Source: Candidatus Zixiibacteriota bacterium (GTDB lineage: Bacteria > Zixibacteria > MSB-5A5 > UBA10806). From it: a stretch of 40,989 nucleotides of DNA. The notes beneath the pieces are model-generated. The model made no database searches. It was not told the DNA's origin and saw only the letters and a list, made by a program, of their open reading frames with translations. The stretch covers positions 738,130 to 779,118 of the forward strand of contig CP070742.1 of NCBI GenBank assembly GCA_020348065.1, read 5' to 3'. Positions 1 through 40,989 of the stretch are shown here, piece by piece (the stretch's first letter is position 1; the number at the start of each line of letters is the position of its first letter). The translations under genes were made by a program, and so were the position numbers.

Positions 1-479
1 GGATGAGTCCGGGGATCTATATCGGGATTGACCCTGACCGCAACCGGAGCGGTTATTTTGAGTCTTTTCGCGATACGGGCAATAGATTCCAGTTCCTGGA
101 TAGATTCGGCGGCGATAAATAGTATTTTCAAGCTCAAGGCGAGTTCGATTTCATCGTCGGTTTTGCCCACGCCCGAAAACACAATTTTATCCGGTCTTAT
201 TCCTGCCCTCAGGGCGAGCCGCAACTCTCCACCGGATACAACATCGGCTCCCCCGCCCAGAAGCCGGGCAGTTTTCAAAATGGCGAGATTGGAATTGGCT
301 TTGGTCGCATAGCATATAATGTGCGGCTTATTGCCAAAGGCCTTTCTGATCACCTCGAAATGTCTTATGAAGGTTTTTAAGCTATAAATATAGAGAGGCG
401 TGCCGAAAAATTCGGCCAGGCGCGAGGCCTTCACGTCCTCGCAATGAAGCTCTCCTTTCGAATAGCGGAAAAAATCCAT
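1..479 (-). CDS. lysA: Diaminopimelate decarboxylase, N-terminal part (cut by window edge)
   Basis: This enzyme decarboxylates meso-diaminopimelate to L-lysine in the cytoplasm, using PLP. About 159 N-terminal residues are visible and the rest lies left of the window. The reading CYATKANSN, with Lys60, is the family's PLP-lysine block of the alanine-racemase-like TIM barrel. It is followed by the GGGADVVSGGEL segment and by VRVNPDIDP, both typical of LysA. The ATG at 479-477 overlaps the dacB stop as TGATG, so the two genes are translationally coupled. Coupling lysine/DAP metabolism to a peptidoglycan carboxypeptidase makes sense, since DAP is a peptidoglycan precursor. Other fold type III decarboxylases (arginine or ornithine) are less likely given these motifs, but the substrate-defining C-terminal half is not in view. 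Confidence 0.9.
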   Translation of the reverse strand, partial: MDFFRYSKGELHCEDVKASRLAEFFGTPLYIYSLKTFIRHFEVIRKAFGNKPHIICYATKANSNLAILKTARLLGGGADVVSGGELRLALRAGIRPDKIVFSGVGKTDDEIELALSLKILFIAAESIQELESIARIAKRLKITAPVAVRVNPDIDPRTH

Positions 480-1924
480 CAGAAATTCTTCAGCAATACT
501 TCGAGTATCGAATCCTGCCAGGACTCAACATATTTTTTGGGGCAGCTATAGTTGTTGACCATTATTGAAAAAGCCAATAGACGGCCGGTTTCAGGACCGG
601 TCAGATAACCGGAATAAGTCCTGGTATTGGCTATCGTGCCACCCTTGACCCTGACATCTTGCCTGTTTTCCACTCCCACCAGTCTGAAATCCCGGGGAGT
701 GCGAAGAGAATTATAATAGGTTTCAAAATAATCGCTTTTATGCATATATCTCAAAAGCCTGATTATAGCGTCAGGTTTTACCAGGTTAATATAAGATAGC
801 CCGGAACCGTCGTTCATATCGAGATCATCGGAAGTTATCCCGATAGAATCGAAAAACGCCTCGACGATTTCGATGCTCTTAGAAAAACTCCCCTCGCCGC
901 CTATCTCCTTTCCCATGGTCAAAAGCGTAAGCTCCGCGAACAGGTTCTGGCTTCGTTGATTGATAACCGTAACCACAACTCCCAATGAGTCGGATTGCCA
1001 TGCAAAAAGCGGCTTTTTTGATTGCATGATATCGGTTTGCTTTTCGTAACTAAGGTCATTAATATTAAAAATATCCCCGTCGAAATCGACACCTTTAGCC
1101 TTTAGAACGCCGGAAAAAATATAAGCGCAGTGAATCTCGGGCCGATGTAAAGATACATAATCGACCTGGCCGGAATCATCGATGGCGATACCGCCGAAAA
1201 ACTCGACGTCGTTTGTGGAGGGCGTGCGGTAATAATCGAGAGTGAATTCGGAGTCGGCCGGTAGTGTGACGGTGTTATTAGTAATTTTAATATAATCCGT
1301 CTCGGGGTTTAAAACAATTTTGGCCTTGTCTCCTACTTTCAATCCCGGGACGAATTCCAGGTCGACACAATTATCGTTAAAAGACAACGCTGTCACGGGG
1401 CAGGCATACCAGTACGTCAAATCGTCCCAGGACCATCCGGCGCCCAGCTCGGGACCGGTAAAAAAAGAATTATCGACAATTATATCGCCTCTAATCTCTT
1501 TTATGCCATAAGACGGCAGGCTGTCGGCCCAAAGATATAGAACTTCGGTGATGCTGTCGCGAAACCTCCCGGAAATAAGCGGGTCTCCCCCGCCGGCGAT
1601 AATCAGATCGCCTTTTAAACGCCCCTTATTATCAATTTTGCCGGAATGGGAGAATTTCGTTTTAAACCTGTAATCGGGTCCGAGCAATTCCAGGGCGGCC
1701 GCGGACGTAAACAGCTTTAAATTGGAAGCGGGAGAAAATAGCCTGTCGGCATTCAAACCGTACAGCATGCTGTCAGATGAAATATCGTATATCGCCAACC
1801 CGATGAGGGCATTGGAGAGAGCGGAATCGGCCAGGATGCTGTCGATCTCTGCGAAATAGCCGTTCGCCGAGAACGTTGGCGAGGCTGCAGACAATATTAG
1901 GAGAAATACTGTTACATATTTCAT
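479..1924 (-). CDS. dacB: D-alanyl-D-alanine carboxypeptidase/endopeptidase, PBP4 family
   Basis: This is a periplasmic class C penicillin-binding protein that trims or cleaves D-Ala-containing peptidoglycan peptides. It has 481 residues, near the usual size. A signal peptide spans about residues 1-20, ending SPTFSA. The nucleophile block is PASNLKLF with Ser67-x-x-Lys70. The second active-site block is DGSGLSYIN at 372-380. The third box, normally KTG, reads KGG at 427-429 followed by T, an unusual substitution. An in-frame ATG at 1987 exists, but its extra 21 residues are encoded by a transcription terminator hairpin and precede the signal peptide. The ATG at 1924 is therefore preferred, although its Shine-Dalgarno is weak (AAGAAAA). 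The stop overlaps the lysA start. Confidence 0.9.
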   Translation of the reverse strand: MKYVTVFLLILSAASPTFSANGYFAEIDSILADSALSNALIGLAIYDISSDSMLYGLNADRLFSPASNLKLFTSAAALELLGPDYRFKTKFSHSGKIDNKGRLKGDLIIAGGGDPLISGRFRDSITEVLYLWADSLPSYGIKEIRGDIIVDNSFFTGPELGAGWSWDDLTYWYACPVTALSFNDNCVDLEFVPGLKVGDKAKIVLNPETDYIKITNNTVTLPADSEFTLDYYRTPSTNDVEFFGGIAIDDSGQVDYVSLHRPEIHCAYIFSGVLKAKGVDFDGDIFNINDLSYEKQTDIMQSKKPLFAWQSDSLGVVVTVINQRSQNLFAELTLLTMGKEIGGEGSFSKSIEIVEAFFDSIGITSDDLDMNDGSGLSYINLVKPDAIIRLLRYMHKSDYFETYYNSLRTPRDFRLVGVENRQDVRVKGGTIANTRTYSGYLTGPETGRLLAFSIMVNNYSCPKKYVESWQDSILEVLLKNF

Positions 1925-1931
1925 TTTTCTT

Positions 1932-1978
1932 AAAAAGAAGCCCGCCCGCCCCGCTTTAGCGGGGTTGCGGACGGGCTT
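1932..1978 (-). terminator. Rho-independent terminator of the TonB/PorV operon
   Basis: On the minus strand a GC-rich stem (AAGCCCG and CCCCGC pairing with GCGGGG and CGGGCTT, with a small bulge) closes on a short TAAA-type loop and is followed at once by TTTTT. It lies between the stop of the gene at 2001 and the ATG of dacB at 1924, only 7 bases from that start. It should end most transcripts coming from the upstream envelope genes. Confidence 0.85.
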
Positions 1979-2000
1979 GGAATTCAAGGTTCAACTTCTG

Positions 2001-3494
2001 CTATTCGCCAAATTTCTCGAGGATCGTTTGGAACGTCTGTGTGATTTGAGGAAGCGGCATAGCGTAGGTATCGAAATTTAACATGGCAACCTGCCGAACG
2101 CCGCTAAAGCTAACAACATGACCTATTGGAGATCCATAAGGAATTGGTTCGTCACCATCAACATCTAAACCCCAGGTAAATAACTTCTCAGTTGTTATCC
2201 CGGTCCCCGGGTCGTTCCTTAATATCGGGGTCTCTATTGCGTAATCATCCTGGTCGCCATTTTTAGCAACGTCGATCTTCATGGAATCTGGAATATCAAA
2301 TAGCGAGTTTTCGACAGCCACGGCCCAGGTGAAATGGGACCAGTAATCCCAGGACACCATATCTGAAGTATCAATCACGGTTGAATCGGGAAACGCAACC
2401 AAGGTATCGAATGGGGTGTCGTCCCACCACCAGGTAGTATCAATGACCTGATGTATGGTATCAACAGCAAACCATTCATAGGCAAAAGAGGTATCGGCCA
2501 CTACATAATCGTAACCCTGCAAATCCCCTATCGTCCAGGGACCGGTAACAAGCAGTTTACCCCCGCCGGTCAAATAGGCATCCATGTCATCGATCAGATC
2601 CTGGTTGTCGTACCAGGTGAAGTCATTAGCCCCGATATCCGAATCCGCGCACCAGACTATGACATTATAGGGAATCATATCCGCGGCGGTCGGCACACCG
2701 TCGATAGCCACATCCCATTCTGCGAAGGCTTTACCCTGTAGAGCGCTACGGTAGAAATTCTTCTGATCGCGCTCCTTTACCATATCAACACCGCCGGTTG
2801 CGGCGTCGATCCATAGGAAATCATCAACATAGAGGATAGTGGCGTCTTGAATAGTAAAGCTGACGGATGCGGGATCCGCTTCGTTGCCGCTCTGATCGGA
2901 AGCCCAGACAGTAAAGGTAACTGCGCCGGCTAAAACATTATCATAGGTAATGGTTGTTGCAGGCAATGTATCCGAATCGACACCGGCAAATGAATACCAG
3001 TAATTCAGGTGGTCTCCGTCAACGGCGTCTTCGCCCATCCAGCTGATTGAAACGGACGACCCGGTCGCCACGAAACTGCCCTCCGCGGGGGAGCTTACGA
3101 TCCAGACAGCGGGAGCCTCGGTATCCGCGCCACCGGCGCTACCGACGGTAAATCCCTGTGAAATAGCGTTGGATTGATCGGCTTCGTCCTGAGCTTCCAC
3201 GTACATGGTATCGGCGCTGGTAACGTCCTGGTAGTTCACGGTGGTTACATTGGACCAGGCCGACCAGGAATCAGCACCCAATCTATACCTGTAAACAACC
3301 TCGCCGACTCCGCCCCTGGAGGTCCAGGAGAACGAAATATTGGCCCCGTAAGCGACCTCGCCGGACGGCCCGGATACAAATGATAGCACCAGCTCGTTGC
3401 TGGGGCTGGGACTCCAGGGATCCTCGGTACTGCAGCCGAATATGAAGGCGCTAACCATCAAACCGGCCGCGAGTAGTAACAATAATTTCCTCAT
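2001..3494 (-). CDS. Lipoprotein with two Ig/FN3-like domains and a C-terminal alpha/beta domain
   Basis: This is a predicted envelope lipoprotein of 497 residues. The signal sequence ends in the lipobox FIFGC, with Cys21 as the lipidated residue. Two beta-sandwich repeats follow (about 35-115 and 126-215), both showing the pattern of sensor or adhesion Ig/FN3 modules. The C-terminal part starts with ILYVDDFLWID at about 220 and contains YNVIVWCADSD and YLTGGGKLLVTG, which resembles a glutamine-amidotransferase-like (ThuA/GATase1) fold. I see no catalytic Cys-His pair, so it is probably a binding domain. The gene is the last of the five-gene operon starting at 11288 and is a paralogue of its neighbour at 3522. 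No specific function can be assigned. Confidence 0.8.
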   Translation of the reverse strand: MRKLLLLLAAGLMVSAFIFGCSTEDPWSPSPSNELVLSFVSGPSGEVAYGANISFSWTSRGGVGEVVYRYRLGADSWSAWSNVTTVNYQDVTSADTMYVEAQDEADQSNAISQGFTVGSAGGADTEAPAVWIVSSPAEGSFVATGSSVSISWMGEDAVDGDHLNYWYSFAGVDSDTLPATTITYDNVLAGAVTFTVWASDQSGNEADPASVSFTIQDATILYVDDFLWIDAATGGVDMVKERDQKNFYRSALQGKAFAEWDVAIDGVPTAADMIPYNVIVWCADSDIGANDFTWYDNQDLIDDMDAYLTGGGKLLVTGPWTIGDLQGYDYVVADTSFAYEWFAVDTIHQVIDTTWWWDDTPFDTLVAFPDSTVIDTSDMVSWDYWSHFTWAVAVENSLFDIPDSMKIDVAKNGDQDDYAIETPILRNDPGTGITTEKLFTWGLDVDGDEPIPYGSPIGHVVSFSGVRQVAMLNFDTYAMPLPQITQTFQTILEKFGE

Positions 3495-3521
3495 CTCTTA
3501 ACTCCTTTCTCCGGTTAATGG

Positions 3522-5258
3522 TTAGTTTTCAATCCCGAGGTAATCCGCCAGGATTACGTCTACGTTTGACTTTAGTTCAGCAATGGTAAAGCGATAATGC
3601 CTGCCTGCGACAAAAGCAACCTTTCCACCGCCCTCGGCTCCGTTGGGTTCGATGATCCAGCCGAATCCGGGCGTACCGTCGTCGGCCGAGTATATATCTA
3701 TCTTGCTGGGATGATTTATTGTGATAGCATCGGTCCAACTGCTGCTGCTGGTTCTAATGGTAATATCGGTAAAATCAGGATGAATAGCATCAAGGAATCC
3801 CGGACTTAATCCAACGTTAGCGCTGGAATATTGAACATAATCGGCGAATTCCTGAGAACCGTCCTCGAAAATAAAGGCGCCGTACCGTCCCATTATTAAG
3901 AGACTTCCGCCGGATTCCAGGTAAGCCATTATGGCCGCTTGCAAGTCATCGTCTTCCCAGTATTCGTTGTCGCCGGAGTAGCTATTGTAAGCCCAGACGA
4001 TGGCGTCAAAGAACAAGGTATCGATCGTCCAGAGCGGCGGCTCTCCGGTTCCGAGAAGGCTATCCGCGAAATCTCCGCCCGCAGGCGAACCGCTGAACAG
4101 GTCCCAGATCTTAAAATGGGTTCTGTTGCCCCAGTAGGCTCCGCCTTCCCATACAGGTACTGCCTCACCGTAATCGTTCCAGGAAACACCGTTTACACAT
4201 AGTACCCCGTTTCCCGCCGCCAGTTCAACGAGACCGAAATTCGTCGAATCGAAGGAGGAATTCCCGGCCAGGTCGGTCGCCGTAACAACGAACCAGTAAC
4301 TGCCGGCCGAAAGATCGGTCATAACAAATGAGTAATCGGTGGTGGTTATATCATCACCCTCGCTGGTAACAATATCGAAATGATCCAGGCCCCCATAATA
4401 AAAGTCCATAAGAGCGGTAATTTCAATCTCCAGCGTATCGATTATGGGAGCCGTATAAGGAACCACAAAATTAAATCCTTCCGAAACCGAAACGGAAACT
4501 TCGGGTTCGTAACCGGCCTCACACACAAAGGAAACGCTCAGCGGCGAGGGATCAACATTCCCTGCATTGTCCACCGCCCTGAAGTAAACGGTATGCGGGC
4601 CGAATGTAAGCTCGGCCGGCGTCAATTCAATTATAACGCTGGAAGAGCTTACCGTAATTACATCGGGCGTCGCAGCCGTCCACATGGTATCGTGACTTAC
4701 ATCGTCGACCGCCCATTCAAAGATAGTTACGATTCCATCCACGTCGTCGCCACCGATAGCGAAAGGCACGCCCCTTGAGGTGGAAGCGCCGTTCGGCGGA
4801 ACAGTGATTGCCGTTGTATTCGGCACAAACTCATCGAGACTTCTCACCGTTGAAATGGCAATCTCAATGGAAGCCGGGGTGGGATCGGGTGCGCCCGTAT
4901 TATCCTCCGCCCACACGGTGAAGGTGTATACCTCGGTACCGGTCGGGAAATTGATGGACATATTGACGGATGTCTCAAAGGTGGTATCCAGCGGAACCAC
5001 GGTTCCGCCGGTATCGTCCTCCACGTCGTAAATATACCACAGAGCGTCACCGTCAGGATCGGAAGCTCTCCAGTATACGGTCGTGGGATAATAGGTGCTG
5101 GAATCCGGCGCAATTCCGATATTGTAACTCGTAATGAAGGTATTGGGATCGATGTTGGGGTCGGGCTCATCAGGGGTTTCGGTACAACCCGCCGCAAACA
5201 GCATGGCCAGCGCCAGCAGCCCAATTACCTTCACTAACGGTATTTTGAAAAAGTTCAC
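3522..5258 (-). CDS. Lipoprotein with three Ig-like domains and a C-terminal alpha/beta domain
   Basis: This 578-residue envelope lipoprotein has the lipobox FAAGC with Cys25. Three beta-sandwich modules (about 35-140, 145-245 and 250-345) contain DPDGDA-type and VDGIVTIFEWAVDD-type turns common in Ig-like surface repeats. The C-terminal domain from about 350 has GVLCVNGVSWNDYG, FDAIVWAYNS and YLESGGSLLIMG, matching the layout of the neighbouring lipoprotein at 2001, so the two are paralogues with different numbers of Ig repeats. Translation begins at a GTG (5258-5256) behind a strong GGAGGG site. The gene sits 28 bases after the PorV-like gene and shares its operon. A role as surface partners of the TonB/PorV proteins is inferred only from position. 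Confidence 0.8.
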   Translation of the reverse strand: MNFFKIPLVKVIGLLALAMLFAAGCTETPDEPDPNIDPNTFITSYNIGIAPDSSTYYPTTVYWRASDPDGDALWYIYDVEDDTGGTVVPLDTTFETSVNMSINFPTGTEVYTFTVWAEDNTGAPDPTPASIEIAISTVRSLDEFVPNTTAITVPPNGASTSRGVPFAIGGDDVDGIVTIFEWAVDDVSHDTMWTAATPDVITVSSSSVIIELTPAELTFGPHTVYFRAVDNAGNVDPSPLSVSFVCEAGYEPEVSVSVSEGFNFVVPYTAPIIDTLEIEITALMDFYYGGLDHFDIVTSEGDDITTTDYSFVMTDLSAGSYWFVVTATDLAGNSSFDSTNFGLVELAAGNGVLCVNGVSWNDYGEAVPVWEGGAYWGNRTHFKIWDLFSGSPAGGDFADSLLGTGEPPLWTIDTLFFDAIVWAYNSYSGDNEYWEDDDLQAAIMAYLESGGSLLIMGRYGAFIFEDGSQEFADYVQYSSANVGLSPGFLDAIHPDFTDITIRTSSSSWTDAITINHPSKIDIYSADDGTPGFGWIIEPNGAEGGGKVAFVAGRHYRFTIAELKSNVDVILADYLGIEN

Positions 5259-5286
5259 TTAAAACCCTCCTTAGTCTTCTACACCG

Positions 5287-6300
5287 TTAAAAGGTAAAGC
5301 TGAAAGAGCCACGATGAACATCGGACAACTTTCCAAGATCGTTGTAAGCATAATCGAACGAGGCGTCAAAACCGCCCAGGGGCAGCTTGAAGCCGGCGCC
5401 CGCCGTGAATCCGCCCTCGTCTGCATTAACCTTCCACCCGGCGCGGACCGCGAGCATATCGCTGAATAGATATTCGCCGCCGAAATTGTATCTTTCTTCG
5501 TTGTCCGAAGGATGCATAAGTTCGGCGCTCAATGTTGTTTTCGACGAAGCGGTTTCCATGACGTCGATAGCGATACCGGCCCTGAAGGTTAACGGCAATG
5601 GTACGGCTTCTTCTTCCGTGTCGTTGTCAATAAATCCGTCCCCGTCGTTATCAATGTCGTCCTCGATACCGCCCGCAACACCGTCAATATCTTCCACGTC
5701 AAACTTCATGTCCGGGCCGAAGTTCATGATGGCCATACCGATACGGAGGGATTTGTAGCCGGTATTATAGAAGGTGCCGATATCGACAGCCCAGCCGGTA
5801 GCATCCCAATCCGCAAGCTTTTCACGAACCAGCTTGAAAGTGGTTCCGAAAGCGAACTTGTCTGTCAGGTAACGGCTGAATGTCAGGCCTGCCGCCCAGT
5901 CCTCATAGGCGAAATTACCCAGGACATCACCATCGTCGTCATACGGGTCGGTCCTGTTCATCAGACCCGTATTGAGAATTGTAAAGGAACCGCCGATATA
6001 GCCGTATCCGGTTTTGGCAACCAGCGCTGTCGAATACAGATTGATTTCGGCAGGCCAGTTGGTATAACCGAGAAAAATATCGCCGGATTCCAGGTTGGAA
6101 ATCCCCGCGGGATTCCAGAAAATCGCCGATGCGTCATTGGCGACTGCAGCGTAGGCCTCGCCCATGGCAAGAGCCCTGCCGCCGACGCCAATATCCAGGA
6201 ATTTTAATCCCACGGTACCGACTTTGGCAAACTGGGCATGAGCCGGAAGGCAGAGACCCATGACCGCCAGAAGAACCGCAGGAATCAGGAATTTTTTCAT
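5287..6300 (-). CDS. PorV/PorQ-family outer-membrane barrel protein
   Basis: This is a 337-residue outer-membrane beta-barrel of the PorV/PorQ (FadL-like) family. In Bacteroidetes PorV shuttles type IX secretion cargo. The signal peptide ends LPAHAQ. The mature protein opens with LKFLDIGVGGRALAMGEAY and then ANDASAIFWNPAG, the family signature. The last residues (HRGSFSFTF) end in Phe, as barrels do. An acidic loop at about 215-235 reads DDIDNDGDGFIDND, which looks like a calcium-binding EF-hand or thrombospondin-3 loop and is unexpected inside a barrel. The ATG at 6300 is chosen because an ideal GGAGGT site precedes it. The upstream in-frame ATG at 6318 would include that site. The gene lies in the TonB receptor operon. 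Confidence 0.88.
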   Translation of the reverse strand: MKKFLIPAVLLAVMGLCLPAHAQFAKVGTVGLKFLDIGVGGRALAMGEAYAAVANDASAIFWNPAGISNLESGDIFLGYTNWPAEINLYSTALVAKTGYGYIGGSFTILNTGLMNRTDPYDDDGDVLGNFAYEDWAAGLTFSRYLTDKFAFGTTFKLVREKLADWDATGWAVDIGTFYNTGYKSLRIGMAIMNFGPDMKFDVEDIDGVAGGIEDDIDNDGDGFIDNDTEEEAVPLPLTFRAGIAIDVMETASSKTTLSAELMHPSDNEERYNFGGEYLFSDMLAVRAGWKVNADEGGFTAGAGFKLPLGGFDASFDYAYNDLGKLSDVHRGSFSFTF

Positions 6301-6321
6301 TTTATCTCTTACCTCCATTTC

Positions 6322-8145
6322 CTATCTTACGACCATGAATTTGCCGATGAAATTCTCGTCGAGCCCGTCGGACTCCACCACAAAAAGATATACGCCGGCA
6401 ACGATTTTCTGGGTCGATTTGGTGATAAGATCCCAGCTTACTCTTCTTTCAGTCACGGGTTTCTCAAGAACGATAATCTCGTCTCCGGTTAGCGAGTAAA
6501 CCGTAACCGTGGCGGGTTCTTCCGGTAAATTAACGAACTGAATTCTCTCCTCGGACGGATTATTGATATCGGGGGTGAAACCAAATCCGGCGGGAGAAGT
6601 CTTCACAAAGGGATTAGGCACGACATGTATTCCGGTTCGATCGGCTCCTGACGTCAGCGAGTTTAAACCGGGTTCCACGGCCACGGCGCCGCCGCGCCCC
6701 GATTCAAACGATTCGATTCCATTTTCGGGCTCGCCGCGGTCATAAGCGGTAACCACATAGTAATACTGGAAACCGTTGTTGACGTCGGTATCGGAGTAGG
6801 AATGAACCAGGCCGGTGTTAAAGCCGATGTCGTTAATCAGGTCACATTCCATCAATAAAGTCCAGGAGCCCCCTTCCCCGGTTTTTCTCCAAACCCGGTA
6901 ACCCTCGAAATCTATTAATCCGGTGGCGGGATCGGGAGCGGTTTCCGCGTTAGTTTCCCATGTCAGTTCCACAACCCTGTCTCCCGGGTCCGCGATAAAC
7001 ACGGGGGCCGAAGGAGCGGAGGGACCCACCCAATCGAGTTTGAACAGAGAATCCGCCCAGGCCAGATTGGCGCGTAATCCGTCAAGCCCCTCTCCGATAC
7101 CAAGAGCCAGTACCACCCTTATGGAATCGCCGGCCGGGATTTCAAACGGTCCCAATTTTTGCAGGAACCGGAAATCGTGCGGTGAGGGCGGAGGATCGAG
7201 CCAGAGACCGTCAGTCATAAGCAGCATCCAGTCGGAATCCTCGCCTGGATCCGAGTTCCAGTCCCACCAGCCGTGCCCCGATTGAACGGACTCTTCAGTC
7301 GACCCCATAATCGGCGGGCAGTAAAGGAGCCTGGAACCGATATAACCGGTAGATTCCTTGGGTAAAAATTTCCCGCCGGTATCATCGCCAGCAATAGAAG
7401 TATTATCGGAGTCGTACATGTAGGAGATGTACTCTTTGGTAGCGTCATTCCTGTAATAGTCGATGAGATCATCGCGCCAGAAACCCTGCAAATCCGATCC
7501 GCCGGCAGCGCCCGATACATCGCAGTCGGCATGCAACGCGATATAAATATCTTCAAGAGCGGCGGGGTTGAGATTCAAGAACCAATAATCGTGAATAATG
7601 AAATCGTCACGATAGGTTTCAGACCAGGCATAAGAATAAGCGTGAGCCTTGATCCCGATATAATCGGTCGGGGAAACCAGCGGAGAGTTATCCGATATCT
7701 CGAAATAGGTATCGAGATGGCTCACGGCCGATGGGTCTGTATTAATTGACGTTGTTTCCATGCCGGGCGAAGTATCGGTTGAGAAATGCACCAGCTGCTC
7801 GCCTTTTCCAACTCTCACGGTCGCGAAATAGAGATAAAGGTTGTTGGTATAAATTGACGGATAAAGCCATGTCATGGACGGAAGAACTGAAGTATCATCT
7901 CCCAATATGATAGTCCACTCATTTGTTCCGCCCGGCAACACGGTGTTATTTGTAACCCGGGAATGGATAAGTCCCACATCCACTATGACCTCGTCGGCCA
8001 CAGCCGGTTTCGCAGATCTTACGGATCTGAGCAGGGGATTTTCGACTGCGTCTCTATTGGCAGCCCAAGACGACACACTGATAAATGCGATCAAAAACAA
8101 CATCAGCAGTCCGCCGAAAATCCCTCTGGTTTTCTTTTTTGTCAT
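6322..8145 (-). CDS. Secreted FN3 protein with type IX-like C-terminal sorting domain
   Basis: This is a secreted protein of about 607 residues. Its signal peptide ends SVSSWAA. A long N-terminal region of mixed beta character (30-370) is unassigned. An FN3 domain (about 370-485) begins SAPSAPVFIADPGD and contains VELTWETN and YYYVVTAYDRG. The C-terminal domain (about 500-607) has VVPNPF, VTVYSLTGDEI and KIVAGVYLFVV, the FlgD-Ig/Por sorting-domain pattern that directs export through type IX-like systems. Start: the ATG at 8145 has AAGGAGG upstream. A further in-frame ATG at 8172 lies before that site and is rejected. The gene follows the TonB receptor by 41 bases and precedes the PorV-like gene, consistent with a cargo and secretion-pore relation. 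Confidence 0.82.
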   Translation of the reverse strand: MTKKKTRGIFGGLLMLFLIAFISVSSWAANRDAVENPLLRSVRSAKPAVADEVIVDVGLIHSRVTNNTVLPGGTNEWTIILGDDTSVLPSMTWLYPSIYTNNLYLYFATVRVGKGEQLVHFSTDTSPGMETTSINTDPSAVSHLDTYFEISDNSPLVSPTDYIGIKAHAYSYAWSETYRDDFIIHDYWFLNLNPAALEDIYIALHADCDVSGAAGGSDLQGFWRDDLIDYYRNDATKEYISYMYDSDNTSIAGDDTGGKFLPKESTGYIGSRLLYCPPIMGSTEESVQSGHGWWDWNSDPGEDSDWMLLMTDGLWLDPPPSPHDFRFLQKLGPFEIPAGDSIRVVLALGIGEGLDGLRANLAWADSLFKLDWVGPSAPSAPVFIADPGDRVVELTWETNAETAPDPATGLIDFEGYRVWRKTGEGGSWTLLMECDLINDIGFNTGLVHSYSDTDVNNGFQYYYVVTAYDRGEPENGIESFESGRGGAVAVEPGLNSLTSGADRTGIHVVPNPFVKTSPAGFGFTPDINNPSEERIQFVNLPEEPATVTVYSLTGDEIIVLEKPVTERRVSWDLITKSTQKIVAGVYLFVVESDGLDENFIGKFMVVR

Positions 8146-8186
8146 CTTATTAAAACCTCCTTGAATTTTCATCTGTCGGGGTCCAT

Positions 8187-11100
8187 TTAGAACGATAACT
8201 GCATACCCAGAAGAATTCTTCTTGGAGCCGTGTAAATCGTCGGATCGGTAAACTGTCCTGACGGATCGCCGGTCGCTTCGTACATATCGAGGTCGACGAC
8301 GGTGTCGTCTATAAAGTTGATTGTGGGATCGATATCGGCCCTGTCGGTAACATTTTGTACCTCAACAAAGGCGTTTAGATTGTAATTCTTATAAAGATTC
8401 ACGCCTTTATCAACGCGGATATCGAGCTGCCACATAGAAGGATATCTTTCATTGTTAATAGGCGGCAAAGCCGGCGGAACGACATTTTCGCTTCCGGTAT
8501 ACGGTCTGCCGGATCCGAAAGTCCAAACGACATCGAAACCCCAATCACCAAGGATCAAGTTGTCGCTGACCGGAACCCTGTAGTTAATATTGACTTTGGC
8601 GGTGTGCGGCTGATCCCAGTCAAGCAACGCATCTTCGGTCCTAGGCTTCCTTTTTCTATAATCGTCCAGGAAGGTTTGTTCGGGATCTGAAGCGCGGCCT
8701 CTCGCGATCTGGTAAGTATAAGAAGCGGTACCGGAAATATTGTTCCAGGGACGCTGGGTCAGGGTAAATTCAAATCCCTTTACGCGCGCATAATCCGAGT
8801 TCATGTTAATCCAGAATATACCACCGGTCTGGGGATCCCTGAACTTCCTGTTGCTGATCAGGTCGGCGATATCCTTGTAAAATCCGACGGCGGACAACTT
8901 CAGATAATCGTTGAATCCGTGCTCGATTCCGGCCTCATAGGCAATCGTTTTCTGCTCGTTGAGATTGGGATTGCCGATGTATTTGAATGCGCCCCTGAGG
9001 TCATAAGCGTGGTTGTAATAAAGGTCATCGAAAACGGGAAGCTGGAAGTAATGCCCGTAGGTAACGTGCAAAACATCTTTCTCCGTTATGGGATGACTTA
9101 TGCCGACGCGCGGCGAAAGCTGTTGTTTCTTTTTGGCAGAGACGAAATTCTTTAGCCTGGCTTCGAGATCCGCCGTCTGGATGTACCGCGGATCATTGAC
9201 ATTGTCGTATCCTTCATTTAAGGGATCGGCAGGATTGAACGGCAATATTGTCTTGGGATCAAAGTAATCGTAACGCAATCCCGCATTAACAATCATTCCC
9301 TCCGTCTCGATCTTATCCTGCGCGTATATGCCAAACTGGGTCGGTTTATGATGATAGTATGAGGTGTACTCGTTCTCGCCGGAAGCAAAACCGTGATAAT
9401 CGAAGAGAACGTCAAAAAGCTTGACCTCGGCGCCGAATTTGATCAGGTTATATGAATTAACCTGGCTGGTGAAATCTCCCTTGAAAGTCTGTGTTACCAC
9501 CCTATCGTTCTGCATCGTGGTGGTAAGCCACATAGGACTGACTACAAGCTGCTGGGATTGAATAGTGCCGCCGATGGGACTGAACCTGGGATCGCTGAAT
9601 TCGGTACGGCCCAGGGGATGTCCGTCCCAGGGATCTTTGGTGTAAGCTTCCTGAGCGGTTAAGAATCTCGAGTAGCTGACTTTATAGAAACTTTTGGAAC
9701 TCAGGTTATTGGTAAAATTGACATGGAATTCATTCGACCGGGTTTCGGGGTCTCCCAGGCTTCGAGACATGTTGTAGTTCTCATAGCGACGAGCCCATCC
9801 CAGGCTCTCGATATACTGGGCCGCGCCTTCTCTGATAGAATCCGGCATGGTGGCCCAGTTGGAATAGGCGACGCCGAAATTATCATCGAAATATTGCTGA
9901 ACATCATCAGCAGTCCACGTTTCATCGCCATATAAAGAAATCCAGTAGTCCACGAGAGCGGGCACCACGTTGCTCTCCCCGTAACCGGAAGCATAAATGA
10001 AGTGATACGGGGTATAGAAGGTATCAATATATATCAGAGAATTCGTCGCCAGATCAACGTCTTTGCGATGGTAATAAGTCGGCTCTCCCCATGTCAACGT
10101 GAGCATCCGGTTGTGGTTCCAGTTTCTGCGATCACCCTCGGCCAGCAAACCGGATACGGTAATTTTCTTCGATGACGTGAGATCGTAGGATATTTTGCCA
10201 TGTATCGATTTGGATCTGGTATAGCTGTTGAAATCCCTGTAACTGCGGCGATAGGTGTAAATACCCGAAGTATAGAAAGACATCTTTCCGGGAAGATCGA
10301 TGCTCGGGATAGGTACGGGACCGCCAAATGAGAACTCGTGCTGGCGCATATCGTAGTAGTCGGACCTGTTGTATTCGTCAACCTTATCCCTCTGAACCGT
10401 AAAATCCTGATAAATAAGCCGACGGGAACCGTCGTCAAGCGTGTCAGTGGGATCGTCCGGATTGGCAAAGAAAGGAATATGAAAAACATCATCTTCGATA
10501 CTATCGGATGTCAATAAAATCTCCGGCGAAGCTTTGGATTTAATCTTACCGGAATATTTACTTCCGCCCTCCTTGGTAACGACGTTGACAACGGCCGACT
10601 GAACATTAGGGTATTCAGCTCCAAAACCGCCCGTCAAAACCTCCGCCTCGGCAACAGCTTCGTTGGGCAAGGTAGTTGCCAAAGCCTGCGTCCCGTCACC
10701 CGCACTATAACCCCGGTGAGAGGAACCTATGGGATTCGACAGGTTAACGCCGTCAATCATGTAAATGACTTCGCCCTCGTTTTGCCTGCCGCCACGGAAC
10801 GAGCCTACTACAGCGCCTGCAGTTAAGGCTGCGGCGTTAATAAGACCGTCAACGGCTGAATCGGTGATCTGCGTCGGAGCTATGGTGGCTCTCGATGAAG
10901 TTATATCCTTTTCTATCAACGGACGAACCGCTTCCACCGTGATGGTGCCCATATCGATTGTCTGAGTGCTCAGCTCGAAATCGATAGTGGTCGTCAGGTC
11001 GACTGAAACGACGACGTTTTTAACTTCTACAGGGCCATAACCGACAAGACTCGCCTTTAAAGTATGCGAACCCGGCGGTACGTTGATTATGAAAAACTCG

Positions 11101-11288
11101 CCCTGAATGTTTGTGGCTGCACCAGTGGTTGTCCCGATAATCTGAACGCTGACACCGGGAAGAGGTTCTTTAGATTCCTGGTCTATAATTCTCCCCGCGA
11201 TTTTGCCGGCGGTTCCCGCCAACGCCGATGAAAAAGTCATCAACAAAACCGCTACCACTGCCAGCCTAAAGAAAGGTTTCAAATACAA
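8187..11288 (-). CDS. TonB-dependent receptor with N-terminal carboxypeptidase-regulatory-like domain (Oar/SusC type)
   Basis: This is a 1033-residue outer-membrane active transporter of unknown ligand. The signal peptide covers about 1-25. It is followed by a CarboxypepD_reg-like beta-sandwich (27-110; AGRIIDQESKEPLPGVSVQI, with TNIQGEFFIINVPPGSHTL). The plug (about 125-240) contains GEVIYMIDGVNLSNP and ends near VVNVVTKEGG. The barrel runs to the terminal Phe (RRILLGMQLSF). Translation starts at a TTG (11288-11286) seven bases after AAGGAGGG. The nearby upstream ATG is immediately followed by TGA, so TTG is the only sensible start. A near-consensus promoter lies about 190 bases upstream. 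As the first gene of a five-gene envelope operon it is probably the principal receptor, with the other products as partners. Confidence 0.92.
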   Translation of the reverse strand: MYLKPFFRLAVVAVLLMTFSSALAGTAGKIAGRIIDQESKEPLPGVSVQIIGTTTGAATNIQGEFFIINVPPGSHTLKASLVGYGPVEVKNVVVSVDLTTTIDFELSTQTIDMGTITVEAVRPLIEKDITSSRATIAPTQITDSAVDGLINAAALTAGAVVGSFRGGRQNEGEVIYMIDGVNLSNPIGSSHRGYSAGDGTQALATTLPNEAVAEAEVLTGGFGAEYPNVQSAVVNVVTKEGGSKYSGKIKSKASPEILLTSDSIEDDVFHIPFFANPDDPTDTLDDGSRRLIYQDFTVQRDKVDEYNRSDYYDMRQHEFSFGGPVPIPSIDLPGKMSFYTSGIYTYRRSYRDFNSYTRSKSIHGKISYDLTSSKKITVSGLLAEGDRRNWNHNRMLTLTWGEPTYYHRKDVDLATNSLIYIDTFYTPYHFIYASGYGESNVVPALVDYWISLYGDETWTADDVQQYFDDNFGVAYSNWATMPDSIREGAAQYIESLGWARRYENYNMSRSLGDPETRSNEFHVNFTNNLSSKSFYKVSYSRFLTAQEAYTKDPWDGHPLGRTEFSDPRFSPIGGTIQSQQLVVSPMWLTTTMQNDRVVTQTFKGDFTSQVNSYNLIKFGAEVKLFDVLFDYHGFASGENEYTSYYHHKPTQFGIYAQDKIETEGMIVNAGLRYDYFDPKTILPFNPADPLNEGYDNVNDPRYIQTADLEARLKNFVSAKKKQQLSPRVGISHPITEKDVLHVTYGHYFQLPVFDDLYYNHAYDLRGAFKYIGNPNLNEQKTIAYEAGIEHGFNDYLKLSAVGFYKDIADLISNRKFRDPQTGGIFWINMNSDYARVKGFEFTLTQRPWNNISGTASYTYQIARGRASDPEQTFLDDYRKRKPRTEDALLDWDQPHTAKVNINYRVPVSDNLILGDWGFDVVWTFGSGRPYTGSENVVPPALPPINNERYPSMWQLDIRVDKGVNLYKNYNLNAFVEVQNVTDRADIDPTINFIDDTVVDLDMYEATGDPSGQFTDPTIYTAPRRILLGMQLSF

Positions 11289-11474
11289 ATCACATCCCTC
11301 CTTTAGAAAATCATAGTTTGTTTTTTTAGCAACACAGAAAATACAAAACTTTTAGCATTTACTCTCAGTTACACCTCCATTTTTTAAGATTTAATTCCCT
11401 CCTTGCTAATGCAGCAATTATTTAAGGCCGAAAACACCTTGTCTTAGCGGGATATTCCGCCAACTCCCTCCAAA
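11289..11474 (-). other. Long untranslated leader of the TonB receptor operon
   Basis: There are about 180 transcribed bases between the promoter and the TTG start. The leader holds three purine-rich Shine-Dalgarno-like sites (near 11296-11303, 11373 and 11398), a small stem-loop (TTGCT and AGCAA arms, 11402-11416) and a minimal ORF of three codons after an ATGGAGGTG. No riboswitch class was recognised. The length suggests post-transcriptional control, but that is an inference. Confidence 0.45.
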
Positions 11475-11503
11475 ACTATATCAGCGTTCGAATTTCGTGT
11501 CAA
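11475..11503 (-). promoter_or_regulatory. Sigma-70-type promoter of the TonB receptor operon
   Basis: On the minus strand TTGACA (11503-11498) is separated by exactly 17 bases from TATAGT (11480-11475), a near-perfect housekeeping promoter. It lies in an AT-rich stretch and points at the TonB receptor gene. Transcription would start near 11468. Confidence 0.8.
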
Positions 11504-12021
11504 GTTTTTTTGATAGTTTTTTATAAATATTTTCATTTAATAATAACATTTTTAGTCAATTATTCTTCTCTTCCGGCGACTTCAAAATCCTAAAATGCGA
11601 ATATATTTGAATCTAAAAATCCTCTTATCATGATCTTGATTTTATTAATCTCAGCGGTTACATCCTAAAACCGACATGGAAACCTCTACTCATTCAAGCA
11701 GGGCCGTTTTTCTGCTCCTGATAGCTATATCGTATGGTTTTTAAAAAAAGTTAGCTCCGGGACCATGTTTTTCCACCCGGATTTGAGAACCGGGCGGAGG
11801 TTCAAAAAAAAACTGTCTTAATATAAAATCCTGACCTGAGATCCGGAGCTCAAATTTCAAATTGCCTGTCTGTCGACGTTAGCCTTAAGCCGTTAACATT
11901 CAACAGGTAACGTAAGCCGATTTCAGGTTTTAACGTTATTACGATATTATAATAACAATCATTATCGGTTCGGCGTCGATTTCCATATATTTTATCCCGA
12001 TTTGTTAACAAGTATTAAAAT
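11504..12021. other. AT-rich divergent intergenic region with a structured segment
   Basis: No convincing gene lies here. The region separates the minus-strand envelope operon from the plus-strand signalling operon. A nested inverted repeat is present: AGCTCCGG (11753-11760) pairs with CCGGAGCT (11843-11850) around an inner hairpin with CCCGG and CCGGG arms (11773-11797). The hairpin is not followed by a T tract on either strand, so it does not look like a terminator. A TATAAT at 11948-11953 could be the -10 box for the kinase gene, but no good -35 accompanies it. Confidence 0.4.
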
Positions 12022-13683
12022 ATGTCGATACATAATCAAGCACAGGACAATCGTATGCGTGGAACAGTATTTAATCTGCTAATCAATATTCCGGTTTTCT
12101 CCGGTATTTCGCCTGAACTATTTTACAAAATGGAGAAAGCCATAAACGAACGTAAATTCTCTAAAGGCGAATTAATATTCAAGGAAGGAGATCCGGGGGA
12201 CGCTTTTTATATTATCAAATCCGGAGCTGTCGAGATATTAAAAGGCGATCCTTCGAAAAACAGACAGATCAGGCTCGCGATTCGGGGCGAAGGCGATTTT
12301 TTCGGAGAAATGTCACTTCTCGAGGATTCCCCGCGATTCGCCTGCGCCAGAACAGTCCGGGATTCCACGGTACTGGAGATTTCCAGAGAAGACTTCAGAA
12401 ATCTGGTTGGCAAAAATCCGCCCATGGCCTTGGAAGTAATGGGTGTCCTATCATCGAGGATACGCGAAGCCGATCTTCAAATGATTCACGATCTCGAAAA
12501 GAAAAATGAGCAGCTGGAAAAAACCAACAGGCAATTAATAGAAACAACTCAGAAACTCCAGAAATCAAATGAAAATATTCGTTCCGCCAACAGATTCCTG
12601 GAGGCGATCATATCAGCATCCCAGTTTTTTATTGTTGTTACGGATAATTCCGGCAAGATATTCATTTTCAATAATGCCGCCAAAAAGGTATTTGGATATG
12701 AATTTAATGAAGTCGCTGGATGCGAGATCAGAGATATAATTAAACCTATTGATATTGAAGATATAATGGACGATTTGGAAAAGACTCTCTCCAGGGCCGA
12801 AAGCTGGTCGGGCGAGATAATCACCACCACGAAAAATAAGACCAAACGTGTCATCGAGCTTATCGGGGCGCGGATTCTGGATGATAAAGGCGAGATCTTC
12901 ACCTCCCTTTACATGGGGCTCGATGTTACCGAGGAAAAAAATATCGAGCATCAAATGATTCTTCTGGATAGAATGGCAACCAGAGGAGAAATGGCGGGAG
13001 AAATTGCCCACGAGCTGAATAATTACCTGGCTCTGGTTCAGGGAAATCTGGAACTTCTCAAAATGAACCTCGAGGTAGGTAAATACGAATTGCTGGAGGA
13101 AAAGTTAAATTCGATCCAATCGGGGCTGGAGGAGATGACGAAATTCACCGACGGTCTTATGATGTATTCGAATCCTGAAATAAATAAAGAGACCTTTAAT
13201 TTCAATATATTCATCGAGAACGAGCTGTTTTTCCTCAGACCCCAGACCAGATTCGATAGTGTCGATATAACATGCGAGCTGGATCCTGATCTGCCGCCCC
13301 TGATGGCCGACAGGAGTCAGTTGCAGCAGGTCCTTATCAATCTGCTCAATAACGCAGCCGATGCCACTTTGAATAACGAGCGCGGGCAGAGAAAGATAAG
13401 AATAAAAACGTCATATAAGTCAGATGAAAAAGCCATACTTCTATCCGTTAAGGATAACGGTTGCGGTTTCACCGAGGAATGTATAAACAAAGTCTTTTCT
13501 CAGCACTTCACTACTAAAGAGCGTGGGCATGGTTTCGGGCTTCTGGCTGTAAAAAGAGTAATAAAAAATCATGAAGGCAGGGTCTGGGCGGAAAACGATC
13601 CCGAGGGCGGAGCGATTTTCCGGGTACAACTTCCCGTTGATATCGCCGGCAAACAGCAAAATGTCGCCGTAAAAAGCTACTAA
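12022..13683 (+). CDS. Histidine kinase with cyclic-nucleotide-binding and PAS domains
   Basis: This is a soluble two-component sensor kinase of 553 residues with no membrane segment visible. Residues about 23-145 form a CRP-like cyclic-nucleotide-binding domain. Its phosphate-binding cassette reads FGEMSLLEDSPRFA, keeping Glu96 and Arg105, which contact the ribose and phosphate in this family. A coiled coil (about 150-190) leads to a PAS domain (191-305). The H box GEIAHELNN carries the phospho-acceptor His330, then come an N box (LINLLNNAADATL), G1 (VKDNGCGF) and G2 (GHGFGLLAVKRV). No receiver domain or response regulator is encoded next to it. No Shine-Dalgarno precedes the ATG at 12022. 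An in-frame ATG at 12055 with AGGA upstream is a real alternative. It begins a tight three-gene operon ending in a nucleotide cyclase. Confidence 0.9.
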   Translation: MSIHNQAQDNRMRGTVFNLLINIPVFSGISPELFYKMEKAINERKFSKGELIFKEGDPGDAFYIIKSGAVEILKGDPSKNRQIRLAIRGEGDFFGEMSLLEDSPRFACARTVRDSTVLEISREDFRNLVGKNPPMALEVMGVLSSRIREADLQMIHDLEKKNEQLEKTNRQLIETTQKLQKSNENIRSANRFLEAIISASQFFIVVTDNSGKIFIFNNAAKKVFGYEFNEVAGCEIRDIIKPIDIEDIMDDLEKTLSRAESWSGEIITTTKNKTKRVIELIGARILDDKGEIFTSLYMGLDVTEEKNIEHQMILLDRMATRGEMAGEIAHELNNYLALVQGNLELLKMNLEVGKYELLEEKLNSIQSGLEEMTKFTDGLMMYSNPEINKETFNFNIFIENELFFLRPQTRFDSVDITCELDPDLPPLMADRSQLQQVLINLLNNAADATLNNERGQRKIRIKTSYKSDEKAILLSVKDNGCGFTEECINKVFSQHFTTKERGHGFGLLAVKRVIKNHEGRVWAENDPEGGAIFRVQLPVDIAGKQQNVAVKSY

Positions 13684-13686
13684 TTT

Positions 13687-14040
13687 ATGGATGTTTTGTT
13701 CTTTCTTTTACTCGGTCATTTCTGCGGCGATTATGCGTTACAAACCGATAAAACCGCGGAAAGGAAAAAGTCTTCTACGGGCGTTTTAACGCGCCACGTC
13801 TTAATCTATACGATCTGCATCTGGGCTTTTCTGGCAATGTATTCCATTTTGTATTTGCCGGGATTATATTTGAAAACCGCCACAATACTATTTTTGGTTT
13901 TCCTGCTGATCGAGCACTGGGGACAGGATCATATAAAAAACAGGTTGGCAATCTGCACCAGGCAGATGCATTATATCGATCAGGTTGTTCACATAGCCTT
14001 ATTATATGTTTACAGAATATTTATCTTCCCCTACTATTAA
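13687..14040 (+). CDS. DUF3307 integral membrane protein
   Basis: This is a small inner-membrane protein of 117 residues that matches DUF3307. It opens LLLGHFCGDYALQTD, has RHVLIYTICIWAF in the second helix and ends in the DQVVHIALLYVY helix, giving about three or four membrane segments. Conserved His and Asp residues in the helices (GHFCGDY, DQVVH) are typical of the family, whose biochemical function is unknown. It starts three bases after the kinase stop and ends three bases before the cyclase start, with no clear ribosome site of its own, so it is probably translated by coupling. Its place between a soluble kinase and a soluble cyclase suggests that it provides the membrane or transport part of that signalling unit, which is an inference. 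Confidence 0.8.
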   Translation: MDVLFFLLLGHFCGDYALQTDKTAERKKSSTGVLTRHVLIYTICIWAFLAMYSILYLPGLYLKTATILFLVFLLIEHWGQDHIKNRLAICTRQMHYIDQVVHIALLYVYRIFIFPYY

Positions 14041-14043
14041 GTC

Positions 14044-17000
14044 ATGCACAAACTGAACATCAAATATCTGCTGCCCTACGTATCAAACAACATAATCGAT
14101 TCCCTGTCGTCAAAAGGGAGAACTGAAATAGTCCTGGAGGGATCTCTTGTCTTCGCCGATATTTCCGGTTTCACCGCCATGTCGGAGAAGCTCGCCGGCA
14201 TGGGCAGGATCGGTGGCGAGAAGCTTGCAGAAATAATCAACAGATGTTTCAATCCTCTGCTGGATGTTGTATTCGCGTGGGGCGGTGATGTTATAAAGTT
14301 CGGCGGTGACGCCTTTCTGGTGCTTTTTCAGGGCGACAATAAATCGGAGAGAGCTCTAGGCTGTGCTGTTGATTTAATCGACTGGATATCCGAAAACAGC
14401 AAAATCGAAACGCCGGCGGGCGATTTTAATCTGGGTATTCATGCCGGAATAAGCGAAGGTAAAATATTCAGTTATATCATCGGAAAAACGAGAAAAGACC
14501 ATCTCTTTTGCGGGGGAACCGTTGAAAAAGCCTACGCCGCGGCAGATGTCGCCGATCTGGGCCAGATAGCATTGACCCGGGAAGCGTCAAAAAATCTCAA
14601 GGGGGTCAGCTTTAAAGATATAAATGATGAATACTTCATTTTTCAACATGCGAAAAAAATCCGAAATAACGAAAAATCGCTACCCCAGCGCGGAAGCGCG
14701 GGAAAAAAACTTTCTGAGAAAGAGCTGGAAGCGTTTATCGATAAAAGACTAAAAGAACAACTTTACTATAATAACGGTCATATCGACGGCGAACATCGAA
14801 TTATCACGACCCTGTTTATCGGCATTAACTCGCTCAGAAAAAATTTAGAAAAAAATCCGGATCGCTCCTTAAAGACTATTCAGAATTATTTCGAGGTCCT
14901 CAGTGGCATTATAACAAAAAACGGAGGGTTTCTGGCCAGAATCGATTCCAGTTCGGTTTCGGAAAAAATACTCATATTTTTCGGGGCTCCCAATTGTTTC
15001 GGAAACGATGCCCGGAATTGCCTTCGAGCTGTACTTGAAATTGAATACGTCTTAAAACAGCTAAATGAGCATTTAATCCATCCTATCAGACATCGTTACG
15101 GCATAAACACCGGATTATGCTTCGTCGGAGACGTCGGCGGAGAGATCCGGCGCGAATATACAGCCATGGGAGACGCTATCAATCTGGCGGCCAGGCTGAT
15201 GTCAGGAGCCGAATATGGGGAGATCCTGGTCGGTGAGGAAACGGAAAAAACCTGCAGAGATGATTTTAAATTCAAAAGCCAGGCTGAAATTCGGGTAAAG
15301 GGCAAGAAAAAGCCGGTCAGAACATTTCTGCTGACAGCCGAAAAAGAACGTTTCCAGACAGATGCGGTTATGATCGGTCGCGATCCGGAATTGAAGCGCG
15401 CGGAATACTACATCGACAAGATCAAGAACAATGACAGGGATACGATGCTAATTACCGGGGAACCCGGCGCCGGAAAATCTCTTCTTTGTTTAAAATTAAA
15501 AGCCCTCGCGGCAGAGAAAGGAGTAACTTGTTATGAGGGAGCCTGTTACAGGCAACCCGAAAAAACCTCCTACGGCCCTGTCAAATCGATATTCCTGGAA
15601 ATACTTAACCTTGGCAAAAAATCATCGCAAAAAGAGAGGCGCGCGGCCCTTCAAAGGAGATTGAAAAATCTTGATGAATATGAATGGGAATCTCTTATCG
15701 CCCCTTTGCTCGATTACTTCCCGCCAGTACCCCCCCATCTGAAAAATTTGCCGGAGGAAACCAAAAAGAATAAAATTGAATCCATAATCTGCAGGCTTAT
15801 TTGCGGCGCGACGGGGCAAAGTAATGCTGTCATTATAATCGAGGATATCCAGTGGATTGATAATGCCTCGTTCGAAATCATCAAGCTTCTATTGAAATCA
15901 AATGATGCGCCGGGTCTATTATTCGTCGGCAGGCCGGACGATATATCCGAGGAATTAAAAAATCTCGCGGATCTCGATGTGATCGAACTCGGCGCCCTGA
16001 CCCTGGAAAGTTCGAGAGAGCTTTTCCTTGCGGTATTAAAGGACAGGAGGCCCGACGAGTCTATCATCAATAACGTCATAGAAAAGTCGGGCGGAAATCC
16101 CTTTTACCTGGAGGAGATGGCAAAAGCCTTTGTTGAGCTCGGGGAAGACAGATTTAGCAGACCGGAGAATATCCCCTCCGGGATAGAATCCGTGATAACG
16201 GCCAGGATTGATAACCTCGGCGAAATGGAAAAAAAGACGGTCCGGACGGCAAGCATTATAGGACGCGTTTTCGGTTATCAAGTATTAAAGGAGATTTTTC
16301 CGGATCGTAGCCGAATCGGCATGCTCAGAGATTACCTTAATAAGCTGGTTCGCCTGGATTTAACACCTTTAGAAAGAGTACAACCGGTACTCGAATATAT
16401 ATTCAAGCATATCCTTACCCAGGAAGTGGCCTATAATGGCCTCTCGTTCTCCGCCAGAAAATCGCTGCACATCAAAACCGCAGAATATTTCGCCTCTCGA
16501 AAAAGGCTGGTCAAAAGGACGCCGGAGACGATAGCCGGGCATTTTATAAAAGCCGAGGAATTTGGAAAGGCGTTGCCATACCTGATTCTGGCCGGTAAGA
16601 AGGCAGCATCGGAATTCGCCAATAAAGAGGCTTTTGAATACTTCGGCAAATCCCTTGAAACCGCGGAGAAATTGAACCGGGGCGAATATGTAATCGAATC
16701 TTTAAAAAACAGAGGTCTTCTGGCAAAAGATACGGCCGAATATCAAAGAGCAGTGAGCGATCTCAGAAGACTTGAGACTCTGGCCGGGGATAATGTCGAA
16801 CTCAAATCGTTTTCGGCGAGAGAGCTTTCATTCATTTACCGTATGATGGGCGACTATGATAAAGCCGCGGTATCATTAAGTGAGCTGGAAAGAACCATTC
16901 CCGATGACATCCCGGCCCGGGTGTTTTGCCTGAACGGTAGAGCCGAGATTGCTCGACGCAGCGGAAAACTGCCACAATGCCGGGAATTGCTCTTAAAAGC

Positions 17001-18114
17001 GCTGGATATCATCGGTAAATATGAAATTGATCGGGGCCTGATTGCGACGGTATTTAACAACCTGGGGATCTGTCACTGGAGCCTGGGAAAGCTAAAAGAC
17101 GCCGAAAGCCATTATAAAACCGCATTAAAATATTATAAGAAACAGAAAAATCTGGGGGGCCAGTCGAAAATTATAAACAACCTGGGGATAATAAGTGACG
17201 AGCTCGGTAAATTGCATCACGCGGCATCATCTTACGAAAAGGCTGAAAAAATCTTTAAGCGTATTGGGGCGTCAAGATCGGAAGCCTACGCCTGCGCGAA
17301 TCTCGGAACCAACCTGATGTCCCGCGGCCACCTTACAAAGGCTCTGGAGAAGCTTTTCAGAGCAAAAGAGATTTTCGATAGAATCGGCGACCAGCACAGC
17401 TCTGCCTATACCCTGGGTGATATCGGTTTTGTCCGGTACCGCCAGGGAGATATAGAAAAGGCGCGGGAACTGAACGGAGCCGCAATCAACAAGGCGACGG
17501 AGCTTAATGACGAGGAGCTAATTCTCGAATCCAGAATCAGGCGCGGGAGAATAGAGGTTTACTCCGAAAAAGCCGAAATGACGGAAATCGAAAAACTGAT
17601 CGATATGGCCAGGAAAGCGGGATCATCCGAATTAGAAATCAAAGCGACAATACTAAGAATTTACGCCTACTTTATTTCCTCAGACATGAGAACCGTCCGG
17701 AACACCCTAAACCAAATCGATACGCTGGAAGAGATTAAAAATTACCCGGAGCTTCGGCTTGAACTCGCCGTTCTCAGAATCGCTTCCGAATATTCTCAGG
17801 GGGATCGGGAAAAAGCGCTAAAACTTTTAAAAGATTCAATCCGAGAAAGCTCTTCAAGGGATCTTGCATTGGTGGTTTCCGATTTATCCGCGGTCGGTAA
17901 TGCCTGCAACCTAATGCAAAAAATCCCGGAAAAAACCGGATTGACAATCGGCCGATATAACTCCCGCCCGATCTCGGGCTTAAACGAAAGTGAAATTGAA
18001 AAATACAGGGCTTTTCAGCGAAGAACGATAGAGTTTTATAGAAAATCCATTGAATCTACTCTAAATAATGCCGCAGAATTTGACAGGCAAAAAGAAAAGC
18101 GTTCGTCGTTATAA
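14044..18114 (+). CDS. Tandem class III nucleotide cyclase with AAA-type ATPase and TPR repeats (soluble adenylyl cyclase-like)
   Basis: This is a 1356-residue cytoplasmic protein. The first cyclase domain (about 28-200) has FADISGFTAMSE with Asp39 and VIKFGGDAF with Lys85 and Asp89, the two metal-binding aspartates. It lacks the usual Asn/Arg pair. The second cyclase domain (about 250-430) has lost the first metal Asp (Gly260 in TLFIGINSL) but keeps EYTAMGDAINLAARL, with Thr373, Asn380 and Arg384. Together they can form one composite site, as in animal ADCY10. Next comes a P-loop ATPase with Walker A GEPGAGKS (472-479) and Walker B VIIIEDIQWID (596-606). From about 830 the C-terminal part is TPR repeats (for example FNNLGICHWSLGKLKDAE). 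It is third in the operon after the cyclic-nucleotide-binding kinase. Production of cAMP rather than cGMP is inferred. Confidence 0.9.
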   Translation: MHKLNIKYLLPYVSNNIIDSLSSKGRTEIVLEGSLVFADISGFTAMSEKLAGMGRIGGEKLAEIINRCFNPLLDVVFAWGGDVIKFGGDAFLVLFQGDNKSERALGCAVDLIDWISENSKIETPAGDFNLGIHAGISEGKIFSYIIGKTRKDHLFCGGTVEKAYAAADVADLGQIALTREASKNLKGVSFKDINDEYFIFQHAKKIRNNEKSLPQRGSAGKKLSEKELEAFIDKRLKEQLYYNNGHIDGEHRIITTLFIGINSLRKNLEKNPDRSLKTIQNYFEVLSGIITKNGGFLARIDSSSVSEKILIFFGAPNCFGNDARNCLRAVLEIEYVLKQLNEHLIHPIRHRYGINTGLCFVGDVGGEIRREYTAMGDAINLAARLMSGAEYGEILVGEETEKTCRDDFKFKSQAEIRVKGKKKPVRTFLLTAEKERFQTDAVMIGRDPELKRAEYYIDKIKNNDRDTMLITGEPGAGKSLLCLKLKALAAEKGVTCYEGACYRQPEKTSYGPVKSIFLEILNLGKKSSQKERRAALQRRLKNLDEYEWESLIAPLLDYFPPVPPHLKNLPEETKKNKIESIICRLICGATGQSNAVIIIEDIQWIDNASFEIIKLLLKSNDAPGLLFVGRPDDISEELKNLADLDVIELGALTLESSRELFLAVLKDRRPDESIINNVIEKSGGNPFYLEEMAKAFVELGEDRFSRPENIPSGIESVITARIDNLGEMEKKTVRTASIIGRVFGYQVLKEIFPDRSRIGMLRDYLNKLVRLDLTPLERVQPVLEYIFKHILTQEVAYNGLSFSARKSLHIKTAEYFASRKRLVKRTPETIAGHFIKAEEFGKALPYLILAGKKAASEFANKEAFEYFGKSLETAEKLNRGEYVIESLKNRGLLAKDTAEYQRAVSDLRRLETLAGDNVELKSFSARELSFIYRMMGDYDKAAVSLSELERTIPDDIPARVFCLNGRAEIARRSGKLPQCRELLLKALDIIGKYEIDRGLIATVFNNLGICHWSLGKLKDAESHYKTALKYYKKQKNLGGQSKIINNLGIISDELGKLHHAASSYEKAEKIFKRIGASRSEAYACANLGTNLMSRGHLTKALEKLFRAKEIFDRIGDQHSSAYTLGDIGFVRYRQGDIEKARELNGAAINKATELNDEELILESRIRRGRIEVYSEKAEMTEIEKLIDMARKAGSSELEIKATILRIYAYFISSDMRTVRNTLNQIDTLEEIKNYPELRLELAVLRIASEYSQGDREKALKLLKDSIRESSSRDLALVVSDLSAVGNACNLMQKIPEKTGLTIGRYNSRPISGLNESEIEKYRAFQRRTIEFYRKSIESTLNNAAEFDRQKEKRSSL

Positions 18115-18158
18115 TCAATATAAGTACTTTGCCTGCGGTTTCGCCAACACAAATAATC

Positions 18159-18185
18159 TTGCCAACCGGCTCCATTTAATATAAT
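18159..18185 (+). promoter_or_regulatory. Possible promoter for the alkyltransferase-like gene
   Basis: TTGCCA (18159-18164) and TATAAT (18180-18185) are separated by 15 bases, shorter than the preferred 17, so the call is weak. It lies 35 bases before the ATG at 18221 and in the gap after the cyclase operon. Confidence 0.3.
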
Positions 18186-18220
18186 ATTAGTTCCGATGGA
18201 ATTAATTCTGGTATTAATCA

Positions 18221-18547
18221 ATGAGTGATAAAATAATAAACACCGATTCATTCGGTCAGAAAGTAAAAAAGCTGATCAGAAGCATACCGAGGGGTAAGGT
18301 CGCGACTTACGGGCAGATCGCCGCCTACGGCGGAAATCCGCTGGCCGCCAGGCAGGTGGTCAGGATACTCCATACTTCATCAAATAAGGAGCGTTTGCCC
18401 TGGCACAGGGTAATAAACCGCAAGGGGCAAATAGCGTTAAAGCCCGGTCAGGGTTACGAAATGCAAAAACAGCTTCTGCAAAAAGAGGGCGTAACATTCA
18501 ACGATTCCGATACCATCGATTTAAAAAAGTTTCTATGGAAAAAATAA
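18221..18547 (+). CDS. Alkyltransferase-like protein (ATL, MGMT family without the active cysteine)
   Basis: This is a DNA repair accessory protein of 108 residues. The fold is that of the DNA-binding C-terminal domain of O6-alkylguanine-DNA alkyltransferase: IPRGKVATYGQIAAYGG carries the recognition helix region, and ARQVVRIL is present with the conserved Arg finger expected in this stretch. The catalytic PCHRV motif is replaced by PWHRVIN, with Trp in place of Cys, the hallmark of ATL proteins. These bind O6-alkylguanine, flip the base and hand the lesion to nucleotide excision repair rather than removing the alkyl group. The length matches ATL proteins. The gene stands alone between the cyclase operon and the symporter. 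No Shine-Dalgarno is obvious upstream of the ATG. Confidence 0.88.
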   Translation: MSDKIINTDSFGQKVKKLIRSIPRGKVATYGQIAAYGGNPLAARQVVRILHTSSNKERLPWHRVINRKGQIALKPGQGYEMQKQLLQKEGVTFNDSDTIDLKKFLWKK

Positions 18548-18741
18548 ATTGAGTTTTCTTCAGGAGAGATTAATGCTGATCCCCTCAGGTCAGTTCAGGT
18601 ATCAGGATTGAACCGGACTTGACATTATCCCTCATTTTGTTTTTTCCCCTTATACAGCCGAAAAATCTCTTTTTTTATACCGGAATGATTTTGCATATCG
18701 CTAATTACAAAGGCCACGGCTAATTATATATGACTTCCGGG

Positions 18742-18772
18742 TTGATATTATAAGGCATTTTCTTTATATAAT
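18742..18772 (+). promoter_or_regulatory. Possible promoter of the symporter gene
   Basis: TTGATA (18742-18747) and TATAAT (18767-18772) are separated by 19 bases in a very AT-rich stretch just before the symporter. The -10 box is perfect but the spacing is long. The rest of 18548-18803 holds no gene that I can recognise. Confidence 0.35.
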
Positions 18773-18803
18773 ATAAAACGTTTAGATTGGATGTTTTTTT
18801 AAT

Positions 18804-20666
18804 ATGATAGATTTGCTTATCATACTGGCCTTCGTTGTCTATAGCATCAGCAACGGCTTTCGAAATCGATCCAGAGCCTCGAAAAATCTGGAAGAATATT
18901 TCCTGGCCGGGCGGTCGGTTAAAGGCTGGCGCGCAGGTTTCAGCATGGCGGCCACTCAATTTGCCGCGGATACCCCATTGCTGGTAACCGGCCTGATAGC
19001 TACCGGCGGTATATTCATGCTCTGGCGCTTGTGGATCTACGGCCTGGGATTTCTAATGATCGGTTTTCTCCTGGGCCGATCGTGGCGTCACGCACGGGTT
19101 CTTACCGATGCCGAGTTGACCGAAATCCGCTACAGCGGCCGCGGGGTCCTGACGCTTCGGGCCCTTAAGGCGATTTACTACGGGACCGTAATGAACTGCA
19201 CGATTATAGCCATGGTTCTGGTCGCTGCGTCGCGGATATGTGAGGTTTTCCTACCGTGGAACGAATGGCTGCCGGCAGGATTATATTACGGTATCTATGG
19301 GCTGGTTAAGGCGATCGGCGTCCCCCTGACATCAGGCGCTACAGGTCTCGAGATCTACGTGGCCACTACAAATAACATCATAAGTATACTGGTGATTATC
19401 GCCTTTACAGCTCTTTACTCGACAACCGGCGGGTTGCGTTCTGTAATCGCCACCGATACTATTCAATTCTCTTTGGCCATATTCGGAACGTTAATATATG
19501 CCATAATTGTGGCCGTGAATTCAGGGGGTATCGGACAGATCATAGATAACCTTGTAGATCTTTATGGAACGGCAAAAACAGGCCAAATTCTTTCCTTCAG
19601 TCCGAATACATTAGAAATGTTTATGCCTTTTATGGTGATTGTGAGCCTGCAATGGTTTTTCGAGCGCAACAGCGACGGTACCGGGTACTTCGCCCAGCGT
19701 TTGATGTCGTGCCGAACCGACCGCGACGCGAAAATGGCAGCCGTCATTTTTACCTGGCTTCAAATATTCCTTCGGAGTCTGATCTGGATGATAATCGGCG
19801 TCGGTTTATTAATCGTCTACCCGTTCCATCCTGATACCGCTTTCGGAGAGACATTCGTCGCCGGAAGAGAATTGCTCTTCGCCACTGGAATCAAAGATCT
19901 GCTTCCCATCGGAATAAAGGGAATAGTACTTACCGGTATGCTGGCGGCTTTGGCCTCCACGATCGATACCCACCTGACCTGGGGCGCCAGCTACTGGAGC
20001 AATGATCTATACCTCAGGTTAGTTAATAAAGCCTGGCTGAATCGTGAGCCCTCAAATAAAGAATTGGTAATCATGGCCCGGCTGTCAAATATTGTTATTC
20101 TGGCAATCGCATTGACTATAATGGCGAACCTCGGATCGATCCAGACAGCCTGGTATATCACCCTATTATTCGGAGCCGGGACCGGAGCGGTCCTGGTGCT
20201 CAGGTGGTTGTGGGAACGAGTAAACATTTTTTCGGAGATCTCCGCCATTGTGGCATCTCTGATCTTCGCCCCGATTATTCTTTTCACAATAGAGGCCGAA
20301 TGGCTAAGATTATTGCTTATGTCCTCACTTTCCACAATTATTGTTGTTACGGTAACCCTGCTGACTCGCCCGACAGAAGAAAGCGTATTACTGGAGTTCT
20401 ACAATCGAGTAAAACCGCCCGGTTTCTGGAAAAATACGGCCGCGAAATCGGGAAACGAGAAACGCCGACCCATGGATGATTTTAAAAAAGGCGTTTATAT
20501 GACCTTCACCACAAGTTTATCAGTTTACCTGCTTCTGGTCGGTTTCGGGAAACTGATTCTCCCCGCCCCGGAAAGCTCTCCCGTCTTAGCCTGGATTCTT
20601 ATCATTCTCGGAGTGGCCAGTATAGGCCTCTGGTGGCGGAAATTATTCCCGAAAAATAACAGCTGA
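18804..20666 (+). CDS. Sodium:solute symporter family (SSS) transporter
   Basis: This is an inner-membrane secondary transporter of 620 residues in the SSS/SLC5 family, with about 13 or 14 hydrophobic helices. The N-terminus carries EEYFLAGRSVKGWRAG and then SMAATQFAADTPLLVTG, the usual TM1 region where sodium ligands reside. LYSTTGGLRSVIATDTIQF at about 210-228 is the family's most typical segment. The C-terminus adds an amphipathic stretch and two more helices. The substrate cannot be told from the sequence: solute symporters of this subgroup carry sugars, amino acids, carboxylates or other small molecules. It is monocistronic, ending 22 bases before the convergent sixA gene. The ATG has only a weak ribosome site (GGATG), so the start is moderately certain. 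Confidence 0.85.
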   Translation: MIDLLIILAFVVYSISNGFRNRSRASKNLEEYFLAGRSVKGWRAGFSMAATQFAADTPLLVTGLIATGGIFMLWRLWIYGLGFLMIGFLLGRSWRHARVLTDAELTEIRYSGRGVLTLRALKAIYYGTVMNCTIIAMVLVAASRICEVFLPWNEWLPAGLYYGIYGLVKAIGVPLTSGATGLEIYVATTNNIISILVIIAFTALYSTTGGLRSVIATDTIQFSLAIFGTLIYAIIVAVNSGGIGQIIDNLVDLYGTAKTGQILSFSPNTLEMFMPFMVIVSLQWFFERNSDGTGYFAQRLMSCRTDRDAKMAAVIFTWLQIFLRSLIWMIIGVGLLIVYPFHPDTAFGETFVAGRELLFATGIKDLLPIGIKGIVLTGMLAALASTIDTHLTWGASYWSNDLYLRLVNKAWLNREPSNKELVIMARLSNIVILAIALTIMANLGSIQTAWYITLLFGAGTGAVLVLRWLWERVNIFSEISAIVASLIFAPIILFTIEAEWLRLLLMSSLSTIIVVTVTLLTRPTEESVLLEFYNRVKPPGFWKNTAAKSGNEKRRPMDDFKKGVYMTFTTSLSVYLLLVGFGKLILPAPESSPVLAWILIILGVASIGLWWRKLFPKNNS

Positions 20667-20688
20667 AATCACTCCTCATAATTGGATA

Positions 20689-21153
20689 TTAGACTATCGA
20701 CGGGACGATTATCCAATCTATCCTCCAATTGTCATCCGCATCCCGGATTAATTTTACTATGCCGGCGTTTTGAAAGCCTATTACATTCTTCGTCTCGTCC
20801 CCGCTCAATAGGACGCCGGCCAGTTTCGCCAGATGCGGGAGATGACCCACCAGCATTATATCTTTTTCACTTTTGGATATTCGTTCCGCCCAGATAGACG
20901 GATCAGCCATCGGTTCCAATCCGTCAGATTCGCTAATTCCTTCAGTGGGCTCAAGATATCCTGCAAGCGCTTCGGCGGTTCGTCTGGCCCGGAGCTTTCC
21001 GCTGTGAATTATGGTTCGTAAGCTTATGGCGATATGTTTTCGGGCATATGATGCGATCTTATCGATATTTCCGAATCCCTCATCCGTTAACGGCCTTTCC
21101 GGGTCCTCTTCTTTGGATTTGGATTCCGCATGCTGAACTAAATATATTTCCAT
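20689..21153 (-). CDS. sixA: Phosphohistidine phosphatase, SixA-like histidine phosphatase
   Basis: This is a cytoplasmic histidine phosphatase of 154 residues, the size of E. coli SixA, which dephosphorylates phosphohistidine in HPt domains or NPr. The N-terminus MEIYLVQHAESKSKEED corresponds to the RHG block, with His8 as the nucleophile, and is followed by RPLTDEG as in SixA. HSGKLRARRTAEAL and VGHLPHLAKLAG supply the other phosphate-site residues. The R and G of RHG are replaced by Q and A. QHG variants occur in SixA-like proteins, but the Ala is less common. The ATG follows GGAGG with good spacing. The gene is convergent with the symporter. A link to the histidine kinase at 12022 is possible but not shown. 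Confidence 0.85.
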   Translation of the reverse strand: MEIYLVQHAESKSKEEDPERPLTDEGFGNIDKIASYARKHIAISLRTIIHSGKLRARRTAEALAGYLEPTEGISESDGLEPMADPSIWAERISKSEKDIMLVGHLPHLAKLAGVLLSGDETKNVIGFQNAGIVKLIRDADDNWRIDWIIVPSIV

Positions 21154-21740
21154 ACTGCGATCCTCCGGTTTTTAATTTGAAATCTTTCAAAATGTTAACT
21201 GTTGTCTATTCGGTGATACACGCCTCCAAATAACATAAAATTTATAGATATCTTTGTCAATAAAACTGCTGTTGCTTATGATAGCGACAATCCGATACAA
21301 GGGCATGCCGATATTGAATCAAGGAGGCTTCCGCCCCTTACCACGAATTTCCCTTAATAGCAATAAGTGTAGTTCTGTTTTGAAAAATAATCTGCATGCC
21401 ATCGCAATTCAATCGTCCAGATAAGCCTGGATTAAAGCGCATTAATTATAATCCCTTGCTATATTTTGAGTTGCGCGAGCGCCATTATGTAAAAAAGTGT
21501 TGACAACAGTCAAAAAGACATTATATTGCGATTGATAATTATTGACGAAAAAAGATTCAGGAATCTAATTTAAAAGTCAAATCGCGGTGGGTAAATAAAA
21601 ATCATATTTTCAATTTTGAAATCTTTCGCGGTATTGAAAGTATAAGTCTGATGATAACTTGTTAATAGAAAATAAAATAAGCAAAAAACGTTTTCGAATA
21701 GGTTAAGTAAAATTTAATAGAGCAATTAAAGGAGAAAAAA
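21154..21740. other. AT-rich intergenic region upstream of the cohesin-like genes
   Basis: No gene is recognised in these 587 bases. They contain two copies of a 13-bp sequence TTTGAAATCTTTC (21176-21188 and 21615-21627), the first extended into the palindrome TTGAAA-TC-TTTCAA. A promoter candidate lies at 21500-21527, and a clear AAAGGAG ribosome site precedes the ATG at 21741. Confidence 0.5.
21500..21527 (+). promoter_or_regulatory. Promoter candidate for the cohesin-like genes
   Basis: TTGACA (21500-21505), a 16-base spacer and TATATT (21522-21527) give a good housekeeping-type promoter on the plus strand. Transcription would start near 21535 and leave a leader of about 205 bases before the gene at 21741. 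Confidence 0.6.
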
Positions 21741-24413
21741 ATGGGGCTTGAGAGAAATCGTTTTATCGTGGGGCGGATTTTTTTAATTCTGTTTGCCTGC
21801 CTGATTTTCCATGCAGGCTCGGCATTTTCACAGGTTATGTCGATTCTGCCCGGAACGCAACTTGATAGATGTACCGATGTCGACACTCTGTGGATCTACA
21901 GCGATGGGGATATTCTGGATGTCAAGGCCTTCGATATCAAAATCGGCTTCGATTCGACCTACACGGCCGCGGGCACGGTATTCAAGGGAACCGGCCTTGA
22001 CTCGGACGATCAACTGTTTTTCGTAATTGACAATCCCAATGATTCGCTGGTAATCAATATCGCTATTCTGGGTTCAGGGGATTTATTTGACGGTCCCGAT
22101 ACGGTGGTGGGGATCACTTTTACGGCAGAAAATGAGATCGCCTCAACCGGTATTACGTTTGAAAGATCGGATCTGAGAGATACCTTAAACCAGAACATTG
22201 CGCACACGACCGTGGGAGCCACAATTGAAATCGATTGTACCCCGCCGTCGGTACCGCTGCTCGTTTCGCCGACTGATGGAAGCTATACAAGCGACGTAAC
22301 TCCGGGATTAGTCTGGAACAGGGCCACTGACGCTGTTTCGTACACTCTTGAATATGCCGACAATTCCGGATTTACCGGGGCGACTGAAGTAAGCGGTCTT
22401 ACGGATACTATATATACGCTTCCGACTCTAGCCCAGGGCCAATGGTACTGGCATGTCAAAGCGATCGATCTGCCGTCAAACGAAAGCGCCTTCTCGACCG
22501 ATTGGTCATTTACAGTCGATACCGACGCACCCGCCGTCCCCACTTTGGTTTCGCCTGCAAACGGCGGTTTTATAAATGATAATACGCCCGGACTAACCTG
22601 GAACGCATCGGCGGGGGCGCATACTTATTCCCTCGAATATGCCGACAATCCCGGATTCATCGGAGCGGTCGAAGTAACGGATTTAAGCGACACGATATAT
22701 ACGACCCCTGCACTGGCAGACCAGGACTGGTACTGGCATGTCAAGGCGGTTGATCAGGCCTTAAATGAAAGCGCCTACTCGGCATCCTGGTCGTTTACTC
22801 TTGACACTGTATCCCCCGGTACTCCGGCTCTGGTTTCACCAGCGAACGGCAGTTTTACAAACGATAACACGCCGGAGCTGACCTGGAACTCCTCTGCCGA
22901 CGCACATACATATACCCTTGAATACGCCGATAACGCCGGATTCGACGGGGCGGTTGAAGTCACGGGGTTAAGCGATACGACGTATACGATGACCTCTTTA
23001 GCGGACCGAGACTGGTACTGGCATGTTAAGGCGGTGGATGAGGCTCTTAATGAAAGCGCATATTCGACGGCGTGGTCGTTTACGGTTGATACCGCGGCGC
23101 CATCGGCTCCCACGGCCCTGACATCAATCCCGGGTCACAACAAAATAACATTAGGCTGGATCAACGCGCCGACCGATTTTCATCATACCGTTATCATGAG
23201 ATCCGACTGGTACTCCGGCGGCCACGATTATCCGGAATACGGCAATCCCGAAGGAGCTTATCCCTCCGATACGGTAAGCTTTGATCCGGTCTATTCAGGT
23301 ACGGGGATATCGCACGTGGATACGGAGGACATTTCCAATACGACCAGGGATATTTACCATTATGCCGCTTTCACCGTGGACAGCGCCGGAAATGTTTCCG
23401 GTGCTTCAGCGGGAACCAGGGCAACCTCTTACTGGCTTGGCGACGTTGCCGGACCGGGCGGCTTGAACGCCTATGACGGTCTTGTATATTTTCAGGATTT
23501 GCTGATTCTCTCCAACTGCTACTGGACTTTCAGCGGCGATCTCAACTATGAGCCGCAGTTCGATATCGGACCCACGGACAACGGCAGTCCATTCGGCATA
23601 CCGACCACCGATGACGCTATCAACTTCGAAGACCTGGTGATCTTCGCCATAAATTTCAATGAGGTAGCTCCCCTCTCCAAAATCGTTCCGATATTCGCGG
23701 AGGGCGAAAATACCGGTTCCCTGGGCCTTTCCCTGGCGACGCAGGACGAATTAAACGCAGGAGAGGAGTTTACGGTACAGATTCATTTAAATAATAATCC
23801 CGGTGTCGTCAAAGGGATTCATTTTACGATTCCCTATTCCGGCCTAAAACTCGAATTCCTCGGTGTGACTCAAAGCGATGAATTACGTGATTCCAGCTAC
23901 CCGGTGTTTTTCGAAGGTAGAAAAGCAGATAATAGTATCGACGTAAGTATGGTATTGCTGGGCGGTGAGGCTGTTATAGGCGGTTCCGGCAAAATAGCCG
24001 AACTGACATTCAAACTTCTGGAAAAAGACGATCTGTCATTGTCCTTCGATATGGTTGATATGCGTGACGGACAAAACAACACGCTTCCCGCCATAGGAAA
24101 CGGATGGGAGTACCGTCTAACTCCAGAATTGCCCGTAACCTACGGCCTCAAGCAGAATTATCCCAATCCTTTCAATATGCGGGCGAGAATATCGTATCAA
24201 ATGCCGGAACCGGGCATGGTGAGCATAAAGATCTACAATATACGCGGTCAGATGGTATGTGCACTTGTGGACGAATTTAAACCGGCCGGCTATCATTCTG
24301 AGGTCTGGGACGGAAAAAATAACGCCGGACAGGAGATCGCGAGCGGAATCTATACCTACAGAATGGAATCGAACGGTTTCAGCGCTACCCGGAAAATGTT
24401 GCTTATCAAATAG
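21741..24413 (+). CDS. Large secreted protein: cohesin-like, three FN3/Ig repeats, dockerin-like segment, cohesin-like, type IX-like sorting domain
   Basis: This is a predicted secreted surface protein of 890 residues. The signal peptide ends at about 31 (GSAFSQ). A cohesin-like beta-sandwich (32-165) comes first. Three near-identical 95-residue repeats (about 167-452) each start P-x-L-V-S-P and contain LEYADN and WYWHVKA. A further sandwich (about 453-565) follows. At about 572-645 two EF-hand-like segments, NAYDGLVYFQDLLILSNC and TTDDAINFEDLVIFAINF, resemble a divergent dockerin. A second cohesin-like domain spans about 655-790. The end carries QNYPNPFN, VSIKIYNIRGQ and SGIYTYRM, the Por/FlgD-type sorting domain. 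The start is supported by AAAGGAG. The next gene encodes a smaller relative, suggesting a two-gene unit. Confidence 0.85.
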   Translation: MGLERNRFIVGRIFLILFACLIFHAGSAFSQVMSILPGTQLDRCTDVDTLWIYSDGDILDVKAFDIKIGFDSTYTAAGTVFKGTGLDSDDQLFFVIDNPNDSLVINIAILGSGDLFDGPDTVVGITFTAENEIASTGITFERSDLRDTLNQNIAHTTVGATIEIDCTPPSVPLLVSPTDGSYTSDVTPGLVWNRATDAVSYTLEYADNSGFTGATEVSGLTDTIYTLPTLAQGQWYWHVKAIDLPSNESAFSTDWSFTVDTDAPAVPTLVSPANGGFINDNTPGLTWNASAGAHTYSLEYADNPGFIGAVEVTDLSDTIYTTPALADQDWYWHVKAVDQALNESAYSASWSFTLDTVSPGTPALVSPANGSFTNDNTPELTWNSSADAHTYTLEYADNAGFDGAVEVTGLSDTTYTMTSLADRDWYWHVKAVDEALNESAYSTAWSFTVDTAAPSAPTALTSIPGHNKITLGWINAPTDFHHTVIMRSDWYSGGHDYPEYGNPEGAYPSDTVSFDPVYSGTGISHVDTEDISNTTRDIYHYAAFTVDSAGNVSGASAGTRATSYWLGDVAGPGGLNAYDGLVYFQDLLILSNCYWTFSGDLNYEPQFDIGPTDNGSPFGIPTTDDAINFEDLVIFAINFNEVAPLSKIVPIFAEGENTGSLGLSLATQDELNAGEEFTVQIHLNNNPGVVKGIHFTIPYSGLKLEFLGVTQSDELRDSSYPVFFEGRKADNSIDVSMVLLGGEAVIGGSGKIAELTFKLLEKDDLSLSFDMVDMRDGQNNTLPAIGNGWEYRLTPELPVTYGLKQNYPNPFNMRARISYQMPEPGMVSIKIYNIRGQMVCALVDEFKPAGYHSEVWDGKNNAGQEIASGIYTYRMESNGFSATRKMLLIK
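22241..23096 (+). repeat. Three tandem 285-bp coding repeats
   Basis: Three in-frame units of about 285 bp (starting near 22241, 22527 and 22812) encode the FN3/Ig-like repeats of the cohesin-like protein. Units two and three are the closest, sharing the SPANG start and the ALNESAYS segment, which points to recent duplication of one unit. Confidence 0.8.
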
Positions 24414-24505
24414 CGATTTATTAAATAGAAAACATGCTTCGGTTTTCAGGATCGAATAGCCCGGAAGCCGGAGTAGAAAAATAGAAAGGTTTAAACGGAA
24501 ATCAA

Positions 24506-25297
24506 TTGAGAATTGTACGGGTATTTTATCTTATAATTATCGTATCGGTTTTTTGCTCGGCGAGAGTATCCGCCCAATACGGCTCCGTGTTTTTTGATCC
24601 CGATACGACATATATAACTGTCAGCGATTCCGGCCGGATTGATATTTCAGTAGATTCTCATCTGACCAGTATTCACTGTTATATCGTGTCGATAGGTTTC
24701 GATACAACTCTGGTAGAATTAACCGACGTAATAGAGGGACCGCTACTGCCCGGTACGGGACAAACGTTTTTCTTCTGGAGCCAGGCCGAAAATGGTTATG
24801 ATATAGGAAGCTGTCTGCTGGGATACGGCCTGTACGCTAACGGTCCCGGGGTTCTCGCTACCATGAAGTTCAGGGCGAGAGAAAATATCGGTACGTCTTC
24901 CCTGCATTTTACATCGCAGGAATTTACGGATACTTTGCTGAATCCTATTTACGTAATATCACTTTACGGAGCCATTGTCGTTTCGGATAGTATAACAGGG
25001 ACCGATGATGCCGATATTGGCGCCGGGTTTCCTCAAAGGTTTATATTATACCAGAACTTCCCCAATCCCTTCAATTCCCGGACCTCTATAAAGTATGGTT
25101 TGAATAAACCCTGCTTTGTCAAGATCGAGATTTTCGATGTTCTCGGACGGCTACATGAGGTCCTGGTGTCGGGCGAAAAACCGGCCGGTTATCACGAGGC
25201 TATCTGGGACGCCGAGGGTTCAACGTCGGGTGTATATTATCTCAAATTACGTACGGAAGATTATTCCGAATCGAGGAAAATGCTTTTGCTAAAGTGA
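24506..25297 (+). CDS. Secreted cohesin-like protein with type IX-like sorting domain
   Basis: This is a secreted protein of 263 residues. The signal peptide (1-23) ends ARVSAQ. Residues about 25-165 form one cohesin-like beta-sandwich (VSIGFDTTLVELTDV, then LATMKFRAR and GAIVVSD), similar to the domains in the preceding protein. The C-terminal domain (about 175-263) has QNFPNPFNSRTSIKYGL, VKIEIFDVLGR and SGVYYLKL, a canonical Por/FlgD-type sorting domain. Translation is read from a TTG at 24506, since no ATG fits before the signal peptide. The upstream GGAAA is a weak ribosome site. It lies 92 bases after the larger protein on the same strand and is probably cotranscribed. The binding partner is unknown. 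Confidence 0.8.
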   Translation: MRIVRVFYLIIIVSVFCSARVSAQYGSVFFDPDTTYITVSDSGRIDISVDSHLTSIHCYIVSIGFDTTLVELTDVIEGPLLPGTGQTFFFWSQAENGYDIGSCLLGYGLYANGPGVLATMKFRARENIGTSSLHFTSQEFTDTLLNPIYVISLYGAIVVSDSITGTDDADIGAGFPQRFILYQNFPNPFNSRTSIKYGLNKPCFVKIEIFDVLGRLHEVLVSGEKPAGYHEAIWDAEGSTSGVYYLKLRTEDYSESRKMLLLK

Positions 25298-25395
25298 TTT
25301 TTCCTTTTATCCACTTTCCCCGGCAGAATCCGCTCACCGCCAATATACTCCATTTAGCCGTCTCTCCGACCTTAAAAGCTTAAGAGTACTTCTAT

Positions 25396-26424
25396 TTAGT
25401 AGCTCGAGGCGTCGAGCTTCACTTTTCCTCTGAAAATATAGTATATGCTTACGGTGTATGATATCACGAGGGGCATACCCAGGACAGCGATCAGAAACAT
25501 GATCTTGAGAGTTTCCGGAGAGGAGGAGGCGTTATAAATATGCAGGCTGTTTTCCGCGAATGGCTTCGAATATATCATATAAGGCCACATACCCATGCCA
25601 AAGAGTGCCAGAAGCGCCGCCATGGAGGCGCATGAAGACAGAAACGCCCGAAAATCGCGGCCGTGGTGAATTTCACGCGGGATATTGGCGATGGCGAGCG
25701 CGTTGAGCAGAGGCAGAATCCACAGCAGGGGTACGGCTATTAAGTTTTGAACCATATGGGGTATATACACCAGGGTGGCGATTGTGGCGGCGATGTATGT
25801 AATCACAAAATAAATGATGGCGGGATTTACCCGGCGGCGGATCGTGTCGTGAAGTTCGCCTTCGGTTTTCATGACAAGATATATCGAGCCGTGCATTACA
25901 AACAGCATCACGGTTGTAACGCCTATAAGCAAAGCGTAGGGATTTAATAGCCCGAGGAAACTGCCCGCAAATTCATGCTCGGCGTTCAGGGGGATACCGC
26001 GGGCGATATTGCCCAATGCCACTCCGATCAGAAGCGCCGAGATAATACTGCTGGCACAGAAACTGATATCCCACAGGTTTCTCCACCAGGCTGCCGATCG
26101 TTTACTTCGAAAGTCAATAGCCACCGCCCGAAATATCAATCCTACCAACAGAAATACCATTGCCAGGTAGAAACCGCTGAACGAGGTAGCATAAGCCTCC
26201 GGAAACGCCGCGAAGAGAGCGCCGCCTCCGGTTACCAGCCATACTTCGTTGCCGTCCCATACCGGACCGATGGCGTTAAGGATTATTCGTCTATTGGTAT
26301 CGCCGCGAACCAGCAGATGCAAAGCCCCGGCCCCGAGATCAAAACCGTCGAGTATGGCGTAACCGGTAAACAATACGCCTATCAGCATAAACCAGATATT
26401 ATTCAAATCGAACGTGAAACTCAT
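25396..26424 (-). CDS. cydB: Cytochrome bd ubiquinol oxidase subunit II
   Basis: This is the second membrane subunit of the high-affinity quinol oxidase, 342 residues with about eight helices. The N-terminus IWFMLIGVLFTGYAILDGF and the following DLGAGALHLL are the CydB signature. GNEVWLVTGGGALFAAFP is the conserved second-helix segment. The ATG overlaps the cydA stop (ATGA), so the subunits are made together by translational coupling. No cydX-like small subunit gene was seen between or after the two genes. The gene is convergent with the cohesin-like genes. The 98-base gap between them holds no clear terminator. Confidence 0.95.
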   Translation of the reverse strand: MSFTFDLNNIWFMLIGVLFTGYAILDGFDLGAGALHLLVRGDTNRRIILNAIGPVWDGNEVWLVTGGGALFAAFPEAYATSFSGFYLAMVFLLVGLIFRAVAIDFRSKRSAAWWRNLWDISFCASSIISALLIGVALGNIARGIPLNAEHEFAGSFLGLLNPYALLIGVTTVMLFVMHGSIYLVMKTEGELHDTIRRRVNPAIIYFVITYIAATIATLVYIPHMVQNLIAVPLLWILPLLNALAIANIPREIHHGRDFRAFLSSCASMAALLALFGMGMWPYMIYSKPFAENSLHIYNASSSPETLKIMFLIAVLGMPLVISYTVSIYYIFRGKVKLDASSY

Positions 26425-27767
26425 GCCCGCGGTCCCGTCGTTTCCGATATCACTTCTTCCGGTCCACGCCGGATTTTCTCATCGAGCAGATATATAAAAA
26501 GCGCGAACAACAATAAGTATATTATACAGAACAGGACCAGCGATGTAATTACCTGGCCGGAATCGACACTCACCGACAACGCATCTTCGGTCCGCAATAA
26601 TCCGTAAACGATCCACGGCTGACGTCCCACCTCGGCGCTGAACCACCCCAGCTGATTGGCAGCCTGCGGCAACAGCACCGAAAAAACCAATGCGGTTAAA
26701 AGCCACTTCGCAGTGAAAAGCCTGTTTCGCCACCAGTTGAATGCCGAAACCAGAGAGATTAATATTAACAGCATCCCGATAGCCACCATTATATGGTAGC
26801 TCTGAAAAACCAGGTTTACAGGCGGCCGGTCTTCCGGGGAGAAAGCCTGAAGACCCGTTATCGGTTTATCGGTATCCCAATGTACCAGGAAGCTCAAGAG
26901 ACCGGGTATTTTCAAGCCGGACGTTTTCTCATTCTCTTCATCCACCCAGCCAAAAAGGTATAATCCCGCGGGCGCGTTGGCCGGGAAATGCCCTTCAAAT
27001 GCCGCCAGTTTCGCCGGTTGAGTCTCCGCGACGGTGTTAGCGCTGTCATGACCGGTAATAAGCTGCATGATCGAAGCGAATACTGCCATAACAAGCGCGA
27101 TCTTCATTGATTTTTTGGCTAACTCGGCATGCCTTCCCCTGATCAAATAGAAAGCGCTGACACTAAGAACAAAGAACGCGCCGGCCTGCCAGGCGCCCAT
27201 GAATACGTGACTGATGCGATCCAGGAAAGAGGGATTAAACACCACCTGCCAGAAGTCGACAATTTCCGCCCTCATGGAGTCGCCGAAACTGACCAGGCGA
27301 TGCCCCGTTGGTGTCTGTTGCCAGGAGTTGGCAACTACAATCCAGATCGCCGAGAAATGAGTTCCAAAGGCCACCAGAATCGTCGATATGAAATAAAACC
27401 GCGGGCTGACCTTGTTCCATCCGAAAAGTAAAACCGCCAGAAAACCCGATTCGAGAAAGAAGGCGAAGATTCCCTCGGCCGCCAGGGCGCTGCCGAAGAC
27501 GTCTCCTACAAAACGCGAGTATGTCGCCCAGTTTGTCCCGAATTGAAACTCCATTACGATGCCGGTGGCTACGCCCAGGGCGAAAACCAGCCCGAAAATC
27601 TTAACCCAGAAACGGATCATCTGACGGTAGACAGGGTTTTTTGTTCTGAGATATGCTCCCTGCGCGTAAACCAGGATAAGGCTCAGGCCGATGCTGAGCG
27701 GAGGAAATATATAATGAAAACTTATGGTAAGACCGAATTGAATTCTGGATAAAATTTCAAGGTCCAT
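26421..27767 (-). CDS. cydA: Cytochrome bd ubiquinol oxidase subunit I
   Basis: This is the heme-bearing subunit of cytochrome bd, which reduces oxygen to water with quinol electrons and works at very low oxygen. It has 448 residues with the short Q-loop. Heme ligands are visible: His18 ([13 protein letters not shown]), His187 ([13 protein letters not shown]) and Met327 ([10 protein letters not shown]). The proton-path glutamates Glu98 and Glu106 are in place, and [13 protein letters not shown] ends the conserved core. A longer reading from 27824 adds 19 residues that overlap the promoter -10 box. The ATG at 27767 is preferred because GGGAG stands seven bases upstream. Together with cydB it suggests respiration under microoxic or stress conditions. 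Confidence 0.96.
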
Positions 27768-27800
27768 CAGGAATCTCCCGGCTCCAGAGTGGTGAACGCG

Positions 27801-27863
27801 GTTTTGATAATAATCCGCCTTCATTTTTATGATTTTAGATCCGGGATGTCAAGTTATCAAAAC
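27801..27863. promoter_or_regulatory. Inverted repeat flanking the cydA promoter, with an FNR-like half
   Basis: GTTTTGATAA (27801-27810) and TTATCAAAAC (27854-27863) are perfect 10-bp inverted arms lying on either side of the cydAB core promoter. The left arm is also part of TTGAT-AATA-ATCCG (27804-27817), an 8 of 10 match to the FNR/CRP-family anaerobic box TTGAT-N4-ATCAA. A regulator that senses oxygen or redox state would fit bd oxidase, but its identity is an inference. Confidence 0.5.
27824..27852 (-). promoter_or_regulatory. Promoter of cydAB
   Basis: On the minus strand TTGACA (27852-27847) lies 17 bases from TAAAAA (27829-27824). The -35 is perfect and the -10 matches four of six positions. 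Transcription would start near 27817, leaving a 50-base leader before cydA. Confidence 0.65.
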
Positions 27864-28311
27864 GTTCTTCGAGGCGTCATCGCTTCTTTATGATTCATTT
27901 CATTAAACATCCCTTCGAAATACCTGCTTTCTTCTTCTCACAGGCGCTGCTGAGCTGACCACCACCTGGTACAATTTTAGTCCGGCGTTTACACAAAATC
28001 CAATGGAGACTTTTTAAATGATAAGATTGAGTTTTTTTCCGTATTAAAACTGTGCTGATTTATATTACACTTTAGCATAGTTTATTAATGATTCTTCGGA
28101 GGTTCTAAAAAGCGAGGGCCATAATTGATGCTTATAAGCTATTATATTTTATTAACTTGCAATAACTGGAGGGGGGGATTCGAACTTCCTCTCCCCCATT
28201 GTCTCGCTTTTGACCTGCCCTTGCTGCGCTGATTTTGTGCTGAAAATCGTATTTGGAGAATTTGGAATATTTTGTAAAAGAGCGGGTCGATATATTATCT
28301 TAAAGGAAAAC
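27864..28311. other. Intergenic region between cydA and tspO
   Basis: There are about 450 bases without a gene that I accept. A short GC-rich palindromic segment at 28167-28196, with TTCGAA at its centre, is flanked by G and C runs and looks superficially like a tRNA T-arm, but no arm folds well on either strand. A reading of 34 extra codons before tspO has no ribosome site and is rejected. Confidence 0.45.
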
Positions 28312-28788
28312 ATGCGTTGGGGACAGCAAATACTCTCGCTACTAATCTGGATCGGTATTTGTTTTATTCCGGCTGTTGTCGGTTCGCGGTTTATGCCGGG
28401 CGAGTGGTACGCGCGACTGGCCAAGCCCTCCTGGACGCCGCCGGGTTATCTCTTCGGGCCGGTCTGGACTTTCCTATACGCCACGATGGGAGCCTCCGCG
28501 TGGCTATTGTGGAAAAAGGTCGGGTTCTCGGGAGCGAAGATTGCCTTTATTTTGTTTTTCGCTCAGCTTGTTCTTAACGGTCTCTGGTCCTGGATATTTT
28601 TCGGATTGCATAAGCCGGGTCTGGCTTTTATAGAGCTCTGCATGCTCTGGGTTTTAATACTTGCTACCCTGATATCTTTCTGGAGACTTTATCAACCATC
28701 GGGAATTTTGTTAATTCCCTACATAATCTGGGTGTCTTTTGCAGCGATTCTAAATTTTTCAATATGGTCTCTAAACAAACCTATTTAA
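28312..28788 (+). CDS. tspO: TspO/MBR family tryptophan-rich membrane protein
   Basis: This is a five-helix membrane protein of 158 residues in the TspO family, bacterial relatives of the mitochondrial benzodiazepine receptor that bind porphyrins and take part in tetrapyrrole, light or stress responses. LAKPSWTPPGYLFGPVWTFL is the family signature between helices one and two. LNGLWSWIFFGL and FSIWSLN supply the other typical tryptophans. The ATG at 28312 is chosen because AAAGGA stands just upstream and the five-helix core starts there. It is monocistronic and divergent from cydA. In this window it adds a third tetrapyrrole-linked function, next to the heme oxidase and the B12-type regulator, though no direct link is shown. 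Confidence 0.93.
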   Translation: MRWGQQILSLLIWIGICFIPAVVGSRFMPGEWYARLAKPSWTPPGYLFGPVWTFLYATMGASAWLLWKKVGFSGAKIAFILFFAQLVLNGLWSWIFFGLHKPGLAFIELCMLWVLILATLISFWRLYQPSGILLIPYIIWVSFAAILNFSIWSLNKPI

Positions 28789-28951
28789 AAAATCCGGAAT
28801 AACTGCCGCCTACTTAGATCCCTATTCAAAATTATATTACCTAAACTTAACGATCACATTTACAATTTAAACGGGCCGTATTTTTATCCGCTATCAACAA
28901 TACCAATTCCCTAATATCTATCGCGCAGAGGCGTTTCCCACTTTCGCGTTA

Positions 28952-28990
28952 AAAACAAAGAGGGTTCCCGACTCCCGGTCGAGAACCCTC
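28952..28990 (-). terminator. Rho-independent terminator of the fasciclin/DUF4397 operon
   Basis: GAGGGTTC (28960-28967) and GAACCCTC (28983-28990) form a perfect 8-bp stem extended by an inner CGAC/GTCG pairing. On the minus strand it is followed by TTTGTTTTT. It stands 21 bases after the fasciclin stop codon. Confidence 0.88.
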
Positions 28991-29011
28991 AATAAATTGG
29001 CCGTATTTCCT

Positions 29012-29551
29012 CTATGCTTTTGGAAGAATTACAGAGTCAATTACATGAATAACGCCGTTAGTACAGATTATGTCGGTGGCGGTAACAAGAGCGTTATCGA
29101 TCATGACTTTTTTCTCCACAACTTTTATGGAAACAGACTGTCCATTCAAAGTCTCGGCGTTTTCCAATTTAACGACGTTCTCGGCTTTGACCTCACCACT
29201 TAAGACATGGTAAGTAAGGATAGAGGATAGTTTTTCCTTGTCCTTTAACAGATCCTGAACTGTCCCCTCTGGAAGAGCGGCAAACGCTTCATCGGTCGGA
29301 GCGAATATCGTAAAGGGACCTTCTCCGGAAAGAGCTTCGGTTAGACCGGCAGCTTCAACAGCCGTCAGTAGAGTGTTGAATTTTCCCGCGGCCTGGGCCG
29401 TTTCGAGAATGGAAGCCAGATCGGCTTTTACTTCACTCATTGAGCCTTTATCATGGCTTTTATCCGAACCACAGGCCCCGCAGTGAGCCTGGGATGTCGA
29501 AGCTATCGCCAGAACAAAGAAGCTCATCGCGATGGTTAAAACGTATCTCAT
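29012..29551 (-). CDS. Secreted fasciclin (FAS1) domain protein
   Basis: This is an exported protein of 179 residues. The signal peptide ends TSQA, and the mature N-terminus begins with a small Cys/His cluster ([12 protein letters not shown]) that could bind metal or form a disulfide. A single FAS1 domain (about 37-178) has [17 protein letters not shown], the conserved H1 box, and [12 protein letters not shown], the H2 box. FAS1 proteins mediate adhesion and matrix binding. The ATG at 29551 has AAGGAG upstream. An in-frame ATG 15 bases earlier would precede this site and is rejected. It is the last gene of the six-gene surface operon and is followed by a strong terminator. Confidence 0.92.
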
Positions 29552-29611
29552 TTTATTCTCCTTCATTTAAAAGTTTCTTTTCACTAATTGCCTGTACTCT
29601 ATTTACTCCGA

Positions 29612-30937
29612 TTAGTTATTAACGATTATCTCAGCCCCCAGAGCCTGCGAACCATCGCCATTCAAGAAACCTTTGGCGAAAACGGTGTAAATCGCTCCAT
29701 CCACCAGGCTTATACCCGACAACTCAAGGGCGACAGTATTAGTACCGGCCACTCTTACCTCCAAGTCATACATGCCGGCATCCAGAGGAGTAAAATCCAC
29801 ATGTTCTCCAAAAGCGACATTACCGAAGATCACGGTACCGTCGGTCAGCGTGATATCGACCGCCGGAGCGTCCGGAGAGAGATGCGCGAAGCGCACATGG
29901 GCCTTGCCCGCTACCGGAGCGGAGAGATCATCCTGCAGAACCAAAGCCCTTATATCGCTTAACTCATCTATGGCAAAAATCGAATAATTCATGTCGGCGC
30001 CGATCGTCATGGTCTCGTCGATTACGGTAAAGCTGGTGCCGCTGGCGTTGACCTTGAAATTCCTGGTCCCGCTGTTAACCATGAGGTATCCGGTGTTATC
30101 GGGGAATTCCAGAGCCTGGGAGTTAACCACAATACCGTCAACCAGCAGATCAACACCGGGGGCGTCCGGAGAGGCATGAGTGACATTCACGTAAGTTACG
30201 GCCGATACCATATCAACAAAGGCGTCGCCGGAATTGTTATCTACAAAGACCCTTACTCCGAAGGGGTAATTATCGCTATTATCGAGGCTTCCATGAGCCA
30301 CGACGGTGTAAACCATTCCTTCACTCACCGCTATCGGCTGAAAAACGAACACTTCAATGTCGGAGCCCGTCGGGGTAACTACAAAGGTATAGCTTCCCTC
30401 GCCAACCTCGACGTATTCGGTAATATCCTTAAAACTCACATTGGAGAACACCACCGGACCGTTGCCGCTATCCAGCTTGATATCGACGGCCGGAGCGTCA
30501 GGTGAAGCATGCAGGAATTTAATCCTGGCCTGATTGGCGTTGGATTCGCGATCATCAACCGAAACCACGGCGGAGATATTGGAAAGCATGTCGACCGCGG
30601 TCACGGTGTATTCATTAGTGTCCAGAATATTAAGATCGGCCTCGATAACCACCGGGGAAGTCTGACCCCCAGGGGTCACCTGGATATTCCTCATACCAGC
30701 CGGTAATTCGGCGTAACCTGAGGATTGGCCGTAGGAAAGACCGGAGATAGCTACCGAGCCGTCAACCCAGACATCCACGGCGGGGGCGTCGTAACTGGTG
30801 TGTACTACCCTTACCATCGATGTCGACGGAGTAGGATTTAAAGGATTGTTGTTATCGTCGTTGTCGCTGCAGCCGGCGGCAAACGCCATTACAAGGGCCG
30901 CAGAACTAACGGTTAAGATGTTTCTTAGTTTGAACAT
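29612..30937 (-). CDS. Lipoprotein made of four DUF4397 repeats
   Basis: This is an envelope lipoprotein of 441 residues with the lipobox AFAAGC and Cys23, followed by an Asp/Asn-rich linker that would favour the outer membrane or surface. Four DUF4397 units of about 100 residues start with VRVVHTSYDAPAVDV, IKFLHASPDAPAVDI, VNVTHASPDAPGVDL and VRFAHLSPDAPAVDI. The repeated H-x-S-P-D-A-P-x-V-D core is the family mark. DUF4397 proteins are beta-rich cell-surface proteins of unknown function. The gene follows the secreted DUF4397 protein by 22 bases and precedes fasciclin, so an anchored and a secreted form are made from one operon. Confidence 0.9.
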   Translation of the reverse strand: MFKLRNILTVSSAALVMAFAAGCSDNDDNNNPLNPTPSTSMVRVVHTSYDAPAVDVWVDGSVAISGLSYGQSSGYAELPAGMRNIQVTPGGQTSPVVIEADLNILDTNEYTVTAVDMLSNISAVVSVDDRESNANQARIKFLHASPDAPAVDIKLDSGNGPVVFSNVSFKDITEYVEVGEGSYTFVVTPTGSDIEVFVFQPIAVSEGMVYTVVAHGSLDNSDNYPFGVRVFVDNNSGDAFVDMVSAVTYVNVTHASPDAPGVDLLVDGIVVNSQALEFPDNTGYLMVNSGTRNFKVNASGTSFTVIDETMTIGADMNYSIFAIDELSDIRALVLQDDLSAPVAGKAHVRFAHLSPDAPAVDITLTDGTVIFGNVAFGEHVDFTPLDAGMYDLEVRVAGTNTVALELSGISLVDGAIYTVFAKGFLNGDGSQALGAEIIVNN

Positions 30938-30959
30938 TTTTCTTTTTCCTTTCCTTTTC

Positions 30960-32729
30960 TTACTTAAGCAATGTCATTTTTTTAGTTTCTGTTGCGTCAC
31001 CGGCATTAATTTTATAGAAATAAACGCCGGATGGTATCCCGTTGGCATTGAATTCTACTTTATGCTCACCGGCCTCTTTGTACTCGTCCACCAGAGTGTT
31101 AACTTCACGACCGAGCATATCGTAGATCTTTAATGAAACCTGTGCCGGCTCGGTCAATGAGTAGGCGATAGTAGTAGTCGGGTTAAACGGGTTGGGGTAA
31201 TTCTGGCTTAATTCAAAACGGTTTGGGATAACATCAGGTTTAGTTAAGGCGATCAAATCGCCGCCGTTCGCCACGGGCAGTTCCACTACTTGGCCATCTG
31301 GTAAAGCGACGAATAAGCCGAAGGGGGCGCCATTCTGATTGTTTCCGGGATTAAGAAAACCGGAGGCGAAGACTACAGCCGACATGCCACGCAGGCCCCG
31401 AAGATCGGCCTGATAGGATGCAACTACGGTGTTGTTGTCATCACCTGGAGTAATATCAAGGACAAAATCGAATGGCAGAAGTGTACGATAGCTTGAAAAC
31501 TCACCGTAGGTAAGATCATTGTAAATCGGCGGGAAATTAAATCCGCTCAGCACCACGTCAACGGTTGGAGCGTCTGTCGAACCGTGAAAAACGATCAGAT
31601 CGGTAAACCATCTCCATCTTGCTTCCTCGCGAATATTATCTCTGGGATAAAGACTGAATGCGATGGACTCGCCGTCGGGATTTGCTGCGAAACTGTCCGG
31701 ATTCAACACGCCGTTAGCGATGGCGACATAGGTCTCGCCGTTTTCGAGAGTAACGTCAAAGTCAGCGATAATATCATCCGGCCCGCTACTGGTACTGGGT
31801 GCCACACCTATGTTAAGGTTTACATCGGCGGGAACATCTACAAAGGGAGTTGCCGTCCTGAATGCGAAATCATCGAGAAAGAGTCCGTCGTTAACGTAGA
31901 TATCGACAATAGCAGCCGCTGGATCGGCGGCGTTATGAATTACCTGCAATCTCGCGTTTTGCCCCTCGGCGGGTAATGCCACCACCTGACCGTCAGGTAA
32001 AGCGGCAAAAAGACCGAAAGCCGGGCCATTCTGGTTGGCATCCGGATTTAAAAAACCGGATGCGAAAACGACCGCCGCCCCGCCGCCAAGCGCGGAAAGA
32101 TCGGCTGTAAAGGATGCTACGACGGTGGAGTTATCATTACCGGGCGTAACATCAAGTATATACGATCTGGCCCTCAACCATTTATAACTGGAAAACTCGC
32201 CATAGGTCAGGTTGTTGAAAAGAGGCCATGGAGGCCAGGCGTTCCTGGTCAAAATATCAACCGTGGGGGCGTCGGTGGCTCCGTGAAAAGCGATAACTCT
32301 TAAATAGCTGCTGTAAGGAGAGTTCTCTTTTATATTATCGCGAGCGAAAAGGTTGAACGCGATGGATTCACCGTCAGGATTTACCGCAAAGTTATCGGGA
32401 TTTAGAACTCCGTTAGCGATAGCAACGTAGGTTCTATCTTCCTCGAGCATAACGTCGAAATTGGCGATAATGTCGCCGGGGCCAGTGCTATTACCGGGAG
32501 CCACTCCGACATTAAGGTTAACACCGGCCGGAACGTCCACAAACGGGGTGGCTGCGCGGAAAGCGAAATCCGGGATGAAGAGATCGTCGTTGACATAGAT
32601 ATCGACAACATCGGCTGCCGGATCGGCCGCGTTGTGGATTACCTGGAGGCGGGCTGTCTGAGCGAAAGCTGAGCCGGTTATCAGCAAGACTAATCCAAAA
32701 ATCATTACCGAAATTTTGCTATTTTTCAT
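30960..32729 (-). CDS. Secreted protein with four DUF4397 repeats and a type IX-like sorting domain
   Basis: This is a secreted protein of 589 residues. The signal peptide (1-23) ends SAFAQ. Four DUF4397 units come as two similar pairs (ARLQVIHNAADPAA followed by a FHGATDAPTVDI or FHGSTDAPTVDV unit), produced by a tandem duplication of about 232 residues. The C-terminal 85 residues carry LSQNYPNPFNPTTTIAYSL, VSLKIYDMLGREV and SGVYFYKI, a textbook Por/FlgD-type sorting domain. It lies between a 60-residue unknown and the DUF4397 lipoprotein and is probably exported by the same kind of pathway that uses PorV-like proteins. The function beyond surface display is unknown. Confidence 0.9.
   Translation of the reverse strand: MKNSKISVMIFGLVLLITGSAFAQTARLQVIHNAADPAADVVDIYVNDDLFIPDFAFRAATPFVDVPAGVNLNVGVAPGNSTGPGDIIANFDVMLEEDRTYVAIANGVLNPDNFAVNPDGESIAFNLFARDNIKENSPYSSYLRVIAFHGATDAPTVDILTRNAWPPWPLFNNLTYGEFSSYKWLRARSYILDVTPGNDNSTVVASFTADLSALGGGAAVVFASGFLNPDANQNGPAFGLFAALPDGQVVALPAEGQNARLQVIHNAADPAAAIVDIYVNDGLFLDDFAFRTATPFVDVPADVNLNIGVAPSTSSGPDDIIADFDVTLENGETYVAIANGVLNPDSFAANPDGESIAFSLYPRDNIREEARWRWFTDLIVFHGSTDAPTVDVVLSGFNFPPIYNDLTYGEFSSYRTLLPFDFVLDITPGDDNNTVVASYQADLRGLRGMSAVVFASGFLNPGNNQNGAPFGLFVALPDGQVVELPVANGGDLIALTKPDVIPNRFELSQNYPNPFNPTTTIAYSLTEPAQVSLKIYDMLGREVNTLVDEYKEAGEHKVEFNANGIPSGVYFYKINAGDATETKKMTLLK
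31270..32660 (-). repeat. Tandem coding duplication of about 696 bp
   Basis: Two in-frame copies (about 31965-32660 and 31270-31964) encode the paired DUF4397 units of the secreted protein. Both begin ARLQVIHNAADPAA and end in a LPDGQVV-x-LP segment. Confidence 0.8.
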
Positions 32730-32771
32730 TTTAGATTTCCTCTCAATTGGGAATCGTTAAAGGATCTTCCG

Positions 32772-32954
32772 TTAATCGTTTCTGTTAAATGCCATCATAT
32801 CGGTACGCCAGCAGTCCTGATCAGCGTAATTACCTTTGGTGGCACCCTTATCGCATAACCATTCGTTTCCCTGATCATCGATGTGAAAGGTCATCGGTCT
32901 CGCACCGGAATAAGAGATCCCGGCGCCCAGTATTTTTTCATTCTTCGTTGTCAT
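32772..32954 (-). CDS. Small protein of unknown function (60 residues)
   Basis: I do not recognise this family. The reading is supported by an ideal AAAGGAG site upstream of its ATG and by its position in a tight operon between the beta-barrel and the secreted DUF4397 gene. It has no signal peptide and no hydrophobic segment. The sequence has a glycine-rich start (LGAGISYSGARPMTF), a hydrophilic turn HIDDQGNEW and two cysteines in W-L-C and DQDCWR contexts, with several aromatic residues. The two cysteines could form a metal site or disulfide. Lack of a leader in a cluster of exported proteins suggests either a cytoplasmic accessory factor or export by an unusual route. Confidence 0.65.
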   Translation of the reverse strand: MTTKNEKILGAGISYSGARPMTFHIDDQGNEWLCDKGATKGNYADQDCWRTDMMAFNRND

Positions 32955-32985
32955 TTTTTTATTCTCCTTTTAAAGATCAAGCATT

Positions 32986-33531
32986 CTATTTGAAGTAAAA
33001 ATGGAATCCCAGGTAGGTAACGCTGCCGTCAAGGGTCCTGATATTAGTTCTGGACTCACCGGCGAGAGCCCCGAATTCCGGCTCATCGGGATAGGACAGC
33101 ATTTCGATTTCAAGACCGTGTCCGGCCTGAAGCGAGAAATGCTCGCCAAAGAAAACCTCGGCTACCGGCATAACGGATATATTGAACATGGTCCATTTGC
33201 TTTCAGAATTGATCCCGTAAGGACGGGCGTCCAGCGAACCGAAGGTAAATCCGGGCCGCAGAAAGAAATTGGCTCTTTCGGTATCTAAAATCACATAAGG
33301 AAAACCAGCCCCTATATAGAAATCGGTGTACTTGTCGTCACCCTGATCCAGGGATTTAAAACCAAGACCCAGATCAACTCCGAAATTTGAATTAACCCAG
33401 TACCGTCCTCCGACAGGTGTGTCAGAGGTAAAGTATCCGAGACCGTATTTGCCGGTCATATCCATGGCGAAACTTGCCGCGGGAGCCGCTATCATGGCGG
33501 CGATTGCTAATGTTGCTATCTTTTTAAACAT
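32986..33531 (-). CDS. Small outer-membrane beta-barrel protein
   Basis: This is a predicted outer-membrane protein of 181 residues. The signal peptide (1-22) ends AASFA. The mature part alternates polar and hydrophobic residues in about eight strands (GKYGLGYFTSD, FGVDLGLGFKSL, FYIGAGFPYVI, FFLRPGFTFGSL and so on) and ends TYLGFHFYFK, close to a barrel end. The size matches OmpA/OmpX/OmpW-like eight-stranded barrels. No specific subfamily was recognised. The ATG follows GGAAAAG. It is the second gene of the surface operon and is preceded by a structured leader of 128 bases. Confidence 0.75.
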   Translation of the reverse strand: MFKKIATLAIAAMIAAPAASFAMDMTGKYGLGYFTSDTPVGGRYWVNSNFGVDLGLGFKSLDQGDDKYTDFYIGAGFPYVILDTERANFFLRPGFTFGSLDARPYGINSESKWTMFNISVMPVAEVFFGEHFSLQAGHGLEIEMLSYPDEPEFGALAGESRTNIRTLDGSVTYLGFHFYFK

Positions 33532-33579
33532 CTTCTTTTCCTTTCTGTTTTCTCTTCTTTTTAGTTCTTTTGATTTTAT

Positions 33580-33653
33580 CCCGGGGAGACGGAGGTTGGA
33601 GGGGATCTTCTTCCCGCCGGCTGCCCCGGGCCGTACTCAATACAAAGGAGTAC
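33580..33653 (-). other. Structured intergenic leader between the DUF378 and beta-barrel genes
   Basis: Two perfect inverted repeats lie here: CCCGGGG (33580-33586) with CCCCGGG (33624-33630), and GTACTC (33633-33638) with GAGTAC (33648-33653). A further small hairpin (GGGGA with TTCCC) sits inside the larger loop. No T tract follows on the minus strand, so it is more likely a folded RNA segment or processing site than a terminator. Confidence 0.5.
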
Positions 33654-33659
33654 AAATCT

Positions 33660-33884
33660 TTACCTGCTTTCTACTGCAGCCAGACCCCAGCGCTTCTGTA
33701 TGGCTTTCCACTGTAAAGCCTGATAAACGGCGCTAACGCCGACGACGATGTAGATAAGTCTGCTTAACAGAGTCATATCGCCGAGAATCGAGGCGACCAG
33801 ATCAAAACTGAAAAGTCCCACCAGACCCCAGTTCAATCCGCCGATAACCAGCAGAATCGCTACAAGTACGTCAAAAATCTTCAT
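33660..33884 (-). CDS. DUF378 small membrane protein
   Basis: This is a 74-residue inner-membrane protein of the DUF378 (YuzA-like) family with two helices. LLVIGGLNWGLVGLF in the first helix and the following FDLVASILG are the family signature. The second helix contains RLIYIVVGVSAVYQAL. The biochemical role is unknown. The ATG at 33884 is supported by AAAGGAG. An upstream in-frame ATG at 33962 would add 26 residues covering the promoter and is rejected. It is the first gene of the surface operon, just after the promoter at 33919-33948, and it is divergent from the CarH-type regulator. Confidence 0.88.
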   Translation of the reverse strand: MKIFDVLVAILLVIGGLNWGLVGLFSFDLVASILGDMTLLSRLIYIVVGVSAVYQALQWKAIQKRWGLAAVESR

Positions 33885-33918
33885 TTCAAACTCCTTTAGT
33901 TTAAGGTTTACGTCTTCA

Positions 33919-33948
33919 ATTTTACAACACAAGAACGAGCCTTGTCTA
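33919..33948 (-). promoter_or_regulatory. Promoter of the DUF378/barrel/DUF4397 operon
   Basis: On the minus strand TAGACA (33948-33943) lies 18 bases from TAAAAT (33924-33919). Transcription would start near 33912, with a 28-base leader carrying the AAAGGAG site. The -35 box lies inside the 9-bp sequence ATTAGACAA, which recurs as TTGTCTAAT before the CarH-type gene. Confidence 0.6.
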
Positions 33949-34097
33949 ATCAATGTTCCCATTTTGTATAATTTTTTTATTATTTTTTTATCGTTATATA
34001 CTATAATGAGTTAAGATGATAATAATTCAGATTTAGGAAATTATGTCTATTTTTAGGAACTTTTTGTCTAATTTTTTTGTAATAATGTTTGACAATT
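33942..34097. promoter_or_regulatory. Repeated TTGTCTAAT boxes, candidate operators of the CarH-type regulator
   Basis: TTGTCTAAT occurs at 33942-33950 and 34064-34072, a variant ATGTCTATT at 34043-34051 (21 bp from the second copy), and an inverted half TTTGACAAT at 34089-34097. All lie between the divergent DUF378 and regulator genes. MerR-type B12 repressors bind spaced repeats in their own promoters, so these are plausible operators. The match to a known consensus is only partial. Confidence 0.5.
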
Positions 34098-34115
34098 TAA
34101 AGGAATTGTTTTACG

Positions 34116-35081
34116 ATGGATTTTGAAATGACGGCAAAACACTCGATAAAAGCGGCAGCAAAATTAACAGGGGTCCCCCCTTATCTTATAAGGGCTTGGG
34201 AGAGACGATATAAAGCGGTGATTCCTGAAAGAACCTCGACCAACAGGCGCCTTTATTCCGATCAGGACATCGAAAGGCTTATTCTATTATATAAGGCTAC
34301 ATTAAAAGGCGAGAGTATCGGGCAGGTGGCCGGATTATCCATTGCCGAACTCAGGGAGCTTAACGGAGAGAATGGGATCTGGAATGACAATCGATATAAT
34401 GAAGGAAACAGCAATCGGTTCGGCGAAGATAAAATTATAAGCAAATACGTGGAGTTAACGGAGGATCTCGACCGCACGGGGCTTTATAAAATACTGCTGG
34501 AATCAGAAACCCGATTCAGTAAGAATGTACTCTTGGAGAAGATTATTATCCCGTTCATGCATAAAGTAGGCGATTTATGGGAAGACGGTTCGCTAAAGGT
34601 AGTTCACGAGCATCTGGCCTCTGCCGTTGTCAGGTCATTTCTTGGAGAACTTCTCATATCTCAAAAACCTCCCGAATCCGGGCCCTCGATTATCGGCACC
34701 ACCCCAGTCGGCCAGAATCACGAATTCGGAGCTGTAATCTCCATCCTTTCAGCTATTTCCGAGGGTTGGAGAGGAATTTACCTGGGCTCCAATCTTCCCG
34801 CCGAGGAAATCGCCTTCGGAGCCGAAAAATATCGCGCAAGAGTCATAGCGCTAAGCCTAGTTCATCCGGCGGACGACCCGCATCTCCATATGGAACTGCA
34901 TAAATTGCGGCGGATGGTTGGCGATGATGCAACTATTATTGCCGGCGGTCGATCGGCAGACAATTACGGCACGGCGTTACGGGATATAAAAGCCATAATA
35001 GCAGGTAACATGGCCGAATATAGAAAGACCTTACGCGAGATAAGAGAGTCTGCCGATGTATTAAATCAATCTTCCAGTTAG
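34116..35081 (+). CDS. MerR-family B12-dependent light-responsive repressor, CarH/LitR type
   Basis: This is a DNA-binding photoreceptor of 321 residues. Residues about 8-80 are a MerR helix-turn-helix (AAKLTGVPPYLIRAWERRY, then STNRRLYSDQDIERL). The four-helix cobalamin cap (105-185) contains LWEDGSLKVVHEHL with Trp155, Glu165 and His166, spaced as Trp131, Glu141 and His142 of Thermus CarH. The Rossmann B12 domain (190-315) has VGQNHEFGA with His202 as the expected lower ligand, then GWRGIYLGSNLP and IIAGGRS. The family binds adenosylcobalamin as a tetramer in the dark and leaves DNA in light. The Glu two residues before the ligand His in CarH is Gln here. It starts a four-gene operon with photolyase, which fits light induction. 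Confidence 0.9.
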   Translation: MDFEMTAKHSIKAAAKLTGVPPYLIRAWERRYKAVIPERTSTNRRLYSDQDIERLILLYKATLKGESIGQVAGLSIAELRELNGENGIWNDNRYNEGNSNRFGEDKIISKYVELTEDLDRTGLYKILLESETRFSKNVLLEKIIIPFMHKVGDLWEDGSLKVVHEHLASAVVRSFLGELLISQKPPESGPSIIGTTPVGQNHEFGAVISILSAISEGWRGIYLGSNLPAEEIAFGAEKYRARVIALSLVHPADDPHLHMELHKLRRMVGDDATIIAGGRSADNYGTALRDIKAIIAGNMAEYRKTLREIRESADVLNQSSS

Positions 35082-35111
35082 TATCAACCCTCCGTGACAG
35101 GATTTCGAACC

Positions 35112-36485
35112 ATGAAATCAAACGTAAATCCTGACCGAATTCGGAAACTGAAAAAACCGGTCTATGACAGCGGTCCCATCGTTTACTGGATGAGCCGGGA
35201 CCAGCGGGTATACGACAACTGGGCGCTTATCTACGCCCGGGAACTGGCCGACCGATTCAATACCTCCCTGGGAGTTGTATTCTGCCTGGCTCCGAATTTT
35301 CTCGACGCGACTTTGAGACAGTATGATTTCATGATAAAGGGATTGAGACAGGTCGAATCTGATCTTAAAAAACTGAATATACCGTTTTTCGTCCAAACTG
35401 GAGATCCCGGGCGTGAGATACCGAGATTTATAAAGGAATGCGGGGCCGGGGCTCTTGTTGGCGACTTTTCCCCCTTGAAAATCAAGCGGGGATGGAATGA
35501 AATAATATTAAAAAGGATCGATATCCCCTTTTACGAGGTTGACACCCACAATATAGTCCCATGCTGGATCGCCTCCGAAAAACAGGAATACGCGGCCTAC
35601 ACCATCCGCCCGAAGATAAGCCGCCTGCTGGATACATTTCTTGATAAATTCCCGGCGCCGAAGAAACAGGCAGCCCGGTTTCCTCTGAAAACAAAGGCTA
35701 TTAAGTGGCGCGAAATTGAAAATACGATCAAGGTTGACAGGTCGGTAAAACCGGTTGACTGGTGTAAGCCCGGATATCATGGCGGCATGGATGCGCTGAA
35801 GGAATTTAAGCGTAAAAGGCTTCCTAATTACGCCGATCAACGTAACGATCCGACCAAAAAGACGCAATCGGATCTCTCACCATATTTGCATTTCGGGCAG
35901 ATCTCCGCTCAGAGGGTCGCGCTGGAGGTGAGCGCGCAAAAGAAATATCCGGATTCGGTAAAATCTTTTCTGGAAGAGCTGATCGTCAGACGCGAGCTTT
36001 CCGATAATTTCTGTTACTACAATGAAAATTACGATTCAGTCAGGGGCTTTCCCCCCTGGGCCCTGGAGACCTTGAATAAACGTCGTAAGGATAAACGAGA
36101 ATTCATTTATTCACGACAGCAATTCGAGAATGCCGAAACTCATGATCCGTTATGGAACGCCGCCCAGGACGAAATGGTTTATTACGGCAAGATGAATGGA
36201 TATCTCAGAATGTACTGGGCCAAGAAGATCCTGGAATGGTCGAATTCCCCTGAAGAGGCTTTTGAAACGGCGATTTATCTGAACGATCGTTACCAGCTTG
36301 ACGGCCGCGATCCCAACGGCTATGCCGGGGTGGCCTGGAGTGTTGGCGGTTTACATGACCGTCCCTGGCCGGAAAGAGAGATTTTCGGCAAAATAAGGTT
36401 TATGAGCTATGATGGCTGCCGTCGCAAATTCGATATAGAGAAATATATCGCGAAAATCGAAAAGCTCAGGAAATCCGAAAAATGA
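35112..36485 (+). CDS. phr: Class II CPD photolyase (deoxyribodipyrimidine photolyase)
   Basis: This is a flavoprotein of 457 residues that uses blue light to split UV-made cyclobutane pyrimidine dimers. Class II features are clear: VYWMSRDQRVYDNWAL near the N-terminus, DTHNIVPCWIASEKQEYAAY, and the FAD-domain signatures YYGKMNGYLRMYWAKKILEW and LNDRYQLDGRDPNGY followed by GGLHDRPWPEREIFGKIR. The ATG at 35112 has AGGA nine bases upstream. An in-frame GTG at 35094 lies before that site and is not used here. The stop overlaps the next start (ATGA). Placement directly after the CarH-type repressor is the classic arrangement of a light-inducible photoprotection operon. Confidence 0.95.
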   Translation: MKSNVNPDRIRKLKKPVYDSGPIVYWMSRDQRVYDNWALIYARELADRFNTSLGVVFCLAPNFLDATLRQYDFMIKGLRQVESDLKKLNIPFFVQTGDPGREIPRFIKECGAGALVGDFSPLKIKRGWNEIILKRIDIPFYEVDTHNIVPCWIASEKQEYAAYTIRPKISRLLDTFLDKFPAPKKQAARFPLKTKAIKWREIENTIKVDRSVKPVDWCKPGYHGGMDALKEFKRKRLPNYADQRNDPTKKTQSDLSPYLHFGQISAQRVALEVSAQKKYPDSVKSFLEELIVRRELSDNFCYYNENYDSVRGFPPWALETLNKRRKDKREFIYSRQQFENAETHDPLWNAAQDEMVYYGKMNGYLRMYWAKKILEWSNSPEEAFETAIYLNDRYQLDGRDPNGYAGVAWSVGGLHDRPWPEREIFGKIRFMSYDGCRRKFDIEKYIAKIEKLRKSEK

Positions 36486-37900
36486 AAGCGGAGGGTGTAA
36501 ATTCGATACTCGTTTTCGGAGCTACAGGCTTTGTCGGGAAGCCGTTAACTGAACGCCTGATTTCAAGAGGATACTCCGTTACCTGCCTGGTTCGGAATTT
36601 AAAGCGAGCGAAGGAATTGCTTCCGGGTGAGGTCAATCTAATAGAGGGAAATGTACTGAATTACGAAGACGTTCTTAATGCCTCCGAAAACATAGACATC
36701 ATATACTACCTGGTTCATTCCATACCATACGGCGAAAAAAAGTTTGAGAAGCTGGATATTCAGGCTGCCCGGAATGTGGCGTCGGCTGCCGCAGGAAACA
36801 AGGTGAACAGGATCATATACCTCGGCGGGTTGGGCAAAAAAGATTCAAATAGCTCGGCCCATCTCAAAAGCCGTCATGAAGTGGGAGAAATCCTGCGGAC
36901 TGGCGGTTGCCGGGTAACCGAGTTCCGGGCCGCGGTAATCGCCGGCAAAGGCGGGCTTTCGTTCGAGATGATTCATCATCTGGTTAACAGGCTTCCGGTG
37001 ATGATCTGCCCCATGTGGGTATATACCAGGACCCAGCCCATAGCTCTCCCCGACGTCGTCAGGTACCTGGGAAAGTGCCTGGAAATTCGGGAATCGGAGG
37101 ATAAGATTATCGATATCGGCGGGCCGGATATTTTATCCTATGGTGAGATGATGACCGCCATGTCCGAGGCGCTGGGACTTAAAAGATATTTGATCAGGGT
37201 ACCCGTCCTTACGCCGCGACTGTCTTCCTACTGGGTTGATCTGGTAACCCCCGTTCAAGCCTCGTACGCCAGGACGCTTATCGAGGGGCTTCGATATGAG
37301 ACCGTTTGTGAAAATGACCTGGCGAATAGATTATTTAATTTCAGACCCACTGGTTTCCGGGATACGGTAAAAGAATACCCGGGATCATTAAATCCTCACA
37401 ACGGTACAGCACCAACAATAGATAATATCGACGAATCTCATATTTTCGTCTCGCGGGTGGAAAAAGATGTTAAATGCCCGGCGCCCGGGCTATTCAATAC
37501 GGTAAGAGGCATCGGAGGTGATCACGGATGGTTTTACGCCAATTGGCTTTGGAAGCTCCGAGGTTTTATAGACAGTTTGATGGGCGGGATCGGCTACAGA
37601 AAGGGACGGGATAATGAAACGGAGATGAATATCGGTGACAAAATTGATTTCTGGCGGGTCGAAGAATACAGGCTTAATATGCTAATCCGTTTGAGGGCCG
37701 AGATGAAGGTATGGGGCTATGGCTGGCTGGAATTCGAAACTGTCAGTCTAAACGGCTCAAATTCTCGACTCTCAATTTGCGCCTATTATTACCCGCGCGG
37801 AATGTTCGGATATATCTACTGGTTTTTTACCCGACCTATTCATAAAATAGTCTTCAGCGGGATGGCCAAAAAGATTGCCCGACAAGCGGAAAAATTGTAA
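36482..37900 (+). CDS. SDR-family NAD(P)-binding protein with C-terminal DUF2867
   Basis: This is a two-domain protein of 472 residues. The N-terminal half is an atypical short-chain dehydrogenase with VFGATGFVGKPL, in which Gly13, Gly16 and Gly19 form the dinucleotide loop. It also has YYLVHSIPYG and RIIYLGGLG strands. The C-terminal part (about 320-470) matches DUF2867, with GGDHGWFYANWLWKLRG and DKIDFWRVEE. The substrate is unknown. Its start overlaps the photolyase stop, indicating coupled translation. Proteins of this kind are frequent neighbours of LitR/CarH-controlled photolyase genes. A role in making or repairing a light-exposed lipid or pigment is a guess. Confidence 0.88.
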   Translation: MKAEGVNSILVFGATGFVGKPLTERLISRGYSVTCLVRNLKRAKELLPGEVNLIEGNVLNYEDVLNASENIDIIYYLVHSIPYGEKKFEKLDIQAARNVASAAAGNKVNRIIYLGGLGKKDSNSSAHLKSRHEVGEILRTGGCRVTEFRAAVIAGKGGLSFEMIHHLVNRLPVMICPMWVYTRTQPIALPDVVRYLGKCLEIRESEDKIIDIGGPDILSYGEMMTAMSEALGLKRYLIRVPVLTPRLSSYWVDLVTPVQASYARTLIEGLRYETVCENDLANRLFNFRPTGFRDTVKEYPGSLNPHNGTAPTIDNIDESHIFVSRVEKDVKCPAPGLFNTVRGIGGDHGWFYANWLWKLRGFIDSLMGGIGYRKGRDNETEMNIGDKIDFWRVEEYRLNMLIRLRAEMKVWGYGWLEFETVSLNGSNSRLSICAYYYPRGMFGYIYWFFTRPIHKIVFSGMAKKIARQAEKL

Positions 37901-37929
37901 TTTGGGAAAAATCTATATTGGGAAAGAAT

Positions 37930-38898
37930 ATGAAAAAAACAGATAATGATAAAGATCCCATAAAGGTCGGCATTAGCGCCTGCCTCCTGGGTGACAAGGT
38001 GCGCTGGGACGCCGGCCATAAAAGAGACCGTTATATTAGCGATATACTGGGCGAATATTTCAGGTTTGTCCCGGTCTGCCCCGAGGTGGAGGCGGGAATG
38101 GGTGTGCCCCGCGAATCGGTGAGGCTGGTAGGAGATATTTCATCTCCCAGAATGGTCGGCAACAAAACCGGCGAGGACTGGACCGATCGGATGAACCAAT
38201 ATATTCAAAAAAGGACAAAACAACTCGAACGTTATAATTTCTCCGGATACATTCTGAAAAAAGACTCGCCCAGCTGCGGTATGGAAAGGGTCAGGGTGTA
38301 CCAGAAATCGGGTATTCCGTTAAAGCAGGGGCGCGGATTTTTCGGCGGCGCCCTGGTGGATCATTTCGTCAATCTACCTATCGAGGAAGAGGGCAGGCTC
38401 AACGATCCCGCATTGAGAGAGAATTTTATTGTTCGGGTATTCGCATATTCACGTCTGCAGCATCTTTTCAAGGGGAAATTCAGCAGGAGTGAAATTGTCC
38501 GATTCCATACCGTTCATAAATACCTGCTTTTGGCTCACAGTCCGAAACATTATAAAATACTGGGCCATCTGGTAGCGCAGGTTAAAAGATATAAGCCGGG
38601 AAATTTCAAAGAGAGATATGTGGAGATTTTTATGCAGGCGCTCTCGGTGAAATCTTCCGCCCGGAAAAATGTAAATGTCCTGCATCATATCATGGGATTT
38701 CTCAAACCGCACCTTGGGGCTCATGCCAGGGCCGATATAATAAAGATTATAGAAAATTACCGTAACGGGCTGGTGCCGCTGATTGTGCCTCTAACACTGA
38801 TAAAACATTACGTCAAGTTATTCGACATCGAATATATTAAAGACCAGGTCTATCTCAATCCTCATCCTGAGGAGCTGATGCTGAGAAATCATGTTTAA
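37930..38898 (+). CDS. DUF523-DUF1722 protein (TudS/YbgA-like)
   Basis: This is a cytoplasmic protein of about 322 residues. The N-terminal DUF523 domain (about 10-160) shows three cysteines placed for an iron-sulfur cluster: Cys18 in GISACLLGDKVRWD, Cys50 in VPVCPEVEAGMGVPRE and Cys116 in DSPSCGMERV. Related TudS proteins use a [4Fe-4S] cluster to desulfurate thiouracil. The C-terminal DUF1722 domain (about 190-310; FHTVHKYLLLAHSPKHYKILG) is the YbgA domain, which in E. coli lies next to phrB. The ATG at 37930 is preferred. A TTG four codons earlier is possible. It is the last gene of the CarH-type operon. Its neighbourhood supports a task in nucleotide or tRNA-sulfur damage control under light, still an inference. 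Confidence 0.9.
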   Translation: MKKTDNDKDPIKVGISACLLGDKVRWDAGHKRDRYISDILGEYFRFVPVCPEVEAGMGVPRESVRLVGDISSPRMVGNKTGEDWTDRMNQYIQKRTKQLERYNFSGYILKKDSPSCGMERVRVYQKSGIPLKQGRGFFGGALVDHFVNLPIEEEGRLNDPALRENFIVRVFAYSRLQHLFKGKFSRSEIVRFHTVHKYLLLAHSPKHYKILGHLVAQVKRYKPGNFKERYVEIFMQALSVKSSARKNVNVLHHIMGFLKPHLGAHARADIIKIIENYRNGLVPLIVPLTLIKHYVKLFDIEYIKDQVYLNPHPEELMLRNHV

Positions 38899-38927
38899 AA
38901 TTATAATGATTATTTCTTTATTCTCAC

Positions 38928-38960
38928 CAAAAAAACAGGTTACAGCTAAAACGCTGTAAC
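38928..38960 (-). terminator. Rho-independent terminator beyond the tRNA-Leu fragment
   Basis: GTTACAGC (38939-38946) and GCTGTAAC (38953-38960) form a perfect 8-bp stem with a six-base loop. On the minus strand it is followed by CTGTTTTTTT. It lies 16 bases after the 3' end of the tRNA-Leu-like fragment, as a tRNA terminator would. It may also stop plus-strand reading from the operon ending at 38898, though no T tract follows there. Confidence 0.8.
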
Positions 38961-38975
38961 GCGCTGTCTTTAAAC

Positions 38976-39018
38976 TGCCGGAGGCCGGTATCGAACCGGC
39001 ACGGACGAAACCGTCGGA
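38976..39018 (-). pseudogene. 3' fragment of a tRNA-Leu gene
   Basis: Read on the minus strand, the segment has a long variable arm (GACG/CGTC stem), a perfect T-arm (GCCGG, loop TTCGATA, CCGGC) and the acceptor end CTCCGGC plus discriminator A, as in tRNA-Leu starting GCCGGAG. The 5' acceptor strand, D arm and a convincing anticodon arm are missing: the bases upstream run straight into the stop codon of the FG-GAP gene. CCA is not encoded. A fragment limited to the 3' part of a tRNA is the usual leftover of integrase-mediated insertion into a tRNA gene. Confidence 0.7.
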
Positions 39019-39039
39019 GGGCAATACCAACGACTTGAT

Positions 39040-40989
39040 TTATTTTATATCCGTGCCTTTTCGCTTAAGGGTTTTGAATCTTGCATCCGATGGTATTTCC
39101 TGATTGCTTATGGCGGAGATTAATCCCTCCGTCGGCGGGCAGTCGGCGCAGGGAATCGGATCAGTCCCACCCTTGAAATAGTTCACCCCATACGTAATAT
39201 CCAGGCCGTTATAAGAGCAACTGGCGTTGACATCGCCGCAGTAGTGCCAACCGGGGCATAACAAGCAGGTATCGCACATCGGGTCGCCACCACCCTTGAA
39301 AAAATTTACGCCATAGGTAATATCCAGGCCATTATAGCTGTCGCTGCCGTTGACATCGCCGGTAACATATTCGCACCCGGCGTTTTCATTAAGCAGAACT
39401 GAAACGTTGTGGGAACTATTGTTCACTGTGGCCAAATCCATATCACCGTCGCCATCGAGATCCGCGGCAACTACGGCAATTGGGGAATCGCCAACAGGGT
39501 CGGTTACCTGGGGTGCGAAATTACCATCACCATTATTCATCAATACAGAGACATTATTGGAATGGGTATTAGCTGTTGTCAGGTCGAGATCGCCATCGCC
39601 GTCAAGGTCCGAGGCATATACCGAAAATGGAGTACCATCGACGAGATAGGATACGTAGTCAGAAAAAGTGCCGTCGCTATTGTTCATGAGAACGGAGACA
39701 TCACCTGAACCGCTGTCCGATACCGCAAGGTCGAGATCGGCGTCGCCGTCAAGATCCGAGACAAATAGCGAGGTCGGAGAATAACCGGCAGCGTAGGTTA
39801 CATGGGACGCAAAGGTGCCATCGCCGTTATTCAATAACACCGAGGCATTATCTGAATTATGGTTAGCTGTTACAAGGTCAAGATCGCCATCACCGTCAAG
39901 GTCGGCGGCAAAAACGGACCAAGGATAAGACCCGACGCCATAAACCGAATGGGCCGCGAAGGTTCCGTTGCCGTTGTTCATCAGCACAGAAATGTTATTG
40001 GAATTGGTATTGGCCGTTAACAGATCAAGATCACCGTCGCCGTCAAGGTCCGATGCGAATACCGAGAATGGAGCATTGCCAACAGAGTAGGTTAGGTAGG
40101 TTGCGAAAGTACCGTCGCCGTTGTTCATCAGCACAGAGACACTATCGGAATAGCCATTAGCCGTTGCCAGATCGAGATCGCCGTCGCCGTCAAAGTCCGA
40201 GGCAATCGCCGAGGATGGGGTATCGCCGGCATAATAGGATACATAGGCTGCAAAAGTACCGTCGCCATTGTTCATCAGCACAGAGACGCTATCGAAATAG
40301 GTATTGGCGGTTGCCAGGTCGAGGTCTCCATCACCATCAAGATCCGAGGCGCATACCGAGAATGGAAAATTTCCGGCAGGGTAGGTTTCGTGTGAGGCAA
40401 AAACTCCGGTACCGTCATCTGCCGTTATCGTAAACGACCAGGCATAACTTTCCTCCAGTGACACACCCTCCGAAGATTGTATGGCGGTTGTAAGCGTCAC
40501 GGTCACAATCTCGCCATTAGCGAAATCCGCCACCGGATCGAGGGTCGCGGTTTTTGACAAAGAGTCATAGGTTATGGTCCCGGCATGCAAGCCTGTGCTG
40601 ATTCCGTTTACCACAAACGTGGAATCGTTGATGGTGGTGGAGTCCATATCGACATCGAAGGTCACTGATATGTTTGCTGATATATCAACATTCAGCTCGT
40701 TTTGTGACGGGGAAGTGGTAAGCACCTGAGGAGGCCGGCCTAAATTTAATAGAACCGAAACATTATCGGACCCTGAATTTGCCGTGGCCAGATCAAGATC
40801 ACCGTCACCGTCAAGATCGGCGGCAAAGACGAAAAGAGGACTGCTCCCGGTCGCATAAACGGATTGAGTAGCGAAGGTTCCGTCACCGTTATTCAAGAGA
40901 ATCGAGACATCATTGGAATACTCGTTCGCGGCGGCCAGATCCAGGTCGCCGTCGCCGTTAAGATCGGCGACAAAGACAAAATAAGGATA
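39040..40989 (-). CDS. Large FG-GAP/VCBS repeat protein with Ig-like domain and twin dockerin-like tail (N-terminus outside window)
   Basis: This is a predicted secreted surface protein. At least 649 residues are visible and the frame stays open to the window edge, so the start and signal peptide lie beyond it. Two FG-GAP units come first, then an SbsA-type Ig domain of about 110 residues (TSPSQNELNVDISANISVTF to AWSFTI), then seven more FG-GAP units of 49 residues with the calcium motif DLDGDGDLDLATAN. Such units form beta-propellers that bind calcium. The end has two dockerin-like segments, DVNGSDSYNGLDITYGVNF and DVNASCSYNGLDITYGVNY, joined by a Cys-rich linker. The stop is followed after 21 bases by the tRNA-Leu fragment, suggesting the gene lies at the end of an integrated element. 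Confidence 0.88.
   Translation of the reverse strand, partial: YPYFVFVADLNGDGDLDLAAANEYSNDVSILLNNGDGTFATQSVYATGSSPLFVFAADLDGDGDLDLATANSGSDNVSVLLNLGRPPQVLTTSPSQNELNVDISANISVTFDVDMDSTTINDSTFVVNGISTGLHAGTITYDSLSKTATLDPVADFANGEIVTVTLTTAIQSSEGVSLEESYAWSFTITADDGTGVFASHETYPAGNFPFSVCASDLDGDGDLDLATANTYFDSVSVLMNNGDGTFAAYVSYYAGDTPSSAIASDFDGDGDLDLATANGYSDSVSVLMNNGDGTFATYLTYSVGNAPFSVFASDLDGDGDLDLLTANTNSNNISVLMNNGNGTFAAHSVYGVGSYPWSVFAADLDGDGDLDLVTANHNSDNASVLLNNGDGTFASHVTYAAGYSPTSLFVSDLDGDADLDLAVSDSGSGDVSVLMNNSDGTFSDYVSYLVDGTPFSVYASDLDGDGDLDLTTANTHSNNVSVLMNNGDGNFAPQVTDPVGDSPIAVVAADLDGDGDMDLATVNNSSHNVSVLLNENAGCEYVTGDVNGSDSYNGLDITYGVNFFKGGGDPMCDTCLLCPGWHYCGDVNASCSYNGLDITYGVNYFKGGTDPIPCADCPPTEGLISAISNQEIPSDARFKTLKRKGTDIK
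39375..40404 (-). repeat. Seven tandem 147-bp FG-GAP coding repeats
   Basis: Seven in-frame units of 49 codons encode the propeller blades of the FG-GAP protein, each with a DGDGDLDL core and an NVSVLMNNGDGT-type end. Two further units of the same family lie at about 40740-40989, on the other side of the Ig-like domain. Confidence 0.85.

Follow-up and report, generated by a model that had tools for sequence, protein, structure and literature searches.

In most bacteria, cAMP acts globally only via CRP, according to a 2024 review (PMC11139211). Histidine kinases are also known to respond to second messengers: in Caulobacter, ShkA and CckA bind c-di-GMP directly, which shifts the balance between their kinase and phosphatase activities (PMC11139211). 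A physical coupling between a phosphorelay and a class III cyclase is found in the cyanobacterial CyaC-type cyclases, which carry histidine kinase and receiver modules (cited in PMC1183210). Finally, genome surveys have recorded cNMP_binding as a sensor domain of histidine kinases (PMC4618731, PMC9953108), in the form of counts alone; the source of the ligand, the operon and the function are not described there.

The window analyzed here is a stretch of 40,989 nucleotides (contig CP070742.1, positions 738,130 to 779,118) from the genome of a Candidatus Zixiibacteriota bacterium, assembled as a single contig of 3.74 Mb. It contains an operon encoding a CNB-PAS-histidine kinase, a DUF3307 membrane protein and a double class III cyclase. 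As in the CRP pathway, a cyclic nucleotide (cNMP) made by a cyclase would be read by a cNMP-binding (CNB) domain. However, the reader in the trio is a histidine kinase and not a DNA-binding factor, and the CRP-like protein of the genome is without the canonical cassette. ShkA and CckA differ from the trio in both the messenger and the binding site, and we know of no description of either in one operon with the enzyme that makes its messenger. In CyaC, the phosphorelay drives the cyclase, whereas the domain order of the trio suggests that the cyclase product drives the kinase. In the literature that we searched, which covers few subscription papers, we found neither the trio or an equivalent of it, of which the original prediction likewise knew no description, nor a cAMP-gated histidine kinase. 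c-di-GMP-binding kinases and CNB domains in two-component proteins were already known; the conserved operon of cyclase, CNB-kinase and DUF3307 appears to be new.

Organization of the locus

The three genes all lie on the forward strand of the window and both gaps between them measure exactly 3 bases, confirming the tight spacing that had been claimed. The first gene (12022..13683) encodes the kinase, a protein of 553 amino acids with no receiver domain. It is followed by the DUF3307 membrane protein (13687..14040, 117 amino acids, Pfam 7.4e-14) and by a protein of 1356 amino acids (14044..18114). Pfam recovered all three families named in the original prediction, to which we can add that the third protein combines its double class III cyclase with an AAA NTPase and a TPR region, the architecture of ADCY10, and is thus sAC-like. 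Promoter and terminator scans gave little above shuffled sequence. No response regulator adjoins the trio in the window, as had been noted, and none was found among its recurrent neighbors in relatives.

Conservation of the operon

DUF3307 was found in 32 of the 132 Zixibacteria genomes in our sample, and 29 of these 32 (28 relatives and the window) keep kinase, DUF3307 and cyclase in the same order and on the same strand. The trio therefore withstands the challenge, raised at the outset, that it might not be conserved in relatives. All named relatives that carry the trio belong to Candidatus Zixiibacteriota; the same gene order was also present on a partial contig labelled Calditrichaeota (L070), a label that may be wrong. 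Other arrangements were seen in G123, where kinase and DUF3307 are present and the contig ends before any cyclase (locus L060), in G024, where a piece of a cyclase precedes DUF3307 and a linked kinase is absent, and in G065, which encodes a longer DUF3307 protein in an unrelated context.

The gaps between the trio genes of relatives mostly range from -62 to +28 bases, larger negative values being an artefact of automatic start choice. Identity to the window proteins falls as low as 23% for the kinase, 32% for DUF3307 and 20% for the cyclase, and the distance matrices of kinase and cyclase are correlated with r=0.91. The genes flanking the trio are not conserved, except for a lipoprotein family; no other recurrent flanking family exceeds roughly half the loci. 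We rejected the lipoprotein as a fixed fourth gene, since only about half of the loci have it beside the trio and the window's own genome encodes it elsewhere.

Of the 132 genomes, 30 have both the class III cyclase family (PF00211) and DUF3307, 2 have just DUF3307, 7 have just the cyclase and 93 have neither (Fisher 1e-20, with shared ancestry ignored). A search with a whole-kinase profile placed a full-length CNB-kinase in 30 of the 32 DUF3307-positive genomes, compared to 3 of the 100 others (Fisher 6e-24, again ignoring shared ancestry).

The cyclase resembles human sAC

Pfam Guanylate_cyc matches the third gene in two stretches, corresponding to the cyclase domains C1 (14125..14643) and C2 (14785..15339). 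They precede an AAA_16 NTPase with the P-loop GEPGAGKS (15373..15927, Pfam 1.4e-15) and the TPR region (16561..17943, Pfam TPR_12 8.7e-29), all on the forward strand. C1 contains the metal residues D39 and D89 along with K85, while C2 has lost the metal Asp and keeps T373 and the transition-state residues N380 and R384. All 19 aligned trio cyclases are invariant at D39, K85 and D89 of C1 and at R299, D301, T373, N380 and R384 of C2. Because C2 lacks the metal Asps, the protein has one composite active site, with its two tandem domains arranged as a pseudo-heterodimer, as in human sAC.

The tandem C1-C2 arrangement with one composite site, followed by NTPase and TPR, is shared with human sAC (ADCY10) and with the bacterial class III cyclases that resemble it, as are the metal Asps and Lys in C1 and the Thr, Asn and Arg in C2. 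Both cyclase halves align to ADCY10 in phmmer, and the AlphaFold model of C1-C2 (pLDDT 86.7) found its best match in the crystal structures of human sAC, with TM 0.73-0.80 over the full length. The counterpart of sAC Thr405 is kept in C2 (T373), whereas that of Lys334, the adenine-specifying Lys, is Arg in the window (R299) and in every relative. The position of sAC Arg176, which we take to be the bicarbonate-binding residue of C1, is occupied by Tyr in the window cyclase and by a residue other than Arg in most relatives. A bicarbonate-sensing sAC is therefore disfavored as a reading of this protein. With Arg for Lys in C2, the product may be either cAMP or cGMP, Thr373 making cAMP the more likely one; with the bicarbonate Arg missing, bicarbonate control is not expected. 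Unlike human sAC, the window cyclase is encoded alongside a CNB kinase and DUF3307 in one operon.

The kinase carries a canonical CNB cassette

The CNB domain comprises residues 43-131 of the kinase (12148..12414, forward strand; Pfam PF00027 7e-25), and its relatives in the PDB are the CNB domains of PKG, PKA-R and CRP-type proteins. The phosphate-binding cassette FGEMSLLEDSPRFA (12301..12342, forward strand) includes Glu96 (12307-12309) and Arg105 (12334-12336). Both residues had been reported as retained, and both are invariant in the 29 trio-type rows of our alignment (29/29). Arg105 is followed by Phe (F106) in place of the usual Ala, Ser or Thr; this unusual residue, taken together with the Arg for Lys in C2, means that the sequence does not fix the base preference. 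With its Glu/Arg cassette, by which CNB receptors are recognized, the window kinase is a putative cNMP binder.

Further along the same strand follow a PAS domain (12595..12939, Pfam PAS_9 1.5e-13), a HisKA phospho-acceptor domain (12982..13173, Pfam 1.6e-6) with His330 in AHELNNYL (13009-13011), and a HATPase_c kinase domain (13309..13641, Pfam 2.4e-24). The motifs H330, NLLNNAADA, DNGCG and GHGFGL provide the His, N and G boxes of a histidine kinase. The phospho-acceptor His is present in 28 of the 29 rows of the trio kinase alignment; the relative at L045 has lost it and keeps the CNB domain.

One class III cyclase and one canonical CNB protein in most trio genomes checked

We then counted possible senders and receivers in whole genomes. 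Both PF00211 matches of the window genome (G000, 95% complete) fall within the trio gene, making it the only class III cyclase in a census of that class alone. The genome encodes five CNB proteins, among which the trio kinase alone has both the Glu and the Arg of the cassette; the corresponding stretches of the other four read IGEAALFADGAYPAYA, CGSTTLFGDIHRNSA, LGWSWLVPPHKWSYD and FGTWALFDDEPRVVTA. PF00211 was likewise confined to the trio gene, and the trio kinase was the only canonical CNB protein, in G115, G116, G027, G026 and G127. The exception was G007, which has an additional cyclase (C14) and also an additional canonical CNB protein (FGEVSLLTGEERSATV, L162). One cyclase and one canonical CNB protein per genome were thus found in 6 of the 7 trio genomes checked. 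Judged by its residues, what appears to be a competent cyclase lies beside the only canonical CNB receptor. Of the "closed" circuit proposed originally, a private sender-receiver pair is retained, while nothing in evidence indicates that the kinase feeds back on the cyclase.

These counts bear on an arrangement in which the kinase stands upstream and senses redox, light or a ligand via its PAS domain, with the CNB domain monitoring total cNMP merely to provide feedback braking and the main cyclase output lying elsewhere, in a CRP-type factor. The presence of a PAS domain and of four further CNB proteins in the genome, one of them CRP-like, would suit this arrangement. However, all four lack a canonical Glu/Arg cassette, as do the other CNB proteins in 5 of the 6 further trio genomes, and we therefore regard this arrangement as unlikely. 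As the genome has no other canonical cassette, no standard cNMP reader is visible besides the kinase.

CNB-kinases in genomes without the cyclase

Four genomes contain a relative of the CNB-kinase but no PF00211 gene, and the kinase is damaged in all four. The Arg of the cassette is replaced in G128 (R105H) and in G105 (R105P), the latter having also lost the phospho-acceptor His, which is missing in G108 as well. The G056 kinase breaks off within HisKA and continues as the DUF3307 tail, a fusion that is a fossil of the trio operon. By comparison, the kinases located beside a visible cyclase (n=28) have Glu and Arg in 28/28 cases and the His in 27/28. Intact kinases thus amount to 28/29 when L060 is counted, versus 0/4 in the genomes lacking the cyclase (p ~1e-4). 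Two extra CNB-kinase paralogs in G129 and G130, where the trio cyclases are present, have kept all three residues (Glu, Arg and His). Though based on few genomes, the trend is clear, with the CNB-kinase decaying once the cyclase is gone.

The trio could also be a neutral or functionally unrelated operon whose CNB domain has a different ligand or no ligand at all, in keeping with a kinase ligand that is only predicted and with the unusual F106 after the Arg. We consider this very unlikely, since the gene order survives at 20-30% identity amid reshuffled neighbors, gains and losses are matched, and the Glu and Arg are invariant where a cyclase is visible and the kinases damaged where it is not. 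From the conserved trio, the matched presence and absence, the one-to-one pairing and the kinase damage we infer, as had been proposed, that the cyclase product is the ligand of the kinase.

A proposed signaling pathway

We believe that the trio probably constitutes a dedicated cyclic-nucleotide two-component pathway with DUF3307 as a membrane partner. In such a pathway, the STAND-like AAA/TPR part would sense an input and switch on the C1-C2 cyclase, which would make cAMP, or less likely cGMP, at its single composite active site. The product would bind to the CNB domain of the kinase from the same operon, changing its autophosphorylation or its phosphatase activity, and the output would be a phosphate passed to a response regulator encoded elsewhere. 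DUF3307 may serve the pair as a small membrane partner, either an anchor or receptor or an enzyme, and its polar site is predicted to lie on the cytoplasmic side. If this is true, cAMP signaling would be joined directly to a phosphorelay, as is known for c-di-GMP.

DUF3307 is linked to cyclases in other phyla

The second protein of the trio matches the DUF3307 profile (PF11750) with 52.3 bits against a cut-off of 23. Its AF2 model is all-helical (pLDDT 92), and a fold search of the PDB with this model gave no meaningful match. Pfam offered weak relatives (UbiA, desaturase, HXXEE and others), which we discarded because they were scattered and no better than chance. A comparison with 50 DUF3307 relatives, mostly from other phyla, showed H11, D15, Q19, K27, H37, H77, D81, K84, D98, Q99 and H102 to be near-invariant wherever aligned, and all of these except K27 and K84 are common to other phyla. 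The near-invariant residues lie at helix ends beside two Lys/Arg-rich loops (18-30 and 86-91); the positive-inside rule would place these loops on the cytoplasmic face. The literature searched contained a single mention of DUF3307.

To place the family in a wider context, we examined 30 DUF3307 loci in 28 genomes of phyla other than Zixibacteria. A class III cyclase (PF00211) lies within 5 kb of DUF3307 in 9 of the 30 loci, where 0.26 would be expected. Close linkage alone was significant; the association of presence and absence outside Zixibacteria was not (p=0.09), and 5 of the 28 genomes have DUF3307 and no class III cyclase. The link between DUF3307 and cyclases across phyla is thus frequent, not universal. 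A scan of viruses yielded no related locus, while a viral structure library contained phage proteins of DUF3307 type that share the fold, none with an E value as low as 0.001. DUF3307 had been left as a bystander in the original prediction; its linkage to cyclases in other phyla suggests instead a functional partner, and offers a first functional lead for this widespread membrane family.

The kinase-free linkage to class III cyclases in other phyla, together with the near-invariant polar core and the absence of a response regulator nearby, could indicate that DUF3307 is itself the effector, a membrane enzyme, receptor or channel-like protein set by the cyclase/kinase pair, with the kinase acting on DUF3307 and not on a response regulator. 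We find this quite improbable: DUF3307 has no known direct tie to phosphotransfer, and it is present in genomes free of class III cyclases (the 5 of 28 above) and in phages, which implies wider roles. Returning to the dedicated pathway, a broader form of it is conceivable, and we put it forward tentatively. In Zixibacteria, a private route from cyclase to CNB-histidine-kinase would replace cAMP-CRP, and DUF3307 would be a general and so far unrecognized membrane component of bacterial cyclic-nucleotide signaling, possibly an enzyme (e.g., a phosphodiesterase) or a receptor that sets the cNMP level or cyclase activity and has a metal-type His/Asp site.

Some of the linked loci outside Zixibacteria are gene runs of a cyclase, an HD_5 or DUF2254-like gene and DUF3307, and some other DUF3307 loci there adjoin a CNB gene. 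In two gammaproteobacterial loci, DUF3307 adjoins sAC-like cyclases.

A lipoprotein family often accompanies the trio

Roughly half of the trio loci continue with a gene of a lipoprotein family, which lies directly 3' of the cyclase in loci L032, L033, L040, L041, L050, L056 and others, and sometimes follows the trio as tandem arrays of 3-6 copies. Among the genomes tested, the family was present in 12 of 13 with the trio versus 1 of 8 without it. Possibly, these lipoproteins are an output of the trio pathway. The member in the window's genome (L182:7046-7600) adjoins genes that, judging by eye, we take to resemble those for PEP carboxykinase and glycogen phosphorylase. Proteins of the family span ~200 aa, carry the signature 'YEFGPDGLVFS...HFSRYG' and bear a weak likeness to ZU5.

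Beyond the trio, the window encodes a 108-aa protein (18221-18547) in which the DNA-binding domain is the sole O6-methylguanine-DNA methyltransferase domain present, and which is probably of the alkyltransferase-like type.

Variation of the trio and its components

The trio has decayed in the relative G056 (L180:1895-3007), where the kinase is cut short within HisKA and forms an in-frame fusion with the DUF3307 tail. The G056 genome lacks a class III cyclase. The trio kinase of L045 (genome G094) retains the CNB cassette but lacks the phospho-acceptor His, with AHELN changed to ACTMG.

Picocyanobacteria (Cyanobium, Synechococcus and Prochlorococcus; L088-L103) recurrently encode DUF3307 within a few kb of a CNB protein and a class III cyclase. 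In other phyla, gene runs comprise a cyclase, an HD_5 domain protein and DUF3307 (L125, L136, L154), or a cyclase, a DUF2254-like membrane protein and DUF3307 (L134, L145).

The DUF3307 fold is common to the phage proteins A0A8S5PQC1, A0A6J5RHJ6 and A0A1L7N193, matched in the viral structure library BFVD. Jumbo-phage proteins are among these matches.
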